From Pseudooceanicola batsensis HTCC2597 (GTDB lineage: Bacteria > Pseudomonadota > Alphaproteobacteria > Rhodobacterales > Rhodobacteraceae), in contig NZ_CH724131.1 of NCBI RefSeq assembly GCF_000152725.1, forward strand, positions 1,227,856-1,291,855: 64,000 nucleotides of DNA. The letters run 5' to 3'. The first letter of the stretch is position 1, and every line of letters begins with the position of its first letter. Positions 1 through 64,000 of the stretch are shown piece by piece. Made by a program: the position numbers and the translations under genes. The notes beneath the pieces are model-generated. The model was given only the letters and a program-made list of their open reading frames with translations. It was not told the DNA's origin and ran no database searches.

Positions 1-425
1 ATGGTGAACGGCACGTCGAGGATCCGCGCGAGCGTCTGCGCCAGCAGCGTCTTGCCGCAGCCCGTCGGTCCGATCAGCAGGATGTTCGACTTGGCGAGTT
101 CGATGTCGCCGCCGGATTTCGCCGCGTGGTTCAGACGCTTGTAGTGGTTGTGGACGGCCACCGACAGGACGCGTTTCGCGATCTTCTGGCCGATCACGTA
201 GTCGTCCAGCACGTCGCAGATTTCCTGCGGCGTCGGCACGCCTTCCGAGGATTTGAGCCCGGTCGACTTGGTCTCTTCCCGGATGATGTCCATGCAGAGC
301 TCGACGCATTCATCGCAGATGAACACCGTCGGGCCGGCGATCAGCTTGCGGACCTCGTGCTGGCTCTTGCCGCAGAAGCTGCAATAGAGCGTGTTCTTGC
401 TGTCGCCGCCGGAGTTGTTCGCCAT
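1..425 (-). CDS. clpX: ClpX, ATP-dependent protease specificity subunit (N-terminal part)
   Basis: AAA+ unfoldase that feeds substrates to the ClpP peptidase in the cytoplasm. Only the first 141 or so residues lie in the window; the gene runs off the left edge. The N-terminus has the ClpX zinc-binding domain with its four cysteines (CSFCGK near residue 15 and CDECVELC near residue 37), followed by the VIGQ segment and a Walker A motif, GPTGCGKT, near residue 126. The start ATG at 423-425 gives the typical [11 protein letters not shown] opening. It lies 151 bp downstream of clpP on the same strand, the usual clpP-clpX order. Identification is secure. Confidence 0.97.
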
Positions 426-576
426 CTTACACCTTTCGCCCCAATTGGCGGGGCTTTGCCTGTCCTGGCCGGCCACTGCCGCCTCCGGCCAAGACCTTTG
501 CGGACAAGCCTAGGGCAGCCCCCGGGCATCCACAATGTCAAAAATTCGTCACTTACCGTTCGTGACCGCTGCGTGA

Positions 577-1209
577 CTATGCGTCATCGCCGTCCGCTTT
601 CGGGCGGCTTTCGAAGATCTCGTCGATCAGCCCCCAGTCCTTGGCCTCTTCGGCTGTCATGAAGTTATCGCGTTCCAGCGCATCGACAACCGTCTCGAAA
701 TCCTGGCCGGTGTGTTTCACGTAGATCTTGTTCAGCCGTTCCTTGAGCTTCTCCGTATGGCGGGCGTGGATCATGATGTCCGTCGCCTGCCCGCGATAGC
801 CGCCCGAGGGCTGGTGAACCATGATCTCGGCATTGGGCAGCGCATAGCGCATCCCCGCCGCGCCGCCGGCCAGCAGCAGCGACCCCATCGACGCCGCCTG
901 GCCGATCACCAGCGTACCGACCTTGGGCTTGATGTATTGCATCGTGTCGTAGATCGACAGCCCGCTGGTCACCACGCCGCCGGGGCTGTTGATGTACATC
1001 GAGATGTCCTTGGTCGGGTTCTCGGCCTCGAGGTGCAGAAGCTGCGCCACGATCAGGCTGGACATGCCGTCATGCACCGGGCCGGAGACGAAGATGATCC
1101 GTTCCTTCAGCAGGCGCGAGAAGATGTCGTAGGCCCGTTCGCCACGGCTGGTCTGTTCGACCACCATGGGGACCAGGTTGTTCATGTAATTTTCATAAAG
1201 GTCGCTCAT
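577..1209 (-). CDS. clpP: ClpP, ATP-dependent Clp protease proteolytic subunit
   Basis: Serine peptidase forming the double-heptamer barrel that degrades proteins unfolded by ClpX or ClpA. The 210-residue length is normal. The catalytic triad is visible: Ser107 in GQAASMGS, His132 in MVHQPSGG and Asp181 in ERDNFMT, with the same spacing as E. coli ClpP. The start has a good ribosome site: on the coding strand AGGAGG precedes the ATG by about 10 bases. clpX follows in the same orientation, so the two probably share transcripts. Nothing unusual was seen. Confidence 0.98.
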
Positions 1210-1554
1210 GCCGAACCTGCCTCCTGCTACCCGTTCGATCCCTATCGATCAGGATCTAACAGAGTCTTAGTGACGCGCATGGCGGGCTGCAAGGGCACGG
1301 GGTTCATTCCGTAACCCCACCGTAAACGTCGCGGCCGGCAACGTTCGTCCACGCCGGGTCTTCCGTCCCGCTCGCGCGGCGAACACGACATCGCGACCGG
1401 CGGCGTCCCGGGCCGAACTTGCCCCGCCGATCATAACGAACTAAGCACCCGACATCCCGAACGCACCCGGGCGACCGGCCCGAAGCGCAGAAAAAATCAC
1501 TGACGTGCAAGGCACGCTCCCCCCCCCGATGGCGAAGACAGAGACGCAGAGACG
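1210..1554. other. Intergenic region between divergent clpP and ArsR-family gene
   Basis: This 345-bp stretch separates clpP (minus) from the ArsR-type regulator (plus) and must hold both promoters. On the minus strand a TTGCAG hexamer lies 17 bases before TAAGAC upstream of clpP, a weak promoter candidate. There is a run of eight C near 1520. I see no further gene, RNA or repeat here. Confidence 0.4.
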
Positions 1555-1893
1555 ATGGCCCTACCGCACATGAGCCCCGACATCACGGATGAGGACATGG
1601 ACCGCATCGCCGGCAAGGCGACCGAGGCGTCTAATTTCCTCAAGGCGCTCAGCCACGAAGGCCGGATGATGATCCTGTGCCACCTCGTGAGCGGCGAGAA
1701 ATCCGTCACGGAACTCGAAGAACTCCTCTCCGCGCGCCAGGCCGCCGTCTCGCAGCAGCTCTCGCGCCTCCGGCTGGAAGGGCTGGTCGTGCCGCGGCGC
1801 GTGGGCAAGGCGATCTACTACAGCCTCGCCGACGACCGCCCCCGGCGCACGCTGGAACTCGTCTACGACATGTTCTGCGCCGACGGGGTATAG
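1555..1893 (+). CDS. ArsR-family regulator, SqrR/BigR persulfide-sensor type
   Basis: Small winged-helix repressor of 112 residues. The recognition helix region (SARQAAVSQQLSRLRLEGLV, residues 59-78) and the following wing (VGKAIYYSL) are typical ArsR. Two cysteines, Cys42 (ILCHLVSGEKS) and Cys108 (DMFCADG), are 66 residues apart. That is the same spacing as the dithiol pair that BigR and SqrR use to sense persulfide, so I infer a reactive-sulfur sensor rather than a metal sensor. ATG at 1573 (residue 7) is an alternative start. No sulfide:quinone reductase or persulfide dioxygenase lies next to it, so its target is likely elsewhere or itself. Confidence 0.8.
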   Translation: MALPHMSPDITDEDMDRIAGKATEASNFLKALSHEGRMMILCHLVSGEKSVTELEELLSARQAAVSQQLSRLRLEGLVVPRRVGKAIYYSLADDRPRRTLELVYDMFCADGV

Positions 1894-1953
1894 GCCCGGC
1901 GGGCCGATGCCACTGTCATTCGGATGTCACGGATGCCGGAGAGACAGGGCGCC

Positions 1954-2664
1954 ATGACCCATTCACGCTACGCGATCTACGTCTGCCCCGAACCCGGTCC
2001 GTTGGCCGCGTTCGGCGCCGACTGGCTCGGCTGGGATATCGAAACCGGCCGCCCCCGCCCCCATCCCGACATCGCGGGACTGCCATTGCCGGTCTCGGAA
2101 ATCACGGCCACCCCCCGAAAATACGGCTTTCACGGCACGATCAAGCCGCCCTTCCGCCTGGCGTCCGGCCAGGACCCCGAGGCCCTGCGCGAGGCTGCGC
2201 GCGGGCTCTGCGCCGCGCAACCCGAGGTCCGGCTGGAGGGGCTGCGGCTCGAACGGCTCGGCCGGTTCCTGGCCCTGGTCCCCACAGGCGGGACCGAGGC
2301 CCTCTCCGCCCTCGCCGCCAGCGTGGTGGACAGGCTCGACGGGTTCCGCGCGCCGCCGGACGACGCCGAACTGGCCCGACGCCGCGCCCGGCCACTGAGC
2401 CCCCGGCAGGACGCCCTGCTGGCCCGCTGGGGATATCCTTACGTGATGGAGGAGTTCCGCTTCCATCTGACCCTGACCGGCCCGCTGCCCCGCCCGGACA
2501 TGGACCGGATCTCCGACCGGCTACGGGAGGTCACGGCACCGATTCTTCCGGCACCCTTCGTGATTCGCGACCTTTGCCTGGTGGGAGAACGCCCCGACAC
2601 CCGGTTCGAGGTACTGGAACGCCTGAAACTTTCTTCATCGAATCCATGGCGATGCGCGCAGTAA
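1954..2664 (+). CDS. DUF1045 family protein, 2H-phosphoesterase-like
   Basis: A 236-residue protein of the DUF1045 family, often annotated as a putative phosphonate metabolism protein. It shows the two short H-x-T motifs of the 2H phosphoesterase fold: HGTIKPPF at residues 60-67 (His60, Thr62) and HLTLTGPL at 171-178 (His171, Thr173). This predicts a phosphodiester or cyclic phosphate substrate. No other phn gene is present in the window, so a phosphonate role is unsupported by context. I chose ATG 1954 because GGAGAG lies 11 bases upstream; an in-frame ATG at 1924 has no ribosome site. Confidence 0.8.
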   Translation: MTHSRYAIYVCPEPGPLAAFGADWLGWDIETGRPRPHPDIAGLPLPVSEITATPRKYGFHGTIKPPFRLASGQDPEALREAARGLCAAQPEVRLEGLRLERLGRFLALVPTGGTEALSALAASVVDRLDGFRAPPDDAELARRRARPLSPRQDALLARWGYPYVMEEFRFHLTLTGPLPRPDMDRISDRLREVTAPILPAPFVIRDLCLVGERPDTRFEVLERLKLSSSNPWRCAQ

Positions 2665-2666
2665 GT

Positions 2667-2797
2667 TTGCATTTTGGACCAACAAGTCAAAATTATGGCA
2701 AAAATGGTTCGAAAACTGTTACACTCCCTAGTCATAAACATAGGAAATTCCTTTCCATGACCAAGTATGCGGCGGCCTCTGAGCCGCCGCTTTTACG
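2667..2797 (+). ncRNA. Candidate small transcript with strong terminator
   Basis: An unusually AT-rich stretch just after the DUF1045 stop codon. TTGCAT (2667-2672) and AATTAT (2691-2696) are separated by 18 bases, a plausible sigma-70 promoter. About 70 bases later comes a perfect GC hairpin ending in TTTT. The predicted transcript is roughly 95 nt. It contains only very short open frames (21 codons from ATG 2695, with no clear ribosome site). It could instead be the 3' UTR of the DUF1045 gene or the leader of the hydrolase at 2940. Inference from sequence only. Confidence 0.35.
2769..2794 (+). terminator. Rho-independent terminator
   Basis: Eight-bp perfect stem GCGGCGGC / GCCGCCGC (2769-2776 and 2783-2790), loop CTCTGA, followed by TTTT. 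It ends either the DUF1045 transcript or the candidate small RNA. Confidence 0.8.
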
Positions 2798-2939
2798 TGC
2801 CCCCCTCGCCCCCGCATCCCGAGCCTGCCGGAGGCGCGGGCATGAAGCGCCCCGCCTGCCCGATCCGCGTTTGCATCTTTCCACCCGCAGCCGTTCCGCC
2901 TAGGTTGCGCGGCGACCGGACAGGGACAGGAGGACGGGC

Positions 2940-3830
2940 ATGAGCACGGCACAGGTGAACGGTATCGAAATCTGGTACGAGGAGCTCGGCCCCGAGGATG
3001 GCAAACCCATCCTCATGATCTCGGGCGTCGGCACGCAGAGCACGCGCTGGAAGGCCGATTTCGTCGACCTGCTGGTCGCGCGCGGCTACCGTGTCATCAA
3101 GATGGACAACCGCGACATCGGCCTCAGCCAGAAGTTCACCGACCACGGGCTGCCGGACTTCAAGCGGGTCATCGCGGACAAGGCGGCCGGCAAGACGCCG
3201 GACATCCCCTATACACTCTCGGACATGGCCGCCGACGGCGCCGCGCTGCTCGATCACCTCGGGATCGACAAGGCGCATGTCTGCGGCTTCTCCATGGGCG
3301 GCATGATCGTGCAGCTGATGGCGATCGAGCACCCGGACAAGGTGCTCTCGATGAGCTCGGTCATGTCGAATTCGGGCAACCCGGACCTTCCCAAGCCGAC
3401 AGACGCGGCGATGGCGGCGCTGACCCGGCCCCGGCCCGACGCGCTGAAGGATCGCGACGCGTTCATCAATTCCCGGATCGAGACGGACCACGTGATCGGC
3501 TCGCCCGCCTACCCCATCCCGGACGAGGACCTGCGGGCGCAGGCCGAGGCCGATCTCGACCGATCCTACCATCCCACGGGCTTTGCCCGGCAGTATGCCG
3601 CGATCCTCGCCACGCGCGACCGGCGCGCGGAACTGCGGAACCTGACGATGCCCGTGGCGGTGATCCACGGCACCGACGACCCCCTCGTTCCCGTCACCGG
3701 CGGGCGCGACACGGCCGAGAATTGCCCGACCGCGGACCTGATCGAGATCCCCGGCATGGGCCACAACTTTCCGCACGAAGTCTACGAGGCCGTGCTCGAC
3801 GGCATTGAAAAGGCGACCCTGCGCGCGTGA
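2940..3830 (+). CDS. Alpha/beta hydrolase
   Basis: A 296-residue single-domain alpha/beta hydrolase. The nucleophile elbow is GFSMGG with Ser118; the acid is probably in HGTDDPLVP near residue 247 and the histidine in GMGHNFP near 276. A segment around residues 64-92 (KFTDHGLPDFKRVIADKAAG) forms the cap insertion. AGGAGG lies 6 bases before the ATG. The family includes esterases, C-C hydrolases and TAP-like enzymes. No neighbouring pathway gene fixes the substrate, and no signal peptide is seen, so it is cytoplasmic. Confidence 0.85.
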   Translation: MSTAQVNGIEIWYEELGPEDGKPILMISGVGTQSTRWKADFVDLLVARGYRVIKMDNRDIGLSQKFTDHGLPDFKRVIADKAAGKTPDIPYTLSDMAADGAALLDHLGIDKAHVCGFSMGGMIVQLMAIEHPDKVLSMSSVMSNSGNPDLPKPTDAAMAALTRPRPDALKDRDAFINSRIETDHVIGSPAYPIPDEDLRAQAEADLDRSYHPTGFARQYAAILATRDRRAELRNLTMPVAVIHGTDDPLVPVTGGRDTAENCPTADLIEIPGMGHNFPHEVYEAVLDGIEKATLRA

Positions 3831-3876
3831 CGCCCCAGCCGATGCGGGCCCGATGCGTGGCCGGGCCCGCGCCGTT

Positions 3877-4767
3877 CTAAAGCTTGCGCCGGATCATGCC
3901 CTCCTGGGCAATGGTGGCGACCAGCCGCCCGTCGCGGGTGAACACCCGGCCGCCGGTCAGCCCGCGCCCGCCGCCCGACCAGGGGCTGTCCATGCAGTAA
4001 AGCAGCCAATCGTCCATGCGCAGATCGCCGTGGATCCAGGTCGCGTGATCGAGTGAAGCGACGCGCATCCCTTCCGTGAAGAAGCCGACCTCGTGCTTGG
4101 CGAGCGCCGCGCCGATCAGCCCCATGTCCGAGGTATAGACCATCGCCGCGCGGTGCAGCGCCTGGTCGTCGGGCATCGGCGCGTTGGCCCTGATCCAGCG
4201 ATAGGTCTCGCCCTCGGGCGGCGTCATGTCATAGGGCGGAATGAGAGAACAGGGCCGGATCTCGACCGGGCGGTCCCACTCGAGAAAGCGCGCCAGCATG
4301 CCGGGCACCTGATCGCTGTACTTCTCGGCCAGCTGATGCTCGTTCAGAAGGTCCTCCGGCTCGGGGATGTTCTCGGGGAACGGATCGGTATGCGAAAACC
4401 CCTCTTCCTGAACCTGGAACGAGGCCGCGAGATTGAGGATGGGCTGACCGTTCTGGATCGCGATCACCCGCCGCGTGTTGAACGAGCGGCCGTCCATGTC
4501 GCGCTCGACCCGGTAGAGCACCGGCAGGGTGGCGTCGCCGGGCCGCATGAAATAGGCGTGGAGGGAATGGTTCAGCCGGTCGCCCTCGACCGTGTTCGCG
4601 GCCGCCATCAGCGCCTGACCCAGAACCTGCCCGCCGAACATGCGCCCCTTGCCGTTCGGGGTTTCGCGCCCGCGAAAGAAATTGTCCTCGATCCGCTCGA
4701 CCGTCAGGATCGGGGTCATCGCATCGTCGGCACGGGGCAGAGCGGGCTCGGGGGTCTGGTCAGTCAT
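3877..4767 (-). CDS. tesB: Acyl-CoA thioesterase II (TesB-like)
   Basis: Double hot-dog thioesterase of 296 residues that hydrolyses acyl-CoA to free acid and CoA. The N-terminal half has the typical NFFRGRETPNGKGRMFGGQ segment and the C-terminal half contains SLDHATWIHGD, which carries the conserved aspartate of the TesB catalytic triad. The start at 4767 (MTDQTPEPALP) was chosen because residues upstream of it in the same frame do not resemble the family. It stands alone, convergent with the alpha/beta hydrolase gene. Consistent with the fatty-acid theme of nearby genes but not obviously in an operon with them. Confidence 0.9.
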   Translation of the reverse strand: MTDQTPEPALPRADDAMTPILTVERIEDNFFRGRETPNGKGRMFGGQVLGQALMAAANTVEGDRLNHSLHAYFMRPGDATLPVLYRVERDMDGRSFNTRRVIAIQNGQPILNLAASFQVQEEGFSHTDPFPENIPEPEDLLNEHQLAEKYSDQVPGMLARFLEWDRPVEIRPCSLIPPYDMTPPEGETYRWIRANAPMPDDQALHRAAMVYTSDMGLIGAALAKHEVGFFTEGMRVASLDHATWIHGDLRMDDWLLYCMDSPWSGGGRGLTGGRVFTRDGRLVATIAQEGMIRRKL

Positions 4768-4948
4768 GTAGCTCTCGGAACCTGTGAAATCTGCCTCTGG
4801 TTCCGCCAAGACCAGCGCGATTGCAAGGCGTTTCTGACCTGGCACCGGGTTTGCGGCGCCACCGGACCGCGACGCCGAGACAGCAGCCGACGCCGCTGGA
4901 ACCCCGCTGCGACGCGCCGAATCCGCGCGCAACCACTGGGTCGCGGCG

Positions 4949-5416
4949 TCAGTCGTGCGAGGGACGCCGACCCGATGGCGCGCGATACGGCCGCGTGACG
5001 TCGCGCAGTCGCAGTTCCGGCGCCTCGACCGTGACCCGGATCGCCCCGTCCCCCGCCAGAGTCAGCAGCACGTCACCGCCGGGCGCCTGTTCGTCCAGCT
5101 CGAAGCTCACGGACAGAAGGGACAGCACGAGCCCCTCGTCGCGCCGGTCCACGCCTTGGCTGGCGACGGCCATGGCATTTTCGATCACAAGGACCGACCG
5201 GACGCGCTCGGGCGCATGGCGGCCGGCGCCGCGGTCCTCCCATCTGAATCGATTGAGCAGGAGCGAGACACGCCGCCCCGCCTGATCCCACTGGATATCC
5301 GTCGCCCCGAAGACGGCATCCTGCACGAGCGCCGAGAGGATCCCGATATCCTCGGCATCCTCCGCCCCCAGGTTCAGCGGGGCTTCCCGCCCCTCTTCAA
5401 AGCGCGCGTCGGTCAT
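4949..5416 (-). CDS. DUF2948 family protein
   Basis: A 155-residue protein of unknown function that commonly follows murA in alphaproteobacteria. Recognisable segments are [21 protein letters not shown] near the N-terminus and NRFRWED in the middle; the C-terminal half is rich in beta strands. It has no signal peptide or membrane segment. Its ATG overlaps the murA stop codon as ATGA (5413-5416), so translation is coupled to murA. A peptidoglycan-related role would be guilt by association only. Confidence 0.8.
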
Positions 5417-6681
5417 GTTCCCTGCACCCGTTCGATCTTGGCGCCGCACGCCTGTAGCTTTTCCTCGACCCGCTCGTATCCGCGATCGAGGTGATAGACC
5501 CGGCTGACCATGGTCTCGCCCTCGGCCGCCAGCCCGGCCAGGATCAAGCTGACCGAGGCCCGCAGATCCGTCGCCATGACGGGCGCGCCCTTCAGCCGCT
5601 CGACGCCGGTGACTGTCGCGATGCCGCCCTGGACATCTATGTCGGCGCCCATCCGCAAGAGTTCGGGCGCATGCATGAACCTGTTCTCGAAAATCTTTTC
5701 TTCAAGCACCGAGACTCCGTCCGCCGTGCAGAGCAGCGCCATCATCTGCGCCTGCAGGTCGGTCGGGAAACCGGGAAAGGGCTCGGTCGTGACGTCGACC
5801 GCCGAGACCCGGTCGCCCCGGCGACGGACGGTCAGCCCCGCTTCGGTCTCGGTGACCTCGACCCCGGCGGCGTCCAGCCGTTCCGCGAAGGCGGTCACCA
5901 GTTCCAGACGTCCGCCCAGACAGGTCACCTCTCCGCCGCAGATCGCCGGGGCGAGCATGTAGGTACCCAGCTCGATCCGGTCGGTCACGACAGGGTGCGT
6001 CGCGCCGCCCAGCCGGTCGACGCCCTGGATGGTGATCGTCGACGTCCCCTCGCCCTCGATCTGCGCGCCCATCTTGCGCAGGCAGCGCGCCAGGTCGACG
6101 ATCTCGGGCTCACGCGCGGCGTTCTTCAGCACCGTCGCCCCCTTCGCCAGCGTTGCTGCCATCAGCGCGTTCTCGGTCGCGCCGACCGAGACGAACGGAA
6201 ACTCGACCACACCGCCCTTCAGGCCACCGGGCGCCCTGGCGTGCACATAGCCTTCGCGCAGGTCCAGCTCGGCCCCCATGGCCTCGAGCGCCCTGAGATG
6301 GAGATCGACCGGGCGCGCGCCGATCGCGCAACCGCCGGGCAGCGAGACCTCGGCGCGGCCCGTGCGCGCCAGAAGCGGCCCCAGCACGAGGATCGAGGCC
6401 CGCATCTTGCGCACGATGTCGTAATCGGCCCTGTGGTTGTCCAGACCGTGCGACGACAGTGCAAGCACCTTGCCGTCCTGCAACGGCGAGACCTCGGCCC
6501 CGAGCGACTGCAGAAGCGTCGTCATCGTGCGGATATCGCTTAGCCGGGGCGCGTTGGTCAGGGTCAGCGGCTCGTCCGACAAAAGCGTCGCCGGCATCAG
6601 CGTGAGACAGGCGTTCTTTGCCCCCGCGATCGGAATGTTGCCGTTGAGAGGGCCATTGCCCGTGACGATGATCTGATCCAT
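5413..6681 (-). CDS. murA: MurA, UDP-N-acetylglucosamine 1-carboxyvinyltransferase
   Basis: First committed step of peptidoglycan synthesis: transfers enolpyruvate from PEP to UDP-GlcNAc in the cytoplasm. Length 422 residues, normal. Lys22-Asn23 in GAKNACL bind substrate, and the active-site loop [15 protein letters not shown] carries Cys118, the residue modified by fosfomycin, so the enzyme should be fosfomycin-sensitive unless other mechanisms intervene. It is followed by the overlapping DUF2948 gene and preceded by a 55-codon gene only 22 bp upstream. Confidence 0.97.
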
Positions 6682-6703
6682 GCTGCCCGCCTTTTCTGCC
6701 GGG

Positions 6704-6871
6704 TCACTCCCCGGCCTTGTCGCCTGTATTGGTCTTGTCCGTCCCGGCCCCGCGCGCTTTCGCCTGCGCCTTGCGCTTCGCGAGGTTCGCCTTCAGCGCC
6801 GATTTCAGCCGGTCCTCGCGCGCCTCGCCCGGCTTGGCGCGCCCATCCGAAGGGGTCTTCTTATCACTCAT
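6704..6871 (-). CDS. Small lysine/alanine-rich protein upstream of murA
   Basis: A 55-codon frame starting [20 protein letters not shown] and continuing with a basic, helical stretch ([20 protein letters not shown]). The composition is rich in Lys, Ala, Arg and Glu, with no hydrophobic segment. Short proteins of this kind are often seen directly before murA in Rhodobacteraceae. It ends 22 bp before the murA start on the same strand and is probably cotranscribed. Function unknown. The coding call rests on codon composition, position and the family habit. Confidence 0.65.
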
Positions 6872-6966
6872 GGGACCTCTGTAAATCAGTCCGGAAAAAG
6901 CGTCCAGATTGCGCTTGCAAGGTGTGTCGATACCGTCTAATCACCCGCCACGGCCAACGGCCCCCC

Positions 6967-7041
6967 GCCGCAGTAGCTCAGTGGTAGAGCGCACCCTTGG
7001 TAAGGGTGAGGTCGGGAGTTCAATCCTCCCCTGCGGCACCA
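6967..7041 (+). tRNA. tRNA-Thr (anticodon GGT)
   Basis: Complete cloverleaf. The acceptor stem GCCGCAG pairs with CTGCGGC. The D arm contains AGCTCAGTGGTAGAGC. The anticodon stem CACCC/GGGTG encloses the loop TTGGTAA with anticodon GGT, reading ACC. The T arm is GGGAG-TTCAATC-CTCCC, and CCA is encoded at 7039-7041. No repeat of its 3' end was noticed, so it is not an obvious integration site here. Confidence 0.97.
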
Positions 7042-7176
7042 TGAATTTTCTCAAGATCAACTAGACCGGATCGCTGCGGTTCGCCGGCCCCGTATCCTCC
7101 GTCGCAGACGGACGACGGCAATATCCAGCACCCCCCCCCGCGCCGAGCGCGAGGGCCGAGGACTGGCCCGGGCGGC

Positions 7177-8451
7177 CTAGTGCCGGTGCGGGATGCGGAC
7201 CATCAGGTCTTCATAGCCCCGCACGAAGACCGAGAACGACCGTTTCGGTTCTTCGAGCACCTCGATCACGGGGAACCGCTTGAGGATTTCTTCCCACAGG
7301 ATCTGAAGCTGCATCTCGGCGACGCGATTGCCGAAACACCGGTGGATCCCGAAACCGAAGCTAAGATGAGAACGGACATTCTTGCGCGTGATCTCATAGG
7401 CGTCCGGATTCTCGAAATGCCGTTCGTCGCGATTGCCCGAGAGATACCACATGACGACCCGGTCGCCCTTGCGGATCGTCTTGCCGTGCATCTCGACATC
7501 TTCCTTCGCCGTCCGCGCCATATGCGCCAGCGGCGTCTGCCAGCGTATGGTTTCGGACACCATCCCGGGAACCAGAGACGGGTCGCCGCGCAGCAGATCG
7601 TACTGCCGGGGGAACCGGTTCAGCGCATAGACCGAGCCCGAGAGCGTGTTCCGCGTCGTGTCGTTCCCGCCGACGATCAGCAGGATGACGTTGCCGTAAA
7701 AGACATGACGCGGCATCGAGGCGGTCTGTTCGCCCTGGGCCAGCATCGAGACCAGGTCGAACCCGCCGTCCCGCGTGGCCCGGTCCTTCCAGAGTTGGTC
7801 GAACGCCGCGAAACAGGCGTCCATCTCCTGCTTCTTGTGCTCCCAGCTTTCCACCGGTCCGTGACCGGGGGCATTGGTGATCATGTCCGACCAGTGGGTC
7901 AGCTTCCGACGCTCCTCGAAGGGAAAGTCGAAGAGCGTGGCGAGGGTCATCGCCGTGAACTCCTTGGAGACGAGGTCCACCCAGTCGAAGGGCTCTCCTA
8001 TGGGCAGACGGTCGAGCAGATGGGCTGCTCTCTCCCGGAGCAGAGCCGACAGCTTCTTCAGGTTCGGCGGTTGCACCACGGGACCGACAGCCTTGCGTTG
8101 CGGGCCGTGGTCGGGCTGGTCCATCGTGATGAACCCGACGCCGTCATTGCTCTGATACCGGTTGAATTCGATCGTCTCCGCCGTGCGCAGGGTGATCGCC
8201 TCGGCCGAGGAGAACCTCCTGTGATCGAGATCCACGGCGGCGATGTCGTCATAGCGCGTGATCGACCAGTGCGGTTCGTAATTGCCCGTCTCGCACCAGT
8301 GCACCGGATCCTCGTTGCGCAGGCGTTCGAAGAACGGCAGTTCCGTGTTCGTGGCAAAGAGCGAGGCCCGCGCCGCGGTGAATTCCGCCAGCGGCGCCGC
8401 CAGCGCCGCCTGCTGCGTCTCGTTCAGCCTACCGTGAATCGCGTCATCCAT
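7177..8451 (-). CDS. Cytochrome P450, CYP153-like
   Basis: Soluble bacterial P450 of 424 residues. Visible landmarks are the I-helix GGNDTTRN (261-268), the ExxR motif Glu300-Arg303 (SETIRW), and the heme-binding loop FGFGIHRCFGN with axial Cys372. GGNDTTRN and SFGFGIHRC are typical of CYP153 alkane/fatty-acid omega-hydroxylases, so I infer terminal hydroxylation of a hydrophobic chain. CYP153 needs a ferredoxin and reductase, and neither is adjacent. An acyl-CoA synthetase gene lies upstream on the same strand after 229 bp, which fits oxidation of the product to an acid and then to a CoA ester. Confidence 0.85.
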   Translation of the reverse strand: MDDAIHGRLNETQQAALAAPLAEFTAARASLFATNTELPFFERLRNEDPVHWCETGNYEPHWSITRYDDIAAVDLDHRRFSSAEAITLRTAETIEFNRYQSNDGVGFITMDQPDHGPQRKAVGPVVQPPNLKKLSALLRERAAHLLDRLPIGEPFDWVDLVSKEFTAMTLATLFDFPFEERRKLTHWSDMITNAPGHGPVESWEHKKQEMDACFAAFDQLWKDRATRDGGFDLVSMLAQGEQTASMPRHVFYGNVILLIVGGNDTTRNTLSGSVYALNRFPRQYDLLRGDPSLVPGMVSETIRWQTPLAHMARTAKEDVEMHGKTIRKGDRVVMWYLSGNRDERHFENPDAYEITRKNVRSHLSFGFGIHRCFGNRVAEMQLQILWEEILKRFPVIEVLEEPKRSFSVFVRGYEDLMVRIPHRH

Positions 8452-8680
8452 GTCCGAGCCTCCCTTCCCGAACGCCCCGGACCCCGGGACGCGCCCCCAT
8501 TGGACATGCCCGGAAGAGTCGGTGCAAGTCCCGCCTGGTATCCCCTTGCGTCACTTGGGAAGGCCGAACCGGCCGCGGGGCAGATCGTCGCGGCGCGACA
8601 TACACGGGGCGCGCCCGAGGCCCGCTCTGCCCGCCGCGGCCTGCTGGTGGCGCGGCGGCCGTCGGACCGCCGCGACCGGA

Positions 8681-10582
8681 TCAGTCGGCCCAGACCCAGG
8701 GCCGGGTGAACTTGCCCAGAAGCGCGTTGATCGCCATCTCGTCCACGTCGCCCGATTTCTTCACCTTTGCGGTCAGGCCGGTCTTCTTGTCGTCGACCAC
8801 CTCGACCACCTCGGCCGGAATACCCGCATCCGCGAGAGCCGCGTTGTAGACCCGCGTGATCGCCTTCTTCCGCAGGTCGGGCTTGAAGATCTTGCCGACA
8901 GCCGTCTTCGGCAGCTCGTCCATGATCTCGAGGTGCTTGGGATGCGCCGCCCGTTCGTGGACATGGGTCTGGGCATATTCCATCAGCTCGTCCTCGGTCA
9001 CCGTCGCCCCGCCGATCAGTTCCACATAGGCGCAGGGCACCTCGCCCGCATGCGCATCCGGCTGGCCGATCGCCCCGGCAAAGGCCACCTGTTCATGCCC
9101 CAGCAGCGCCTCTTCGATCTCGGCGGGGTCGATGTTATGGCCGCCGCGGATGATCAGGTCCTTCGCCCGCCCGGTGATGAAGATGTAGCCGTCCTTGTCG
9201 ATGCGGCCGAGGTCGCCGGTCCGCAGGTAGAGACGGTTGGTGTCCGGGCGCGAATGATAGAGGTCCTTGTTCTTGACCTCTTCGGTATAGGTCGAGCCAT
9301 CGTTCACGCCGGGGTTCGAGACGCAGATCTCGCCCACCTCGTCGGCGGCGCATTCGGTCACGGTACCGTCCGCGCCACGCTTGAGGATCTTCACGTCCGT
9401 ATAGGGGAACGGGATCCCCACCGATCCGATCTTCTTCTCGCCTGCAACCGGGTTGCACGACACGAGGCAGGTCGCCTCGGTCAGGCCGTACCCTTCCACG
9501 ATGGTCACCCCCGTCGCTTTCTCGAACCGGTTGAACAGCTCCAGCGGCAGCGGCGCCGAGCCCGAGAACGAGGTCTTGACCGTCGAGACATCCGCATCCA
9601 CCGGCCGCTGCATCAGCGCCGAAATCGCGGTCGGCACGGTGATGATGAAGGTGATCTTCCAGCGCTCGCACAGTTTCCAGAAATTGTCGAACACCCCCTC
9701 GCCCCGGTAGCCGGCGGGCGTCGGAAAGACCACGTGCGCCCCGGACTTGAGCATCGACATGAAGATGACGTGGCAGGCGAAGACGTGGAACAGCGGAAGC
9801 GGACAGATCACGTTGTCCTCTTCGGTGTAGAGCAGCTCGTGCCCGATCCAGCCGTTGTAGATGATGCCCGAGTTCTTGTGCTGCGCGACCTTGGGCATAC
9901 CGGTCGTCCCGCCGGTATGGAAATAGGCGCAGACCCGGTCGACGGCGCGATCCTCGAAGGACAGCGTCTTGGGCTGCTTCGCGCATTCCGCGTTGAAATC
10001 CTTGATATCCGCGTGATGCGACACCGAGGTCTTGGGGCGGATGAAGGGCACGATCCAGCTTTTCGGCGGCGACAGATAGCGGTTGAGGTCGATCTCGAGC
10101 ACGGCCTTGACGTTGGGCGCGAACTTCACCGCCTCGGCGGTCTTCTCGGCGACGTCCGACTTGGGAAAGCCCTTGAGCGTGACGACAACCTTGGCCTGGG
10201 TCTCGCGCAGTATGGCCGAGATCTGTTCGGGATCGAGAAGCGGGTTGATCGGGTTCACGATGCCCGCGACCATGCCCGCGACCGTGGCGATGGCGGTCTC
10301 GTTGCTGTTCGGCAGGACGAGCGCAACGACATCCTCTTCCCCGACCCCCAGCGAACGGAACAGGTTCGCCGCCTGACAGGTCTTTTCGTGCAGTTCCTTC
10401 CAGGTCAGGGTCTCGGCCTTGTCCTCCGGACCGGACTGCAACTGGAAGGTGATCGCGTTGTGCGACGGGAACTTGTCCGTCGTGCGCTTCAGCATCTGGT
10501 AGACCGTCACCGGTAGATCGCGCTCCTCGTAGGGCATCGCGTTCTGAATCTCGAGATTGTCGGCGAGCGACGTCATTACCAT
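8681..10582 (-). CDS. Acyl-CoA synthetase (FadD-like, AMP-forming)
   Basis: AMP-forming ligase of 633 residues that activates a carboxylic acid to its CoA thioester. The P-loop-like motif FHTGGTTGMPK lies at residues 221-231; GYGLTEATC and YLRTGDLGRIDKDGYIFITG are the A5 and A7 motifs, and GKIFKPDLRK holds the catalytic C-terminal lysine. GGGAGG lies 8 bases before ATG 10582, supporting the first of two close starts. The extended N-terminus fits the long-chain synthetase subgroup often called AMP-binding domain protein. It precedes the P450 gene on the same strand. Confidence 0.88.
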   Translation of the reverse strand: MVMTSLADNLEIQNAMPYEERDLPVTVYQMLKRTTDKFPSHNAITFQLQSGPEDKAETLTWKELHEKTCQAANLFRSLGVGEEDVVALVLPNSNETAIATVAGMVAGIVNPINPLLDPEQISAILRETQAKVVVTLKGFPKSDVAEKTAEAVKFAPNVKAVLEIDLNRYLSPPKSWIVPFIRPKTSVSHHADIKDFNAECAKQPKTLSFEDRAVDRVCAYFHTGGTTGMPKVAQHKNSGIIYNGWIGHELLYTEEDNVICPLPLFHVFACHVIFMSMLKSGAHVVFPTPAGYRGEGVFDNFWKLCERWKITFIITVPTAISALMQRPVDADVSTVKTSFSGSAPLPLELFNRFEKATGVTIVEGYGLTEATCLVSCNPVAGEKKIGSVGIPFPYTDVKILKRGADGTVTECAADEVGEICVSNPGVNDGSTYTEEVKNKDLYHSRPDTNRLYLRTGDLGRIDKDGYIFITGRAKDLIIRGGHNIDPAEIEEALLGHEQVAFAGAIGQPDAHAGEVPCAYVELIGGATVTEDELMEYAQTHVHERAAHPKHLEIMDELPKTAVGKIFKPDLRKKAITRVYNAALADAGIPAEVVEVVDDKKTGLTAKVKKSGDVDEMAINALLGKFTRPWVWAD

Positions 10583-10910
10583 AGGCCTATCCTCCCAATG
10601 CCTGTACCGGTTGTCCCGGGTTGCGCGAAAATGGGCGAGATTGGCCGTTATGGCAAGGTTTACGGCACGTCGCCGGCCGGAACCGCCCCCGCGGAGTGCG
10701 CGTTTGTCACGTCACTTTCGACGTGGGGCAGCAGGCAGAAGACCGGGGCGACCGCCCGCTCGGCCCGGGTTCGCCGGGGCGCGACGCGGGGACCGGACGT
10801 CGATGCGCCCCGGAATGCGAGCGTACTGATTGTCGCATTCATCCAAGTCCTGCTGGGATTTTCGCGCCAGATTGCAGCCAAGAAATCGCGAAATGAAAAC
10901 CGGCCAGCGT
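10583..10910. other. Intergenic region upstream of the acyl-CoA synthetase gene
   Basis: This 328-bp stretch lies between the start of the acyl-CoA synthetase gene and the end of the ABC exporter gene, both on the minus strand, so it holds the synthetase promoter. It contains short frames in several phases, but none has a ribosome site or a recognisable product. I see no convincing terminator or operator. Confidence 0.35.
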
Positions 10911-12716
10911 TCAGGCGGCCGAGATATCCGCACCGTCACCCGTGAATTGCAGTCTGGCGAGCCGCGCATAGAGCCCGCCCTGCCGCACGAGCTCATCGTG
11001 CCGCCCTTCGGCGACGATCCGCCCCTGCTCCATCACCACGATGCGATCCGCCTTCTTCACCGTGGACAACCGGTGCGCGATCACGATCGTCGTTCGGCCC
11101 CGGGCCACCCGCTCGACCGCCTCCTGGACCAGCCGCTCGCTCTCGGCGTCCAGCGCCGAGGTCGCCTCGTCCAGCAGCAGCACCGGCGCGTCGCGCAGGA
11201 TCGCCCGCGCGATGGCGATGCGCTGTTTCTGCCCGCCCGAGAGCATCACCCCCCGCTCCCCGAGCGGGCTGTCGTAGCCCTCGGGAAGAGCCATGATGAA
11301 GTCATGCGCCGCCGCCGCCCGCGCCGCCGCCTCGACCTCGTCATCGGTGGCCTCCGGCCAGCCGAAGCGGATGTTCTCGCGCGCCGATGCGGCGAAGATC
11401 ACCGGGTCCTGGGGCACGAGAGCCACGGCGCGGCGGAAATCCTCGCGCGTCAGGTCGCGCAGGTCGATGCCGTCCAGCCGGACCACGCCGGCCTCGGGGT
11501 CGTAGAACCGCAGGATGAGCTGGATGATCGTGGTCTTGCCGGCCCCCGACGGCCCCACCAGGGCGACGGTTTCCCCGGGCGTCACGCGCAGCGAGATGTC
11601 GTCCAGCGCCGGAACCGCCGGACGTGACGGATAGTGAAAGGTGACGCCCTCGAAGGCGATGGCGCCCCGGACCGGCGCCGGCAAGCGCGCCGGAGCGGCG
11701 GGATCGCGCACCTTGTCCTCGACCCGCAGCAGCTCGACCAGCCTTTCGGTGGCGCCGGCGGCGCGCTGCAACTCGCCCCAGATCTCCGACAGGGCGGCCA
11801 CCGACCCGGCGACCATCACGGCATAGATCACGAACTGCACAAGCGCGCCGGTGGTCATCGCGCCCTGCCGCACGTCATGCGCCCCGATCCACAGCACGCC
11901 CACCACGCCGGTGAAGATCAGGAAGATCACGATCACCGTCATGATCGCCCGCGCCCGGATGCGCCGCACCGCCGAGCCGAAGCTTTCCTCGGTGATCGTG
12001 TCGAACCTGTCGCGGCTGCGCCGTTCATGGGTGAAGGCCTGCACGGTCTGGACCGAGGTCAGCGCCTCGGAGGCATTGCCCGAACTTTCCGCGATCCAGT
12101 CCTGGTTCTCGCGGCTCAGCACCCGCAGGCGCCGCCCCAGCGTGAGGATCGGCACGATGACGACCGGGACGATCAGCAGCACCAGCCCGGTCAGCTTGGC
12201 CGAGGTGAAGAGCATCAGCACCAGCCCGCCGGCGAAGATCAGCACATTGCGCAGCGCCACCGAAACCGAAGAGCCTATCACCGACTGGATCAGCGTCGTG
12301 TCGGTGGTGATCCGGCTGAGCACCTCGCCGGTCATCGTGGTCTCGTAGAAGGCCGGCGACATCGACACGACCCGTCCGAAGACCGCCTTGCGGATATCCG
12401 CCACCACGCGTTCCCCCAGCCGCGAGACCAGCGCATAGCGCAGCCCGGTCCCGATCGCCAGCAGCCCCGCAAAGCCGACAGCCGCCGCGAAGTACTTGTC
12501 CAGAAGCCCGGCCGCGTCGCCGAAATTGTCCACCACGCGGCGCACCGCCAGCGGCAGGATCAGCGATACCGTCGCCGTCAGGATCAGCGCCAGCGTCGCC
12601 GCCACCAGCATGCCGCGATAGGGCCGGAGAAACGGCCAGAGGCTGGCCAGGGCGCCGACGCGGCGGCTTGCCTCTCGGTCATCCGCTCCGGGCGTGGGGC
12701 TCGGCTGTCGCGCCAT
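10911..12716 (-). CDS. ABC transporter, fused permease/ATPase (MsbA/BmrA-type exporter)
   Basis: Half-size exporter of 601 residues that works as a homodimer in the inner membrane. Six transmembrane helices occupy roughly residues 35-315, followed by the nucleotide-binding domain. That domain has Walker A GPSGAGKTT near 388, signature LSGGQ, Walker B VLLLDEATSALD, and the H-loop IAHRLST. The start at 12716 (MARQPSP) skips an upstream in-frame stretch without family similarity. It belongs to the lipid A/multidrug exporter class. No adjacent gene indicates the cargo. Confidence 0.9.
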   Translation of the reverse strand: MARQPSPTPGADDREASRRVGALASLWPFLRPYRGMLVAATLALILTATVSLILPLAVRRVVDNFGDAAGLLDKYFAAAVGFAGLLAIGTGLRYALVSRLGERVVADIRKAVFGRVVSMSPAFYETTMTGEVLSRITTDTTLIQSVIGSSVSVALRNVLIFAGGLVLMLFTSAKLTGLVLLIVPVVIVPILTLGRRLRVLSRENQDWIAESSGNASEALTSVQTVQAFTHERRSRDRFDTITEESFGSAVRRIRARAIMTVIVIFLIFTGVVGVLWIGAHDVRQGAMTTGALVQFVIYAVMVAGSVAALSEIWGELQRAAGATERLVELLRVEDKVRDPAAPARLPAPVRGAIAFEGVTFHYPSRPAVPALDDISLRVTPGETVALVGPSGAGKTTIIQLILRFYDPEAGVVRLDGIDLRDLTREDFRRAVALVPQDPVIFAASARENIRFGWPEATDDEVEAAARAAAAHDFIMALPEGYDSPLGERGVMLSGGQKQRIAIARAILRDAPVLLLDEATSALDAESERLVQEAVERVARGRTTIVIAHRLSTVKKADRIVVMEQGRIVAEGRHDELVRQGGLYARLARLQFTGDGADISAA

Positions 12717-13056
12717 GTCAAGTCCTCGTCGGTCGTGCCGGCCGACCTGCACCGGCCCGCGCTACATGGCCGGGCCGGCGGATCGGGTCAACCCGAAGGG
12801 CCACGGGGCAAGACGCCGCATCTCCCCCCTCGCCGGCACCTCCGTCGGACGCCACCGCCGCGGTCCTCGGGGCACCTCGGGTTGCAACGCGATCACCACC
12901 TGTCCGCACCGTCGGACCGCCGGCTCGGATCGTGAAGGTCGAATCCGGAGGCCCGGCCCACAAGATCAGGCACCACACGCGACGACACGGCGGGGCTCAA
13001 CGGCACGGTGGTCGTGCTCACATGCCTTCGGCGACTATCTTTCGGGAACATTCTTC
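12717..13056. other. Intergenic region between ABC exporter and tRNA remnant
   Basis: About 340 bp with no convincing gene. It includes the promoter side of the ABC exporter gene on the minus strand. Short frames on both strands have no ribosome sites and no recognisable products. It leads into the tRNA fragment at 13057. Confidence 0.35.
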
Positions 13057-13104
13057 TGGAGCGGGCGACGGGAATCGAACCCGTATCATCAGCTTGGAAG
13101 GCTA
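13057..13104 (-). pseudogene. 3' fragment of a tRNA-Gly (TCC)
   Basis: Reading on the minus strand, the last 48 or so bases match the 3' part of tRNA-Gly. The anticodon loop CTTCCAA, an intact T arm ACGGG/CCCGT, the 3' acceptor strand CGCCCGC, the discriminator base and CCA are all present. There is no D arm and no 5' acceptor strand. The T stem and acceptor differ from the intact tRNA-Gly 90 bp away, but the T stem is still fully paired, so the fragment derives from a different functional tRNA rather than decay of a tandem copy. Such fragments are typical traces of elements that integrate at tRNA 3' ends. Confidence 0.75.
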
Positions 13105-13193
13105 GCCAGAAATTCTCATTTTCTAGAGAATTTTCAGTAACATGTTCGCTGATGCAAGGAGATTTTGTCGGCGATGTGTCGGATAGTTTTTGC

Positions 13194-13267
13194 TGGAGCG
13201 GGTAGCGGGAATCGAACCCGCACGACTAGCTTGGAAGGCTAGGGCGCTACCGTTACACCATACCCGC
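13194..13267 (-). tRNA. tRNA-Gly (anticodon TCC)
   Basis: Complete tRNA on the minus strand. The acceptor GCGGGTA pairs with TACCCGC, the D arm is TGGTGTAACGGTAGC, and the anticodon stem CTAGC/GCTAG encloses CTTCCAA (anticodon TCC, reading GGA). The T arm is GCGGG-TTCGATT-CCCGC, and CCA is encoded. It sits at the edge of the scar zone. Confidence 0.97.
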
Positions 13268-13701
13268 TCGGCAGTTCTTGAGGATATTTCACACCCTCGG
13301 GCATAGGTCAAGAAGGCTGAATGCCGGCCTTCCGAGAGCCGGCTTCGCAAGTTGTATGCTCCTGCCGCTACTAAAAGAGGGGCAACGTTTTGGCCTGCGC
13401 TCAACTGCTTCAGAGGGTCTCTGGAGCGATATCTTGCAAGGAGCGAAAGCTCGCTGATTTCCGCCTCGAGTGCTGCCAACGCAGTCGCTCGCGGCCCTGA
13501 GCGGACATCCACCGAAGGCAGAAATGCTGCAGCACACATGCCCGAAAGCAGTCGTTACAACGGCTAGGTTTTTGTTATCAGCATTCAGTCAAAGGCGGAG
13601 CAAAAGTCGGCCAGTTTTGCGATGCGCACCTTGGAGCGTGCGGCCCCCGAGTAGTAGGCAATTTCTAAGGCGCATTGGCCGTCGAGCCATTTCTTGTAGG
13701 C
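13268..13701. other. Gene-poor scar region between tRNA-Gly and the IS remnants
   Basis: No intact gene. It contains a small hairpin GCCGGC/GCCGGC (13323-13328 with 13338-13343), the first copy of a 29-bp direct repeat (13459-13487), and near 13590 a segment GCAAAAGTCGGCCAG of the kind found outside IS21-type elements downstream of istB. The region looks like accumulated debris of mobile elements. Confidence 0.4.
13459..13487 (+). repeat. 29-bp direct repeat, copy 1
   Basis: Starts TTCCGCCTCGAGTGCTGCCA and is identical over 29 bases to 29269-29297. Similarity continues at lower level for about 20 more bases (CGGCCC and GAGC blocks shared). On the minus strand both copies encode the peptide TALAALEAE, so they may be pieces of one unknown gene or element. 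Confidence 0.8.
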
Positions 13702-13869
13702 TCAGTTTCCGGATTTTGCGAGGCGGGCGCGGTTCTGGTTGAGGCGGTAGCTTTCGCCGTTCATCTCGAGGATGTTGACGTGATGATTCTGAGCTACCCC
13801 CCGAAATTCGGACACTGACATAAGCTACGATTTGCAGTCTGCTGATCTTCGACGAGAAGGAGATCAGAG

Positions 13870-14201
13870 ATGTCGAAACGCAAGCAGCACGCGCCTGAGT
13901 TTAAGGCCAAGGTCGCGCTGGAAGCCCTGAAAGGTGAAGAGACAGCGGCCGAGCTGGCGAGCCGGTTCGGGGTTCATCTGTTACCGGCAGGTGTTTGCTC
14001 TGCAAACACCGAGAGGCGACGATGATCCATCAATGGAAGAGGGCACTGCTCGAAGGCGCGTCCGGCGTGTTCGAGCGCGGGGGCCGCAAGAAGCCCGAGA
14101 TTGAGGAGGAGCAGGTGAAGGAGCTTCACGCCAAGATCGGGGAGCTGGCGGTGGCCAACTCTTTTTTGGAACGAAAGCTGAAGCCCTGGGGCGGGAAGTG
14201 A
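13870..14201 (+). pseudogene. IS3 OrfA (HTH, Tnp_8), interrupted
   Basis: Starts [20 protein letters not shown], the helix-turn-helix protein of IS3 elements. After FGVH the frame is interrupted by a 38-bp hairpin insertion (13979-14016) that replaces one codon position and leads to a stop at 14023-14025. Downstream the original frame resumes as [21 protein letters not shown] and continues to a stop at 14201, ending in the coiled-coil-like stretch EEEQVKELHAKIGELAVANSF. The normal product would be about 97 residues. Confidence 0.88.
13979..14016 (-). repeat. Hairpin micro-element, copy 1 (in orfA)
   Basis: A 38-bp insertion relative to the expected orfA sequence (codons for VHPTM). Read on the minus strand it is CCTCTC, then a 9-bp perfect stem GGTGTTTGC / GCAAACACC with loop AGA, then TGCCGGTAACA. 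It has the same architecture as copies 2 and 3 but lies in the opposite orientation. The insertion site on its own strand is GTCG before GAT. Confidence 0.85.
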
Positions 14202-14811
14202 GGCGCGGCATGATCGAGCCTGACCACCCGGATCTGTCGATCGGGCAGCAGTGCAAGCTGCTGTCAATCGCGCGCTCGTCCTATTACTACGAGCCGAAGG
14301 GCGAGACCGAGCAGAACCTCGGCCTGATGCGGCGGATCGACGAGCAGTTCCTGGAGACCCCGTTCTTCGGCGTTCGGCAGATGACCTGGCATCTGCGTAA
14401 CGACGGACACCTTGTGAACGAGAAGCGCATCCGGTGGCTGATGCGCCTGATGGGGCTCATGCCGATTTACCAGAAGCCCAACACGAACAGGCCGACGAAG
14501 GGGCACAAGACCTATCCCTACCTATTGAGAGGGTTGCGGGTGGAACGTCCGAACCAGGTCTGGTGCTCGGACATCACCTACCTGCCGATGCGCCGCGGGT
14601 TCCTCTACCTTGTGGCGATCATGGACTGGCACACCCGCAAGGTTCTGTCCTGGCGGATCTCGAACACGTTGGAAGCCCAGTTCTGCGTCGACGCGTTGAA
14701 CGAGGCCATCCACAAGTTTGGCCCGCCCGAGATCATGAACACCGATCAAGGAAGCCAGTTCACATCCTTCGCCTGGACGGATCGGCTGCGTCGATCTGGC
14801 GTGCGGATCTC

Positions 14812-14848
14812 CCCTCTCGCGCATGAAAACATGCGCTGCCGGGCAGCG
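14812..14848 (+). repeat. Hairpin micro-element, copy 2 (in orfB)
   Basis: A 37-bp insertion between the codons for GVRIS and MDVKG. The order is CCTCTC (14813-14818), a 7-bp perfect stem GCGCATG / CATGCGC with loop AAAA (14819-14836), then TGCCGGGCAGCG, which can itself fold (GCTGCC with GGCAGC). The insertion point is CTC before GAT. Confidence 0.88.
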
Positions 14849-14873
14849 GATGGACGTGAAAGGTCGGTTCCTC

Positions 14874-14912
14874 CCCTCTCATGGTTTGCAAGCAAACCAT
14901 TGTCGGGCAACG
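14874..14912 (+). repeat. Hairpin micro-element, copy 3 (in orfB)
   Basis: A 39-bp insertion between the codons for GRFL and DNIFIE, only 25 bases after copy 2 and in the same orientation. It has CCTCTC (14875-14880), a 9-bp perfect stem ATGGTTTGC / GCAAACCAT with a 2-base loop (14881-14900), then TGTCGGGCAACG. The insertion point is CTC before GAC, matching copy 2. Because 39 is divisible by three, it alone would not shift the frame. Confidence 0.88.
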
Positions 14913-15347
14913 GACAACATCTTCATCGAGAGGCTGTGGCGCACCCTGAAATACGAGTGCGTCTACCTGCATGCTTGGGAGACCGGTTCGGAGACAAAGG
15001 CGGCCATCCGGAAATGGATGACCTTCTACAACCACCAGCGCCCGCATTCAGCCCTCGGCGGCAAGCCACCGGCGCTGGTCTATTGGCAGAGAAATGATAT
15101 CAACCAACCCGATCAGCAGGTGCAACGAGTAGCTTAAATTACGCCAGATCCTGTCCAACAGATGGGGAGTAGCTCATTCAGCCGGTCCAGGAGCGCGCCG
15201 GTCAGGCGCTCGGTTCCGAAGGTTTCGGTTCCTCGAAGGGCAGATTCGAGGTGATCACGATCATCCGTATTCTGCATCAAAGCATGGATGTGGAACGGCA
15301 CCTGTAAACCGCCGGAGTGAGGCCCCACACCGGCAAAGCGGAAATGG

Positions 15348-15980
15348 TCAAACCTGCAAAATGCGCTTCATGCCGCTTTCGACGAAATCGACGTAGATCT
15401 CGATAATCTCGGGGTCGAGCGGCTTGATTAACGTGCCCGCGTCTGCATAGCGCATGAACAGAAAGGATCGCGCGCCCATCAGCATCGAAGCGACCATTTC
15501 CATTTTCTTTTCGTCCAGCGCATCGCCCCCCAGAATGCGGCGAAATGATCTGACGTAGCCTGCGACCAGCAGATCGTGATGCCGTTTGAAGGCGACAGGC
15601 GCGTATTGGCTAGCCTCGAACATCACACGATAGACATGGGGGTTGTCGACCAAATAGGCGATATTGGCTGCGATGCCTTTGCGCTCGACCTCGGCCAGAG
15701 TCGTCGCGCCGCGCACGGCCTTGGCGATTTCGGCCACCATCTCGGTTCCGATCTCGGGCAGCAGAACGTCGAACAGGGCCTGCCGTTTAGGGAAATGCAG
15801 ATAGAATGCGCCCTGCGCGATGCCTGCACGTTCGGTCACCCGCGAGATCGAGCATCCGGCATAACCATGCTGACCGACGACGTGCCCGGCACTTTGGATG
15901 ATAGCACGGCGCGTCTTTTCGTTACGAGCTTGCTGGGCAGGAGAAATTCTCCGCTGTCGTTTCGAACCTACTGTCTCCAT
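15348..15980 (-). CDS. TetR-family regulator of the adjacent catabolic operon
   Basis: A 210-residue repressor starting METVGSKRQRRISPAQQ. The N-terminal HTH spans roughly residues 20-65 (VVGQHGYAGCSISRVTERAG and FYLHFPKRQALF); the rest is the ligand-binding/dimer domain. A GTG eight codons upstream is an alternative start, but AAGG sits just before the chosen ATG. It is the last gene before the IS scar and lies on the same strand as the ligase-liv-acd operon 68 bp away. It probably controls that operon through the operator at 25603-25618, with an acyl-CoA intermediate as a likely inducer (inference). Confidence 0.88.
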   Translation of the reverse strand: METVGSKRQRRISPAQQARNEKTRRAIIQSAGHVVGQHGYAGCSISRVTERAGIAQGAFYLHFPKRQALFDVLLPEIGTEMVAEIAKAVRGATTLAEVERKGIAANIAYLVDNPHVYRVMFEASQYAPVAFKRHHDLLVAGYVRSFRRILGGDALDEKKMEMVASMLMGARSFLFMRYADAGTLIKPLDPEIIEIYVDFVESGMKRILQV

Positions 15981-16048
15981 GCACCTTGCGACCCGCAAAT
16001 CCACATCTTTTTCCGACCGAGACCAACCGTCAGATCAGCGATCCGATC

Positions 16049-17692
16049 CTAGGCACGTTCCGCGGCTGACGAAACGTATTCTGCGATTTCTTTCCTCAGC
16101 AGGTCCTTACGAACCTTACCCGAAGATGTTCGCGGCAAGTCCGTCACGTACCGCACGCATTCCGGAAACTTTTGCCGCGCCAGCCCACATCCGTCAAGAA
16201 AGTCAACCAAAAACGCAACGTCGGGCTGATTGACCCCCGATGGAATGACAAAGGCGCACACGGTTTCGCCAAGCCGTTTGTGAGGCATCGCAACAACAGC
16301 CGCTTCTTTGATGGCCTCGTGCGTATGCAGAACGTCCTCGATTTCCTTGGCCGACAGGTTTTCACCGCCCCGGATGATCAGGTCCTTCTTGCGTCCGGTG
16401 ATCACCAGCCCCTTGCCACTGACAAAGCTGCCGATGTCCCCGGTGCGGAAATAGCCCTGTTCGTCCTCAGCGCCGATGCGATCCTGCGGCGACAGATACC
16501 CAAGGTATTGCGAGGGCCCTCGCACCAGGATCTCGCCCTCTTCGGCCCCGTCGTTGCCGTGGTCATCCACGATGCGAACTTCGTAATCGATGATCTCTCC
16601 GTCTGTGTCGGCGGCAAGGTCCGCCGTATCGTCACCCAGATAGCCGAGTGTCACCACCGGCACTTCGGTTGATCCGAAAATGCGGAATGCGCAGGTATTG
16701 GCAAATGTGGTATTCGCCTTGCGGATCAGGGCCGGAGGCACAGCCGCGCCGCCACATCCGAACACCCGCAGGCTTTCCAACCGGGACCCGGCAGTTTCCG
16801 CGGCCGAAATGAGTTCGGCCAGGAAAGGTGTGGCGCCGACGGTGGCAACCACGTTGTTCTGATCGATCAACTCGGTCGCCCGCGCGGCATCCCATTGTTG
16901 CATCAGGATCGTGCGTGTCCCGGCAACCAAGGGCCATTCGATCCCGTAAGAAAAACCCGTGACATGCGTCACCGGCGACGGCATCAGCACCCAATCGTCG
17001 GTCTGGATACCCCAATGGTCGAAACAGGCGTGCATGGCGCGGGCCATGGTTTCGTGACTGTGCAACACGCCCTTGGGGCGTCCGGTGGTGCCCGACGTAT
17101 ACATGATCATCTTCACGGCCTCAGGACGCTGATCCGGCCATGGGATATCCGTGTCGGTTGTTGCCAGCAGATCATCAAAGGACGACATCCCGTCCCGGGG
17201 CGTCCCGCGCACCACGATCACATCGTGAAGATCCGGCAGGTTAGGGCGCAGCGCATCGACCATGTCCGCGTGATCGACGCTGCGGAAAGCTTCCGGGATA
17301 AACAAAGCGCGAGCGCCGCAGTCTTTGAGGATCAGCTCAAGCTCGGCGTTTCTGTAGATCGGGACGATTGGATTGACCACCAACCCCAGCATCACGCAGG
17401 CGATGTCGAGGATCACGGCCTCGGTCCAGTTCGGCAGTTGAAAGCTAACGACATCTCCGGGCCTCAAGCCCCGATGGTACAACCCGGCCGCCAGTTTCCG
17501 TGCCTTGCCATAAGCATCGCCTGCGGTCAGCCGGTTATCACCTTCGACCCAAAGAACCTTGCTAGGCTCTGTTTTCGCCAGCTCTTCCGCGTCCTGAGCG
17601 ATGGTGCGGTTACGCCAAACACCGCTGTCGCGGTAGGCTTTTCTGGTGTCCTCGTCCGGTTCTATCGCGCGTAATTCGTCGGTCAGGGTCAT
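16049..17692 (-). CDS. AMP-dependent acyl-CoA ligase (AliA/cyclohexanecarboxylate-CoA ligase-like)
   Basis: A 547-residue adenylate-forming ligase. Motifs are YTSGTTGRPKG near residues 198-208, FGSTEVP (A5), YFRTGDIGSF (A7), GRKKDLIIRGGENLS (A8) and SSGKVRKDLLRKE with the catalytic Lys near the C-terminus. The overall pattern resembles ligases for cyclic or short branched carboxylic acids rather than long-chain FadD. In this operon it would activate the imported acid for the two acyl-CoA dehydrogenases and the hydratase. It lies 9 bp after livF. Base composition is visibly less GC-rich than the core genes. Confidence 0.85.
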   Translation of the reverse strand: MTLTDELRAIEPDEDTRKAYRDSGVWRNRTIAQDAEELAKTEPSKVLWVEGDNRLTAGDAYGKARKLAAGLYHRGLRPGDVVSFQLPNWTEAVILDIACVMLGLVVNPIVPIYRNAELELILKDCGARALFIPEAFRSVDHADMVDALRPNLPDLHDVIVVRGTPRDGMSSFDDLLATTDTDIPWPDQRPEAVKMIMYTSGTTGRPKGVLHSHETMARAMHACFDHWGIQTDDWVLMPSPVTHVTGFSYGIEWPLVAGTRTILMQQWDAARATELIDQNNVVATVGATPFLAELISAAETAGSRLESLRVFGCGGAAVPPALIRKANTTFANTCAFRIFGSTEVPVVTLGYLGDDTADLAADTDGEIIDYEVRIVDDHGNDGAEEGEILVRGPSQYLGYLSPQDRIGAEDEQGYFRTGDIGSFVSGKGLVITGRKKDLIIRGGENLSAKEIEDVLHTHEAIKEAAVVAMPHKRLGETVCAFVIPSGVNQPDVAFLVDFLDGCGLARQKFPECVRYVTDLPRTSSGKVRKDLLRKEIAEYVSSAAERA

Positions 17693-17701
17693 CGGAAGCT
17701 C

Positions 17702-18406
17702 CTATAGTACGAGATAGCGGTCGATCAGGTCGGTGTTGGCATCAAATTCCGGCCAGGTACCCGAGAACACGACAGACCCCACGTCCAAAACGTACAGCCT
17801 GTCGGTTGTCTGGCGTGCGAAATCGACATTCTGTTCTGTCAGGATCATGCCCCGTGTGCCGCCCTTGCGAAGTGCGTTGACGGTGTCCGCAAGTTCATCG
17901 ACGATCACAGGCGCAAGCCCTTCGGCAGGCTCGTCAAGCATCAGCAGGCGGGGATGGGAAACGATCCCACGCGCGATGGCCAGCATTTGCTGTTGTCCCC
18001 CGGACAACTGATAGCCCAGTCGCGACAGCAGCGGCTTGAGCATCGGGAACATCTCGACCACGTCATCAAGCGTATAGCGGGGATTGTTCTTACCCGCCGC
18101 ATGACCGCCGATTTCGATATTCTGCGCCACGGTCAGCATGGGGAAAATCCGGCGATCCTCGGGGACCAGCGCCATTCCCATCTGGGCACGCTTGTGGGTC
18201 TGTATCTGGTGAAGATCCTCCCCGAGCAGATTGACCTGACCAGTCACCGTCGGCCCCGCGTCGATCAGAGATTTCAGGAAGGTGCTTTTGCCCGCCCCGT
18301 TCCGACCCAGCAGGGCAACGCTTTCCCCTTCGGCCAGATGAAAGTCGATACTGTGCAGAATATGGCTCTGGCCATAAAACGCATCGAGATTGTGAGCTTC
18401 AATCAT
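17702..18406 (-). CDS. livF: LivF-type ABC ATPase
   Basis: Second ATPase of a branched-chain amino acid-type importer, 234 residues. Walker A GRNGAGKST, signature LSGGQQQ and Walker B LLMLDEPAEGLAP are all present, with the short C-terminus typical of LivF. ATG 18406 (MIEAHNLDAFYG) overlaps the end of livG by 8 bases, so the two are translationally coupled. Given its neighbours, the importer probably takes up an organic acid rather than leucine. Confidence 0.92.
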   Translation of the reverse strand: MIEAHNLDAFYGQSHILHSIDFHLAEGESVALLGRNGAGKSTFLKSLIDAGPTVTGQVNLLGEDLHQIQTHKRAQMGMALVPEDRRIFPMLTVAQNIEIGGHAAGKNNPRYTLDDVVEMFPMLKPLLSRLGYQLSGGQQQMLAIARGIVSHPRLLMLDEPAEGLAPVIVDELADTVNALRKGGTRGMILTEQNVDFARQTTDRLYVLDVGSVVFSGTWPEFDANTDLIDRYLVL

Positions 18407-19166
18407 GTCTTGAATTCCGGCCAAGGTAAATTTCGCGAACGAGTAGGTTCTTGCGGACCTCTTCGGGCGCGCCGCTGACGACCAGTTCGCCATAGTGCAG
18501 CACAGACAGGCGAGTGCCGAGCTGGAAGACCACGCCCATATCATGCTCCGTCAGGATCAGGGTGATGTTGTTTTCCGTCACGATCCGGTCGATCAGATCA
18601 ACTGCAGCCGCCCGGTCGGTGGGTGACATCCCCGCCGTGGGTTCGTCCAGCATCAAAATGCGCGGCCGCAGGGCAAGGATCATCGCAAGTTCCAGCCGCT
18701 TGCGGTCGCCGTGGCTCAGTTCGCTGGCCAGCGTGTTCTGCTGGGCGCTCAGGCCCAGATGCGCTAGCAGGCCGACGGCCTCGTCCATCACTTCGGGCGA
18801 CGTGGAAATCCTGAAAAAGCCCGCGCCTCTGCCTTCATGACCATGCCGCGCCTCGACCGAGACGGCGACGTTGTCGAGGACGGTCATCTCAAGAAAGACG
18901 CGCGCCACCTGAAACGACCGGCCCACGCCCCGGCGCACCCTGCGGAACCCGGTGTGGCGGCTGACGTCGTCGTCACCCATACGGACCGCGCCCTTGGTTG
19001 GGGGCAATTCGCCTGACAGGACCTTGAACAAGGTCGTCTTGCCCGCGCCGTTTGGTCCGATAATGACCAGCCGTTCGCCCTGGATCAGTTCAAGGTCGAT
19101 GTTTTTCAGAACCGGGATCGCGCCGTAGTTCAGAAAGACGCCCTTTGCTTCCAGCAATGTGGTCAT
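18399..19166 (-). CDS. livG: LivG-type ABC ATPase
   Basis: First ATPase of the importer, 255 residues. Walker A GPNGAGKTT, the FQVARVF Q-loop region typical of LivG, a slightly changed signature (LSHGDRKRLELA, as usual for this subfamily), and Walker B ILMLDEPTAGMSP. The start overlaps the livM stop as ATGA (19163-19166). Confidence 0.93.
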   Translation of the reverse strand: MTTLLEAKGVFLNYGAIPVLKNIDLELIQGERLVIIGPNGAGKTTLFKVLSGELPPTKGAVRMGDDDVSRHTGFRRVRRGVGRSFQVARVFLEMTVLDNVAVSVEARHGHEGRGAGFFRISTSPEVMDEAVGLLAHLGLSAQQNTLASELSHGDRKRLELAMILALRPRILMLDEPTAGMSPTDRAAAVDLIDRIVTENNITLILTEHDMGVVFQLGTRLSVLHYGELVVSGAPEEVRKNLLVREIYLGRNSRHD

Positions 19167-20170
19167 GTCCGATCCTCCGCCAGTCTGCCTTCTGTCCGAC
19201 CCGACCTTCTGATGCGTGTCAGTCGGATGATCAGTCCGAGCACGCCGCCGGGTACCGCAAGCACAACCGCCAGCAACAGCCCACCGGTCAGCAGGTCGGA
19301 AATGCCAACCAGCGTGCGGGTGCTGTATTCTAGGAAGCCGAACAACACGGCTCCGACGGCCGGGCCGAAAAAGGTCGAGGTGCCGCCAAGCAAGGCGAAC
19401 AGAAGCGGTTTGGTCGATTGGCTCCAATGAGCAAGGTCGGGCGTCACGATCTGCGCCCAAGGCGCGAACAGCGCCCCACCCAGAGCCGTCACCGCGCCCG
19501 AGATGACTAGGGCCTGAAGCTTGCGGCGATCAGTGTCCGTTCCCAGAAAACCCGAGCGCATTTCGTCGGACTTCACGGTCTGAAGCGACCGGCCGAACCG
19601 GTTCGACCAAACGACCCAGAGCCCGGCAATCAGCAACAGGCAAACGACGAGGATGAAGTAATAATAAGCGTTGCCCTGGCCTAGGTCGATTTCAAACAGA
19701 CCAAAGTTCAGCGTCGGCCGATAGACACCGACCAGCCCGTCGTTCCGCCCCAGAAAGGTCAGTTTCGTAACCAGCACATGGATCAGCTCACCCACGGCCA
19801 GCGTAATAACCGCGAAATAGACACCGCTGGAGCGGCGCAGGGCCAGCAACCCAGTGATCATGGCAAGGATAGCGCCGGACAGGCCCGACAGCAGGATGAC
19901 CATCAGGAAGGGTATCTGCGGAACCTGCGTCACCAGATAACCGGTGGTATAGGCTCCTGCCGCAACGAACATCGCGTTGCCGAACGACAGGATCCCGGCC
20001 TTCTGGAAGGCAAAGTTGAAGGCGATGCCATAGACCATGTTGATCGCTACGACGCCACCCAGAAAGACCACCCCGCGGTTGGCAACCATGGGCAGCAGCA
20101 GTCCTGCGATTGCAAAGGCCGCCAGGCTGATGAAAAAGGTAGAGCGATTGATGCGTGTAATGCTCGTCAT
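19163..20170 (-). CDS. livM: LivM-type ABC permease
   Basis: Inner-membrane permease of 335 residues with eight to ten hydrophobic helices. The conserved cytoplasmic segment FGRSLQTVKSDEMRSGFLGTD corresponds to the LivM ATPase-contact loop, and the GLLALRRSSGVYFAVITLAVGEL stretch is typical. ATG 20170 overlaps the livH stop (ATGA). It pairs with livH to form the channel. Confidence 0.93.
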   Translation of the reverse strand: MTSITRINRSTFFISLAAFAIAGLLLPMVANRGVVFLGGVVAINMVYGIAFNFAFQKAGILSFGNAMFVAAGAYTTGYLVTQVPQIPFLMVILLSGLSGAILAMITGLLALRRSSGVYFAVITLAVGELIHVLVTKLTFLGRNDGLVGVYRPTLNFGLFEIDLGQGNAYYYFILVVCLLLIAGLWVVWSNRFGRSLQTVKSDEMRSGFLGTDTDRRKLQALVISGAVTALGGALFAPWAQIVTPDLAHWSQSTKPLLFALLGGTSTFFGPAVGAVLFGFLEYSTRTLVGISDLLTGGLLLAVVLAVPGGVLGLIIRLTRIRRSGRTEGRLAEDRT

Positions 20171-21051
20171 GCGGCAGACTTTCCAAAGATACCGCCGGGG
20201 CTGATGATCAGCACCGCAGCGATCGTGGCAAAGAACAGGACACCGGGATAATCCGGCAGAAAGACCGCGCTGAGGGCTTCGACCAGTCCCAGCAGGATCG
20301 AGGCCACGAAAGCCCCCCGGATGGACCCCATTCCTCCGACGATCACGACCCCGAAGGCTTGCAGCACAAAGATGCCCGCAAGATCGGGGGACAGGCTCTG
20401 GTTCGCGACCAGCAGCCCACCAGCAAGCCCCGCCAAGGCGAACCCTGCGATCATCGTCCAGCGATAGACAGAGCTGACGTCGATGCCGATCACACGCGCC
20501 ATCCACGGATCAACCGCAATCGCCTGAAGCGTTCGGCCAATCGTGGTGTGGTTTAAGACCGCTTCCAGCAGCAGGAAGGTCAGGATCCCGCAGCCGATCA
20601 CAAAAACCGAGAAGGTCGGCAGGATGGCGTCGGCAAAGAATATCGCCCCGCCAAGCCCTTCGGGCGGTGAGACGCTTAGGTAGTTCAGGCCCCACACGGC
20701 CTTAACAAACCCGTTGCACACCAATAGCAAGGCATATGTCGCAATCAGGACATAGATACCGTCTAGGTTTTTAAGTCTTTGAAATATCAGGCGATCAACG
20801 CCTGTACCGGCGGCTCCGACCACCACAGCGGCCAGAACCGCCGCGATAAGGTAGGCCCATAGCGGAATGTCAAAACCGAATTGCACCAGAACGGTGTGGG
20901 CCACATAAGCCCCGATCATGAAAAACCCGCCGTGGGAAAAGTTCAACACGTGCAGAATGCCGAAAACCAAGGTCAGGCCCGACGCCACAAGAAACGTCGC
21001 CATGGCCCAGTTCAGCGCGTTGAATCCGATCGTGATGATGTCACCGATCAT
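20167..21051 (-). CDS. livH: LivH-type ABC permease
   Basis: Permease of 294 residues starting MIGDIITIGFNALNW, with the typical LTLVFGILHVLNFSHGGFFMIGAY first helices and the GRTLQAIAVDPWMARVIGID contact loop. It lies 70 bp after the binding-protein gene. That gap holds a 10-bp hairpin, so the permease is probably expressed below the level of the binding protein. Confidence 0.93.
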   Translation of the reverse strand: MIGDIITIGFNALNWAMATFLVASGLTLVFGILHVLNFSHGGFFMIGAYVAHTVLVQFGFDIPLWAYLIAAVLAAVVVGAAGTGVDRLIFQRLKNLDGIYVLIATYALLLVCNGFVKAVWGLNYLSVSPPEGLGGAIFFADAILPTFSVFVIGCGILTFLLLEAVLNHTTIGRTLQAIAVDPWMARVIGIDVSSVYRWTMIAGFALAGLAGGLLVANQSLSPDLAGIFVLQAFGVVIVGGMGSIRGAFVASILLGLVEALSAVFLPDYPGVLFFATIAAVLIISPGGIFGKSAA

Positions 21052-21084
21052 AGCTGCCTCGCCGCTTTGAAGGAAGGTCGGGGA

Positions 21085-21113
21085 TGGCGCGCGGGTCGAG
21101 TGTCCGCGCGCCA
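21085..21113 (-). terminator. Intercistronic hairpin between binding protein and livH
   Basis: Perfect 10-bp stem TGGCGCGCGG / CCGCGCGCCA with a 9-base loop, starting 8 bases after the stop codon of the binding-protein gene on the minus strand. No T run follows, so it more likely stabilises or attenuates the mRNA than terminates it fully. Confidence 0.65.
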
Positions 21114-21121
21114 AATGCGTG

Positions 21122-22384
21122 TCAGTTGGCGGACCGAAGTTCGACCGCCTGCCCCGGCGTTGCGGGTTCGATCACCGTGTTGCCATCAACCTTTTTGTAG
21201 TCGGTCACGGCATAGCCTTTTTTGGCCTCGGCATCCGGCTCGATATAGATCAGCTCTACATCCTTGATCGCTTGGTTGTCTTCGGCCCGCATCACGCGTT
21301 TGCCTGTCGCCGTCTCCCACTCCAGACCTTTCATCGCTGCGATAACCGCGTCCGTTTCGGTCGACCCGGCCTTTTCGATCGCGGCGGCATAGGCAAGAAT
21401 CCCGGCGTGGGCTTCGGCGACCCAGCCCATGGGGGTATCGTCGCCCGTCAGCTTCACATAATCGTCGAACAGCGCATCGCTGACCGGGTTGCCGGCGTTT
21501 GTCTCGTGATACCAGTGGATCCCGGTCCAGTGCTTGGGGGTCTTGGTGCCCAAGGCCCCTGCGACGATGAATTCGTTGGCCGAGTCCATCAGGACGCGTT
21601 CCTCGAACAGCTTGAACGGCTGCGCCTGCTGGAACAGGGTCACAGAGTCCCCGCCGTAGGTCGAGTTGAAGATACCCGTCGCTTTCGAACGCGCGGCCTG
21701 CGTGATGAAGCTGCGGTAATCGCCCGCGCCGTAAGGCACGATGATCGGGTCGAGGATCTCGGGCTCTTTCCCGGCGATTTCCGGGTAGAATTCCAACAGG
21801 CCATCCACAAACACCGCCCAGGTCGTCCGGCCATATTCATGGTCCGGCACAAAGCCTGTCCAACTGGTCACGTCGGGGTTCAACCGCGCCATCAGCTGGG
21901 CCTGAGCCCGCATCCGCATGAAGGGCCCATCGCCCGGACGGAAGACATTCGGGCTGTAGTTTTCGTGGTTAATCTTTTCCGACCCTGCCCCGCAGGTGAT
22001 CATGATCCCGCCTTCCTGGGCCATCAAAGGCCCCATGGCGAGCGCGACACTGGATGAAATCGTGCCGATCTGAAGGTTCGTGCCATTGCCGATCAATTCG
22101 CGTGACGCGGTGGTCGCATCCGCAGGTGACACCCGGCTGTCGCGCGTCTCTAGCGCCAGGGGTCTGCCCAGAACGCCGCCCTTGGAGTTGATCTGGTCGA
22201 CCGCGATTTTGCAGCCGTTCACCACGAAGGACCCGATGAACTCTTGTGCGCCGCTCAGCGCGGTCACAACACCGATGTTGATGGGGTCCCCGCCTTGGGC
22301 AAGCGCCATGCGGCTGACAAAAGGCGCGGTCAGCGCTGTCGCGCCCAGCCCGGCCAGAACTTTACGTCTCTTCACTTCAAACAT
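21122..22384 (-). CDS. Periplasmic substrate-binding protein (Peripla_BP_6/LivK type)
   Basis: Binding protein of 420 residues for the liv-type importer. The N-terminus MFEVKRRKVLAGLGATALTAP has a twin-arginine-like start and a hydrophobic core ending near MALAQ, so export by Tat or Sec is likely. The mature part has the family start INIGVVTALSGAQEFIG and NGCKIAVDQINSKGGVLGRPL. It belongs to the branch that binds amides, aromatic acids or other organic acids as well as amino acids. It is followed by livHMGF. Confidence 0.9.
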   Translation of the reverse strand: MFEVKRRKVLAGLGATALTAPFVSRMALAQGGDPINIGVVTALSGAQEFIGSFVVNGCKIAVDQINSKGGVLGRPLALETRDSRVSPADATTASRELIGNGTNLQIGTISSSVALAMGPLMAQEGGIMITCGAGSEKINHENYSPNVFRPGDGPFMRMRAQAQLMARLNPDVTSWTGFVPDHEYGRTTWAVFVDGLLEFYPEIAGKEPEILDPIIVPYGAGDYRSFITQAARSKATGIFNSTYGGDSVTLFQQAQPFKLFEERVLMDSANEFIVAGALGTKTPKHWTGIHWYHETNAGNPVSDALFDDYVKLTGDDTPMGWVAEAHAGILAYAAAIEKAGSTETDAVIAAMKGLEWETATGKRVMRAEDNQAIKDVELIYIEPDAEAKKGYAVTDYKKVDGNTVIEPATPGQAVELRSAN

Positions 22385-22456
22385 GAGGTCTCCTCCCTCG
22401 GTTTCAGCGCTGCTGCGCCTTCTGCGAATTCGCTTCCCTCCCCGGAAGCGGTCACA

Positions 22457-23254
22457 TCATCGTCCGGTGAATTGTGGCTCTCGCTTGTCCCGGAACGCAT
22501 TCACGGCTTCCTGGTGATCAAAGCTGACGTTCGACACCGTCTCGTAGGCGATCCCCGCATCGAAGGACGCATGCATCGCGGCTTTGAGTTGCAGGTTGAC
22601 GGAAATCTTGGTCCAGCTGATCGCCTTGAGCGGGCCAGAGGCGATCCGTTTCGCCAGCCCGTATGCCTCGGCTTCCAGCTGATCCGCCGGAACGACCTTG
22701 GTGATCAAACCGATGCGTTCCGCTTCTTCGGCGGTCATCAGGTCGCCCGTCATCAGGTAATACTTGGCCTTGGCATAGCCGACGTTCTGCGGCCAAAGCA
22801 CTGCACCGCCGTCGCCCGCGACCAGACCCATCAGCACATGCGGATCGCCAACCTTGGCGCGGTCGCTGGCAATGATGATGTCGCACAGCAGGGCAATCGT
22901 CGCGCCAAGGCCGATGGCATGGCCGTTCATCATGCAGATCACCGGCTTTTCCATGTCGAGCATGCTGAAGACGATATCGCGGGCCTCACGGGCGGTGCGT
23001 TCAAACCGGGTCGGCTCGTCGATGCCATCCTGCATCCAGTTGACATCACCACCCGCCGAGAAGGCCTTGCCCGCCCCGGTCAACACGATCACGTCCACAT
23101 CGTCATCGTAGGAAAGATCGGTAAAGATCCGCGAGGCTTCTCTGTGCAGAACCGCATCCGTGGCGTTCAGCTGGTCCGGGCGGTTAAATGTCACCGTCAT
23201 GATACGGCCATCGCGCTCGCATTTGATGGTCTTGTAGTGATCGTAGCTTTGCAT
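22457..23254 (-). CDS. Enoyl-CoA hydratase/isomerase family protein
   Basis: Crotonase-fold protein of 265 residues. FNRPDQLNATD, the oxyanion-hole segment GKAFSAGGDVNWM and NGHAIGLGATIALLCDIIIA are present. The second region reads VLMGLVAGDGGAVLWPQ, with Asp in place of the catalytic Glu of classic hydratases, so a hydratase activity is not certain. I chose ATG 23254 because CAGGAG lies 6 bases upstream; an in-frame ATG at 23272 overlaps the stop of the upstream gene. It should act on the enoyl-CoA made by the two dehydrogenases. Confidence 0.85.
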   Translation of the reverse strand: MQSYDHYKTIKCERDGRIMTVTFNRPDQLNATDAVLHREASRIFTDLSYDDDVDVIVLTGAGKAFSAGGDVNWMQDGIDEPTRFERTAREARDIVFSMLDMEKPVICMMNGHAIGLGATIALLCDIIIASDRAKVGDPHVLMGLVAGDGGAVLWPQNVGYAKAKYYLMTGDLMTAEEAERIGLITKVVPADQLEAEAYGLAKRIASGPLKAISWTKISVNLQLKAAMHASFDAGIAYETVSNVSFDHQEAVNAFRDKREPQFTGR

Positions 23255-23268
23255 GGGTTTCTCCTGAG

Positions 23269-24381
23269 TCATGACGCACTTACCGCGCGCATCTGGCGGT
23301 ATCTTTCTGCATTCCATTCGGGATCTCCGAACAGCGATTCACACATCAAAAGGCGTCGGAAATATCGGCTGATCCGGGTCTCGTCGGTCATCCCGATCCC
23401 GCCGTGCAGTTGAACGGCCTGTTCGGCGACATACCGCGCCGCCCGTCCGCCAACGATGCGTGACAGGACGATGGCATGCAGGCGGTCTTGGCCCTCGCCC
23501 GCGTCCAAAGCACCGTCCAGCGCGCCTCTGGCCTCTTCCAGGTGAAGCAGCATGTCCACCATGCGATGCTGAAGAACCTGAAAGGACGACAGCGGCTGAC
23601 CGAACTGGTTTCGGATTTTAAGGTATTCGGCCGTTTCGTCGATCACGACCTGCATGGCCCCAATCGCCTCGGCGCTGATCAGGATGCCCGCATTCTCGAT
23701 CACGCCTTCGACCAGCTCCCCTGCCCCATCGACATCCAGTCGCGCCGTGGCCGGAAGGTGACATTGGTCCAGTGTGACGGCCCCCAGCCCCCTCTGATCG
23801 ACAGAGCGGAAGGTTTCGACACTGACACTGGGCGTGTCAGGCGCCACGGCGAAGACCCCGGTTTTGCCATCCGGATCACGCGCCGTGACGATCAGCAGGT
23901 CGGCCCCGACCACGTCGATCGCCGGAGCCTTGGGCGCTGTCACGACGAACCCGCCGTCCTCGGCATCGCACTGGCTGGACGACAAGCCACGGTCGAACCC
24001 CGCGTCCCGTTCGAAATGACACAGAACCGCGGTGGTCTTGCCCGCCACAACGTCGCGAAGGATGTCCTTGGCCTGCGGCGTGTCGAGACCGGACAACAGC
24101 GGCGCGACGATGCCACCGACGGACAACACCGGCTCCATCACCAGGCCGCGTCCGATGGCTTCCATGACCGCCGCCATTTCCGGCAGCCCGCCGTCCGTGC
24201 CGCCACATGCCTCGGGCGCCAGAACACCCAGCCAGCCATGTTCGGCAATTTCCGAATTGGTGGATGCGTCAAACCCCGTGGAATTCTGCCGCCCGATCAG
24301 CTCTCGCGTTTCATCATAGCTGTTGTCGATCCACCGGAACGCGTGGTCACGGATCAGATCTGCGTCGCTTTGGTCATTCAT
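23269..24381 (-). CDS. Acyl-CoA dehydrogenase, second (smaller) subunit-like
   Basis: A 370-residue acyl-CoA dehydrogenase-family protein beginning MNDQSDADLIRDHAF. The C-terminal flavin segment QLHGGIGMTDETRISRYFRR is present. Its N-terminal domain is less conserved, as in the smaller partners of heteromeric pairs such as FadE-type or PimC/PimD couples. The start lies about 3 bases after the stop of the larger dehydrogenase, so both are probably made together. A two-subunit enzyme is inferred from adjacency and from the divergence of this partner. Confidence 0.85.
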   Translation of the reverse strand: MNDQSDADLIRDHAFRWIDNSYDETRELIGRQNSTGFDASTNSEIAEHGWLGVLAPEACGGTDGGLPEMAAVMEAIGRGLVMEPVLSVGGIVAPLLSGLDTPQAKDILRDVVAGKTTAVLCHFERDAGFDRGLSSSQCDAEDGGFVVTAPKAPAIDVVGADLLIVTARDPDGKTGVFAVAPDTPSVSVETFRSVDQRGLGAVTLDQCHLPATARLDVDGAGELVEGVIENAGILISAEAIGAMQVVIDETAEYLKIRNQFGQPLSSFQVLQHRMVDMLLHLEEARGALDGALDAGEGQDRLHAIVLSRIVGGRAARYVAEQAVQLHGGIGMTDETRISRYFRRLLMCESLFGDPEWNAERYRQMRAVSAS

Positions 24382-24383
24382 GC

Positions 24384-25577
24384 TCAAAACCCGAACCTCG
24401 CCTTGGCAACGATATTTCGCTGCACTTCGTTGGAGCCGCCGTAGATGGTGGCCGCGCGCTGTGACAGGAACTCTGTCAGGACGCCTGACAATTCTGCTTC
24501 GAGTGTGGGCGCTTGGTTGCCGCGGACATCGTCAAAGAACGGCGCGAGCGGAAGCCCGGATCGCGCGGACAACCGCACCCCCAGCCCCGTGATCGACTGC
24601 AACAGCTCTGAACCGCGGATTTTCAGCAACGACGCCTCGAACGTTGGTTGCTGACCGTCGGCCAACTTCCGAAACAACGACCGGCAATAGGCTTCCAACG
24701 TATCAAGCGCGATCTGGACCTCGTTGATCTCCCGCGCCACCACCGGGGCCTGCGACAGGGGTTTGCCCCCTTCCCGCGCCGTGTCAGCAATTGCACGCAC
24801 CTGCCGCAGCATCCTGCGTGCCTTGCCAGTTTCGGCCACGATCAGCCGTTCGTTCGACAGCAAAAACTTGGCGATTTCCCAACCCGCGCCTTCCGCTCCG
24901 ACAAGGTTGTCAGCCGGAACCTCAACGTTTTCCAGAAACACCTCGTTGACGTGATGACGCATGTCCATCGTCACGATCGGGCGCACGGTCACACCGGGCT
25001 GGCGCATGTCCAACAGCAGGAACGAAATCCCCCGCTGTGGCCGATCCTCGTCCGAGGTCCGGGCAAGGCAGAACATCATGTCGGCCCAATGGGCGTAGGT
25101 GGTCCACAGCTTCTGACCGTTCACGATGTAGGTGTCACCCTTCCGCACGGCCCGTGTTTTCAGACCCGCAAGATCGCTGCCTGCTCCGGGTTCGGAATAG
25201 CCCTGACACCAGCTTGTCCGCGACGCGATGATGTCGGGCAGAAACCGGTCCTTCTGGGATTGCGTACCATATTCGCTGAGTACCGGGCCGACGTAGGCGG
25301 GACCAAAGGGCAGCATCCATGGGGCGCCCGCTTCGGCCAGCGCCTGCTCGAACATATACCGTTTGAGCGGCGACCAGCCTTGCCCGCCGTCCGCTTCGGG
25401 CCAGTGGGCGCAATACCAGTTGTTGGATTCCAGAATTTTCTGCCAGCGCAGGAAATCCTCATGTTCCAGATCGACATTCAGCCTGATCTTCTCGGCAAGA
25501 TCGAAGGGTAGTTTCGCCTCTACGAATGCCATGACCTCGTCATAAAAGTCGGCATACGACTGCTTTGACTTGTTCAT
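24384..25577 (-). CDS. Acyl-CoA dehydrogenase, larger partner
   Basis: A 397-residue acyl-CoA dehydrogenase starting MNKSKQSYADFYDEVMAF. The substrate/FAD segment WCQGYSEPGAGSDLAGLKTRA and NGQKLWTTYAHWAD are typical, and the C-terminus has IYGGSNEVQRNIVAKARFGF. Instead of a clear catalytic Glu-bearing LYGGEG motif it has AATIYGGSNE, as in the long-chain/branched acyl group. First gene of the operon, with a GAGG ribosome site directly upstream and the promoter/operator at 25603-25644. Confidence 0.9.
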   Translation of the reverse strand: MNKSKQSYADFYDEVMAFVEAKLPFDLAEKIRLNVDLEHEDFLRWQKILESNNWYCAHWPEADGGQGWSPLKRYMFEQALAEAGAPWMLPFGPAYVGPVLSEYGTQSQKDRFLPDIIASRTSWCQGYSEPGAGSDLAGLKTRAVRKGDTYIVNGQKLWTTYAHWADMMFCLARTSDEDRPQRGISFLLLDMRQPGVTVRPIVTMDMRHHVNEVFLENVEVPADNLVGAEGAGWEIAKFLLSNERLIVAETGKARRMLRQVRAIADTAREGGKPLSQAPVVAREINEVQIALDTLEAYCRSLFRKLADGQQPTFEASLLKIRGSELLQSITGLGVRLSARSGLPLAPFFDDVRGNQAPTLEAELSGVLTEFLSQRAATIYGGSNEVQRNIVAKARFGF

Positions 25578-25602
25578 CCTCGCGGCCTCCCCTCCACAAA
25601 TC

Positions 25603-25644
25603 ATGAATTGTGATTCATAATTCTTATTTTGAAGTTTGTGTCAA
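25603..25644 (-). promoter_or_regulatory. Promoter and TetR-type operator of the acd-liv-ligase operon
   Basis: On the minus strand TTGACA (25639-25644) is 17 bases from ATTATG (25616-25621). The inverted repeat ATGAAT-N4-ATTCAT (25603-25618) overlaps the -10 and start point, where a repressor would block RNA polymerase. The TetR encoded at the far end of the operon is the natural candidate to bind it. Confidence 0.7.
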
Positions 25645-25979
25645 CACTTCTCTTGGTGTGAGCGCTGAACGGCAGGTCACTGGGAGAAGCCCGAATAGGA
25701 ATGCCGGACGTTAGGATCTGGAGAGGCCTAGTACCGCCGAACCCGCAGCCAATGGCCATGTCGCGCCCTCAACGCAAAGGCCGATAAGGAGGTCCTTAGC
25801 CTGCCCAGCAAACCCCTTTAATATTACGGAAAAATTCGGCCGCAGCCGGATCGGGAGAACGCTTTCGCGAGGGCAAGTGGCGGACCGGACAGCACCGGCG
25901 TCCAACGTTCTCAACCCGAAAACACGATGCATGACGCCCCTGCCCCCGGCATTGCGCCGGAGGCAGGAGCGCGACCCGG
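25645..25979. other. Intergenic region between catabolic operon and RTX gene
   Basis: About 335 bp upstream of the operon promoter and downstream of the RTX gene. It contains the RTX hairpin at 25939-25967. I see no other gene or repeat. Confidence 0.4.
25939..25967 (-). terminator. Hairpin downstream of the RTX gene
   Basis: Stem CCTGCC-CCCGGC / GCCGGA-GGCAGG with a single mismatch and loop ATTGC, 13 bases past the RTX stop codon on the minus strand. The T run is absent, so termination strength is uncertain. Confidence 0.55.
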
Positions 25980-28900
25980 TCACACCAGGAAGTTGCTGGC
26001 GTCGATGTTCCCCGGCGACAGGGTCGCCCCAAACAGGTGGATCGCATCCATCGTGCTGCCGTTGAAGTAATCCAGCCGGACGCCCTGCGCCGTGTCGACC
26101 TCGGTGAAGCTGGCGTGGGTCAGGCCCGAGCCGCGCAGGTCGATCTTGTCGAATTTGTCTTGCCAGTCGAGGATCAGGTCCCGGCCCCAGCCGACCGCGT
26201 CGAAGACGAAGGTATCTGCGTTGCCGCCGCCAAGGAGCACGTCGTCCCCGAGGCCGCCCTTGATCGTGTCCTCGCCATAGAGCCCTTCGAGGCGGTTGTT
26301 CTCGCCATCCCCGGTCAGCGTGTCGGCCGCGTTCGATCCCACGACGTTCTCGACATTGACGATGATGTCGCCCTCGGCCGCGAAGCCCGATCCGGTGCCC
26401 GCCTCCAGGTCGATCTGCACCGCCGAGGTATTGGCATAGCGGATCGTGTCGATACCCGCGCCGCCATCAATCGTGTCAGAACCGCTTCCGGCGTTTATCG
26501 TGTCATTGCCATTTCCTCCCCGGATAATGGCAACGGCACCGTAATCCATCAGAAGGTCGTTGCCGCCCCCGCCTTCGAGAATGGGGGCCACCCCCCCACC
26601 GACGAGGATGTCGTCATGTCCTGAACCCAAGAGCCGTTCGACCTGGACCAATCTGTCACCCTCAGCCGTTCCTCCGGAACCGACAAGAAAGTGGCCGATC
26701 CGGATTCCCACACTGCTGTCCTGGTAGGAGGCGGTGTCGCTGCCCTCGCGGCCAAGGATCGTATCGGCCCCCATTCCGCCACGTATGTGGTCATCGCCGG
26801 CGAGGCCTTCGATCCGGTTTGGCTGACCGTTGCCGACGATGGTATCGGCCTCCTGCGATCCCACCACGTTCTCGATGCCGAAGAAAACGTCTCCTTCAGC
26901 CTGTCCGCCGACTGCGGTATTGGCGGCGAGATTGATCGAAACAGAGGAGGAGGACGCGTAGCGGACCGTGTCGACACCTGAGCCGCCTATGATCGAATCC
27001 GCGCCTGCTCCACCGTTGATCACATCGTCGCCCGATCCGCCGTCGAGCGTGTCGTTTCCCGCCTCGCCGATGATCATGTCGTCGCCGCCCAATCCGGTGA
27101 ACCGGTTGGCTTCACTGTCTCCGACGAACAAATCCGCATGGACCGAGCCGCGGACATTGAGAATGTTGAGCAGTACGTCCCCCTGCGACTCACCGCCTTC
27201 GCCCGGACTACCGCGGAGAGAGATGCGACGGGCACCCGAGGTCGCGAATTCATAGCTGACCCAGTTCTCGCCGATCGAGCCGTCCAGTCGGTCCGCACCG
27301 GGCCCGCCGATCAAGGTATCGTTGCCCGACCCTCCGAACAGCCTGTCGTCGCCGCCTCCTCCGTATAGAAGATCGTGATCGCTGCCCCCGGACAATGAGT
27401 CGTCGCCTGAACCGCCAGTCAGAGTATCATTGCCATCCCGCCCGCCGAGGCTGACGCCGGTTCCGCCTGTCCCCACGAACGAGTCGCGGCCCCTGGTCCC
27501 CCATGCCCCCTCGACGTTCATGGCGCGCACGTCACCGTAGACGCCGCCGGTGCCGGTTCCAATCCCCGTATCACCGTTCAGCGTGAAGGTCGCAGCCGAA
27601 TACACAGTACTACCGAAGTCGATAACACTGGTGCCCGAACCGTTGCCTCTATTGAGCGCCTCGATGAAGAGGCCTGTCCGGTCGCTGGCAATTGCATAGG
27701 CGAATTCATCGGCCTGACCGAGAACATTGACCGTTGCCGGGACGTCGTAAGCTCCTGATTCTCCTACCGATACGAACTTATATCTCGTGCCGGCGCTGAT
27801 ATATCCGTTTTCTATCAGGATATTGATTTCGGTTTCCTGATCGATGTCGATGTCGCCGCTCGTTACGAACGTGCGTCCGGCGTCGTGTGTCTGCGCGTCG
27901 AAATGAAAATTGATGGTCCCGGCTTTGGAGGTGAAACCGCCCACGATTCGCTGTACCCCGGACAGCACGTCCCACGTACCGCCTTCCAGATGAACTCCAG
28001 TCTCCTCCGCGTCGAGTTTGGCATAGCCGGTGACCAACGTACCGCCGGGGCCGATCTTGATCGCTCCGGCCTCGAGCGTGCCGTCTTGTAGGATGGTCAG
28101 CGTACCGTTGCCGGAGCCGATCAGCTGGCCGCTTGCGATCTCCTTGCCGCCGACGATCGCGAGGTCATCGACGCTGATGTGCGAAGTTGCTCCGGATATG
28201 AGAGCATGAGCCGGTTCGGTCCGGGTCCCGAACCCGACGGCAAAGACACTGCCGGCCCCGTCCATCGGGCCCTCCAGCGCCCCTGCGGCATCGCTGATCT
28301 CCACGGCGGCCCCCGTGAGCACTTCAAGACTTGCGCCCGCCGTAGCGGAGTCCCCGACCGACAAGATCGCGGTGTGGCCGCTTATTGTAACCAGCCCCGA
28401 GCCGGACACAGTTGCATCGCCGATTCCGCCGAAACCCACAAGAATAGAGGCGGCGCTCTCTCCGGTCGCGCTGATTTTCACTGACGAGGCGTCGACATCG
28501 AGAACGCCGGAGCCGCTGTTTCCTCCGACGACCAGTTCGGCGATATCGCCAGTTTCGCCGGTTTCCGAAATGACCTTAAGGGTTGAACCGCTATCGAGCC
28601 TTGTGGTGCCGGTGCCTTGGCTAACGCCTATTTCGAAGGACGCGCCCGACCCCCTCACCGTAATCGTGGACGCGGAGGCCGACACTGTGCCGGCTCCCCC
28701 GCCCAGGCCGATCCGAACGCTTTCGCCGCCCCCGTCGCCGCTCCCCGTCGTGCCAACAAGGTCCTGAACGAACAGGGCCGCCCCAGAAGCCAATTCGAGG
28801 GTTCCCATGCTGCCCGAGCCCTGTCCGACGTGAACAGAAGTCTTTGGCGTCACGCTTCCCTGGCTTGTGAGAATGAGACCTGATCCGGAACCGGTGATCA

Positions 28901-29081
28901 AGGCGGTTCCGGTCCCGCCGTTCAGCCCGATGCGGACCTTCGGTTCCGAGGCCGCGTCGGTCGCCTCCAAGTGCAAGACCGATCCGTCATCAATAACGAT
29001 CGATCCGGCCCCCGCAGTCCCGTAGAGGTAGTATCCGTTCGACGAATTCTCTTGAAAAACTCCCGCCCTTTTTACGGCCAT
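25980..29081 (-). CDS. Large secreted beta-repeat/RTX calcium-binding protein
   Basis: Protein of 1,033 residues. The first 450 or so are glycine-, serine- and threonine-rich imperfect repeats of the VRIGLGGGAGTV / GSGLTLTSQG kind, resembling the beta-helix passenger of autotransporter adhesins. From about residue 535 there are blocks of nonapeptide GGxGxDxL repeats (GGSGDDSLSGGSDHDLLYGG) that bind Ca2+ in a beta-roll. Between blocks lie repeated modules of the type NVENVVGSNAADTLTGDGENN. The C-terminus (FVFDAVGWGRDLILDWQDKFDKIDL onward) matches the serralysin-type type I secretion end. There is no Sec signal, as expected for type I export, and no T1SS genes in the window. ATG 29081 (MAVKRAGVFQENSS) was preferred to an upstream ATG. 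Confidence 0.88.
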   Translation of the reverse strand: MAVKRAGVFQENSSNGYYLYGTAGAGSIVIDDGSVLHLEATDAASEPKVRIGLNGGTGTALITGSGSGLILTSQGSVTPKTSVHVGQGSGSMGTLELASGAALFVQDLVGTTGSGDGGGESVRIGLGGGAGTVSASASTITVRGSGASFEIGVSQGTGTTRLDSGSTLKVISETGETGDIAELVVGGNSGSGVLDVDASSVKISATGESAASILVGFGGIGDATVSGSGLVTISGHTAILSVGDSATAGASLEVLTGAAVEISDAAGALEGPMDGAGSVFAVGFGTRTEPAHALISGATSHISVDDLAIVGGKEIASGQLIGSGNGTLTILQDGTLEAGAIKIGPGGTLVTGYAKLDAEETGVHLEGGTWDVLSGVQRIVGGFTSKAGTINFHFDAQTHDAGRTFVTSGDIDIDQETEINILIENGYISAGTRYKFVSVGESGAYDVPATVNVLGQADEFAYAIASDRTGLFIEALNRGNGSGTSVIDFGSTVYSAATFTLNGDTGIGTGTGGVYGDVRAMNVEGAWGTRGRDSFVGTGGTGVSLGGRDGNDTLTGGSGDDSLSGGSDHDLLYGGGGDDRLFGGSGNDTLIGGPGADRLDGSIGENWVSYEFATSGARRISLRGSPGEGGESQGDVLLNILNVRGSVHADLFVGDSEANRFTGLGGDDMIIGEAGNDTLDGGSGDDVINGGAGADSIIGGSGVDTVRYASSSSVSINLAANTAVGGQAEGDVFFGIENVVGSQEADTIVGNGQPNRIEGLAGDDHIRGGMGADTILGREGSDTASYQDSSVGIRIGHFLVGSGGTAEGDRLVQVERLLGSGHDDILVGGGVAPILEGGGGNDLLMDYGAVAIIRGGNGNDTINAGSGSDTIDGGAGIDTIRYANTSAVQIDLEAGTGSGFAAEGDIIVNVENVVGSNAADTLTGDGENNRLEGLYGEDTIKGGLGDDVLLGGGNADTFVFDAVGWGRDLILDWQDKFDKIDLRGSGLTHASFTEVDTAQGVRLDYFNGSTMDAIHLFGATLSPGNIDASNFLV

Positions 29082-29268
29082 GGCACTTTTCCAATTGAGT
29101 CGTTTTGTGTTGAGTAGTTGTAATGAGACTAGACAGTCATGTCCCGAAAAAACGAACAATCTCTCAATGCGCGAAGGCGTTCATGCCCGGGGGAGCAAGC
29201 TCCGCCGGCTCAGAATGCGCCGACGTCTTCCGCAGGTTCTCTTCGCCCGCGTGACGTCGCGGCCTGAG

Positions 29269-29297
29269 TTCCGCCTCGAGTGCTGCCAACGCAGTCG
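29269..29297 (+). repeat. 29-bp direct repeat, copy 2
   Basis: Identical to 13459-13487 and in the same orientation, 15.8 kb away, with weaker similarity continuing to the right. It lies in the gene-free stretch upstream of the RTX gene. Confidence 0.8.
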
Positions 29298-29330
29298 ACG
29301 TCGGCCCAGAGCAGCCGTTGACTAGCCCCT

Positions 29331-29417
29331 GACGGGCGGGCGGAAGCCGGCCTGTGTCGCAAACACGCCAGCGCTTCGCCCGCCGTCCCTCGCAGGTCAC
29401 AAGGTCTGCGAGGGACG
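29331..29417. other. Overlapping hairpins in intergenic region
   Basis: Two inverted repeats share four bases. The first pairs GACGGGCGGGCGGAAGC (29331-29347) with GCTTCGCCCGCCGTC (29373-29387), with two bulged G. The second is a perfect 12-bp stem CGTCCCTCGCAG / CTGCGAGGGACG (29384-29395 with 29406-29417). They lie downstream of the isomerase gene on the minus strand and may act as terminator or RNA-stability structures. The rest of 29082-29475 holds no gene that I can support. Confidence 0.5.
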
Positions 29418-29475
29418 GATGCGTTCCAAAGCCCGGACGCGGACGGAATTGCAGGGCGTCCCGTCCGCGCGACCG

Positions 29476-30279
29476 CTATCGGACTGCAGTTCTAAGGCGC
29501 TCCACACTCTCGGCGACCCAGTCGAGTTCCTGCCGTCGTGCCGTCGCGAAATCACCCGGCCAAGGAAGCCAATGCTCGTAGATCACGCTCATGTCGCGGC
29601 GCCCCACGGCGTCGAGGACCGCTTCGATATCTGTGCGACCGGTGCCGAGCGGGGTGCCGTGGATGCTGAACCCCACACCGTAGCCATCGGGTTGGATGAC
29701 GTAGTCCTTGAGGTGGAGATTGATCGTGTGCGGCGCGAGGATGCCGACGGTCTCCATCGGCCATTCCCCCGCACAGATCGAGTTGGCGACGTCGAGACAT
29801 ACGCCGATCTGGTCGTCCGACACGCGGTCCAAGACATCGACGACGCGCCGGGACGGAAAGTTGAAATGGTTCTCGATCGCGAGCCGGATGCCGGCCGATT
29901 TCAACGCCGGCAGAAGAGAGCGGAACTCTCTCGCCAGGTCAGCGACCGGCCGTGCGGCGTCTGGCGCATCGAGGGCGACGCGCAGTATGCCCGCGCCGAT
30001 CCGCTCGCCTATGCCGATATAGAGTTCCACCTCCTCCGCATCGAAGGATTGCGTGCCCAGCTCCAGCGCGATGCCCTTGCTCTTTGCCGCGGCGGCGAGA
30101 GCGTCGAGGTCGTCCGCATCCAGCGTGTGCAGCGGAAGGTTGTCCGCGTACTGCACCACGCCCAGCCCGTGACCGGCCGCGACCTCGAGCACCTCCATCG
30201 CGGTCATCGGCCTGTCGGGACGGCGGTCCTTGTGACCGATGGACCAGCGGAACGCGTAACTGCCGAGTCCCGGTTTCAT
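29476..30279 (-). CDS. Sugar phosphate isomerase/epimerase family protein (xylose isomerase-like TIM barrel)
   Basis: A 267-residue AP endonuclease-2/xylose isomerase-like TIM barrel starting MKPGLGSYAFRWSIG. Metal-binding residues are suggested by LAIENHFNFP (Glu/His), CLDVANSI (Asp), NLHLKDYV and YEHWLPW. Family members isomerise or epimerise keto-sugars, inositols or hydroxypyruvate. The start overlaps the stop of the upstream paralogue by one base (TGATG). It is the last gene of the GntR-TRAP operon and is therefore inferred to act on the imported substrate. Confidence 0.85.
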   Translation of the reverse strand: MKPGLGSYAFRWSIGHKDRRPDRPMTAMEVLEVAAGHGLGVVQYADNLPLHTLDADDLDALAAAAKSKGIALELGTQSFDAEEVELYIGIGERIGAGILRVALDAPDAARPVADLAREFRSLLPALKSAGIRLAIENHFNFPSRRVVDVLDRVSDDQIGVCLDVANSICAGEWPMETVGILAPHTINLHLKDYVIQPDGYGVGFSIHGTPLGTGRTDIEAVLDAVGRRDMSVIYEHWLPWPGDFATARRQELDWVAESVERLRTAVR

Positions 30280-31238
30280 CAGAGCAGCGCCTTGATCAGG
30301 TCGCGCGTGGTGCGGGCGCTGTCGCCGCTCTCGACAAAGCGCCTGATCCGCTCCGGCCCCATCTTGGCCAGCAGTGCCCGAAGGTCTTCCATCGTCTCGA
30401 ACGTGTGACCGACGGCCTCCGGGCCGTCGCCTGCGCGGGTGAAGACATCGTAGGCGATCCAACCGTCATAGCCGAGGCTGTCCATATAGTGGATCGTCTC
30501 GAGCGTCTCCCAGAGGTTGACCGACGCCACCGGCATGTCCCAGTCGGCCTGCCGGTTATTGTCGTTGAAATGGACATAGAACAACCTTCCCGCATCGAAG
30601 GCGACGGCGAGTTCGGCGGCGGGACTTTCATGCTCGATCAGGGCGTGCCCGAGGTCCATCGTGACACCGAGGTTGTCCGCCCCGACCCGGTCGCAGAAAT
30701 GCAGCGTGCGCCCCATCGAAGGAAGAACGATCCGGTTGCGGACCTCGTAGGCCTTGTACTCGATGCTGACCTTCACGTCCGGCCTGTGCGCGGCGACCTC
30801 TTCGAACGCTTCGATCGCCCATCGCCATTGCGCCATGTGATCGACGTGAAAGGCATGATCGCTGCCGTCGATCAGGGGGCAGACGGAAATCATGTCGGCG
30901 CCGAACTCGGCCGACATCTCCATCGCGCGCTTCATGTAATCCACCGCCGTCTGCCGCACGCCTGCATCGGGATTGGTGAAGGATCCGGCGCGGAAAAGGT
31001 CCTCGCCCTTGAGGTTCACGTTGACCGCGGACACGGCCAGGCCGCTTTCCTTCAGCAGTTCGACATGCTCCCCGTCATGACCGAGGTCCTGGGGATAGAC
31101 CGGCTCCACCCCGTCGACGCGGGCGATCGTCTTCGAGATTTCGAGCCGTTCGGAAAAGCTCCGGGCGGGCTGATAGGTGTGAAACCGGTCGGAGTACTTG
31201 CCCAATGTCCCGAGCAGAATGGAATTCTTCGTCGCCAT
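30279..31238 (-). CDS. Sugar phosphate isomerase/epimerase family protein, second copy
   Basis: A 319-residue TIM-barrel protein of the same superfamily (MATKNSILLGTLGKYSDRF). Probable metal ligands lie in VSIEYKAYEVRN, VTMDLGHALIEHES, FYVHFNDNNR and AYDVFTR. Weak similarity to its neighbour suggests a different step rather than a recent duplication. It sits 15 bp after dctM. Candidates include an isomerase for a deoxy or branched sugar; the sequence alone does not decide. Confidence 0.82.
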   Translation of the reverse strand: MATKNSILLGTLGKYSDRFHTYQPARSFSERLEISKTIARVDGVEPVYPQDLGHDGEHVELLKESGLAVSAVNVNLKGEDLFRAGSFTNPDAGVRQTAVDYMKRAMEMSAEFGADMISVCPLIDGSDHAFHVDHMAQWRWAIEAFEEVAAHRPDVKVSIEYKAYEVRNRIVLPSMGRTLHFCDRVGADNLGVTMDLGHALIEHESPAAELAVAFDAGRLFYVHFNDNNRQADWDMPVASVNLWETLETIHYMDSLGYDGWIAYDVFTRAGDGPEAVGHTFETMEDLRALLAKMGPERIRRFVESGDSARTTRDLIKALL

Positions 31239-31253
31239 GTGTCTGGTCCTGTC

Positions 31254-32543
31254 TCAATAGTCATAAAGTGCTTGCGGGATTGCCAGCACGAGTTGCGGAA
31301 AGAAGGTGATCAGCAGAAGCACCGCCAGATGAACCGCGATGAACGGCAGGATCGCCCGGCAGATCTGCAGGATGGTGATGTTGGCGATGCCGCTCGCGAT
31401 GTAGAGCGACAGGCCGACCGGCGGGGTGACCGTTCCGATCATCAGGTTTACCGTCATCATCACTCCGAAGAAGACGGGGTCGATGCCGAACGCCTGCGTC
31501 ACCGGCAACAGCACGGGGGTGAAGACGATGATCGCCGACCCGCCGTCCAGGAAGCACCCGGCCACCAGAAGCAGCACGTTGATCACCAGAAGCAGCACCA
31601 GGGCGTTGGTGATGTGATCGGAGAACCAGTTGGACAGGGCCAGCGGGATCTGCTCGATCGTCAGCACATAGCCCACGAGGTTCGCGACCCCGACGATCAC
31701 CATGACCACCGCCGTGTTCAGGGCCGCGGTCCTGAAGATCCCGGGCAGCTGCCGAACGGTCAGTTCGCGATAGATGACGAGACCCGCGATCAGCGCATAC
31801 ACCGTCGCGACCACGGCGGCTTCGGTGGCGGTGAAGATGCCGCCCAAGATGCCGCCCACGATGATCAGCGGCATGACCAACGCGCCCGTGGCCGACAGGA
31901 AGCTTCTGAACAGCCCCTGCATCGAGAACGGTTCCGTCTCGACCTCCCAGTCGCCGCGGCTGGCCTTGATATAGATCAGGACCATCAGACCGACGGTCAT
32001 CATGAGGCCCGGCACGATGCCGCCCATGAACAGCGCCCCGATGGAGACGCCCGAGATCACACCGTAGAGGACCAGCGGAATCGACGGCGGGATCACGGGC
32101 CCGTTGACCCCCGAGGCCGCCACCACCGAAGCCGCGAAGGCCGGATCGAAGCCGCGCCGCTTCATCATCGGGATCATCGTCGAGCCGATGGCCGTGGTGT
32201 CGGCCACCGCCGAGCCCGAGATACCGGCGAAGATGGTCGAAGCGATGACGGCCACATGTCCCAGCCCGCCCCGGATCCATCCCACCAGATAGGAAGAGAA
32301 ATTGACGAGGCGGCGCGAGATCCCGCCACGCTCCATCAGCGCGCCTGCGGCCATGAAGAACGGAATGGCGAGCATCGGGAAACTGTCGAGCCCGGCATAG
32401 ATGCGCTGCAAGACAAGTTGCGAGGACAGCAGGTCGTTCGCCTGCAGCACGACGAGAGCCGCCCCCATCAGCGCAAAGATGATGGGCGTCCCGATGACGA
32501 GCAGCAGAAAGAAAACCCCGAACAGGATGGAAAGGGATATCAT
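31254..32543 (-). CDS. dctM: TRAP transporter large permease DctM
   Basis: Twelve-helix membrane component of a tripartite TRAP importer, 429 residues. Conserved segments are FAGISGSAVADTTAIGS, GFDPAFAASVVAASGVNGPVIPPSIPLVLYG and the C-terminal MIGTVTPPVGLSLYIASGIA. ATG 32543 overlaps the dctQ stop as ATGA. Works with DctQ and DctP using the sodium gradient. Confidence 0.95.
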   Translation of the reverse strand: MISLSILFGVFFLLLVIGTPIIFALMGAALVVLQANDLLSSQLVLQRIYAGLDSFPMLAIPFFMAAGALMERGGISRRLVNFSSYLVGWIRGGLGHVAVIASTIFAGISGSAVADTTAIGSTMIPMMKRRGFDPAFAASVVAASGVNGPVIPPSIPLVLYGVISGVSIGALFMGGIVPGLMMTVGLMVLIYIKASRGDWEVETEPFSMQGLFRSFLSATGALVMPLIIVGGILGGIFTATEAAVVATVYALIAGLVIYRELTVRQLPGIFRTAALNTAVVMVIVGVANLVGYVLTIEQIPLALSNWFSDHITNALVLLLVINVLLLVAGCFLDGGSAIIVFTPVLLPVTQAFGIDPVFFGVMMTVNLMIGTVTPPVGLSLYIASGIANITILQICRAILPFIAVHLAVLLLITFFPQLVLAIPQALYDY

Positions 32544-33124
32544 GGCTTCGGTCCGTCGTCGTTCGCGCCCGGGGCCTGCTCGGGGCTCGTGCCCGGCCCG
32601 CCGCGCAGGTGAGGTGCGCCCCTGACCGCGTCCCGGCCGCTCGCCAGCATCGTCAGGACGAGCCAGGTCAGCAGCAGACCGCAGGAGACAAGGATGAGAC
32701 TGAAGATCACCCCCATCGGGAACTGCAGGGCCGGCGTGCGCTGATCCCACTCGCGCAGGAACGTGGCCCAGGCGCCGCGCACCAGAAAAATCGAACAGAT
32801 GAGCCCTACGAGACTGGCCAGCGCATCGGCGGCATGACGAGCACGGTCCGGCAGCATATCAGTGAATATGGTCACCGTCAGGTGTTCACGCCTGCGCGCC
32901 AGAACGGCCGCGCCCACGAATATCAGGGAGATGAAGAGAAGCCGCGCGACCTCCTCGGACCAGATCAGCGCCGCATCCAGGAAGTAGCGCGACAGGACCT
33001 GAAGGAACACCACGCCGATCATCGCCACGAGCAGGCCGATCAACAGCCACCCCAACACGTCCAGGAGGACGGTCTCGGCGCGCGCGAGCGCGCCGAGTTC
33101 ATTGCTTTGGCCGGGTCGGGTCAC
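32540..33124 (-). CDS. dctQ: TRAP transporter small permease DctQ
   Basis: Small four-helix membrane subunit, 194 residues. It has the family hallmark SEEVARLLFISLIFVGAAVLARRREHLTV. The C-terminal 30 residues are polar and Pro/Gly-rich, a little longer than usual. It begins one base after the dctP stop codon. Confidence 0.93.
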   Translation of the reverse strand: MTRPGQSNELGALARAETVLLDVLGWLLIGLLVAMIGVVFLQVLSRYFLDAALIWSEEVARLLFISLIFVGAAVLARRREHLTVTIFTDMLPDRARHAADALASLVGLICSIFLVRGAWATFLREWDQRTPALQFPMGVIFSLILVSCGLLLTWLVLTMLASGRDAVRGAPHLRGGPGTSPEQAPGANDDGPKP

Positions 33125-33125
33125 G

Positions 33126-34115
33126 TCAGTTCGCGGCCCGTGCTGCGTCGATCATGTCGAGAAGTTCCTGAGCGGCATCCCCGAACTCTTCGACGGCATC
33201 GTCCCGCAGAGGTGCGACCGCCGCTGCCAGCGCCTCGCGATCGGGGCGGGTGACCTGCATGCCCTTGGCTTCGAGTTCCGAGAGCAGGTTCGCATCGTCC
33301 TCGGCGACCTTTGCGCGCTGCACCTCGGCACTGTCGAGCACGGCCTGGCGGACGATCTCCTGGTGTTCCTCCGACAGGTCCCCCCAGAGCTCCCCGGAAT
33401 AGAGAACCATGTGCGTCAGGTGCAGGTGACCCGTCAGCGCCAGATGATCGTTCACTTCGTAGAAGGCCGCGTTGTAGATGTTGGACAACGGGTTCTCCTG
33501 GCCGTCGACCACGCCCTGCTCCATCGCCGTGTAGAGTTCGTTGAAGGCCATCGGCGTGGCATTGGCGCCCATCATCTCGAGCGTGCGAAGGTGATAGGTC
33601 GCGCGCGGCGTCCGGATCTTCAGGCCCTCGATGTCGTCCGGCGCGTTCACGGCCCGCTGGGAATTGGTCAGATGACGCATGCCCGCTTCGTAGAAGCCCA
33701 GAAGCTCGACCCCTTGTGGCTCCACCAACTCGGCGACCTTGTCGCCCAGAGGCCCGGCGAACGCGCGGAAGGCGTGCTCGCGGTCCTCGAAGAGATAACC
33801 GATTTCGAGCGTACCCAGCACGGGTTCCCACGACCCGAAGAAGCCGGTCGTCACCCAGGTGATCTCGAGCGTGCCCGAGCGAAGCTGTTCGACCATCTCC
33901 CGCTGGTTGCCGAGCTGCGCATCGGTGAAGACACGGACATCGATCTCGCCGTTCGACCGCTCTTCGACGAGCCTTTCGAATTCGCGCGCACCCACGTTTT
34001 CGGGATGATCGCCCGAGACGACCGTGCCGACCTTTATGGTCACATCCTGGGCGAGAGCCTGACCGCCGATGGCGGTCGCCGCCATCAAGGCGAGCGTTGA
34101 GGTGAAGTGCTTCAT
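33126..34115 (-). CDS. dctP: TRAP transporter solute-binding protein DctP
   Basis: Periplasmic receptor of 329 residues with a Sec signal peptide (MKHFTSTLALMAATAIGGQALAQ, cleavage after Ala-Gln). The family signature region is AMEQGVVDGQENPLSNIYN, and the carboxylate-binding arginine is probably in LKIRTPRATYH. GGGAGG lies 6 bases upstream of the ATG. Its start overlaps the gntR stop codon (ATGA), so regulator and receptor are read from one message. Substrate unknown; the downstream isomerases suggest a sugar acid. Confidence 0.94.
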   Translation of the reverse strand: MKHFTSTLALMAATAIGGQALAQDVTIKVGTVVSGDHPENVGAREFERLVEERSNGEIDVRVFTDAQLGNQREMVEQLRSGTLEITWVTTGFFGSWEPVLGTLEIGYLFEDREHAFRAFAGPLGDKVAELVEPQGVELLGFYEAGMRHLTNSQRAVNAPDDIEGLKIRTPRATYHLRTLEMMGANATPMAFNELYTAMEQGVVDGQENPLSNIYNAAFYEVNDHLALTGHLHLTHMVLYSGELWGDLSEEHQEIVRQAVLDSAEVQRAKVAEDDANLLSELEAKGMQVTRPDREALAAAVAPLRDDAVEEFGDAAQELLDMIDAARAAN

Positions 34116-34846
34116 TTGGTTTCCTCCCTTGGTGAAGCCTTGATCGGCATGACGTCCGCATGCCGCCGGACGAGCTCGAGAAGCTCTTCGGTCGTCCGGT
34201 TCCAATGATCGTGATAAAGCTGGCTCAGGCGCCTCGTATCCCGTGCGGCGATCGCCTCGTACATGGCGCGGTGCTCCTCGGCGGAGCGGACCGGCAGAGG
34301 CCTGAGGTGCAGTGAAAAATACCTCGCGCGGTCCGTAAGGGCGCGGTGACCCTGGTAGAGGTCCGCAAGGCGCCGATTTCCGCAATTGTCGACGATCGCC
34401 TGATGGAACCGGCTATCGGCTTGAACCCACGCGTCCCGATCTTCCCGTTCGAGGGCCAGCTCCATGTCGGTGACAGCTTGCTCGACATCCCGGATGTTCC
34501 GGTCGTCCCGTCCCGACAGCAGCAATGCGGCCTCTAGTTCCAGCGCCTTGGCGATCTGGTGGATCTCACGCACGTCGTCGGTTCGCAGTGGAAGCACGCG
34601 CGTGCCGCGGCGCGGCTTCACCTCTACCAGCCCTTCTGCCGCCAGACGCTGTATGGCCTCGCGGATCGGCGTGCGGGACAAGTTCATCCGCTGCGCGATT
34701 TCGCGATCGGACCAGAGCGTATCTCCCGGTATGCGCCCGGTCAGGATCTCCTCCCGCAGAGCCTCGTATGCAGCTTCCGTCATGCTCATCGGCGCTTGGC
34801 TTTCATAGTCAAAATCCGCATCCCTTAGTGACACACCATCTGACAT
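34112..34846 (-). CDS. GntR-family regulator (FCD domain) of the TRAP operon
   Basis: A 244-residue regulator. The winged HTH (LREEILTGRIPGDTLWSDREIAQRMNLSRTPIREAIQRLAAEGLV) occupies residues 30-75; the rest is an all-helical FCD ligand domain with Asp/His metal ligands (FHQAIVDNCGN and EEHRAMYEAI). First gene of the operon. The ATG at 34846 lies inside a palindrome and has no ribosome site; ATG 34789 (MSMTEAAYEALREE) is a plausible real start, giving the normal short N-terminus of this family. Confidence 0.9.
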   Translation of the reverse strand: MSDGVSLRDADFDYESQAPMSMTEAAYEALREEILTGRIPGDTLWSDREIAQRMNLSRTPIREAIQRLAAEGLVEVKPRRGTRVLPLRTDDVREIHQIAKALELEAALLLSGRDDRNIRDVEQAVTDMELALEREDRDAWVQADSRFHQAIVDNCGNRRLADLYQGHRALTDRARYFSLHLRPLPVRSAEEHRAMYEAIAARDTRRLSQLYHDHWNRTTEELLELVRRHADVMPIKASPREETK

Positions 34847-34854
34847 GCCAGATG
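34837..34854 (-). promoter_or_regulatory. Probable GntR operator
   Basis: Near-perfect 18-bp palindrome CATCTGACATGCCAGATG, with one symmetrical mismatch. TTGACA on the minus strand lies just upstream (34857-34862 region), so the operator would cover the promoter. This fits autoregulation of the gntR-dct operon. Confidence 0.6.
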
Positions 34855-34862
34855 TAATGTCA

Positions 34863-35445
34863 AGGCCGCGCCGACCGGGGCCGCCCTGCGATTTCTGCTT
34901 TGCGCCTGTTGGCGGAAACCGCGGATCAAGCCGCGAGGGTCGGCCCGAAGGTCCGTTATCCGCCTAGAATCCGTGCAATCTCGTCCCTGCGCCGGATGAC
35001 CGTCATCGGGCGAAAGTCGTCTGGATTCCGTTGCTTACCTTCGCAAGCCAACCGATCCCGCGCGATTTCGCGGCGCGCCGCTTGCGGGACGCCACGCCGC
35101 GGCGCCGCAAGGTCGCCTCATAGCTTTGACAGGGTCGTTTCCGTGGAAAAGATCGTGCGGCCCGCGCAAATGAGGCCGAAGCCTCCGGCGCCGATGCCTG
35201 GCCCCTCGGGCCATTCGCATTCGCCTCGCGCGACCTGCCGCCCGGCCGCTCTGGACGAGGCGACGCCACCGGCGAGGCGCCAGGTACAGATACCCCCCTT
35301 CGCAGAGCCGCCGCCCGGGACGGATACCGTATCCATAGACCTGCGCCATGCGGGTCAGCAGCTCGGTACCTCGGGCAGGTCGCGCCGATCATCACCGCCT
35401 TCCGCTCGCCCGGCTCGACACCCGGCTCCCCCTTCAGCCGCGCGG
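34863..35445. other. Gene-free region between GntR and LacI regulators
   Basis: About 580 bp. Several frames of 70-130 codons exist on the minus strand but overlap one another, lack ribosome sites and are rich in Arg, Pro and Ala, so I do not call them. It might hold the remains of a lost gene. No repeat or terminator was recognised. Confidence 0.35.
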
Positions 35446-36468
35446 CTAAGAACGGGGGGCGGTCGACTTTCGCGGAATCAGACTGGGGGTGATCTTTCTC
35501 ACGACCGACTCCTGCCCGTCTTCGAACAGCAGTCTCAGGGCTACTTCGGCCACGCGATCGAACGGGACGCGCACCGTGGTCAGCGGCACCGGGAGGCGGC
35601 TGACGATCGGTATGTCGTTGTAACCGACGAGGGAAATGTCGCCGGGCACGGAAAGCCCCTCCTGGGCGATGGCGGACATGCTGCCGATCGCCATGTTATC
35701 GTTGATGGCAAAGATCGCGGTCGGCGGATCCGGCAGCGCAAGAAGGGTGCGTGCGGCCGTCTCTCCCGATTCGATGCTGAACGTCGTGGCCACGATCAAT
35801 TCTTGCGCCTGGGGTATCCCGGCTTCTGTCAGCGCCTGCCGATAACCGGCCAAACGCCCGAGGGCGCTCGTCGCGTAGTCCGGCCCAGCGAGAATGCCGA
35901 TACGCTTGTGCCCCAGGTCGAGCAGGTGCCGCGTGGCGAGATATCCGCCGAGTTGGTCATCACCGACGGACGCGGCGCTGGTCCCGTTGTGCCGCAGCGC
36001 GAAGACGAACCGCACCCCCCTGTCCCGCAACTCGTCGGCAAAGTGATCCCCCTCGCGCGCCGTCGTCAGGATCAGACCGTCGACCCCGCGCCGGATCAGA
36101 GCCTCGGCAGCCTTGCGGCTGGCGTCGGGGTTGTCGTCCGTCGTCGCAACGATGGCAAAGCGGCCCTGCTCTGCGGCGGCGGCGCTGATGGCTTCGTAGA
36201 GCATGGCCATGACGGTATCGGTGAGGCGGGGCACGATCACGCCGATGGTGCCCGTCGTTCCGCGCCGCAGGCTCGCAGCCGAGACATCCCGGACATATCC
36301 GAGCCTCTGCGCGACCTCCCGGACCTTTCGCGCCCGGGGCGAGTCGGAATTCGGCAACCGTTCGTCCAGCATTCGGGATACGGTCGACTTCGAAACTCCG
36401 GCCTCGCGCGCCACGTCGTGAAGGGTAACCCGCGCCCTTGTTCTCGTTGACGTTTCGTCGTCCGACAC
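35446..36468 (-). CDS. LacI-family regulator of the DHDPS-TAXI-TRAP cluster
   Basis: A 340-residue repressor with an N-terminal HTH, VTLHDVAREAGVSKSTVSRMLDE (residues 14-36), and hinge, followed by a periplasmic-binding-protein-like sugar domain (TTGTIGVIVPRLTD onward). I chose GTG 36468 (VSDDETSTRTRAR) because an upstream in-frame ATG would add unrelated residues and overlap the divergent promoter; GAGG lies 9 bases before the GTG. It is divergent from the DHDPS-like gene, whose upstream region has a matching LacI-type palindrome. Confidence 0.9.
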   Translation of the reverse strand: MSDDETSTRTRARVTLHDVAREAGVSKSTVSRMLDERLPNSDSPRARKVREVAQRLGYVRDVSAASLRRGTTGTIGVIVPRLTDTVMAMLYEAISAAAAEQGRFAIVATTDDNPDASRKAAEALIRRGVDGLILTTAREGDHFADELRDRGVRFVFALRHNGTSAASVGDDQLGGYLATRHLLDLGHKRIGILAGPDYATSALGRLAGYRQALTEAGIPQAQELIVATTFSIESGETAARTLLALPDPPTAIFAINDNMAIGSMSAIAQEGLSVPGDISLVGYNDIPIVSRLPVPLTTVRVPFDRVAEVALRLLFEDGQESVVRKITPSLIPRKSTAPRS

Positions 36469-36513
36469 TGGACCAACCTCGCTGCACAACCCTGCCTGAA
36501 CCGAAACTACCAC

Positions 36514-36567
36514 TTGACAGTCCGGACTGGCAATGCATTTCTGGGAACGTTCCCGCAATCGTTCCCA
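36514..36567 (+). promoter_or_regulatory. Promoter and LacI-type operator of the TAXI-TRAP cluster
   Basis: TTGACA at 36514-36519 with only a weak -10 (ATTTCT, 17 bases on). A perfect 12-bp palindrome GGGAACGTTCCC lies at 36543-36554, with the central CG step typical of LacI-family operators. A further half-site CGTTCCCA at 36560-36567 follows. A repressor here would cover the start point. Confidence 0.65.
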
Positions 36568-36626
36568 TATGCGCACGACACGGCGGATCGAACGGAATGA
36601 AAAACGCATCTGGAGGAATCCCCGAC

Positions 36627-37568
36627 ATGCAACCCATGGATCTTCGCGGCCTGAACCCGGCCCCCGTGACCGCCTTCAACCGTGACGGATCGCTCGACAT
36701 CGAAGCGAACGTCCGGATTGCCAAGTGGCTGGCCAGCTTCGACGAGGTGAAGTCGCTCGTCATTCTCGGTCACGCCGGGGAAGGAACGTTCCTGACCGCG
36801 GACGAGCGTCTGGAACTGATCCGCGCCTACAAGGACGCGGTCGACATTCCGATCGTCGCGGGGATCACCGGCGAAGGCACCAAGGTCGCGGCCGAAGAGG
36901 CGAAGCGGTCGCTCGATGCGGGCGCCACCGGCGCGCTGGTCTACCCGAACCACGGCTGGCTGCGCTTCGGCTTTCAGAAAGGCGCGCCGCAAGACCGCTA
37001 CAAGGCGATCTACGAGGAAGGCGGCCTGCAGACCATCCTGTTCCAGTACCCGGACGCGACCAAGGCGAACTATGACCTGGACACCCAGATCGAGATTGCC
37101 GCCCAACCCGGCTGCGTCGCCACCAAGAACGGCGTGCGCAACATGAAGCGCTGGTACACCGAGATCCCCGAGCTGAAGAAGGCGCAGCCCGACCTGCAGA
37201 TCCTGTCGTGCCATGATGAATGGCTGCTGCCGACCATGTTCGACGTCGACGGCCTTCTTGTCGGTTACGGCAATATCGCGCCCGAGCTTCTCATCGACCT
37301 GATCGCCGCCGGCAAGGCGCGGGACTATCCGCAGGCCCGCAAGATCTCGGATCAGCTTCTGCCGGTGACGCAGGCCGTCTACCACCGCGGCTCGCACATG
37401 GAAGGCACCGTCGCGCTGAAAATCGGCCTGCGATATCGCGGCTTGCTGGACCACGCGACGATCCGCGAGCCGCTCAAGGACCTCGGAGAAGCTGCCGAGC
37501 GCGAGATCGAAGCCGCGTTCGACGCCGCGGGGATCGGTCGGGTCGATCAGGCCATGGCGGCCGAATAA
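36627..37568 (+). CDS. Dihydrodipicolinate synthase family (class I aldolase/lyase)
   Basis: A 313-residue (beta/alpha)8 enzyme of the DHDPS/NAL/KDG aldolase family. The Schiff-base Lys167 lies in CVATKNGVR and Tyr141 in LFQYPDATK; the GHAGEGTFLT loop is the carboxylate-binding GxxGE motif. It begins with LRGLNPAPVTAFN. Placed with a sugar-acid importer and a PL22-like protein, it more likely cleaves or dehydrates a keto-deoxy sugar acid than makes lysine. GGAGG lies 10 bases before ATG 36627; an upstream in-frame ATG lies over the operator. Confidence 0.88.
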   Translation: MQPMDLRGLNPAPVTAFNRDGSLDIEANVRIAKWLASFDEVKSLVILGHAGEGTFLTADERLELIRAYKDAVDIPIVAGITGEGTKVAAEEAKRSLDAGATGALVYPNHGWLRFGFQKGAPQDRYKAIYEEGGLQTILFQYPDATKANYDLDTQIEIAAQPGCVATKNGVRNMKRWYTEIPELKKAQPDLQILSCHDEWLLPTMFDVDGLLVGYGNIAPELLIDLIAAGKARDYPQARKISDQLLPVTQAVYHRGSHMEGTVALKIGLRYRGLLDHATIREPLKDLGEAAEREIEAAFDAAGIGRVDQAMAAE

Positions 37569-37585
37569 TAACCGAAGTGTTGTTT

Positions 37586-37608
37586 GCCTCCGGCCCGGAG
37601 CCGGAGGC
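37586..37608 (+). terminator. Intercistronic hairpin before the TAXI gene
   Basis: Perfect 9-bp stem GCCTCCGGC / GCCGGAGGC with loop CCGGA, between the aldolase stop and the TAXI receptor start. No T run follows, so mRNA stabilisation or partial attenuation is likelier than full termination. Confidence 0.6.
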
Positions 37609-37631
37609 ATCCTTAACCAAGGGAGGAAACC

Positions 37632-38633
37632 ATGATCAACTTCACTCTCCGGCGCGTGCGCCTGGCCGCCACGGCGACCATCGCATCCGCCATCGCTGCG
37701 ACTTCGGTCGCCGCACAGGATATCCGTATCGGCGCGATGCGCGAAGGATCGGCCTGGTACGTCTTCGCGGCAACGCTCGAACAGATCATCGAGCCGATCC
37801 TCGGGGACAACTCGGTCGAGGTCATCGCCCGTGGCGGCGGCGTCGCAAATCCGATGGTCGTCCAAGGTGGCAAGGCCGAGATCGCCCTCTCCAACGTCGC
37901 CTCGGCCGTCTGGGCGAAGAACGGCGGAGACGTCTACGAGGGCATGTCCGCTCCGGACATCCGCGCCCTCGTCGGCGGGCTCAACAGCGTCTATGTCGGC
38001 GCCATGGCACGCAAGGCCTTTACCGAGGAGATGGGCACGACCGACCTCGCCGAGATCTTGTCCTCGGGCAAGCCCGTGCGCGTGCTGATGAAACCAGTCG
38101 GCTCTTCCGCCGTGCCCGTGGCCCAGATGATCTTCGAGGGCCTCGGCACTTCGGCCGACGAGATCAAGGCAAACGGCGGCGACATCATCCAGGTCGGAAC
38201 CGGCCAGATTCCCGACCAGATGCGCAACGGCAATGCCGACATCTACATCGACACGATGATCAAGGGGCATCCGGCGATCACCGAGGTCGCGCTGACCACG
38301 GATGTCGTCTTTCTCGACATTCCCGAACCTGCCATGGCGCTTCTCGAAGAGAACGGCCTCACCCCCGGCAGCTACGGACCGGACTGGTACAAGGGGCAGA
38401 GCGACGCGACATCCGGGGCGAACCTCGGCACGGTACTGATCGCAAATGCCTCGCTGGACGAGGAAACGGCGTATATGATCACCAAGGCCATCATCGAGAA
38501 CGCCGACAAGCTCAAGTCCTCGCACGGCGCCTGGTCGAGCTTCGACCCGAAGGCCGCGATGAAGCCCGAGAACATCGGCATCGATCTGCACCCCGGGGCC
38601 GTACGCTACTACCGCGAAGCCGGCCTGATGTAA
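37632..38633 (+). CDS. TAXI-family TRAP solute receptor
   Basis: Periplasmic receptor of 333 residues. The signal peptide is MINFTLRRVRLAATATIASA with cleavage near SVAAQ. The mature part starts DIRIGAMREGSAWYVFAATLEQII, and MRNGNADIYIDTMIKGHPAI plus the conserved C-terminal ALHPGAVRYYREAGL-like end (here DLHPGAVRYYREAGLM) mark the TAXI family. It feeds the fused TRAP permease encoded next. GGGAGG lies upstream of the ATG. Confidence 0.92.
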   Translation: MINFTLRRVRLAATATIASAIAATSVAAQDIRIGAMREGSAWYVFAATLEQIIEPILGDNSVEVIARGGGVANPMVVQGGKAEIALSNVASAVWAKNGGDVYEGMSAPDIRALVGGLNSVYVGAMARKAFTEEMGTTDLAEILSSGKPVRVLMKPVGSSAVPVAQMIFEGLGTSADEIKANGGDIIQVGTGQIPDQMRNGNADIYIDTMIKGHPAITEVALTTDVVFLDIPEPAMALLEENGLTPGSYGPDWYKGQSDATSGANLGTVLIANASLDEETAYMITKAIIENADKLKSSHGAWSSFDPKAAMKPENIGIDLHPGAVRYYREAGLM

Positions 38634-38704
38634 GCGGACGGGCGCAGCCGACCCGTCGGCCGCGCCCACCCTGACCGAACCACGGCCGCACAATGGAGGA
38701 GACC

Positions 38705-40599
38705 ATGCGCGCCACGCTTCTTCGCAGCCCCGCCAATAGTGCCGCTTTCGTGATTGGTCTCGGCCTGATCGCATTCCAGATCTGGCTGCTGTTCGAACCC
38801 CAACAGCCCCTGATGGAGCGGCCTGTCCACCTGACCGCCGCTCTTGTGCTCCTGTTCATCTACAAGCCGCTGACCGCGCAGGCCATTCCGCGCTGGCTGC
38901 GGATCGGTATCGACACCGTCCTGATCCTCGGCGCGGTCGCTGTCCTGATCTACTACCTGACCGGGTTCGAGCGTCTGACGACGCGGATGGAGAACGTCTC
39001 TCCGATCTTCAACATCGACATCGCCTTCGGTGCGCTCTTGGTCTTCCTGTTGCTGGAAGGATCGCGTCGCGCGGTCGGATGGGTGCTGGTCTGGGTCCTT
39101 CTCGCCTTTATCGCATATGCCTTCTGGGGGAACGTCTTTCCCGGCTGGCTGAACTTCCGCGGTTTCGGGGTCGAAGCCGCGACCGAGATCACGACGATGA
39201 CCACCGCTGGCGTGCTGGGGATCACCACCTCGACATCCGTCAGCTTCGTCTTCTACTTCATCCTTTTCGGCGCCTTCTATTCGGCGGTCGGGGGGGGCAG
39301 CTCTTCATCGACCTCGCCATCCGCGCCGCGGGCCGCGCCACCGGCGGAACCGCGAAGGCGGCGATCATCGGGTCGTCGCTGATGGGCTCCATCTCGGGCT
39401 CTGCCGTGGCCAACGTCGTCTCGACAGGGGTCTTCACCATCCCGCTGATGAAGCGGACGGGACTCACCGCACACCGCGCGGCCGGGATCGAGGCCATCGC
39501 CTCGACCGGCGGACAGCTGATGCCGCCCATCATGGGCGTCGCGGCCTTTATCATGGCCGAGCTTCTGGGGATGCCATATGCGCAGATCGCCCTGGCGGGC
39601 CTGATACCCGCCGTCGCGTTCTACCTCGCTCTGATCATGGTCGTGGACCTCACGGCCCGGCGGGAAGGCGTCCGGGCCCTGACAGCGGCAGAGGTTTCCG
39701 AGACCGAGGCCATCGGACCACGGCTGCACCTGATCCTGCCGCCAATCGTGCTGATCGGCTTGCTGGTCAGCGGCTCTTCGGCCTCCTATTCGGCCGTCAT
39801 CGCCGCCGCCTCGTGCCTGGTCGTGCCCTTCCTCCGCGCCGGCACCCGGATCGGTGCCAGGGAAGTGATCGATGCCCTGCGGGAAGCGCCGAAACAGGCG
39901 GCCGAGGTGGCGGTTCCGATCGCCGCCATCGGCCTGATCATCGCCGTCGCCGTGCAGTCGAACCTCGCGTTGAAATTCGCCGGATCACTCCTGTCGCTGT
40001 CCGAAGGGTCTGTCTACCTGTCGCTCATGCTTGCGATGGTCGGCTGCATCATCATGGGCATGGGGCTGCCGACGGTGGCCGCATACATCATCGGCGCGGT
40101 TCTCTTCGTCCCGGCCATCCAGGACCTGGGCATCGCACCTCTCGCGGCCCATTTCTTCATCTTCTACTACTGTGTCCTGTCGATGGTGACCCCCCCGGTG
40201 GCGCTGGCCTCGTTCGCGGCGGCGGCGGTCGGGCAGGCTTCGACCATCAAGACCAGCCTCTCGGCGTTCGGCCTGAGTCTCGTCGCCTTTTTCGTGCCGT
40301 TCGCCTTCGTCTTCGACCCGGGCGTTCTGGCGCAGGGCAGCGCGGTGCAGATCGGCTTCAGCGCCCTGTCGCTCCTCGCCTCCACGTCGCTATGGGCGGT
40401 GGCCTTCGGGGGTTGGGCCGGTCGTCCGCTTGGCGGGACACTGCGCGGCGTGATCGGCGCGGCCGGCCTGGTCGCCGTGATCGCACCCTCGGGGTCCTCC
40501 CTCTGGCTGGCCGCTCTTGTCTCGGGCTGGGCCGTCACACTGGGCGTTGCGGTCCTGTCCCGGCGCGCGCCGGGACGCCTTCCCCGTCCGGCAGAGTGA
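38705..40599 (+). pseudogene. Fused TRAP permease (4TM/12TM, DctQM fusion), frameshifted
   Basis: A polytopic protein of about 630 residues that would combine small and large TRAP subunits. GGAGGA precedes ATG 38705. The first frame is normal to FGAFYSAVGGG, then runs out of family similarity and stops after about 31 codons. The second frame resumes at QLFIDLAIRAAGRATGGTAKAAIIGSSLMGSISGSAVANVVSTG and runs to a stop at 40599. The switch lies in a run of eight G (39290-39297); nine G would restore one frame. The options are a sequencing error, a real one-base loss, slippage-driven phase variation or -1 frameshifting on G-GGG-GGG. Confidence 0.85.
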
Positions 40600-40602
40600 A
40601 CC

Positions 40603-41679
40603 ATGACCCGACCGACCCTGGAGTCCGAAAGCCGGATCGTCGGCGAAACCGACAGGGTGACGATCCGGCAGGTCACGGATCACCCGTCGATTCATCATCA
40701 TCCGTTCTTCTTCGTGGACGCCTGGGACGCGGCGATGGCCTTCCTCGTCCTGATCTCGCATCGCACGGGCAAACCGCAGGTCTACATCGAGCGCGAGGCC
40801 GGGGCCGGACTGATCCGATTGACGGACGAGCCCGCGCTGGCCGAATGGTCCGTGATCCCGTCCAGGGACGGCCGCTGGATTTACTACGTCGCCGGACAGG
40901 AAGGCAAACGCGTCTCCCCGCGCGATGGCACGGTCGAGGTGCTGGCCCATTTCGACAGCACCGAAATGCGCGAGGCCGGCATGGTCGGAGCGGCCATGGG
41001 CACCACCGCCCTGTCTGCCAGCGGCCGCTACTGGGCCGTTCCGGTCAAGGCCGGCAAGGTCAGCCAGTTCTGGATGATCGACACCGAAGCCGAAAGCGCC
41101 GGGGTATTCTTGGAGGCGCCGACCATCGGCCACCCGCAATTCTGCCCCGATGACGAGGACCTGATCCTCTATGCCGGTCCGATGACCGACCGGGTCTGGG
41201 TCACCGACCGCGCCGGCAACAATCGCCGCATTTTTCGACGTGAGCATGACCTGCAGTGGATCACCCACGAGGTCTGGCGACCCGGCCACCGCACCGTCCT
41301 TTTCGTGGACTGGCCGAACGGGATGGGAGAAATCGATCCGGACAGCGGAGCCGTCGTCCCGATCACTGATTTCCCGGTCTGGCACGGCGCGCCGGATGCA
41401 ACGGGAAAGCGGCTGGTGTGCGATACCAACTTTCCGGATCGCGGACTGCACCAACTGGACCTGTCCGGCGCCTTTGCACCCAGCTTCCTGACGGAACCGA
41501 AAGCGACATCTCAGGGTGCCCACTGGGCCCACCCCTTCCCCTACAACAACGGGCCGGTGAAGGTGCACGCTCCGCAACACACCCACCCGCACCCCCGGTT
41601 CTCCCCCGATGGACGACGGATCGTCTATACCTCCGACGCCAGCGGCTTCGCTCAGGTTTTCGTCGCCACGTTATCCTGA
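40603..41679 (+). CDS. Oligogalacturonate lyase-like beta-propeller (PL22-type)
   Basis: A 358-residue cytoplasmic protein with seven-bladed propeller repeats of the TolB/PL22 kind (SRDGRWIYYVAG, SASGRYWAVPVKAG, HPRFSPDGRRIVYTSDASG). Probable metal-binding residues of PL22 lie in IGHPQFCPDDEDLILYAG, WITHEVWRPG and HTHPHPRFS. PL22 enzymes split unsaturated digalacturonate to a keto-uronate. It begins 3 bp after the TRAP permease gene. With the importer and the DHDPS-family gene it forms a plausible path for short uronate oligomers. The specificity is inferred. Confidence 0.75.
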   Translation: MTRPTLESESRIVGETDRVTIRQVTDHPSIHHHPFFFVDAWDAAMAFLVLISHRTGKPQVYIEREAGAGLIRLTDEPALAEWSVIPSRDGRWIYYVAGQEGKRVSPRDGTVEVLAHFDSTEMREAGMVGAAMGTTALSASGRYWAVPVKAGKVSQFWMIDTEAESAGVFLEAPTIGHPQFCPDDEDLILYAGPMTDRVWVTDRAGNNRRIFRREHDLQWITHEVWRPGHRTVLFVDWPNGMGEIDPDSGAVVPITDFPVWHGAPDATGKRLVCDTNFPDRGLHQLDLSGAFAPSFLTEPKATSQGAHWAHPFPYNNGPVKVHAPQHTHPHPRFSPDGRRIVYTSDASGFAQVFVATLS

Positions 41680-42064
41680 AAGGCCCCTCCTCCGCGGACC
41701 GGCCTGCCGGGCGTTCACCTGCACGTTTCCGTGGCCGGCCTGCGGCACACATTCATCGCACCCGATCCGGTAACGCTCATTCGGCACGCGAATTATCTGC
41801 TCTTCACTGAATTGGCCGTGTCGCCCTGCCGGTTTCGCATGGAGACCCGTCTGCATCGAGCCGCGGCCTCTCAAGGAAATTTCCTGCTTCGCTTCTCCCG
41901 CCGCCGGACCCGGATGTCTGGACAGGCCTGACGAGGACAGCGCCCCCACCCCAGCCGGTCGGGACGCGGGGACAAGTCTCCGAACGGCGCCTTGCCAATG
42001 ATGAAGCGGGGCGGCAAGGATACCGCGACCCCGTCCGCCCCTCCAGAGATGATCTTTCCGACCG
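41680..42064. other. Intergenic region before the hybrid histidine kinase
   Basis: 385 bp without a convincing gene. It begins right after the propeller gene and should hold the kinase promoter, but no clear -35/-10 pair or operator stands out. Short frames on both strands lack ribosome sites. Confidence 0.35.
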
Positions 42065-44953
42065 ATGAAACACGATTTCGAGAAACTCTTCCTGGCCGCA
42101 CCGTCCCCGTTCGTGTTGCTGGACCGCGACCTCAAGATGGTCTGGGCGAATGACGCCTACCTTCACGCCACGGGGCGCAGCCGCGAAGGCATCATCGGCC
42201 GCGCCATGTTCGATGAATTCCCGTCCCAACCGGAAAGCGGACCGGGCCGCATGCTTCGCGCGTCGTTCAAACGCGTCTTCGAGGATGGCGTGACCGATCA
42301 CCTTCCGCTCATTCCCTATCCCATTCCGGGGCCCGACGGAGCGCCGATGGAGCGATATTGGAGCGCCACCCACACCCCGATTAGCGGGGCCGGAGGCGAG
42401 GTGGAATTCATTCTGCAGAACACGCAGGATGTGACGGAACTGTATGAACCGGCGCGCCGCACTGCTTTGCCGGCGCCCGACCTTGCCGACCTGCTGCGGC
42501 GCGCGGACCACGTCACGCGCCAGATCCACGAACTGGATTCCACCGCCGAATTCTTCCGGATGATCTTCGATCAGGCGCCGAGCTTCATGGCGATCCTGAC
42601 CGGACCTGAGCACGAATTCCGGATCGTCAACGACGCCTACATGCAGCTGGTCGGCCAACGAGACCTGATGGGCAGGACCGTTCGTGACGCGCTGCCTGAG
42701 GTGGAAGGCCAAGGTTTCTTTGAACTTCTCGACAAGGTTTTCCGCACGGGCGAGCCGATAACCCTCAAGGGGGCGGAGATCGACTTGCAGCGCACGGACC
42801 GCGGACCGTCCGAACGCGCCTACCTCGATTTCGTCTACCAGCCGTTGACGGGCCGGGACGGCAGCACGATCGGCATTTTCGTCCAGGGCCATGACGTCAC
42901 CGCGCAGGCGGTTGCGGAGGCCAACCTCAGAGAGGCCGAGGAACGGTTCCGCACCATGGCCCAGACGATGCCCGTCCATGTCTGGACGGCGCGGCCGGAC
43001 GGCGGGCTCGACTGGTTGAGCGACCAGGTCTACGGCTACACCGGCGGGACCGAGGCCGAACTTTCGGGCACCGGCTGGGTGTCCGTGGTACACCCCGAAG
43101 ACCGCGACCGCGTCGGCGCCGTCTGGGAGCGCGCCGTCAAGGAGCGGACGACCTATGAGACCGAGTTCCGCGTCCGCCGAGCGGACGGCGCCTATCGCTG
43201 GCACCTCGTGCGCGCGACCCCCATCCTCGACGATCGCGGCGGGATCATCCGCTGGATCGGAACGAACTCGGACATCGACGAGCAGAAGGCGATGTCCGAG
43301 CAACTGGCCGACCTGAACGCCACGCTGGAGGACCGCGTGGAGCAGCGCAACCGCGAGTTGGAGGAGATGCACGCGAAGCTGCGTCAGAGCCAGCGGATGG
43401 AGGCCATCGGAAACCTTGCGGGGGGCGTCGCACACGATTTCAACAACATCCTGCAGGCTCTTTCCGGCAGCCTCGCGATGGCCAGCCGCGAGCTCCCGGA
43501 CGAGGCCCCGGGACGCGCGCGCATCGAGGCGGCCATGGGTGCGGTCAAACGGGGCGCCAGCCTGTCCTCGCAGCTGCTTGCCTTCAGTCGACGTCAGGCA
43601 CTTCAGCCCAGACCGCTCGATCTGCGCGACCTGCTGCAGGACATGGATCAGATCCTCCGCAGCGCGATCGGCGAAGCCGTGGCGCTCGAGGTCGAGGCCC
43701 CCGACGATCTCTGGCCGGCTTTCGTGGATGCCTCCAGCACCGAGAACGCCGTGCTCAATCTCGCGATGAATGCACGCGACGCACTGGCGGGGCGCGGTTG
43801 CCTCCGGATCGAGTTGTCGAACCGTCATCTCACGGATCAGGACGTGGCGGGGGACACTGAGATGCGTGCCGGCGATTACGTCGAGCTGAAGGTCATCGAC
43901 GACGGCCCGGGGATACCTGCCGAGACACTCAACCACGTCTTCGAACCCTTCTTCACTACGAAACCGGTCGGCAAAGGCACCGGCCTCGGTCTTTCGATGG
44001 TCTACGGTTTCGTCCGCCAGTCAGGAGGCCGTGTGACGATCGAGAGCATGCCCGGTGCCGGAACCGTCGTCACGCTCTCGCTTCCCCGGGCCGAGCGCGC
44101 GCTCGAACCCCTCCGTTCGCGCTATGCCGGAACCGTGCCCGGCGGCCACGAATCCCTCCTGCTTGTTGAGGACGATCCTGACGTGCGGGACTCCACCGCT
44201 GCCATTCTGGAGGAACTCGGCTACTCGGTGCGCACCGCGCCGGACCCGGGCGCAGCGCTGGAAATCATGAAAGCGTGGGATGCGCTCGACATGGTCATCT
44301 CCGATGTGGTGATGCCGGGCGACATCGGCGTCGGAGCAATGGTCGACGCCCTGCGGGCGCGCCAGAAGGATTTGCCGGTCCTGTTCATCTCGGGATATTC
44401 GCGCGACGCCATCGCTCGGGACGGGCGTGTCGATGCGGGGGTGCGACTTCTGATCAAGCCGTTCTCGCAGGAGGAGCTCGCCGTCAAGGTGCGTGAAGCT
44501 CTCGACGCCCGAGGGAACGCTTTTGTCGGCGACGGACCGACGGAGGATCCCGTGCCGCCGGCGTCGCTGGAAACATGCAGGGTCCTGGTGTGCGAGGACG
44601 AGGTCCTGATCCGCATGGACATCGTCGCCGTCCTCGAAGACCTGGGCGCGGACGTCAGCCAGGCGGCGACGGGCGGCCAGGCGCTGAAGGCGCTCGAGGA
44701 TGGCGAATTCGATGTCCTCATGGTGGATGTGGGGCTTCCTGACATGACGGGTGTGGAGGTCGCCCATGCCGCTCGGGCAGCGCGACCCGAACTCGCGATC
44801 GTCTTTTGCACTGGCCGCAGCGAAGTGGCATCCGCCGATGAATTCGAACGGTGCGCCGTGCTCCAGAAACCGTTTTGCGACAAGGAATTGACCGCCATTG
44901 TCAGACGGCTCTGGATCTCCGGAACGGAACCCGGCGGCGGCGGCGTGCACTGA
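42065..44953 (+). CDS. Hybrid sensor histidine kinase (3 PAS, two receiver domains)
   Basis: Soluble 962-residue hybrid kinase. PAS domains cover about 8-125 ([22 protein letters not shown]), 165-280 ([24 protein letters not shown]) and 290-405 ([22 protein letters not shown]). A short coiled coil leads to the dimerisation/phosphoacceptor domain with His457 in [11 protein letters not shown], then the HATPase domain ([32 protein letters not shown]). Two receivers follow, with Asp747 (VISDVVMPG) and Asp888 ([12 protein letters not shown]). No transmembrane segment is seen, so it senses a cytoplasmic signal. No partner regulator is adjacent. Confidence 0.93.
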
Positions 44954-45040
44954 AAGCGGTCTGCGCCAGCTGACCTGCCGGCGCACATCCGGCAACTGCC
45001 CGCGTCGTGAGACGCGGCGCGGTCTCGCGCCCCGCCCGCA

Positions 45041-45613
45041 TCAGAGCCGCGCCAGCCCCTGGCTAATCTGCCGGGCGATTTCCAGCGCGTCAGAGCCCAT
45101 CCGCTCCGCCGACACCCGAAGGCCCATCAGGTCCGACTGGTACTTCCGCGCCAGGCTGACCGGATCGTTGCCCGGGCCGATATCGCCGGCCGCCTGGGCC
45201 TGGCGGAACAGATCGGCAAAGCGCGCCTCCATTCGGCGCAGGTGCTTGTCGGCACGGGCGGCAAGGGGATGGTCGCGCCGGTGCAGCTCGATCAGCGTCT
45301 TGGCCAGCATGCAGGCGCAGGCCGGAGCGGTCGAATCTTCGAGAATGAGCACCGGATAGCGCTGCAGAGCGCCGAGCGCACCCAGTTCGGCGGCCAGCGC
45401 ATCCAGCCGCTTGCCGCCGTCCTGTGCGTAGCGGTCCAGCGCCAGTCCGAACAGCGCGTCCTTCGACCCGAACGCCGCGTAGAAACTGCCCGGTTTCATC
45501 TGCAGCGTCGCCTCGAGATCCTTCAGCGACGTGCCGGCCCAGCCCTGCCTCCAGAACAGGTCGCGGGCGCGGTCGATCAGTTCGTTCCGGTCGTAGGAAG
45601 GCTTGCGAGGCAT
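45041..45613 (-). CDS. TetR-family regulator divergent from CMD-family gene
   Basis: A 190-residue repressor: MPRKPSYDRNELIDRARDLFW with HTH WAGTSLKDLEATLQMKPGSFYAAFGSKDALFGLAL. Cysteines occur only in the ACACM stretch near residue 100 and could respond to oxidants or electrophiles (inference). Transcribed away from the carboxymuconolactone decarboxylase-family gene, with a perfect palindrome in between. Confidence 0.9.
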   Translation of the reverse strand: MPRKPSYDRNELIDRARDLFWRQGWAGTSLKDLEATLQMKPGSFYAAFGSKDALFGLALDRYAQDGGKRLDALAAELGALGALQRYPVLILEDSTAPACACMLAKTLIELHRRDHPLAARADKHLRRMEARFADLFRQAQAAGDIGPGNDPVSLARKYQSDLMGLRVSAERMGSDALEIARQISQGLARL

Positions 45614-45625
45614 TGGTCACTCATT

Positions 45626-45667
45626 CTTGAACGATCACTAAAATATATACTTGAGTGATCACTCAAG
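45626..45667. promoter_or_regulatory. Two TetR operators in the divergent control region
   Basis: Perfect 18-bp palindrome CTTGAGTGATCACTCAAG at 45650-45667 and a degenerate second copy CTTGAACGATCACTAA at 45626-45641, separated by an AT-rich stretch (AATATATA). The TetR protein probably binds both and controls itself and the CMD gene. Confidence 0.75.
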
Positions 45668-45714
45668 AAACCCTAAATTGAGAGCGCAGACATCAAACAC
45701 CCAAAGGATCCAGT

Positions 45715-46284
45715 ATGTTCGACTTTCCCTCCCACGATCACGACTCCGCTCCCGAAGGGTCCAAGCCGCTGATCGAATCCTCGCAGAAGGCTTTCGGGCG
45801 CCTACCGGGCCTGCACAAGGTGCTGGCCGAAAGCCCGCAGGCCTACGAGGGCTACCAGGTGCTGCACAAGCTGTTCACCGAGACCGAGTTCGACGCAGAG
45901 GAACTGACCGTCGTCTGGCAGTCGATCAACGTCGAGAACGAATGCCACTACTGCGTTCCCGCGCATACCGGCATCGCGAGGAACATGAAGGTTTCCGACG
46001 AGATAACCGAGGCCCTGCGCAACGAGACCCCGCTGCCGACGCCGAAGCTTGAGGCCCTGCGCAGGTTCACCGTGCAGATGCTGCGCAGTCGCGGCAATGT
46101 GACCGAAGCCCAGATGCAGGCCTTCTTCGACGCGGGCTACGGCCACCGCGCGGTGCTGGACGTGATCCTGGGCATGGCGCAGAAGACGATCTCCAACTAC
46201 GTCAACCACGTGGCCGAGACGCCGGTCGACAAGGTGTTCGAGCCGCTGAAATGGTCCCGCGGGGACAAGCCTCTGGACGTCTGA
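45715..46284 (+). CDS. Carboxymuconolactone decarboxylase/AhpD-family protein
   Basis: A 189-residue helical protein. ENECHYCVPAHTGIARN contains the CxxC redox pair (CHYC) and downstream His of AhpD-like peroxidase-type members; GHRAVLDVILGMAQKTISNYVNHVAETP is the typical C-terminal region. It is more likely a thiol-dependent peroxide or alkylhydroperoxide defence enzyme than a true decarboxylase. It is controlled by the divergent TetR and ended by a good terminator. Confidence 0.87.
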   Translation: MFDFPSHDHDSAPEGSKPLIESSQKAFGRLPGLHKVLAESPQAYEGYQVLHKLFTETEFDAEELTVVWQSINVENECHYCVPAHTGIARNMKVSDEITEALRNETPLPTPKLEALRRFTVQMLRSRGNVTEAQMQAFFDAGYGHRAVLDVILGMAQKTISNYVNHVAETPVDKVFEPLKWSRGDKPLDV

Positions 46285-46321
46285 TCGGCTCCGGCCCGGC
46301 CGGACCGCCCTGACAAGTGCC

Positions 46322-46352
46322 CCCTGCACCGTGACCGCGGTGCAGGGCTTTT
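46322..46352 (+). terminator. Rho-independent terminator after the CMD gene
   Basis: Ten-bp perfect stem CCCTGCACCG / CGGTGCAGGG, loop TGACCG, followed by CTTTT, 38 bases past the stop codon. Confidence 0.85.
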
Positions 46353-46541
46353 GCGTTGCGGATCCGCCCGAGTGCGGATCGAGCAGGCGAAAGTTCCGCC
46401 ATCTCGGCCCCCACGCGAATAGGTCCTCTCCGCCCCACGGCCGGGAACCGGACCAGCCGCCCCTCCTCCGCCGCCCACAATCGCCGCCGTCTCAGGAACC
46501 GGTTCGGCAAGCCCGCGTTGGACCGGAAGGAGGATGTGCCA

Positions 46542-48782
46542 GTGTCATTTCGAAAGTCCCACATCACCAGGCCGATCTTCGATTGGGCCAAGGGTGCCCT
46601 GCCGACCCTCTCGGAGACCGAAGCCGAGGCGATCAGCGCGGGAGACGTCCACTTCGAGGCCGAGCTGTTTTCCGGCAAGCCGGACTGGAGCAAGTTGCGC
46701 GCCATGAAGGCGCCCGCCCTGACGGAAGAGGAGCGGGCCTTCATCGACGGCCCCTGCCGCGAGTTCTGCGATATGGTGGACACCTGGGTGATCGACCACA
46801 GGACCGGCGATCTTTCGTCCGAGGCATGGGACCACATGCGCGACAAGGGCTTTTTCGGCATGATCATCCCGAAGGAGCACGGCGGGCTGGGCTTCTCCGC
46901 CTACGCCCATTCCGAGGTCGTCCGCTATATCGCCAGCCACTCGGTCGTGGCGGCGGTGACCGTCATGGTGCCCAATTCGCTCGGCCCGGGCGAACTCATC
47001 CTGCAATTCGGCACCGACGAGCAGAAGAGCCAATGGCTGCCCCGGCTGGCCCGCGGCGACGAGCTTCCGGCCTTCGGTCTGACCAGCGAGGACGCCGGAT
47101 CGGACGCCTCGGCCATGACGGACGAGGGCGTCATCTGCAAGGGCGACTGGAACGGACGGGAGGTTCTGGGAATCCGGCTGAACTGGGCCAAGCGCTACAT
47201 CACGCTGGCGCCGGTCTGCACCGTTCTGGGGCTGGCCTTCAAGCTGCGCGATCCCGACGGCCTGATCGGCGAGACCGAGGATATCGGCATCACCTGCGCC
47301 CTCGTCCCGACCGATCTGCCGGGCGTCGAGACCGGCCGCCGCCACCTGCCCTCGGGCACCATGTTCCAGAACGGACCCACCACCGGCAAGGACGTCTTCA
47401 TTCCGCTGGACCACATCATCGGCGGCCCCGACTACGCCGGACGGGGCTGGATGATGCTGATGAGCGCACTGGCGGCGGGGCGCGGCATCTCCCTGCCCTC
47501 CCTGTCCGCCGCAGCCACGGCCATGGCCGCGCATACCACCGGCGCCTATTCGCGCATCCGCAAGCAGTTCAACCTGCCGATCGGCCTCTTCGGCGGCGTG
47601 CAGGAACCGATGGCCCGGATCGCCGCAAGCGCCTACACGATCGATGCGGGGCGCCGCCTGACCACCGCCGCCCTCGACGAGGGGCACAAGCTGGCCGTCA
47701 TCTCGGCCATCATGAAATACCACGCCACCGACCGGATGCGCGACGCGATCAACGACGCGATGGACGTGCATTCCGGCAAGGCGGTGATCGACGGGCCGCT
47801 GAACTACCTGCAACCGATCTACCGGACGATCCCCATCGGGATCACCGTCGAGGGTGCCAACATCGTCACCCGCAACCTCATCATCTTCGGCCAGGGCGCG
47901 ATCCGTGCGCATCCCCACATCCTGGACGAGATGCAGGCGCTGCAGGAACCCGACCGCGAAAAGTCCCTCGATGCCTTCGACACGCATTTCTGGGCCCATG
48001 TGAAGCATTCGGTCCGCACCGTCTTCCGCGCCGGATGGGCTGCCTGGACCGGCCGCGCCGACGCGCCCGCGGATGCCGGCGCCGTGGCGCCGATCTATCG
48101 CCGGCTGTCGCGCTGGTCCGCGGCCTTCGCGGTCACCGCCGACATGGCCTTCCTCACCCTGGGCGGCGCGCTCAAGCGGAAAGAGATGATCTCGGCCCGG
48201 CTGGGCGACGCGCTGTCCGAGATGTACCTCATCGCCGCCACGCTGAAACGATGGGAGGACGAGGGCCGCAACGAAGAGGACCTGCCGCTGGTCCGGCACG
48301 CCGCGGAGACCGGGTTCGCCCGGATCGGGCAGGTGCTGGACGAGACCATAGCCAACATGCCCGCCAGGTGGGTGAACTGGCTGCTGCGTCCGGTGCTCCG
48401 CCCCGGCGCGCATCCCCGCGGCCCCTCGGACAAGACCACCGAAGAGGCCGCCCGGATCATCTACGAGCCCAACCCGGCCCGTGACCGTCTTGTCACCGGC
48501 TTCCATCCGCCGCATCCCGACAGCGGACTGGGCCTGCTCGAGACCGCCTACCGGCTGGTGCTCGAGGCCGAACCGATCGCCAAGCGCCTGCGCGAGGCCC
48601 GCAAGACGCCACGCGCGGCGCTCGAGGCCGGGCTTCTTTCGGATGCCGAATTCGACCAGCTCCGGCGCGTCGACGAGGCCGTGCAGAAGGTCGTGGCGGT
48701 CGACGACTATTCCCCCGACGAGCTGCAACAGCTCTTTCCCGACATGCGCCGGTTTACCGGCTGGCAGGAGGCCGCAGAATGA
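46542..48782 (+). CDS. fadE: Acyl-CoA dehydrogenase, FadE-like (long form)
   Basis: A 746-residue enzyme of the E. coli FadE type, which introduces the alpha-beta double bond in fatty acyl-CoA. The dehydrogenase core (GFFGMIIPKEHGGLGFSAYAHSEV, AFGLTSEDAGSDA) is followed by the DUF1974 C-terminal extension (KRKEMISARLGDALSEMYLIAATLKRWED). AGGAGG lies 8 bases before GTG 46542 (VSFRKSHITRP); another GTG two codons earlier is too close to the ribosome site. First gene of the beta-oxidation operon, overlapping the thiolase start (ATGA). Confidence 0.9.
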   Translation: MSFRKSHITRPIFDWAKGALPTLSETEAEAISAGDVHFEAELFSGKPDWSKLRAMKAPALTEEERAFIDGPCREFCDMVDTWVIDHRTGDLSSEAWDHMRDKGFFGMIIPKEHGGLGFSAYAHSEVVRYIASHSVVAAVTVMVPNSLGPGELILQFGTDEQKSQWLPRLARGDELPAFGLTSEDAGSDASAMTDEGVICKGDWNGREVLGIRLNWAKRYITLAPVCTVLGLAFKLRDPDGLIGETEDIGITCALVPTDLPGVETGRRHLPSGTMFQNGPTTGKDVFIPLDHIIGGPDYAGRGWMMLMSALAAGRGISLPSLSAAATAMAAHTTGAYSRIRKQFNLPIGLFGGVQEPMARIAASAYTIDAGRRLTTAALDEGHKLAVISAIMKYHATDRMRDAINDAMDVHSGKAVIDGPLNYLQPIYRTIPIGITVEGANIVTRNLIIFGQGAIRAHPHILDEMQALQEPDREKSLDAFDTHFWAHVKHSVRTVFRAGWAAWTGRADAPADAGAVAPIYRRLSRWSAAFAVTADMAFLTLGGALKRKEMISARLGDALSEMYLIAATLKRWEDEGRNEEDLPLVRHAAETGFARIGQVLDETIANMPARWVNWLLRPVLRPGAHPRGPSDKTTEEAARIIYEPNPARDRLVTGFHPPHPDSGLGLLETAYRLVLEAEPIAKRLREARKTPRAALEAGLLSDAEFDQLRRVDEAVQKVVAVDDYSPDELQQLFPDMRRFTGWQEAAE

Positions 48783-50062
48783 GCAGACCCGTCTACCTCG
48801 TCGATGGTGCCCGCACACCGTTTCTCAAGGCGCGCGGGCAGCCCGGCCCCTTCACCCCCGTCGACCTCGCGGTTCAGGCGGGCCGTCCCCTGCTGATGCG
48901 TCAACCGTTCGAGGCGACGGCCTTCGACCTCGTGATCCTGGGCTGCGTCAACGTCATCCAGGACGAGATGAACCCCGCGCGCGTCGCCGCGCTCCGCCTG
49001 GGCATGGGGGAGGAACAGGTGGCCTTCACCGTGCAGATCAACTGCGGCTCGGGGATGCAGAGCATCGACACCGCCATGCGCTACATCCGCGACGGCAGCC
49101 ACGAGATGATCCTGGCCGGCGGCACCGAGGCGCTGAGTCACGCCCCCCTCGTCTACAGCCGCGAGGCGACGGAATGGTTCGGCGACATGGCCCGCGCCAA
49201 GGGGCCGCTGGATCGTGCCCGCGCGTTCGCGGACGTGCGTCCCGACTTCTTCTCGCCCGTCATCGGGCTGGAACGCGGGCTGACCGATCCGATCACCTCG
49301 CTCAACATGGGGCAGACGGCCGAGGTGCTGGCGCATCGCTTCGGCATCGACCGGGTGACCGCCGACACCTATGCCAAGGAAAGCCACGACCGCCTGCACG
49401 CCGCGCAGCAGGAGGGCCGGCTCAAGGGCGAGGTCCTGCCCGTCTTCGACCGCGAGGGCGAGGCGCATGAACTCGACGACGGCGTGCGCCCCGACTCTTC
49501 GGTGGAAAAGCTCGGCCAGCTCAAACCCGCCTTCGAAAAGCCCTACGGCAAGGTGACACCCGGCAATTCGAGCCAGATCACCGACGGGGCCTCCTGGGTC
49601 ATCCTCGCCTCCGAGACCGCGGTCGAGGCGCACGGGCTCGAACCCATCGCGCGCATCGTCGACAGCCAGTGGGCCGCGCTCGACCCGGCGATCATGGGGC
49701 TCGGGCCGGTTCTGGCCTCGACCCCGCTGGCGCAGCGGCACGGGCTGGACTGCGGCGACATCGACCTGTGGGAGATCAACGAAGCCTTCGCCGCGCAGGT
49801 TCTGGCCTGTCTCGCGGCCTGGCAGGACGACAGCTTCTGTCAGGATGTGCTGGGCTACGACGCGGCCTTCGGCCGGATCGACCGGGGTCGGCTGAATGTC
49901 GACGGCGGCGCGATCAGCCTGGGCCATCCCGTCGGCACCAGCGGCAACCGCATCGTGCTTCACCTGGCCAATGCGATGAAGGCCCGCGGCGTCACGCGCG
50001 GAATTGCAACGGAATGCATCGGCGGCGGCCAGGCCGGGGCGATGCTGCTGGAGGCCGCATGA
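48779..50062 (+). CDS. fadA: Acetyl-CoA C-acyltransferase (thiolase)
   Basis: Thiolase of 427 residues that cleaves 3-ketoacyl-CoA. The nucleophile Cys lies in QINCGSGMQS near residue 90; NEAFAAQ, GGAISLGHPVGTSGNR and CIGGGQAGA are the catalytic His and second Cys regions. Length and sequence fit the FadI/FadA-type degradative class. Its start overlaps the dehydrogenase stop and its stop overlaps the next start, both as ATGA. Confidence 0.93.
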   Translation: MSRPVYLVDGARTPFLKARGQPGPFTPVDLAVQAGRPLLMRQPFEATAFDLVILGCVNVIQDEMNPARVAALRLGMGEEQVAFTVQINCGSGMQSIDTAMRYIRDGSHEMILAGGTEALSHAPLVYSREATEWFGDMARAKGPLDRARAFADVRPDFFSPVIGLERGLTDPITSLNMGQTAEVLAHRFGIDRVTADTYAKESHDRLHAAQQEGRLKGEVLPVFDREGEAHELDDGVRPDSSVEKLGQLKPAFEKPYGKVTPGNSSQITDGASWVILASETAVEAHGLEPIARIVDSQWAALDPAIMGLGPVLASTPLAQRHGLDCGDIDLWEINEAFAAQVLACLAAWQDDSFCQDVLGYDAAFGRIDRGRLNVDGGAISLGHPVGTSGNRIVLHLANAMKARGVTRGIATECIGGGQAGAMLLEAA

Positions 50063-52119
50063 CCGACGTTCTCGACGAAATCACCCCCGACGACACCACC
50101 GAAGCCCCGCGCGCCCCCGACACCGTCAACTGGCGGCGCGAAAGCGCGGAGGGGAGGCTGACCCTCTGGCTCGACTGCGAGGATACCGGGACCAACGTCA
50201 TCTCCGAGGCGGTCCTGCGCGAACTCGACACCCTGCTGGACGAGGCTAAGCAGGCGCAGCCCGACGTTCTGGTGATCCGCTCGGCCAAGCCCGGCGGCTT
50301 CGCGGCGGGCGCCGATATCGACGGCTTCGCCGACCTGCGCGGCGAGGACGCCGTGAAGATGCTGCGCCGGGGGCATGACGTGCTCGACAAGCTGGCCGCC
50401 CTGCCCGTGACGACGGTGGCCGTGATCCATGGCACCACCCTCGGCGGCGGGTTCGAACTGGCGCTGGCCTGCGACCACCGCATCGGCATCGACGGGGTCA
50501 AGGTCGGCTTTCCCGAGATCCAGCTGGGCCTGCACCCCGGCCTGGGCGGCACCTTTCGCCTGACGTCGCTGATCGACCCGGTCGAGGCCATGCAGATGAT
50601 GCTCAAGGGCAGCAGCGCCCATGACCGCAAGGCGAAGAAGCTGGGCATCCTCGATGCGCTGGTGCCGGAACGCCACGTGGACGCCGCCGTCGCCGCCGCC
50701 GCCTCGGGCGAACTGGAGCACGAGGGCGGCGGCTTTCGCGCCAGCGCCCTGCGCACCCGCGCCGCCCGCAGCCTCGCCGCCAACCGGATGCGCGCGGAAA
50801 GCGAAAAGAAGGCCCCGCGCAAGCATTTTCCCGCCCCCTTCGCCCTGATCGACCTGTGGGAGGATCACGGCGGCGACGCGGCCGAGATGCAGAAGGCGGA
50901 AATCGCCTCTTTCGCCGAACTGCTCGACAGCACCACCGCGCAGAACCTGATCCGGGTGTTCTTCCTGCGCCGTCGCCTCAAGTCCTCGGGCGGACGCGAG
51001 GACGGCATCGCCCATGTCCATGTCATCGGAGCCGGCGCCATGGGGGGCGAGATCGCCGCCTGGGCCGCCATGCAGGGCAAGCGCGTCACCATCGAGGATG
51101 TCGCGCTCGATCCGCTGGGCGAGACGATCCGCCGCGCCACCCGCGTCTACGACGGGAAACACCTCAGCGGGATCGAGAAACGCGACGCCCTCGACCGGCT
51201 GATGCCCGATCCCGACCGGCTGGGCCGCGCCCGCGCCGACCTGGTGATCGAGGCCGCCCCGGAAAAGCCGGGCCTGAAAGAGGACATCTACGCCGAACTG
51301 ACCGACGCCATGAAGCCCGGCGCGATCCTGGCCACCAACACCTCGAGCCTGCCGCTCGCCTCTCTCGTCGATGCCGCGCCCGATCCGGCGCGCTTCGCGG
51401 GGCTGCATTTCTTCAACCCCGTCAGCAAGATGCCTCTCGTCGAGATCGTCTCGCACGACATGGCCTCGACCGAGACGCTCGACCGGCTGGCCGCCTTCAC
51501 CGTGGGCATCGACCGCCTTCCGGCCCGGGTCACGGACTATCCCGGCTTTCTCGTGAACCGGATCCTCGCCCCCTACATGATGGAGGCGATGCTGATGCTG
51601 GACGACGGCCACGACAAGGCCGAGATCGACCGCGCGGCCCTGGCCTTCGGCATGCCGATGGGGCCGGTCACCCTGGCCGACCAGGTGGGACTGGACATCT
51701 GCCTCGAGGTCGGGAAGTCGCTGCAGCAGGGGCTCGACACGCCCGTTGCCGCCCCCCCCGACTGGCTGCGCGACAAGGTCGAGAAGGGCGAGACCGGCAA
51801 GAAGGCCGGCAAGGGCCTCTACGATTACGACAGCGAAGAACCGCCGCAGGAGCCCGCGGACGATCCCGATCAGGGCGTGATCGACCGGCTGATCCTGCCC
51901 ATGTGCAACGCCGCGGCGGAATGCCTCCGCAAGGGCGTGGCGCCGGATGCCGAGACGATCGACGCCGCGATGATCTTCGGCACGGGCTGGGCCCCCTTCC
52001 GGGGCGGGCCGCTCCACTACGCCCGGGTGCGGCGCGACGTACCAGACGTGCTGAGGTCGCTTCAGGACCTGTACGGCGACCGCTTCGCCCCCGACGAAGG
52101 CTGGTCCGACCTTGGCTGA
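50059..52119 (+). CDS. fadJ: Bifunctional enoyl-CoA hydratase/3-hydroxyacyl-CoA dehydrogenase (FadJ/FadB alpha)
   Basis: A 686-residue fusion. The N-terminal crotonase domain has the oxyanion hole GGFAAGADIDGF and both catalytic Glu regions (TLGGGFELALACDHR and GFPEIQLGLHPGLGG). The Rossmann domain starts VHVIGAGAMGGEIA near residue 318; the dehydrogenase His lies in LHFFNPVSKMPLVEIV; two C-terminal helical domains follow. It performs the two middle steps of beta-oxidation and partners with the thiolase encoded just upstream. Confidence 0.93.
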   Translation: MTDVLDEITPDDTTEAPRAPDTVNWRRESAEGRLTLWLDCEDTGTNVISEAVLRELDTLLDEAKQAQPDVLVIRSAKPGGFAAGADIDGFADLRGEDAVKMLRRGHDVLDKLAALPVTTVAVIHGTTLGGGFELALACDHRIGIDGVKVGFPEIQLGLHPGLGGTFRLTSLIDPVEAMQMMLKGSSAHDRKAKKLGILDALVPERHVDAAVAAAASGELEHEGGGFRASALRTRAARSLAANRMRAESEKKAPRKHFPAPFALIDLWEDHGGDAAEMQKAEIASFAELLDSTTAQNLIRVFFLRRRLKSSGGREDGIAHVHVIGAGAMGGEIAAWAAMQGKRVTIEDVALDPLGETIRRATRVYDGKHLSGIEKRDALDRLMPDPDRLGRARADLVIEAAPEKPGLKEDIYAELTDAMKPGAILATNTSSLPLASLVDAAPDPARFAGLHFFNPVSKMPLVEIVSHDMASTETLDRLAAFTVGIDRLPARVTDYPGFLVNRILAPYMMEAMLMLDDGHDKAEIDRAALAFGMPMGPVTLADQVGLDICLEVGKSLQQGLDTPVAAPPDWLRDKVEKGETGKKAGKGLYDYDSEEPPQEPADDPDQGVIDRLILPMCNAAAECLRKGVAPDAETIDAAMIFGTGWAPFRGGPLHYARVRRDVPDVLRSLQDLYGDRFAPDEGWSDLG

Positions 52120-53923
52120 GGCGCGGACCGCCGACGCCATCGCCGCCGAGATCATCGACCGCACCGGGGGCGACATCCGGCTCGCCCTGCCCCTCGGGCT
52201 GGGCAAGCCGGTGACGCTGCTCAACGCGCTGACCCGCGCCGTGGCCGACCGGCCCGAGACGCGCCTGTCCATCCTGACGGCGCTGACGCTCGAGCGGCCG
52301 GACATGTCGGCGGGCATGGCCCGGCGGTTCATGGCCCCGGCAGCCGACCGCCTCTTCGGCCGCTACCCCGAAATCGACTATGCCCGCATGATGCGCGCGG
52401 GCACCCTGCCCGGGAACATCGAAGTGTCGGAATTCTTCATGCTGGCGGGCCGCTGGATCGGCGTCACCGACGCGCAGCGCCGCTATATTCCGGCCAATTA
52501 CACCCATGCCTACGACGTGCTGGCGGCGTGGCGGCCAAACGTCCTGATGCAGCTGCTCGCGCCGCTCGACGGGGGTTACAGCCTGTCCTGCAACACCGAC
52601 ATCTCGGCCGACCTGCTGCGCGAAAGGCGCGCGGGACGGCTGGACTTCCTCGTCGCGGGCGAAACCAACAGCAACCTGCCCGCCATGGCCGGTCCCGAGG
52701 CAGCGCTCTCCGCCGATGAGGTCGATCTCTGCCTCGAGCCGGGCGAAGATTTCGACCTCTTCTCGGTGGTCAAGCGGCCCGTGGGTCATGCCGAACACGC
52801 CATCGGGCTGCATGTGGCCCGAACCGTTCCCGACGGCGGCACCCTGCAGATCGGCATCGGCGCGATCGGCGACGCCGTCGCCCATGCCCTGATGATGCGC
52901 CAGCGCGGCGACCTCTCGGACGTCACCCGCCGGACACCCTTCGCCCCCGACCCCTTCGACGAGGACGGGCCTTTCGATACCGGCCTCTATGCCGTCACCG
53001 AGATGCTGGTCGACGGCCTCCTCCGGCTCTTCGAAGTGGGCATCGTCCGGCGCGAGGTCGACGGAGCGGCGATCCACGCGGGCTTTTTCGTGGACTGCCG
53101 CGACTTCTACGAGAGGCTGCGCGCCCTGCCCGAGGCGCAGCGGCGCAGGATCCGCATGATGCCCGTCTCGTTCACCAACCAGCTCTACGGCGACGAAGCC
53201 GCCAAACGCGACGCCCGCCGCGATGCGCGCTTTGTCAATTCCGCCATGAAGGCCACCCTGCTGGGCGGGATCGTCAGCGACATCACCTCGAGCGCGCAGG
53301 AGGTCAGTGGCATCGGCGGCCAGTTCAACTTTGTCGAACAGGCCTTCGCGCTCGAGGGCGCCCGGGCGGTCCTGACCCTTCCCGCGACCCGCACCCGCAA
53401 GGGCGAGACGGTCTCGAACATCGTCTGGAGCCACCCGCACGAGAGCGTGCCGCGCGCCTACCGCGATCTGATCGTGACCGAATACGGCATCGCCGATCTG
53501 CGCGGAAAACGCGACGAGGACGCGATAGCCGAGATGTTGCGGATCACCGACAGCCGGTTCCAGGACGACCTGCTGGAGCAGGCGAAATCGGCCGGCAAGG
53601 TCGCGTCGGACGTCCGCATCGACCCGCAGTGGCGCGACAACACCCCCGAGCGCCTCGCCGCCTGGCTGGCCCCCCACGAGTTGCCCGCATTCCCGTTCGG
53701 CACGGACTTCGATGCGACGGAACGGCAGCTGCTGCCCGCGCTCGACATCCTCTCGGACATCCAGGGCAGCCGCAGGGGCATGGCGCGGCTGATCTGGCAG
53801 GGCCTCACCGCGACGCCCCCGCCCGAGGCGATGGCGCGGATGGGGCTCGACGCCCCTGGCTCCCTGCGCGAACGGGCCGAGGCCTGGGCGCTGGCGGGCG
53901 CCCTGCGCCGCGCCGGGGAGTGA
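52112..53923 (+). CDS. Acetyl-CoA hydrolase/CoA-transferase family protein
   Basis: A 603-residue class I CoA-transferase of the Cat1/acetyl-CoA hydrolase group. The C-terminal domain has the conserved AQEVSGIGGQFNFVEQA segment and the EYGIADLRGK motif. It appears to start at TTG 52112, 8 bases inside the end of fadJ, with CGAAGG upstream; no in-frame ATG precedes the conserved N-terminus. In this operon it may load fatty acids with CoA from a donor, or unload acyl-CoA, in place of a dedicated ligase. Family members also move CoA between succinate, acetate and propionate. Confidence 0.82.
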   Translation: MAEARTADAIAAEIIDRTGGDIRLALPLGLGKPVTLLNALTRAVADRPETRLSILTALTLERPDMSAGMARRFMAPAADRLFGRYPEIDYARMMRAGTLPGNIEVSEFFMLAGRWIGVTDAQRRYIPANYTHAYDVLAAWRPNVLMQLLAPLDGGYSLSCNTDISADLLRERRAGRLDFLVAGETNSNLPAMAGPEAALSADEVDLCLEPGEDFDLFSVVKRPVGHAEHAIGLHVARTVPDGGTLQIGIGAIGDAVAHALMMRQRGDLSDVTRRTPFAPDPFDEDGPFDTGLYAVTEMLVDGLLRLFEVGIVRREVDGAAIHAGFFVDCRDFYERLRALPEAQRRRIRMMPVSFTNQLYGDEAAKRDARRDARFVNSAMKATLLGGIVSDITSSAQEVSGIGGQFNFVEQAFALEGARAVLTLPATRTRKGETVSNIVWSHPHESVPRAYRDLIVTEYGIADLRGKRDEDAIAEMLRITDSRFQDDLLEQAKSAGKVASDVRIDPQWRDNTPERLAAWLAPHELPAFPFGTDFDATERQLLPALDILSDIQGSRRGMARLIWQGLTATPPPEAMARMGLDAPGSLRERAEAWALAGALRRAGE

Positions 53924-54097
53924 CCGGCGCACCCACGACGCTCGGCACGGGGGGCCTGACGAAAGCCGCGGCCCTCAGCGGACGAGCCCGCAGCCCCCGA
54001 GCGGCGCGCGCCGGTCTCCGCCGTCTCGGCCACGTGCCGGACCGCATGGTACGGCAGCGATCTTCGGATGCGCCCTCCGGCGAAGACCGCTCGCGGG

Positions 54098-55051
54098 TTA
54101 CGCCAGCAGCCAGGCGATATAGGCGATGTAGGCCGCCAGCATGACGCCGCCCTCGCGGCGTCCGATCCGCCAGCCCGTCCAGGCGAAGAGCACCAGCAGC
54201 AGGCTTGCCCCGCACATCACCCAGATGTCGAAGGCCAGGATCTCCGGCGGCATCGCCAGCGGGTGAACCAGCGCCGTGACCCCGAGGATTCCGAGGATGT
54301 TGAAGATGTTGCTGCCCAGCACATTGCCCAGGGCCACGTCGCCCTGCTTCTTGCGGATCGCGATGACCGAAGTCACCAGCTCGGGCATCGACGTGCCGAT
54401 GGCGACGATGGTCAGCCCGATGACGGTTTCGGAAATGCCGGCGGCCTCTGCCAGCGACACCGCACCCGAAACCAGGTAGCGCGCCCCGAAGATCGTCACG
54501 ACCAGCCCCCCGACCGCCGTCACGAGGGCCAGCCAGACGGGCTGCTCCGGCCCCGGCACGGCCTCGGCCTCGGCCGCGTAGACGCGCGCGGCCTCGGACC
54601 GCGCCGCCCGGCTTTCCACGATCAGCGTGAAGGCGAGATAGGCGGCCAGCGCCACGACGAACCCCGCCCCGACAAGCCGCCCGGCCTCGCCGCTCCAGAC
54701 CGCGCCGAGGCAGAGGGCGCTCGCCAGGATCATGACGCTCCCGTCGCGGCGGAAGGCGGCGGGCTGCACCGTGATCGGCGCCAGCAGGGCCGTCAGGCCG
54801 AGGATCAGCAGCACGTTGCCGATGTTGCTGCCCACCACATTCCCCACGGCGATCCCCGGCGCCCCGGCCAACGCGGCCTGCAGGCTCGTCACCAGTTCCG
54901 GAGACGAGGTGCCGAACCCCACGAGCGTCAGCCCGATCACCAGGGGCGGAAGCCCCAGCCGGTTCGCCACCGAGACCGCCCCGCGCACCAGCAGTTCGCC
55001 CCCGATGATCAGCCCCGCCAGACCCAGAACGACAAACCCGATTGCAGCCAT
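54098..55051 (-). CDS. Ca2+/Na+ antiporter family protein (CaCA, YrbG-like)
   Basis: Membrane antiporter of 317 residues with ten to eleven helices. Two inverted alpha repeats are clear: GFGTSSPELVTS with GNVVGSNIGNVLLILG in the first half and IGTSMPELVTS with GNVLGSNIFNILGILG in the second. Their acidic residues bind the cation. ATG 55051 has GGAGG 8 bases upstream. It is convergent with the CoA-transferase gene and separate from both neighbours' pathways. Exchange of Ca2+ for Na+ or H+ is the family function; ion preference is not resolvable here. Confidence 0.9.
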   Translation of the reverse strand: MAAIGFVVLGLAGLIIGGELLVRGAVSVANRLGLPPLVIGLTLVGFGTSSPELVTSLQAALAGAPGIAVGNVVGSNIGNVLLILGLTALLAPITVQPAAFRRDGSVMILASALCLGAVWSGEAGRLVGAGFVVALAAYLAFTLIVESRAARSEAARVYAAEAEAVPGPEQPVWLALVTAVGGLVVTIFGARYLVSGAVSLAEAAGISETVIGLTIVAIGTSMPELVTSVIAIRKKQGDVALGNVLGSNIFNILGILGVTALVHPLAMPPEILAFDIWVMCGASLLLVLFAWTGWRIGRREGGVMLAAYIAYIAWLLA

Positions 55052-55183
55052 GATCTTCTCTCCTCCGCCGTCCCCCACAGATACGGCGCGGCGGCGGTCG
55101 AACAAGGGGTCACGGCGCGGCGCACGGCATCAAACCGGCCGAAGCCGCCCCGGCACCAGTGAATGGCGCGGCCGTCGTGATGC

Positions 55184-55690
55184 TCAGCCTGCGCCTCTGG
55201 CGCCCGCGACCCAGGCCAGGATCGCCTCCGTCTCGGCCGGCACCATCTCTCCGAGGCCGTCCGAGAAGTCGCGAAAGGCGTCGAGGTTCAGGGGGTTGAC
55301 CACGGTCAGGGTCGGGATCCCCCGCTCCAGCGCACGGCCGATGGCCGCGCGGAAGCCGCGGCCCTGCGCCTCCTGCGCGCCGAACTTGTTCAGGATGAAG
55401 ACATCCGCCCCGGCCGCGATCTGCGCCTCGACATAGGCGACCCCCGTCTCCAGCGCCGCCACATCCATCCGGCAACCGCGCGAGCCGCGCCCGAGCTGCT
55501 GCGCGATGGGAAATGCCGGCCCGTCCGGCAGACATTTCAGGTCCATGTCGCAGGGATGCGCGCCCTCGCCGGGCGCGCGCACCTGGATCAGCCCGGTCAC
55601 GCAAAGCCCCTGCGCCGTCAGCATCGCGGCCACCTCGGCCAGCACGGCATTCGGCACGCCCCGGTCGGCGGTATGGATATAGCCCAGCAT
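55184..55690 (-). CDS. DUF2478 family protein
   Basis: A 168-residue protein starting MLGYIHTADRGVPNAVLAEVAAML. DUF2478 proteins are often encoded near molybdate transporters and resemble nucleotide-binding folds; the segment VFILNKFGAQEAQGRGFRAAI is the most conserved here. The usual P-loop region is poorly formed. No molybdenum genes are adjacent, so only the family assignment is offered. The start at 55690 drops a low-similarity upstream extension. Confidence 0.75.
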   Translation of the reverse strand: MLGYIHTADRGVPNAVLAEVAAMLTAQGLCVTGLIQVRAPGEGAHPCDMDLKCLPDGPAFPIAQQLGRGSRGCRMDVAALETGVAYVEAQIAAGADVFILNKFGAQEAQGRGFRAAIGRALERGIPTLTVVNPLNLDAFRDFSDGLGEMVPAETEAILAWVAGARGAG

Positions 55691-55823
55691 CGACCCGTCC
55701 TTTCGCCACGCCCTCGCGGTAGCGCATGCCGCGCCCTCTCGCAAGCGGGCGCGCGGCGGCGACCGACGACGGCCCGGCCGGTGTCAAGCCCCCGGCGCGC
55801 GCATCATTCACACTCCGTGAACC

Positions 55824-55837
55824 TTTTGCGCGTCAAA
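55824..55837 (+). promoter_or_regulatory. Candidate operator for polyol LacI regulator
   Basis: TTTTGCGCGTCAAA, sharing the ten bases GCGCGTCAAA with the site at 57242-57256 ahead of the transport operon. Confidence 0.5.
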
Positions 55838-56078
55838 TCCTCGCAACGATCGCATCACCGCCACGGCCCGCCGTCCCGACCGGCCCGCCGACGCGCGGCA
55901 GACGTGGCAAGGCAGAGGAGAGCCGCATGAACGCCGACCGCATCCACCCGGGGCACGATCCCCGTCCCCGCCCCGGCCCGGGCACACCCGGCTTGGCGCC
56001 CATGTACAGCCGTCGCGCCTCGGCTATAGTCCCCCTCGGCCCGGGCGGCTTGGCACATGCCCCGACGTCCTGTAAACT

Positions 56079-56092
56079 TGTCACGCGTAAAA
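56079..56092 (-). promoter_or_regulatory. Candidate operator upstream of the polyol LacI gene
   Basis: On the minus strand TTTTACGCGTGACA, with the palindromic core ACGCGT, similar to the operon operator TTTACGCGCGTCAAA. It lies 85 bp before the regulator start and suggests autoregulation. Confidence 0.5.
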
Positions 56093-56176
56093 TCACGCAC
56101 GACATCATACCGCTCCGCGACGCGCCTCCGGCTGCAGACCGGAACGCACCGCACGAGCGACGGGAGACCTTCGGCC

Positions 56177-57208
56177 ATGAGCCATGCAAAGATCCGCAAC
56201 ATGGAGGAATTCGCGGCGCTGAGCGGCATCTCGCGCCCGACCGTCTCCAAGTTCTTCCACGATCCCGACAGCGTCCGCAAATCCACCCGCGAACGGATCG
56301 AGGCGGCGCTCGAGCAGTACAACTATCGCCCCAACATCTACGCGGTGAACCAGAACCGCCGGATGACCAAGAATTTCGGCATTGTCGTCCCCTATCTCGC
56401 CGACCCCTTCTTCGCCGAAATCGCCCGCAACATCGAGGAGCTGGTGATCGCAGCCGGCTATCGCCCCATCCTCATGAGCTCGCACGGGGAGCCGGCCAAC
56501 GAGGTCGAGAACCTCGATGCGCTGCGCGCCATCAAGCCGGCCGGCGTCCTCCTGGCGCCCCTGGGCCGGGCCTCGGACCGCGACGCCGTCGCCGCCTTCT
56601 GCCGGGATGTGCCGACCGTTCATTTCGACAGCAATATCGAGGGGATGGGCGATGTCTTCGTCGGCCATGACAACGATCACGCCACCGCCCTCATGGTCGA
56701 TTACCTGGCCCGCACGGGCGAGCCGCCGGCATTCTTCGAGATGCGCACCCCGACCAATCCGAACGCCGGCAAGCGCCGCCGCGCCTACATCGCCACGATG
56801 GAGCGCCTGGGCCACGAGCCGCAGATCGTCCAGGTCGAGGGGCAGGACTGGGAATTCGAGCGGATCGGCTACGAGGGCGGCCTGCGCGTCCTGTCCGATC
56901 GCTCGCTCGCGACCGACACGGTCTTCTGCAGCAACGACCGGCTGGCCATCGGCTTTCTCGCCGCCGCCTTCGAAAAGGGCCTGCGGGTCGGCCGCGGCGA
57001 GGGCAGCGCCCTGCGCGTGGCGGGACACGACAACCACCCCTTCACGCGGTACACATGTCCGACCCTGACCACCGTGGCGCAGAACTACCGCGCGATCTCG
57101 CGCAAGAGCGTCGAGGAAATGCTCGCGCTGATCGAGTCGGACGAACGCCCCGCCACGCGCGAGACCACGCTCTTCGACGGGGAACTGATCGTTCGGGCCT
57201 CGGCCTAA
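56177..57208 (+). CDS. LacI-family regulator of the sorbitol/mannitol operon
   Basis: A 343-residue LacI-type regulator. The N-terminal HTH is MEEFAALSGISRPTVSKFFHD (residues 9-29) and the hinge helix region is RERIEAALEQYNYRPN; the rest is a sugar-binding domain. ATG 56177 (MSHAKIRNMEE) fits the family length and has GGGAG upstream. It is transcribed toward the transport operon, which begins 134 bp later. It probably responds to a polyol or its ketose product. Confidence 0.88.
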   Translation: MSHAKIRNMEEFAALSGISRPTVSKFFHDPDSVRKSTRERIEAALEQYNYRPNIYAVNQNRRMTKNFGIVVPYLADPFFAEIARNIEELVIAAGYRPILMSSHGEPANEVENLDALRAIKPAGVLLAPLGRASDRDAVAAFCRDVPTVHFDSNIEGMGDVFVGHDNDHATALMVDYLARTGEPPAFFEMRTPTNPNAGKRRRAYIATMERLGHEPQIVQVEGQDWEFERIGYEGGLRVLSDRSLATDTVFCSNDRLAIGFLAAAFEKGLRVGRGEGSALRVAGHDNHPFTRYTCPTLTTVAQNYRAISRKSVEEMLALIESDERPATRETTLFDGELIVRASA

Positions 57209-57241
57209 CCCACGGATTTCTTTACCCGCGCCCACTTTTTC

Positions 57242-57292
57242 TTTACGCGCGTCAAATTTTCGTTGACGATTTCGCAAGCCTTTGCCTAGTAT
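57242..57292 (+). promoter_or_regulatory. Promoter and operator of the polyol operon
   Basis: TTGACG (57263-57268) is 18 bases from TAGTAT (57287-57292), a good sigma-70 promoter. TTTACGCGCGTCAAA (57242-57256), with palindromic core ACGCGCGT, sits just upstream of the -35. A related TTTACCCGCGCCCAC lies at 57221-57235. The position upstream of -35 would suit an activating or looping regulator. Confidence 0.65.
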
Positions 57293-57342
57293 GATGGCGC
57301 ACCTGAGGAGAGGTGCAGAACAGTTCCGAGGGAGGAGCCCCA

Positions 57343-58646
57343 ATGAACCTGACGACCGTACTCCGTGCGGCGACCGCCCTGTCGCTCGCCGCCTCCGGTG
57401 CAGCCTTCGCCGACACGATCACCATCGCCACCGTCAACAACGGCGACATGATCCGCATGCAGGGCCTCACCGACGATTTCACCGAAAAAACCGGTCACGA
57501 GGTGGAATGGGTCACGCTCGAGGAGAATGTCCTCCGCCAGCGCGTCACCACCGACATCACCACCCGCGGCGGCCAGTTCGACATCATGACCATCGGCATG
57601 TACGAAACGCCGATCTGGGCGGCCAACGACTGGCTCGTGCCGCTGGACGACCTGCCCGAGGATTACGACGCCGCCGACATCCTGCCCGCCATGCGCGACG
57701 GCCTGTCCCACGACGGCACGCTCTACGCCGCGCCCTTCTACGGCGAAAGCTCGATGATCATGTACCGCACCGACCTCATGGAAGAGGCGGGGCTCGAGAT
57801 GCCCGAAGCGCCGAGCTGGGACTTCATCGGCGAAGCGGCCCGCGCCATGACCGACAGGGACAACGAGATCTACGGCATCTGCCTGCGCGGCAAGGCCGGC
57901 TGGGGCGAGAACATGGCCTTCCTCACCGCCATGTCCAACAGTTTCGGCGCGCGCTGGTTCGACGAGAACTGGCAGCCCCAGTTCGACAGCGCGGCCTGGT
58001 CCGAGACGCTGAACTTCTACCTCGACCTGATGAACGACGCGGGCCCTCCGGGCGCCTCCTCGAACGGCTTCAACGAAAACCTGTCGCTCTTCCAGCAGGG
58101 CAAGTGCGGCATGTGGATCGACGCCACCGTCGCGGCCTCCTTCGTGACCGATCCCGACGATTCCACCGTGGCCGACAAGGTTGGCTTCGCCCTCGCCCCC
58201 AGCAAGGAGGGTGTGGACCGGCGCGGCAACTGGCTCTGGGCCTGGGCGCTCGCCATCCCCGCCGGAACGGACAACGAGGCCGCGGCGAAGGAGTTCATCC
58301 AGTGGGCGACATCGAAGGAATACATCGAACTCGTCGCCGAGAACGAAGGCTGGGCCAATGTCCCGCCGGGTGCGCGCACCTCGCTCTACGAGAACGAGAA
58401 CTACAAGGACATCCCTTCGCGCAGATGACGCTCAAGTCGATCAACGCGGCCGATCCGCTCAACCCGACCGTCGAACCGGTGCCCTATGTCGGCGTCCAGT
58501 TCGTCGCGATCCCGGAATTCGCGGGCTTCGCTACCGAGGTCGGACAGGAATTCTCGGCCGCGCTCGCCGATCAGCAAAGCGCCGAAGAAGCGCTGGAGAA
58601 GGCCCAGGCCCTCACCACTGATGCCATGGAAGCCGCAGGCTACTGA
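57343..58646 (+). pseudogene. smoE: Polyol ABC transporter substrate-binding protein, frameshifted near the 3' end
   Basis: Extracellular solute-binding protein of the SmoE/MtlE group, about 434 residues if intact. The signal peptide is MNLTTVLRAATALSLAASGAAFA; the mature part starts DTITIATVNNGDMIRMQGL. The frame is normal up to YENENYKDIP, then a missing base in the C run at 58413-58415 gives SRR-stop at 58428. In the next frame the family C-terminus continues as FAQMTLKSINAADPLNPT to EEALEKAQALTTDAMEAAGY and a stop at 58646. About 75 residues are lost if this is real. A one-base sequencing gap is equally possible. GGAGG precedes ATG 57343. Confidence 0.85.
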
Positions 58647-58661
58647 CAGGCACCTCCCTGG

Positions 58662-58692
58662 CCGGGGGACGGGCATCGCGCCTGCCCCCCGG
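58662..58692 (+). terminator. Intercistronic hairpin after smoE
   Basis: CCGGGGG (58662-58668) pairs with CCCCCGG (58686-58692), with partial inner pairing GGGC/GCC. It lies between the binding-protein gene and the permease genes, where such hairpins often keep the binding-protein message more abundant. Confidence 0.5.
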
Positions 58693-58749
58693 TCCTTTGG
58701 CCCCGGCCGCCCTATGCCGGCCCCCTGCCCGCCCCCGGAGGACATCGCC

Positions 58750-59616
58750 ATGGCGACCCAGCATTCCCGATCCGCGGCCCGGTTCATGATGGCCCCCGCC
58801 GTGATCCTGCTTCTGGGCTGGATGCTCGTGCCCCTCACGATGACCCTGTGGTTCTCGTTCAAGAAATACCTGCCGTTGCGCGGCGGCGACCTCGGCTGGG
58901 TCGGCTTCGACAACTACGTCCGCTTCGTCTCGTCCTCGTCCTTCTGGCCCGCGGTGCAGGCGACCCTGGTCATCGTCCTGGGCGTGCTGGTCGTCACCGT
59001 CTGCCTCGGCGTGCTGCTGGCGATCCTGCTGGATCAGCCGATGTGGGGCCAGGGCGTGGTCCGCATCCTCGTCATCGCCCCCTTCTTCGTCATGCCGACC
59101 GTCTCGGCGCTGGTCTGGAAGAACATGTTCATGGACCCGGTGAACGGCCTCTTCGCCCACCTGTGGAAGGCCTTCGGGGCCGAGCCGATCTCGTGGCTCA
59201 GCGAGGCCTCGCTCTTCTCGATCATCCTGATCGTCTCGTGGCAGTGGCTGCCGTTTGCCACGCTGATCCTTCTGACGGCGATCCAGTCGCTCGACAGCGA
59301 ACAGCTCGAGGCGGCCGAGATGGACGGCGCGCCGGTGCTGAAACGCTTCTGGTACATCATCCTGCCGCATCTCAGCCGCGCGATCACCGTGGTGGTGCTG
59401 ATCCAGACGATCTTCCTGCTGTCCATCTTCGCCGAGATCTTCGTGACCACCCAGGGCTCCTTCGGAACCCGGACGCTGACCTACCTGATCTACCAGCGCG
59501 TCCTCGAGAGCCAGAACGTCGGCCTCGGCTCCGCCGGCGGGGTGTACGCGATCATCCTCGCCAATATCGTCGCCATCTTCCTGATGCGGATCGTGGGGAG
59601 GAATCTCGATGCGTGA
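58750..59616 (+). CDS. smoF: Polyol ABC transporter permease SmoF
   Basis: Inner-membrane permease of 288 residues with six helices, starting MATQHSRSAARFMMAPAVILLL. The EAA loop is EQLEAAEMDGAPVLKRFWYIILPHL, which docks the ATPase. GGAGGA lies upstream of ATG 58750. MalF-type partner of the next permease. Confidence 0.92.
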   Translation: MATQHSRSAARFMMAPAVILLLGWMLVPLTMTLWFSFKKYLPLRGGDLGWVGFDNYVRFVSSSSFWPAVQATLVIVLGVLVVTVCLGVLLAILLDQPMWGQGVVRILVIAPFFVMPTVSALVWKNMFMDPVNGLFAHLWKAFGAEPISWLSEASLFSIILIVSWQWLPFATLILLTAIQSLDSEQLEAAEMDGAPVLKRFWYIILPHLSRAITVVVLIQTIFLLSIFAEIFVTTQGSFGTRTLTYLIYQRVLESQNVGLGSAGGVYAIILANIVAIFLMRIVGRNLDA

Positions 59617-59633
59617 GCGCCCCCGACATCGCG

Positions 59634-59689
59634 CCCCGGACCCGATCCGGGGCCTCCCAGCCACCGACGAGGTCCCGGGTCACACCCGG
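59634..59689. repeat. REP-like pair of hairpins between smoF and smoG
   Basis: Two hairpins in the 91-bp gap: CCCCGGA-N5-TCCGGGG (59634-59652) and CCGGGT-CAC-ACCCGG (59675-59689). The mosaic of CCCCGGACC.GATCCGGGG with CCCGGGTCACACCCGG is the style of dispersed intergenic palindromes in alphaproteobacteria. Single copy in this window. Confidence 0.55.
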
Positions 59690-59707
59690 AACGGAAGGAC
59701 CTGAGCC

Positions 59708-60538
59708 ATGGCCCGCAGCGTCACCACCAACCGCAAGCACGCCAATACCGTCCTCGCCTGGGGCGTCGGCCTGCTGATCTTCTTCCCGATCCTCTGGACG
59801 ATCCTGACCAGCTTCAAGACCGAGGCGCAGGCCATCGCCAGCCCGCCGGTCTTCCTGAACTTCGACTGGACGCTGGAAAACTACGCCATCGTGCAGGAGC
59901 GCTCGGACTACATGCGCTTCCTGTGGAACTCGGTCATCATCGCCGGCGGCTCGACCCTGCTCGGCGTGATCATCGCCGTGCCCGCCGCCTGGTCCATGGC
60001 CTTCGTGCCCTCGAAACGGACCAAGGACATCCTGCTGTGGATGCTGTCCACCAAGATGCTGCCGGCAGTCGGCGTGCTCTACCCGATCTACCTGATCTTC
60101 ATCCGCCTCGGGCTGCTCGACAGCCGCGTGGGGCTGGTGATCGTGATCATGCTGATCAACCTGCCGATCATCGTCTGGATGCTCTACACCTACTTCCGCG
60201 AGATCCCCGGCGAGATCCTCGAAGCCGCCCGGATGGACGGCGCCACCCTGCGCGAGGAAATCCTGTATGTGCTGACGCCGATGGCGATCCCCGGCATCGC
60301 CTCGACCATCCTGCTGAACATCATCCTCGCCTGGAACGAGGCGTTCTGGACGCTGAACCTGACCGCCGCCAGGGCCGCCCCCCTCACGGCCTTCATCGCC
60401 TCCTATTCCAGCCCCGAGGGGCTTTTCTACGCCAAGCTCAGCGCCGCCTCGACCATGGCGATCGCGCCGATCCTCATCCTCGGCTGGTTCAGCCAGAAAC
60501 AACTGGTGCGCGGCCTGACCTTCGGCGCGGTGAAATAA
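59708..60538 (+). CDS. smoG: Polyol ABC transporter permease SmoG
   Basis: MalG-type permease of 276 residues with six helices. The EAA loop is [29 protein letters not shown] and the C-terminal [17 protein letters not shown] is typical of sugar permeases. It follows smoF after a gap holding a REP-like element and precedes the ATPase gene by 11 bp. Confidence 0.93.
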
Positions 60539-60549
60539 GGACAAGACCC

Positions 60550-61550
<1,001 letters not shown>

Positions 61551-61554
<4 letters not shown>

Positions 61555-62324
61555 AACGGCTCGACGGCAGGACCGCCCTTATCACGGGCGCGGCGCGCGG
61601 CATCGGGCGCGCCTTCGCCGAGGCCTACGTGGCCGAGGGCGCACGCGTCGCCATCGCCGACATCGATTTCGGCCGGGCGCTGGAAGCCGCCGCCGCACTC
61701 GGCGAGGGGGCCATCGCCGTCGGGATGGACGTGGCCGATCAGGACAGCATCGACCGCGCCGTCTCGGAAACCGTGGCGGCCCTGGGCCGGATCGACATCC
61801 TGGTGAACAACGCCGCCGTCTTCACCGCCGCCCCGGTGGTCGAGATCGGGCGCGCCGACTTCGACCGCGCCTTCGCGATCAACGTCGCCGGCACCCTCTT
61901 CACCATGCAGGCCGTCGCGCGCCACATGATCGAACACGGCATCCGCGGCCGCATCATCAACATGGCCAGCCAGGCGGGGCGCCGGGGCGAGCCTCTGGTC
62001 GCCGTCTACTGCGCGACCAAGGCGGCGGTCATCAGCCTGACCCAGTCGGCCGGGCTGGACCTGATCCGGCACGGCATCAAGGTCAACGCCATCGCCCCCG
62101 GCGTGGTCGAGGGCGACCACTGGGACGGGGTCGACGCGCTGTTCGCGCGATACGAGGGCAAGAGGCCAGGACAGAAGAAGCAGGAGGTCGGCGCGGCGGT
62201 GCCCTACGGCCGCATGGGTCGCGCCGAGGACCTGACCGGCATGGCCGTCTTCCTCGCCTCGGACGAGGCCGAATACATCGTCGCCCAGACCTACAACGTC
62301 GACGGCGGCAACTGGATGAGCTGA
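61551..62324 (+). CDS. smoS: Sorbitol/galactitol dehydrogenase SmoS (SDR)
   Basis: Short-chain dehydrogenase of 257 residues that oxidises D-glucitol to fructose with NAD+. Cofactor motif TGAARGIG at 12-19, NNAAV at 86-90, catalytic Ser140, Tyr153 and Lys157 (YCATK), numbering that agrees with the R. sphaeroides enzyme. Overlaps smoK and mtlK starts, so expression is coupled with transport. Confidence 0.93.
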
Positions 62325-63814
62325 TGACCCCCAAGGAACCGGCCCGCGTGAAACTTTCGAACGAGACCCTCGCCAACCTTCCTGAGACGATCGCCCGCCC
62401 GGTCTACGACCGCGGTGCGCTGAGCCCCGGCATCGTGCATATCGGGCTGGGCAATTTCCACCGGGCGCACCAGGCGTGGTATCTGCACCGGCTGATGCAG
62501 CAGGGCGAGGCGCTCGACTGGGCGATCATCGGCGCCGGGGTCCGCCCCTATGACGAGGCGCAGCGCCGGCGGCTGGCGGCGCAGGATCATCTCACCACGC
62601 TGATCGAACTCGACCCCTCCGGCACCCGGGCCGAGGTGATCGGCCCGATGATCGACTACCTTCCCGTGACCGAAGGCAACGGCCCCCTGATCGACTGCAT
62701 GGCGGCGCCGGAGATCCGCATCGTCTCGCTCACCGTGACCGAGGGCGGGTACTACATCGACCCGGCCGGCGGCGGTCTGGACACCGAACATCCCGACATC
62801 CGTCACGACGCCGCCCATCCCGAGACCCCCCGCACCGCCTTTGGCGCGATGGTGGCCGCGCTGAAACGGCGCCGTGCGGCGGGCCTCGGCGCCTTCGCCG
62901 GACAGAGCTGCGACAACCTGCAGGGGAACGGGGCGATCCTGCGCCGCACGGTGGTCTCGCTCGCGCGGCTTTCGGACCCCGGTCTCGCCGACTGGATCGA
63001 CGCGAACGCCAGCTTTCCCGACGCGATGGTCGACTGCATCGTCCCGGCCACCGGTGAAAAGGAACGCGCCCTCGCCGCCGCGCTCGGCATCGACGATCTC
63101 GTCCCGGTCAGCCACGAGAATTTCCGCCAATGGGTGATCGAGGACGATTTCTGCGCCGGGCGCCCGGACTGGGACCGGGCGGGCGCGCAGTTCTCGGACG
63201 ATGTTCACGGCTACGAGATGCAGAAGATCCGCATCCTGAACGCGGGCCACCAGATCATCGCCGCCCCCGCCGAGGTGCTGGGCATCGAGACCATCGCCGA
63301 GGCCATGGCCGACGCCCGGATCCGCACCCTCTATCGCCGGGTCGCCACGCAGGAGATCGCGCCGCACGTGGTGCCGGTGGCGGGCATGTCGCCGACGGAG
63401 TACATCGACCTGATCGAGCGGCGTTTCGCGAACCCGGCCATCGTCGACACGGTGCGCCGCGTCGCCTTCGACGGCTCGTCCCGGCATCCCGGGTTCCTGC
63501 TGCCGACCCTCCGGGACGCCCTGGCCACCGGCGCCCCGGTCGAGGGCCTGGCCCTGGTCGAGGCGCTCTGGGCCCGCATGTGCCAGGGCACGCGCGAGGA
63601 CGGCAGCCGGATCGCGCCCAACGATCCCTGGTGGGACAGCCTGACCGCCGTGGCCGAGACCGCCCGAACCCGCCCCCGCGCCTGGCTCGAGATGCGCCGG
63701 ATCTACGGCGACCTCGCCGATGCCGGGATCTTCGCCCGGGCCTTCGAGACATGGCTGGCGAAGATATGGCAGGATGGCGTGGCCCCCGCCATCGACGGCT
63801 ATCTCGCCCGCTGA
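62324..63814 (+). CDS. mtlK: Mannitol 2-dehydrogenase MtlK
   Basis: Polyol-specific long-chain dehydrogenase of 496 residues that oxidises D-mannitol (and D-arabinitol) to a ketose. The N-terminal VHIGLGNFHRAHQAWY is the family nucleotide-binding signature and QKIRILNAGHQIIAAPAEV carries the catalytic Lys-Asn-His set. The start overlaps the smoS stop by one base (TGATG). Confidence 0.95.
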   Translation: MTPKEPARVKLSNETLANLPETIARPVYDRGALSPGIVHIGLGNFHRAHQAWYLHRLMQQGEALDWAIIGAGVRPYDEAQRRRLAAQDHLTTLIELDPSGTRAEVIGPMIDYLPVTEGNGPLIDCMAAPEIRIVSLTVTEGGYYIDPAGGGLDTEHPDIRHDAAHPETPRTAFGAMVAALKRRRAAGLGAFAGQSCDNLQGNGAILRRTVVSLARLSDPGLADWIDANASFPDAMVDCIVPATGEKERALAAALGIDDLVPVSHENFRQWVIEDDFCAGRPDWDRAGAQFSDDVHGYEMQKIRILNAGHQIIAAPAEVLGIETIAEAMADARIRTLYRRVATQEIAPHVVPVAGMSPTEYIDLIERRFANPAIVDTVRRVAFDGSSRHPGFLLPTLRDALATGAPVEGLALVEALWARMCQGTREDGSRIAPNDPWWDSLTAVAETARTRPRAWLEMRRIYGDLADAGIFARAFETWLAKIWQDGVAPAIDGYLAR

Positions 63815-63874
63815 CGGCGGCGCGGGCCGAGGCGCCCTGATGCCACCGACTGGAACCCCGACCCGAGGCCCGAC

Positions 63875-64000
63875 ATGATCCTCTGCTGCGGCGAAGCCCT
63901 GATCGACATGATCCCCGCCCCGACCGACGCCGGGCGCGAGGGGTTCGTGCCCCACTCCGGGGGGGCGGTCTTCAACACGGCCATCGCCCTGGGACGGCTC
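63875..64000 (+). CDS. mtlZ: PfkB-family sugar kinase (fructokinase), N-terminal part
   Basis: The first 42 codons of a kinase gene cut by the window end: MILCCGEALIDMIP, then FVPHSGGAVFNTAIALGRL. This is the typical PfkB start, with the GG motif that contacts the sugar. After smoS and mtlK it would phosphorylate the fructose formed, as MtlZ does in R. sphaeroides. Confidence 0.85.
   Translation, partial: MILCCGEALIDMIPAPTDAGREGFVPHSGGAVFNTAIALGRL

Follow-up and report, generated by a model that had tools for sequence, protein, structure and literature searches.

We found that three short hairpins inside one insertion sequence (IS) of Pseudooceanicola batsensis HTCC2597 probably belong to a family, new and apparently so far undescribed, of palindromic micro-elements found in Rhodobacteraceae, mobile but non-autonomous elements that would be moved in trans and spread by nesting in IS. 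The window, by which we mean the whole stretch of 64,000 nucleotides that was analysed, holds this IS and its inserts as follows.

13790 to 15176, plus strand: IS3-family insertion sequence hosting the three inserts, with inverted repeats at 13790-13802 and 15164-15176
13870 to 13977, plus strand: first segment of orfA, open in translation, with few amino-acid changes compared to relatives
13979 to 14016, minus strand: inverted hairpin copy of 38 bp (CCTCTC, 9-bp stem, TGCCGG, tail TAACA), breaking orfA
14022 to 14201, plus strand: second segment of orfA, open in translation up to the stop
14210 to 14809, plus strand: main segment of orfB, open in translation
14812 to 14848, plus strand: hairpin copy of 37 bp (CCCTCTC, 7-bp stem, TGCCGGG, tail CAGCG), breaking orfB after RIS
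14874 to 14912, plus strand: hairpin copy of 39 bp (CCCTCTC, 9-bp stem, TGTCGGG, tail CAACG), breaking orfB before DNIF
14913 to 15137, plus strand: last segment of orfB, open in translation up to the stop

The original prediction had described three hairpins of 37-39 bp inside one IS3 transposase, breaking orfA and orfB, with stems that are perfect yet differ between copies and with one copy inverted. Alignment to intact relatives established the inserts, their exact sizes being 38, 37 and 39 bp and their stems 9, 7 and 9 bp, and the copy at 13979-14016 does read on the minus strand. The limits and tails needed some adjustment. CCTCTC, the stem and TGYCGG are present as predicted, but in the copies at 14812 and 14874 the element also includes the preceding C, which is paired to the G that follows TGYCGG; the inverted copy lacks this outermost C/G pair on both sides. 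TAACA, which had been given as the tail of the third copy, is indeed there, but it is a recurrent rarer variant of the tail CARYG.

The terminal inverted repeats of the window IS are 13 nt long and 92% complementary, and its plasmid relatives, as aligned, have a length without inserts of about 1273. All three hairpins were missing from the approximately 90% identical plasmid copies of Sulfitobacter faviae, Thioclava and Haematobacter, the last of which was deleted across the first insert site, and in comparison to intact relatives no bases were duplicated and none lost at the window insert sites. By the finder, 15 of the 24 copies in a tree of the IS3 were element-free, some of the 15 being partial. 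The empty relatives, three aligned and those in the tree, rule out that the hairpins are ancestral parts of the IS, the alternative named alongside the prediction. Outside the inserts the segments are open, and dN/dS against two intact relatives was low, at 0.05 and 0.10 for the main segment of orfB and at 0.05 and 0.07 for the window IS; for these reasons the three inserts look recent.

In the alignment, different stems were seen at the position of the 14812-14848 insert in L121 and L281, and the site at 14874-14912 was also occupied in L120, L199, L212 and L281. Between orfA and orfB, L281 and L206 shared a further insert, about 38 bp long and containing inner inverted repeats (alignment columns 377-414), which is at most a candidate for this family. 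L206 is an IS3 copy near that of the window and carries two elements; its record is named as an actinobacterium (Enemella evansiae, JAFKDC010000020.1), implying contamination or transfer. A tRNA-Gly gene lies at 13194-13267, about 520 bp upstream of the window IS, with a weaker, sub-threshold tRNA-like match at 13068-13125.

The genome of P. batsensis holds one full-length copy of the window IS3. A strict scan of the 64-kb window for a perfect stem of 6 bp or more immediately 5' of TGYCGG returned the three hairpins only. With a looser structural finder they scored 12.5, 16.5 and 17, and three other window matches scored 10.5; as shuffle controls, three shuffled windows gave five matches at 10 or more and other shuffles two matches at 11 or more. 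In the whole genome the strict pattern occurred in two places and a shorter pattern in 30, the third copy among them, compared to 29 for the reversed control, and by these patterns there was no family member outside the window IS3.

Dispersed copies with variable stems, as anticipated in the original prediction, were found in other genomes. The pattern CCTCTC-N14-26-TGYCGGGCARCG was present in 50 of 295 genomes of the same family, and its reversed control matched once; the folded element was present in 24 of 30 loci from the pattern matches, the remainder being chance. A covariance model built from 50 copies with 22-nt stems matched at least 112 of the 295 Rhodobacteraceae genomes (E 0.01), a lower bound with 22 candidates scored per genome and with a model that is weak on short stems, as illustrated by its lack of a match in the P. 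batsensis genome itself. Of 289 genomes drawn from across the class, 6 matched the model (E 1e-4), and four of these six belong to other families. When one genome per species was scanned, the matches listed (at least 119 stretches) comprised 85 that folded by the strict test and 12 more by the looser finder, and the titles of the matches listed were mostly Rhodobacteraceae or Rhodobacterales. Exceptions carrying the element include bins named Haliea, Niveispirillum, Muricauda, Acetobacteraceae and Hyphomicrobiales, and the Enemella record (L206); such non-Rhodobacterales records are possibly mis-binned or transferred. With one element type 92 of 72,556 plasmid records matched, and we take the genera in the best 60 of these to be Rhodobacterales; carriers among the plasmid matches include Dinoroseobacter shibae DFL 12, Ruegeria pomeroyi DSS-3 and Phaeobacter species. 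Phage records searched with one element type gave no match, and viral contigs with the pattern held a folded copy in 8 of 51 cases. The compiled set comprised 260 distinct copies, of finder score 13 or more and a few of them perhaps chance, at 185 sites, 37 of which were filled more than once. No Rfam family covered the three inserts (window 12900-15400, E up to 10), and no description of such an element was found in the literature searched, which left subscription papers mostly outside and does not establish absence from print. This is in line with the predicted mobile palindromic element without a named family.

In the hairpin, an outer stem of 3 bp is followed by a conserved 4x4 internal loop (TCTC/TGYC) and then by an inner stem of about 6-11 bp, which varies in sequence but stays paired. 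The 3' tail is 5 nt long and reads CARYG or, rarely, TARYA, the ends of the element being NCC..GGN' followed by this tail. In many copies a single base is extrahelical, at a position three pairs into the inner stem. The conservation of the internal loop is partly due to the searches, which required TCTC/TGYC. Length ranged from 33 to 45 bp in the 260 copies, within the limits of the finder, and was divisible by three in 41 of them. The tail had C..G ends in 245 copies; nine tails began with T, eight of these being T..A, and G preceded the insertion point in six of the nine. In an alignment of the best 150 of 195 matches (123 distinct rows) all 12 pairs had changed on both sides and 96.8% of cells paired, with a seed partly picked by folding and an alignment fitted to the model; none of 500 shuffles reached this value, and slid registers paired in 33-49%. 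The outer stem is the better covariation test compared to the inner stem: its inner two pairs, which were fixed in the seed, had compensated changes in new matches (3 and 1 rows) and were broken in 5 and 2 rows.

Some variation was observed around this architecture. Short-stem copies (GGCGGC..GCCGCC) at L126, L154, L164, L183 and L227, from Leisingera and a Rhodobacteraceae bin, shared the flanks GCCTCC before and GGGAG-T-rich after the element, and L063, L135 and L240 were similar to them. They may represent an intergenic repeat of the chromosome to which the mobile family is related, or from which it arose. At L228 (5463 and 6200) and L211 (4198), all in own-strand coordinates, hairpins with the same 5' half have a fully paired TCTC/GAGA stem where the internal loop would be, in one case followed by a GTAACA tail; they are a possible variant or relic class.

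Comparison of filled and empty sites at many loci indicated precise insertion without target duplication. The insertion point was mostly between C and GA(T/C)G, with G at +1 in 219 and C at -1 in 189 of the 260 copies and the full motif C^GA(T/C)G in 53 of them. One and the same site could hold different stems, namely three at RIS^MDG, five sequences at FL^DNIF and ten at the IS5 site LLI^DST. A recent insertion was seen in Leisingera, where the NJS201 copy is filled and the L. thetidis copy empty, their flanks being alike in 155 of 160 bases. Filled/empty polymorphism was absent among the best 12 of 53 records, both on Pseudosulfitobacter plasmids and between strains of a single species. For three loaded IS stretches, the matches listed included no near-identical plasmid copy that was empty. 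In the frame of the host gene 75 of 118 copies were sense and 43 antisense, with frames guessed.

The flanks of 162 first-round copies fell into 40 clusters, the largest of which (70, 28 and 10 copies) were IS3-type with some IS5, IS5 and IS21, respectively, with type names inferred from Pfam domains. A Pfam scan of 150 of the 162 flanks, which used guessed frames and counted by family instead of by flank, was left out of these figures. IS91, IS110, IS66, IS256, IS6 and IS1182 were further host types above the Pfam cut-off among cluster representatives and singletons, and an IS630-like flank cluster had a sub-cut-off match. Pfam assigned 4 of 20 singletons scanned to a transposase family and 2 to another family, with no match for 14. 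By BLAST, transposase sequence adjoined 26 of 30 top matches (one per genome, 30 genomes), a count resting on top-scoring copies of one stem class. The Pfam scan covered 20 of these 26, the other six being outside it, and gave a transposase family in 19, two of them below the curated cut-off. The four top matches without a BLAST match were transposase-like by eye in L277 and L290 and not so in L273 and L276. On the assumption of a low background, IS genes making up a small part of a genome, we judge the nesting in transposase genes to be strong. The IS5 copies L192 and L234 had six to eight insert-sized gaps compared to an intact relative, each a candidate element. Some copies were located outside IS, in cytosine methylase genes of viral contigs. 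The viral contigs L074, L087 and L096 have elements beside such genes, two of them at one common site with related stems.

Loaded and broken IS copies were found to have multiplied. On pDSHI04 of Dinoroseobacter shibae there are three 100% identical IS5-type copies with two inserts, an ordinary stop codon and differing flanks; the other long copies in this genome have 73-75% identity, three of them being shorter by as much as two inserts would take up. In Phaeobacter porticola (G075) the model matched five times in an IS3-type copy that is present at four places, two of them full length, and whose start region looks frameshifted by eye; no insert-free copy was seen among the IS3-type matches. 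Since these loaded copies are multicopy despite their extra stops and frameshifts, movement in trans is favoured, and the sequences point to this as the way in which they multiplied, rather than to removal at the RNA level.

We also searched for the mobilising enzyme, and none was identified; Y1 and Y2 HUH genes were absent from most carriers tested. Y1 genes were present in 9 of 45 carriers compared to 1 of 35 pattern-free genomes, a weak contrast in that at least 11 of these 35 were later matched by the covariance model. The 45 carriers are the 50 pattern genomes minus five likely chance cases, one of which (G088) was later matched by the model. Among 21 Y1 loci no Y1 gene was flanked by elements on both sides; at L242 an element lay some 560 bp away from the Y1 gene, and L249 had a truncated one at the contig end. 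Y2 genes were found in 10 of 37 element-rich compared to 4 of 37 zero-match genomes, and elements lay in or beside the Y2 gene at 5 of 30 Y2 loci, two of which overlap. A Y2 (IS91) mobiliser was rejected as it is not universal among the rich genomes. In the collected loci we saw neither an autonomous version with a gene in the loop nor a half-element with a distant partner.

The type of stem was associated with the site of insertion. In the IS3 tree loaded copies were scattered, some having empty nearest relatives (several supports are low), and loaded copies shared same-site stems with more distant loaded copies; flank identity was not raised near the insert. Among same-site pairs with flanks below 0.85 identity, stems were similar in 35 of 121, and none of 1000 permutations was as high. 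Between genomes 30 of 116 same-site pairs had similar stems compared to 1193 of 33,261 different-site pairs, and within a genome the counts were 5 of 5 and 20 of 259; the latter makes one dominant stem per genome too weak a cause of the association. In eleven pairs picked for their similarity the elements were 93-100% identical (8 of 11 at 100%) and the flanks 64-88% identical; the pair L202/L136, for which the wrong element had been compared, was left out of account. Two IS5 copies of Phaeobacter sp. 11ANDIMAR09 share an identical 41 bp at one site at a dS of 1.75, which is near saturation and rough. With each combination of site and stem class represented by a single copy, the target bases +2 and +4 varied with stem class (p 0.003 and 0.013, 14 positions, uncorrected), and no weight is given to base +3 (p 0.040). 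Stem and target sequences did not match beyond permuted pairs.

Descent alone does not easily explain the association of stem and site, and simple hitch-hiking does not predict it across the family; cognate enzyme variants or a homing-like process may be its cause. In the latter, each subtype would, like introns and inteins, preferentially enter other IS copies at the homologous site, with the stem or cognate enzyme variants coupling stem to site. Similar stems at the same site despite diverged flanks (30/116 and 5/5, above all permutations), the identical 41 bp in the Phaeobacter IS5 pair and the dependence of +2 and +4 on stem class would all fit such a process. However, unrelated stems also fill one site and the stems do not match their targets, and homing by homologous recombination is excluded, as flank conversion between IS copies was not seen down to 20 bp. 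We regard a homing-like process as somewhat unlikely. Less likely again is ordinary descent, by which the inserts would be old in the IS lineages, lost precisely from the empty relatives and conserved in their stems. It accounts for the same stem at the same site, stem similarity drops as flank identity drops, and by eye the loops differ more than the stems in several same-site pairs. Against it stand the almost identical elements between 64-88% identical flanks, in pairs chosen for similarity, and the open frames and low dN/dS of the window copy, which oppose a long-standing load. Precise loss would itself require a mobility mechanism.

It is very unlikely that the hairpins are REP elements and owe their mobility to a Y1 transposase of RAYT type, from the IS200/IS605 group. 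A small hairpin, a conserved unpaired end and the lack of duplication are as expected of REP elements, and the weak contrast in Y1 genes (9/45 versus 1/35) would agree, but 36 of the 45 carriers have no Y1 match, no Y1 gene is flanked on both sides, the GTAG tag is missing and the copies are located mostly in genes. Hardly credible is removal or bypass at the RNA level, by a mini-intron or translational bypass, with the loaded transposases still working. Precise insertion and the open window segments would suit this explanation; elements in both orientations (75 and 43, frames guessed), the other stops or frameshifts of loaded multicopy IS and the common same-site empty relatives argue against it.

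For a new family moved in trans, the reading that we prefer, an enzyme supplied in trans would recognise the folded strand by its internal loop, structure and tail, and would insert it precisely. Nesting may have arisen with IS genes as tolerated, repeated and horizontally mobile targets, and related transposases would move loaded, dead IS copies and carry the hairpins along. It is conceivable, if doubtful, that these gene-less hairpins of some 40 bp are a homing-like class which enters certain conserved sites in transposase genes, the stem or a cognate enzyme setting the site, and that they thereby live as hyperparasites, building up in transposons and silencing them. If the preferred reading is right, the hairpins would rank with the smallest mobile elements so far proposed; they would combine a conserved structure with a target motif and have their niche within transposons. 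They would provide a test case for DNA recognition by structure instead of sequence and a model for the persistence of gene-less elements through nesting in mobile DNA, and would bear on transposon silencing in a large bacterial family. The cultured carriers (D. shibae DFL 12, R. pomeroyi DSS-3 and Phaeobacter) make mobility directly testable.

The hairpins resemble several known systems in part. MITEs are non-autonomous and mobilised in trans, as is proposed here, whereas our hairpins have no target duplication by filled/empty comparison and, in the collected loci, gave no sign of fixed terminal repeats in common with a parent IS. Integron attC sites are recognised as a folded strand, with extrahelical bases and variable sequence. 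The hairpins would share these features, and no attC core boxes, cassette or array were noted in them. For IS91 and Helitrons the defining Y2 HUH transposase was found in 10 of 37 rich and 4 of 37 zero-match genomes only. REP and REPIN sequences with RAYT, the subject of PMC3116915, PMC2817692 and PMC3686654, are likewise short, palindromic, non-coding repeats with an unpaired conserved end, which keep their structure as the sequence varies. However, REP has a GTAG tag, lacking at the ends of our hairpins, and is intergenic, whereas the hairpins are mostly inside transposase genes and have the conserved internal loop TCTC/TGYC, unlike REP/REPIN. A carrier Y1 gene (RAYT) flanked by the repeat was not seen among our genomes (Y1 in 9/45 carriers; an element near the gene at 2/21 Y1 loci). 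Identity with RAYT/REP was thus rejected on its defining features, namely GTAG, a flanked Y1 gene and intergenic position. CGTC-tagged palindromic repeats, according to PMC3733652, have no dedicated transposase known, occur inside genes in R. conorii and are associated with transposase genes only fortuitously. They are alike in being palindromic and intragenic and in having no known transposase, whereas our hairpins have no CGTC end and are nested in IS genes at C^GA(T/C)G. IS200/IS605 differs in that here the whole element equals one hairpin with base conservation on the 3' flank, and that 36 of 45 carriers have no match to a Y1 tnpA. Alike between our hairpins and IS200/IS605, the subject of PMC6006769, are the hairpin near the ends, the lack of target duplication, the short flanking motif and, by analogy, one-strand cleavage. 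The likeness to single-strand transposition follows from the missing duplication, the folded strand, the unpaired tail at the joint and the short motif, and by this analogy HUH-like transposition of a single strand is quite possibly the nearest known mechanism.
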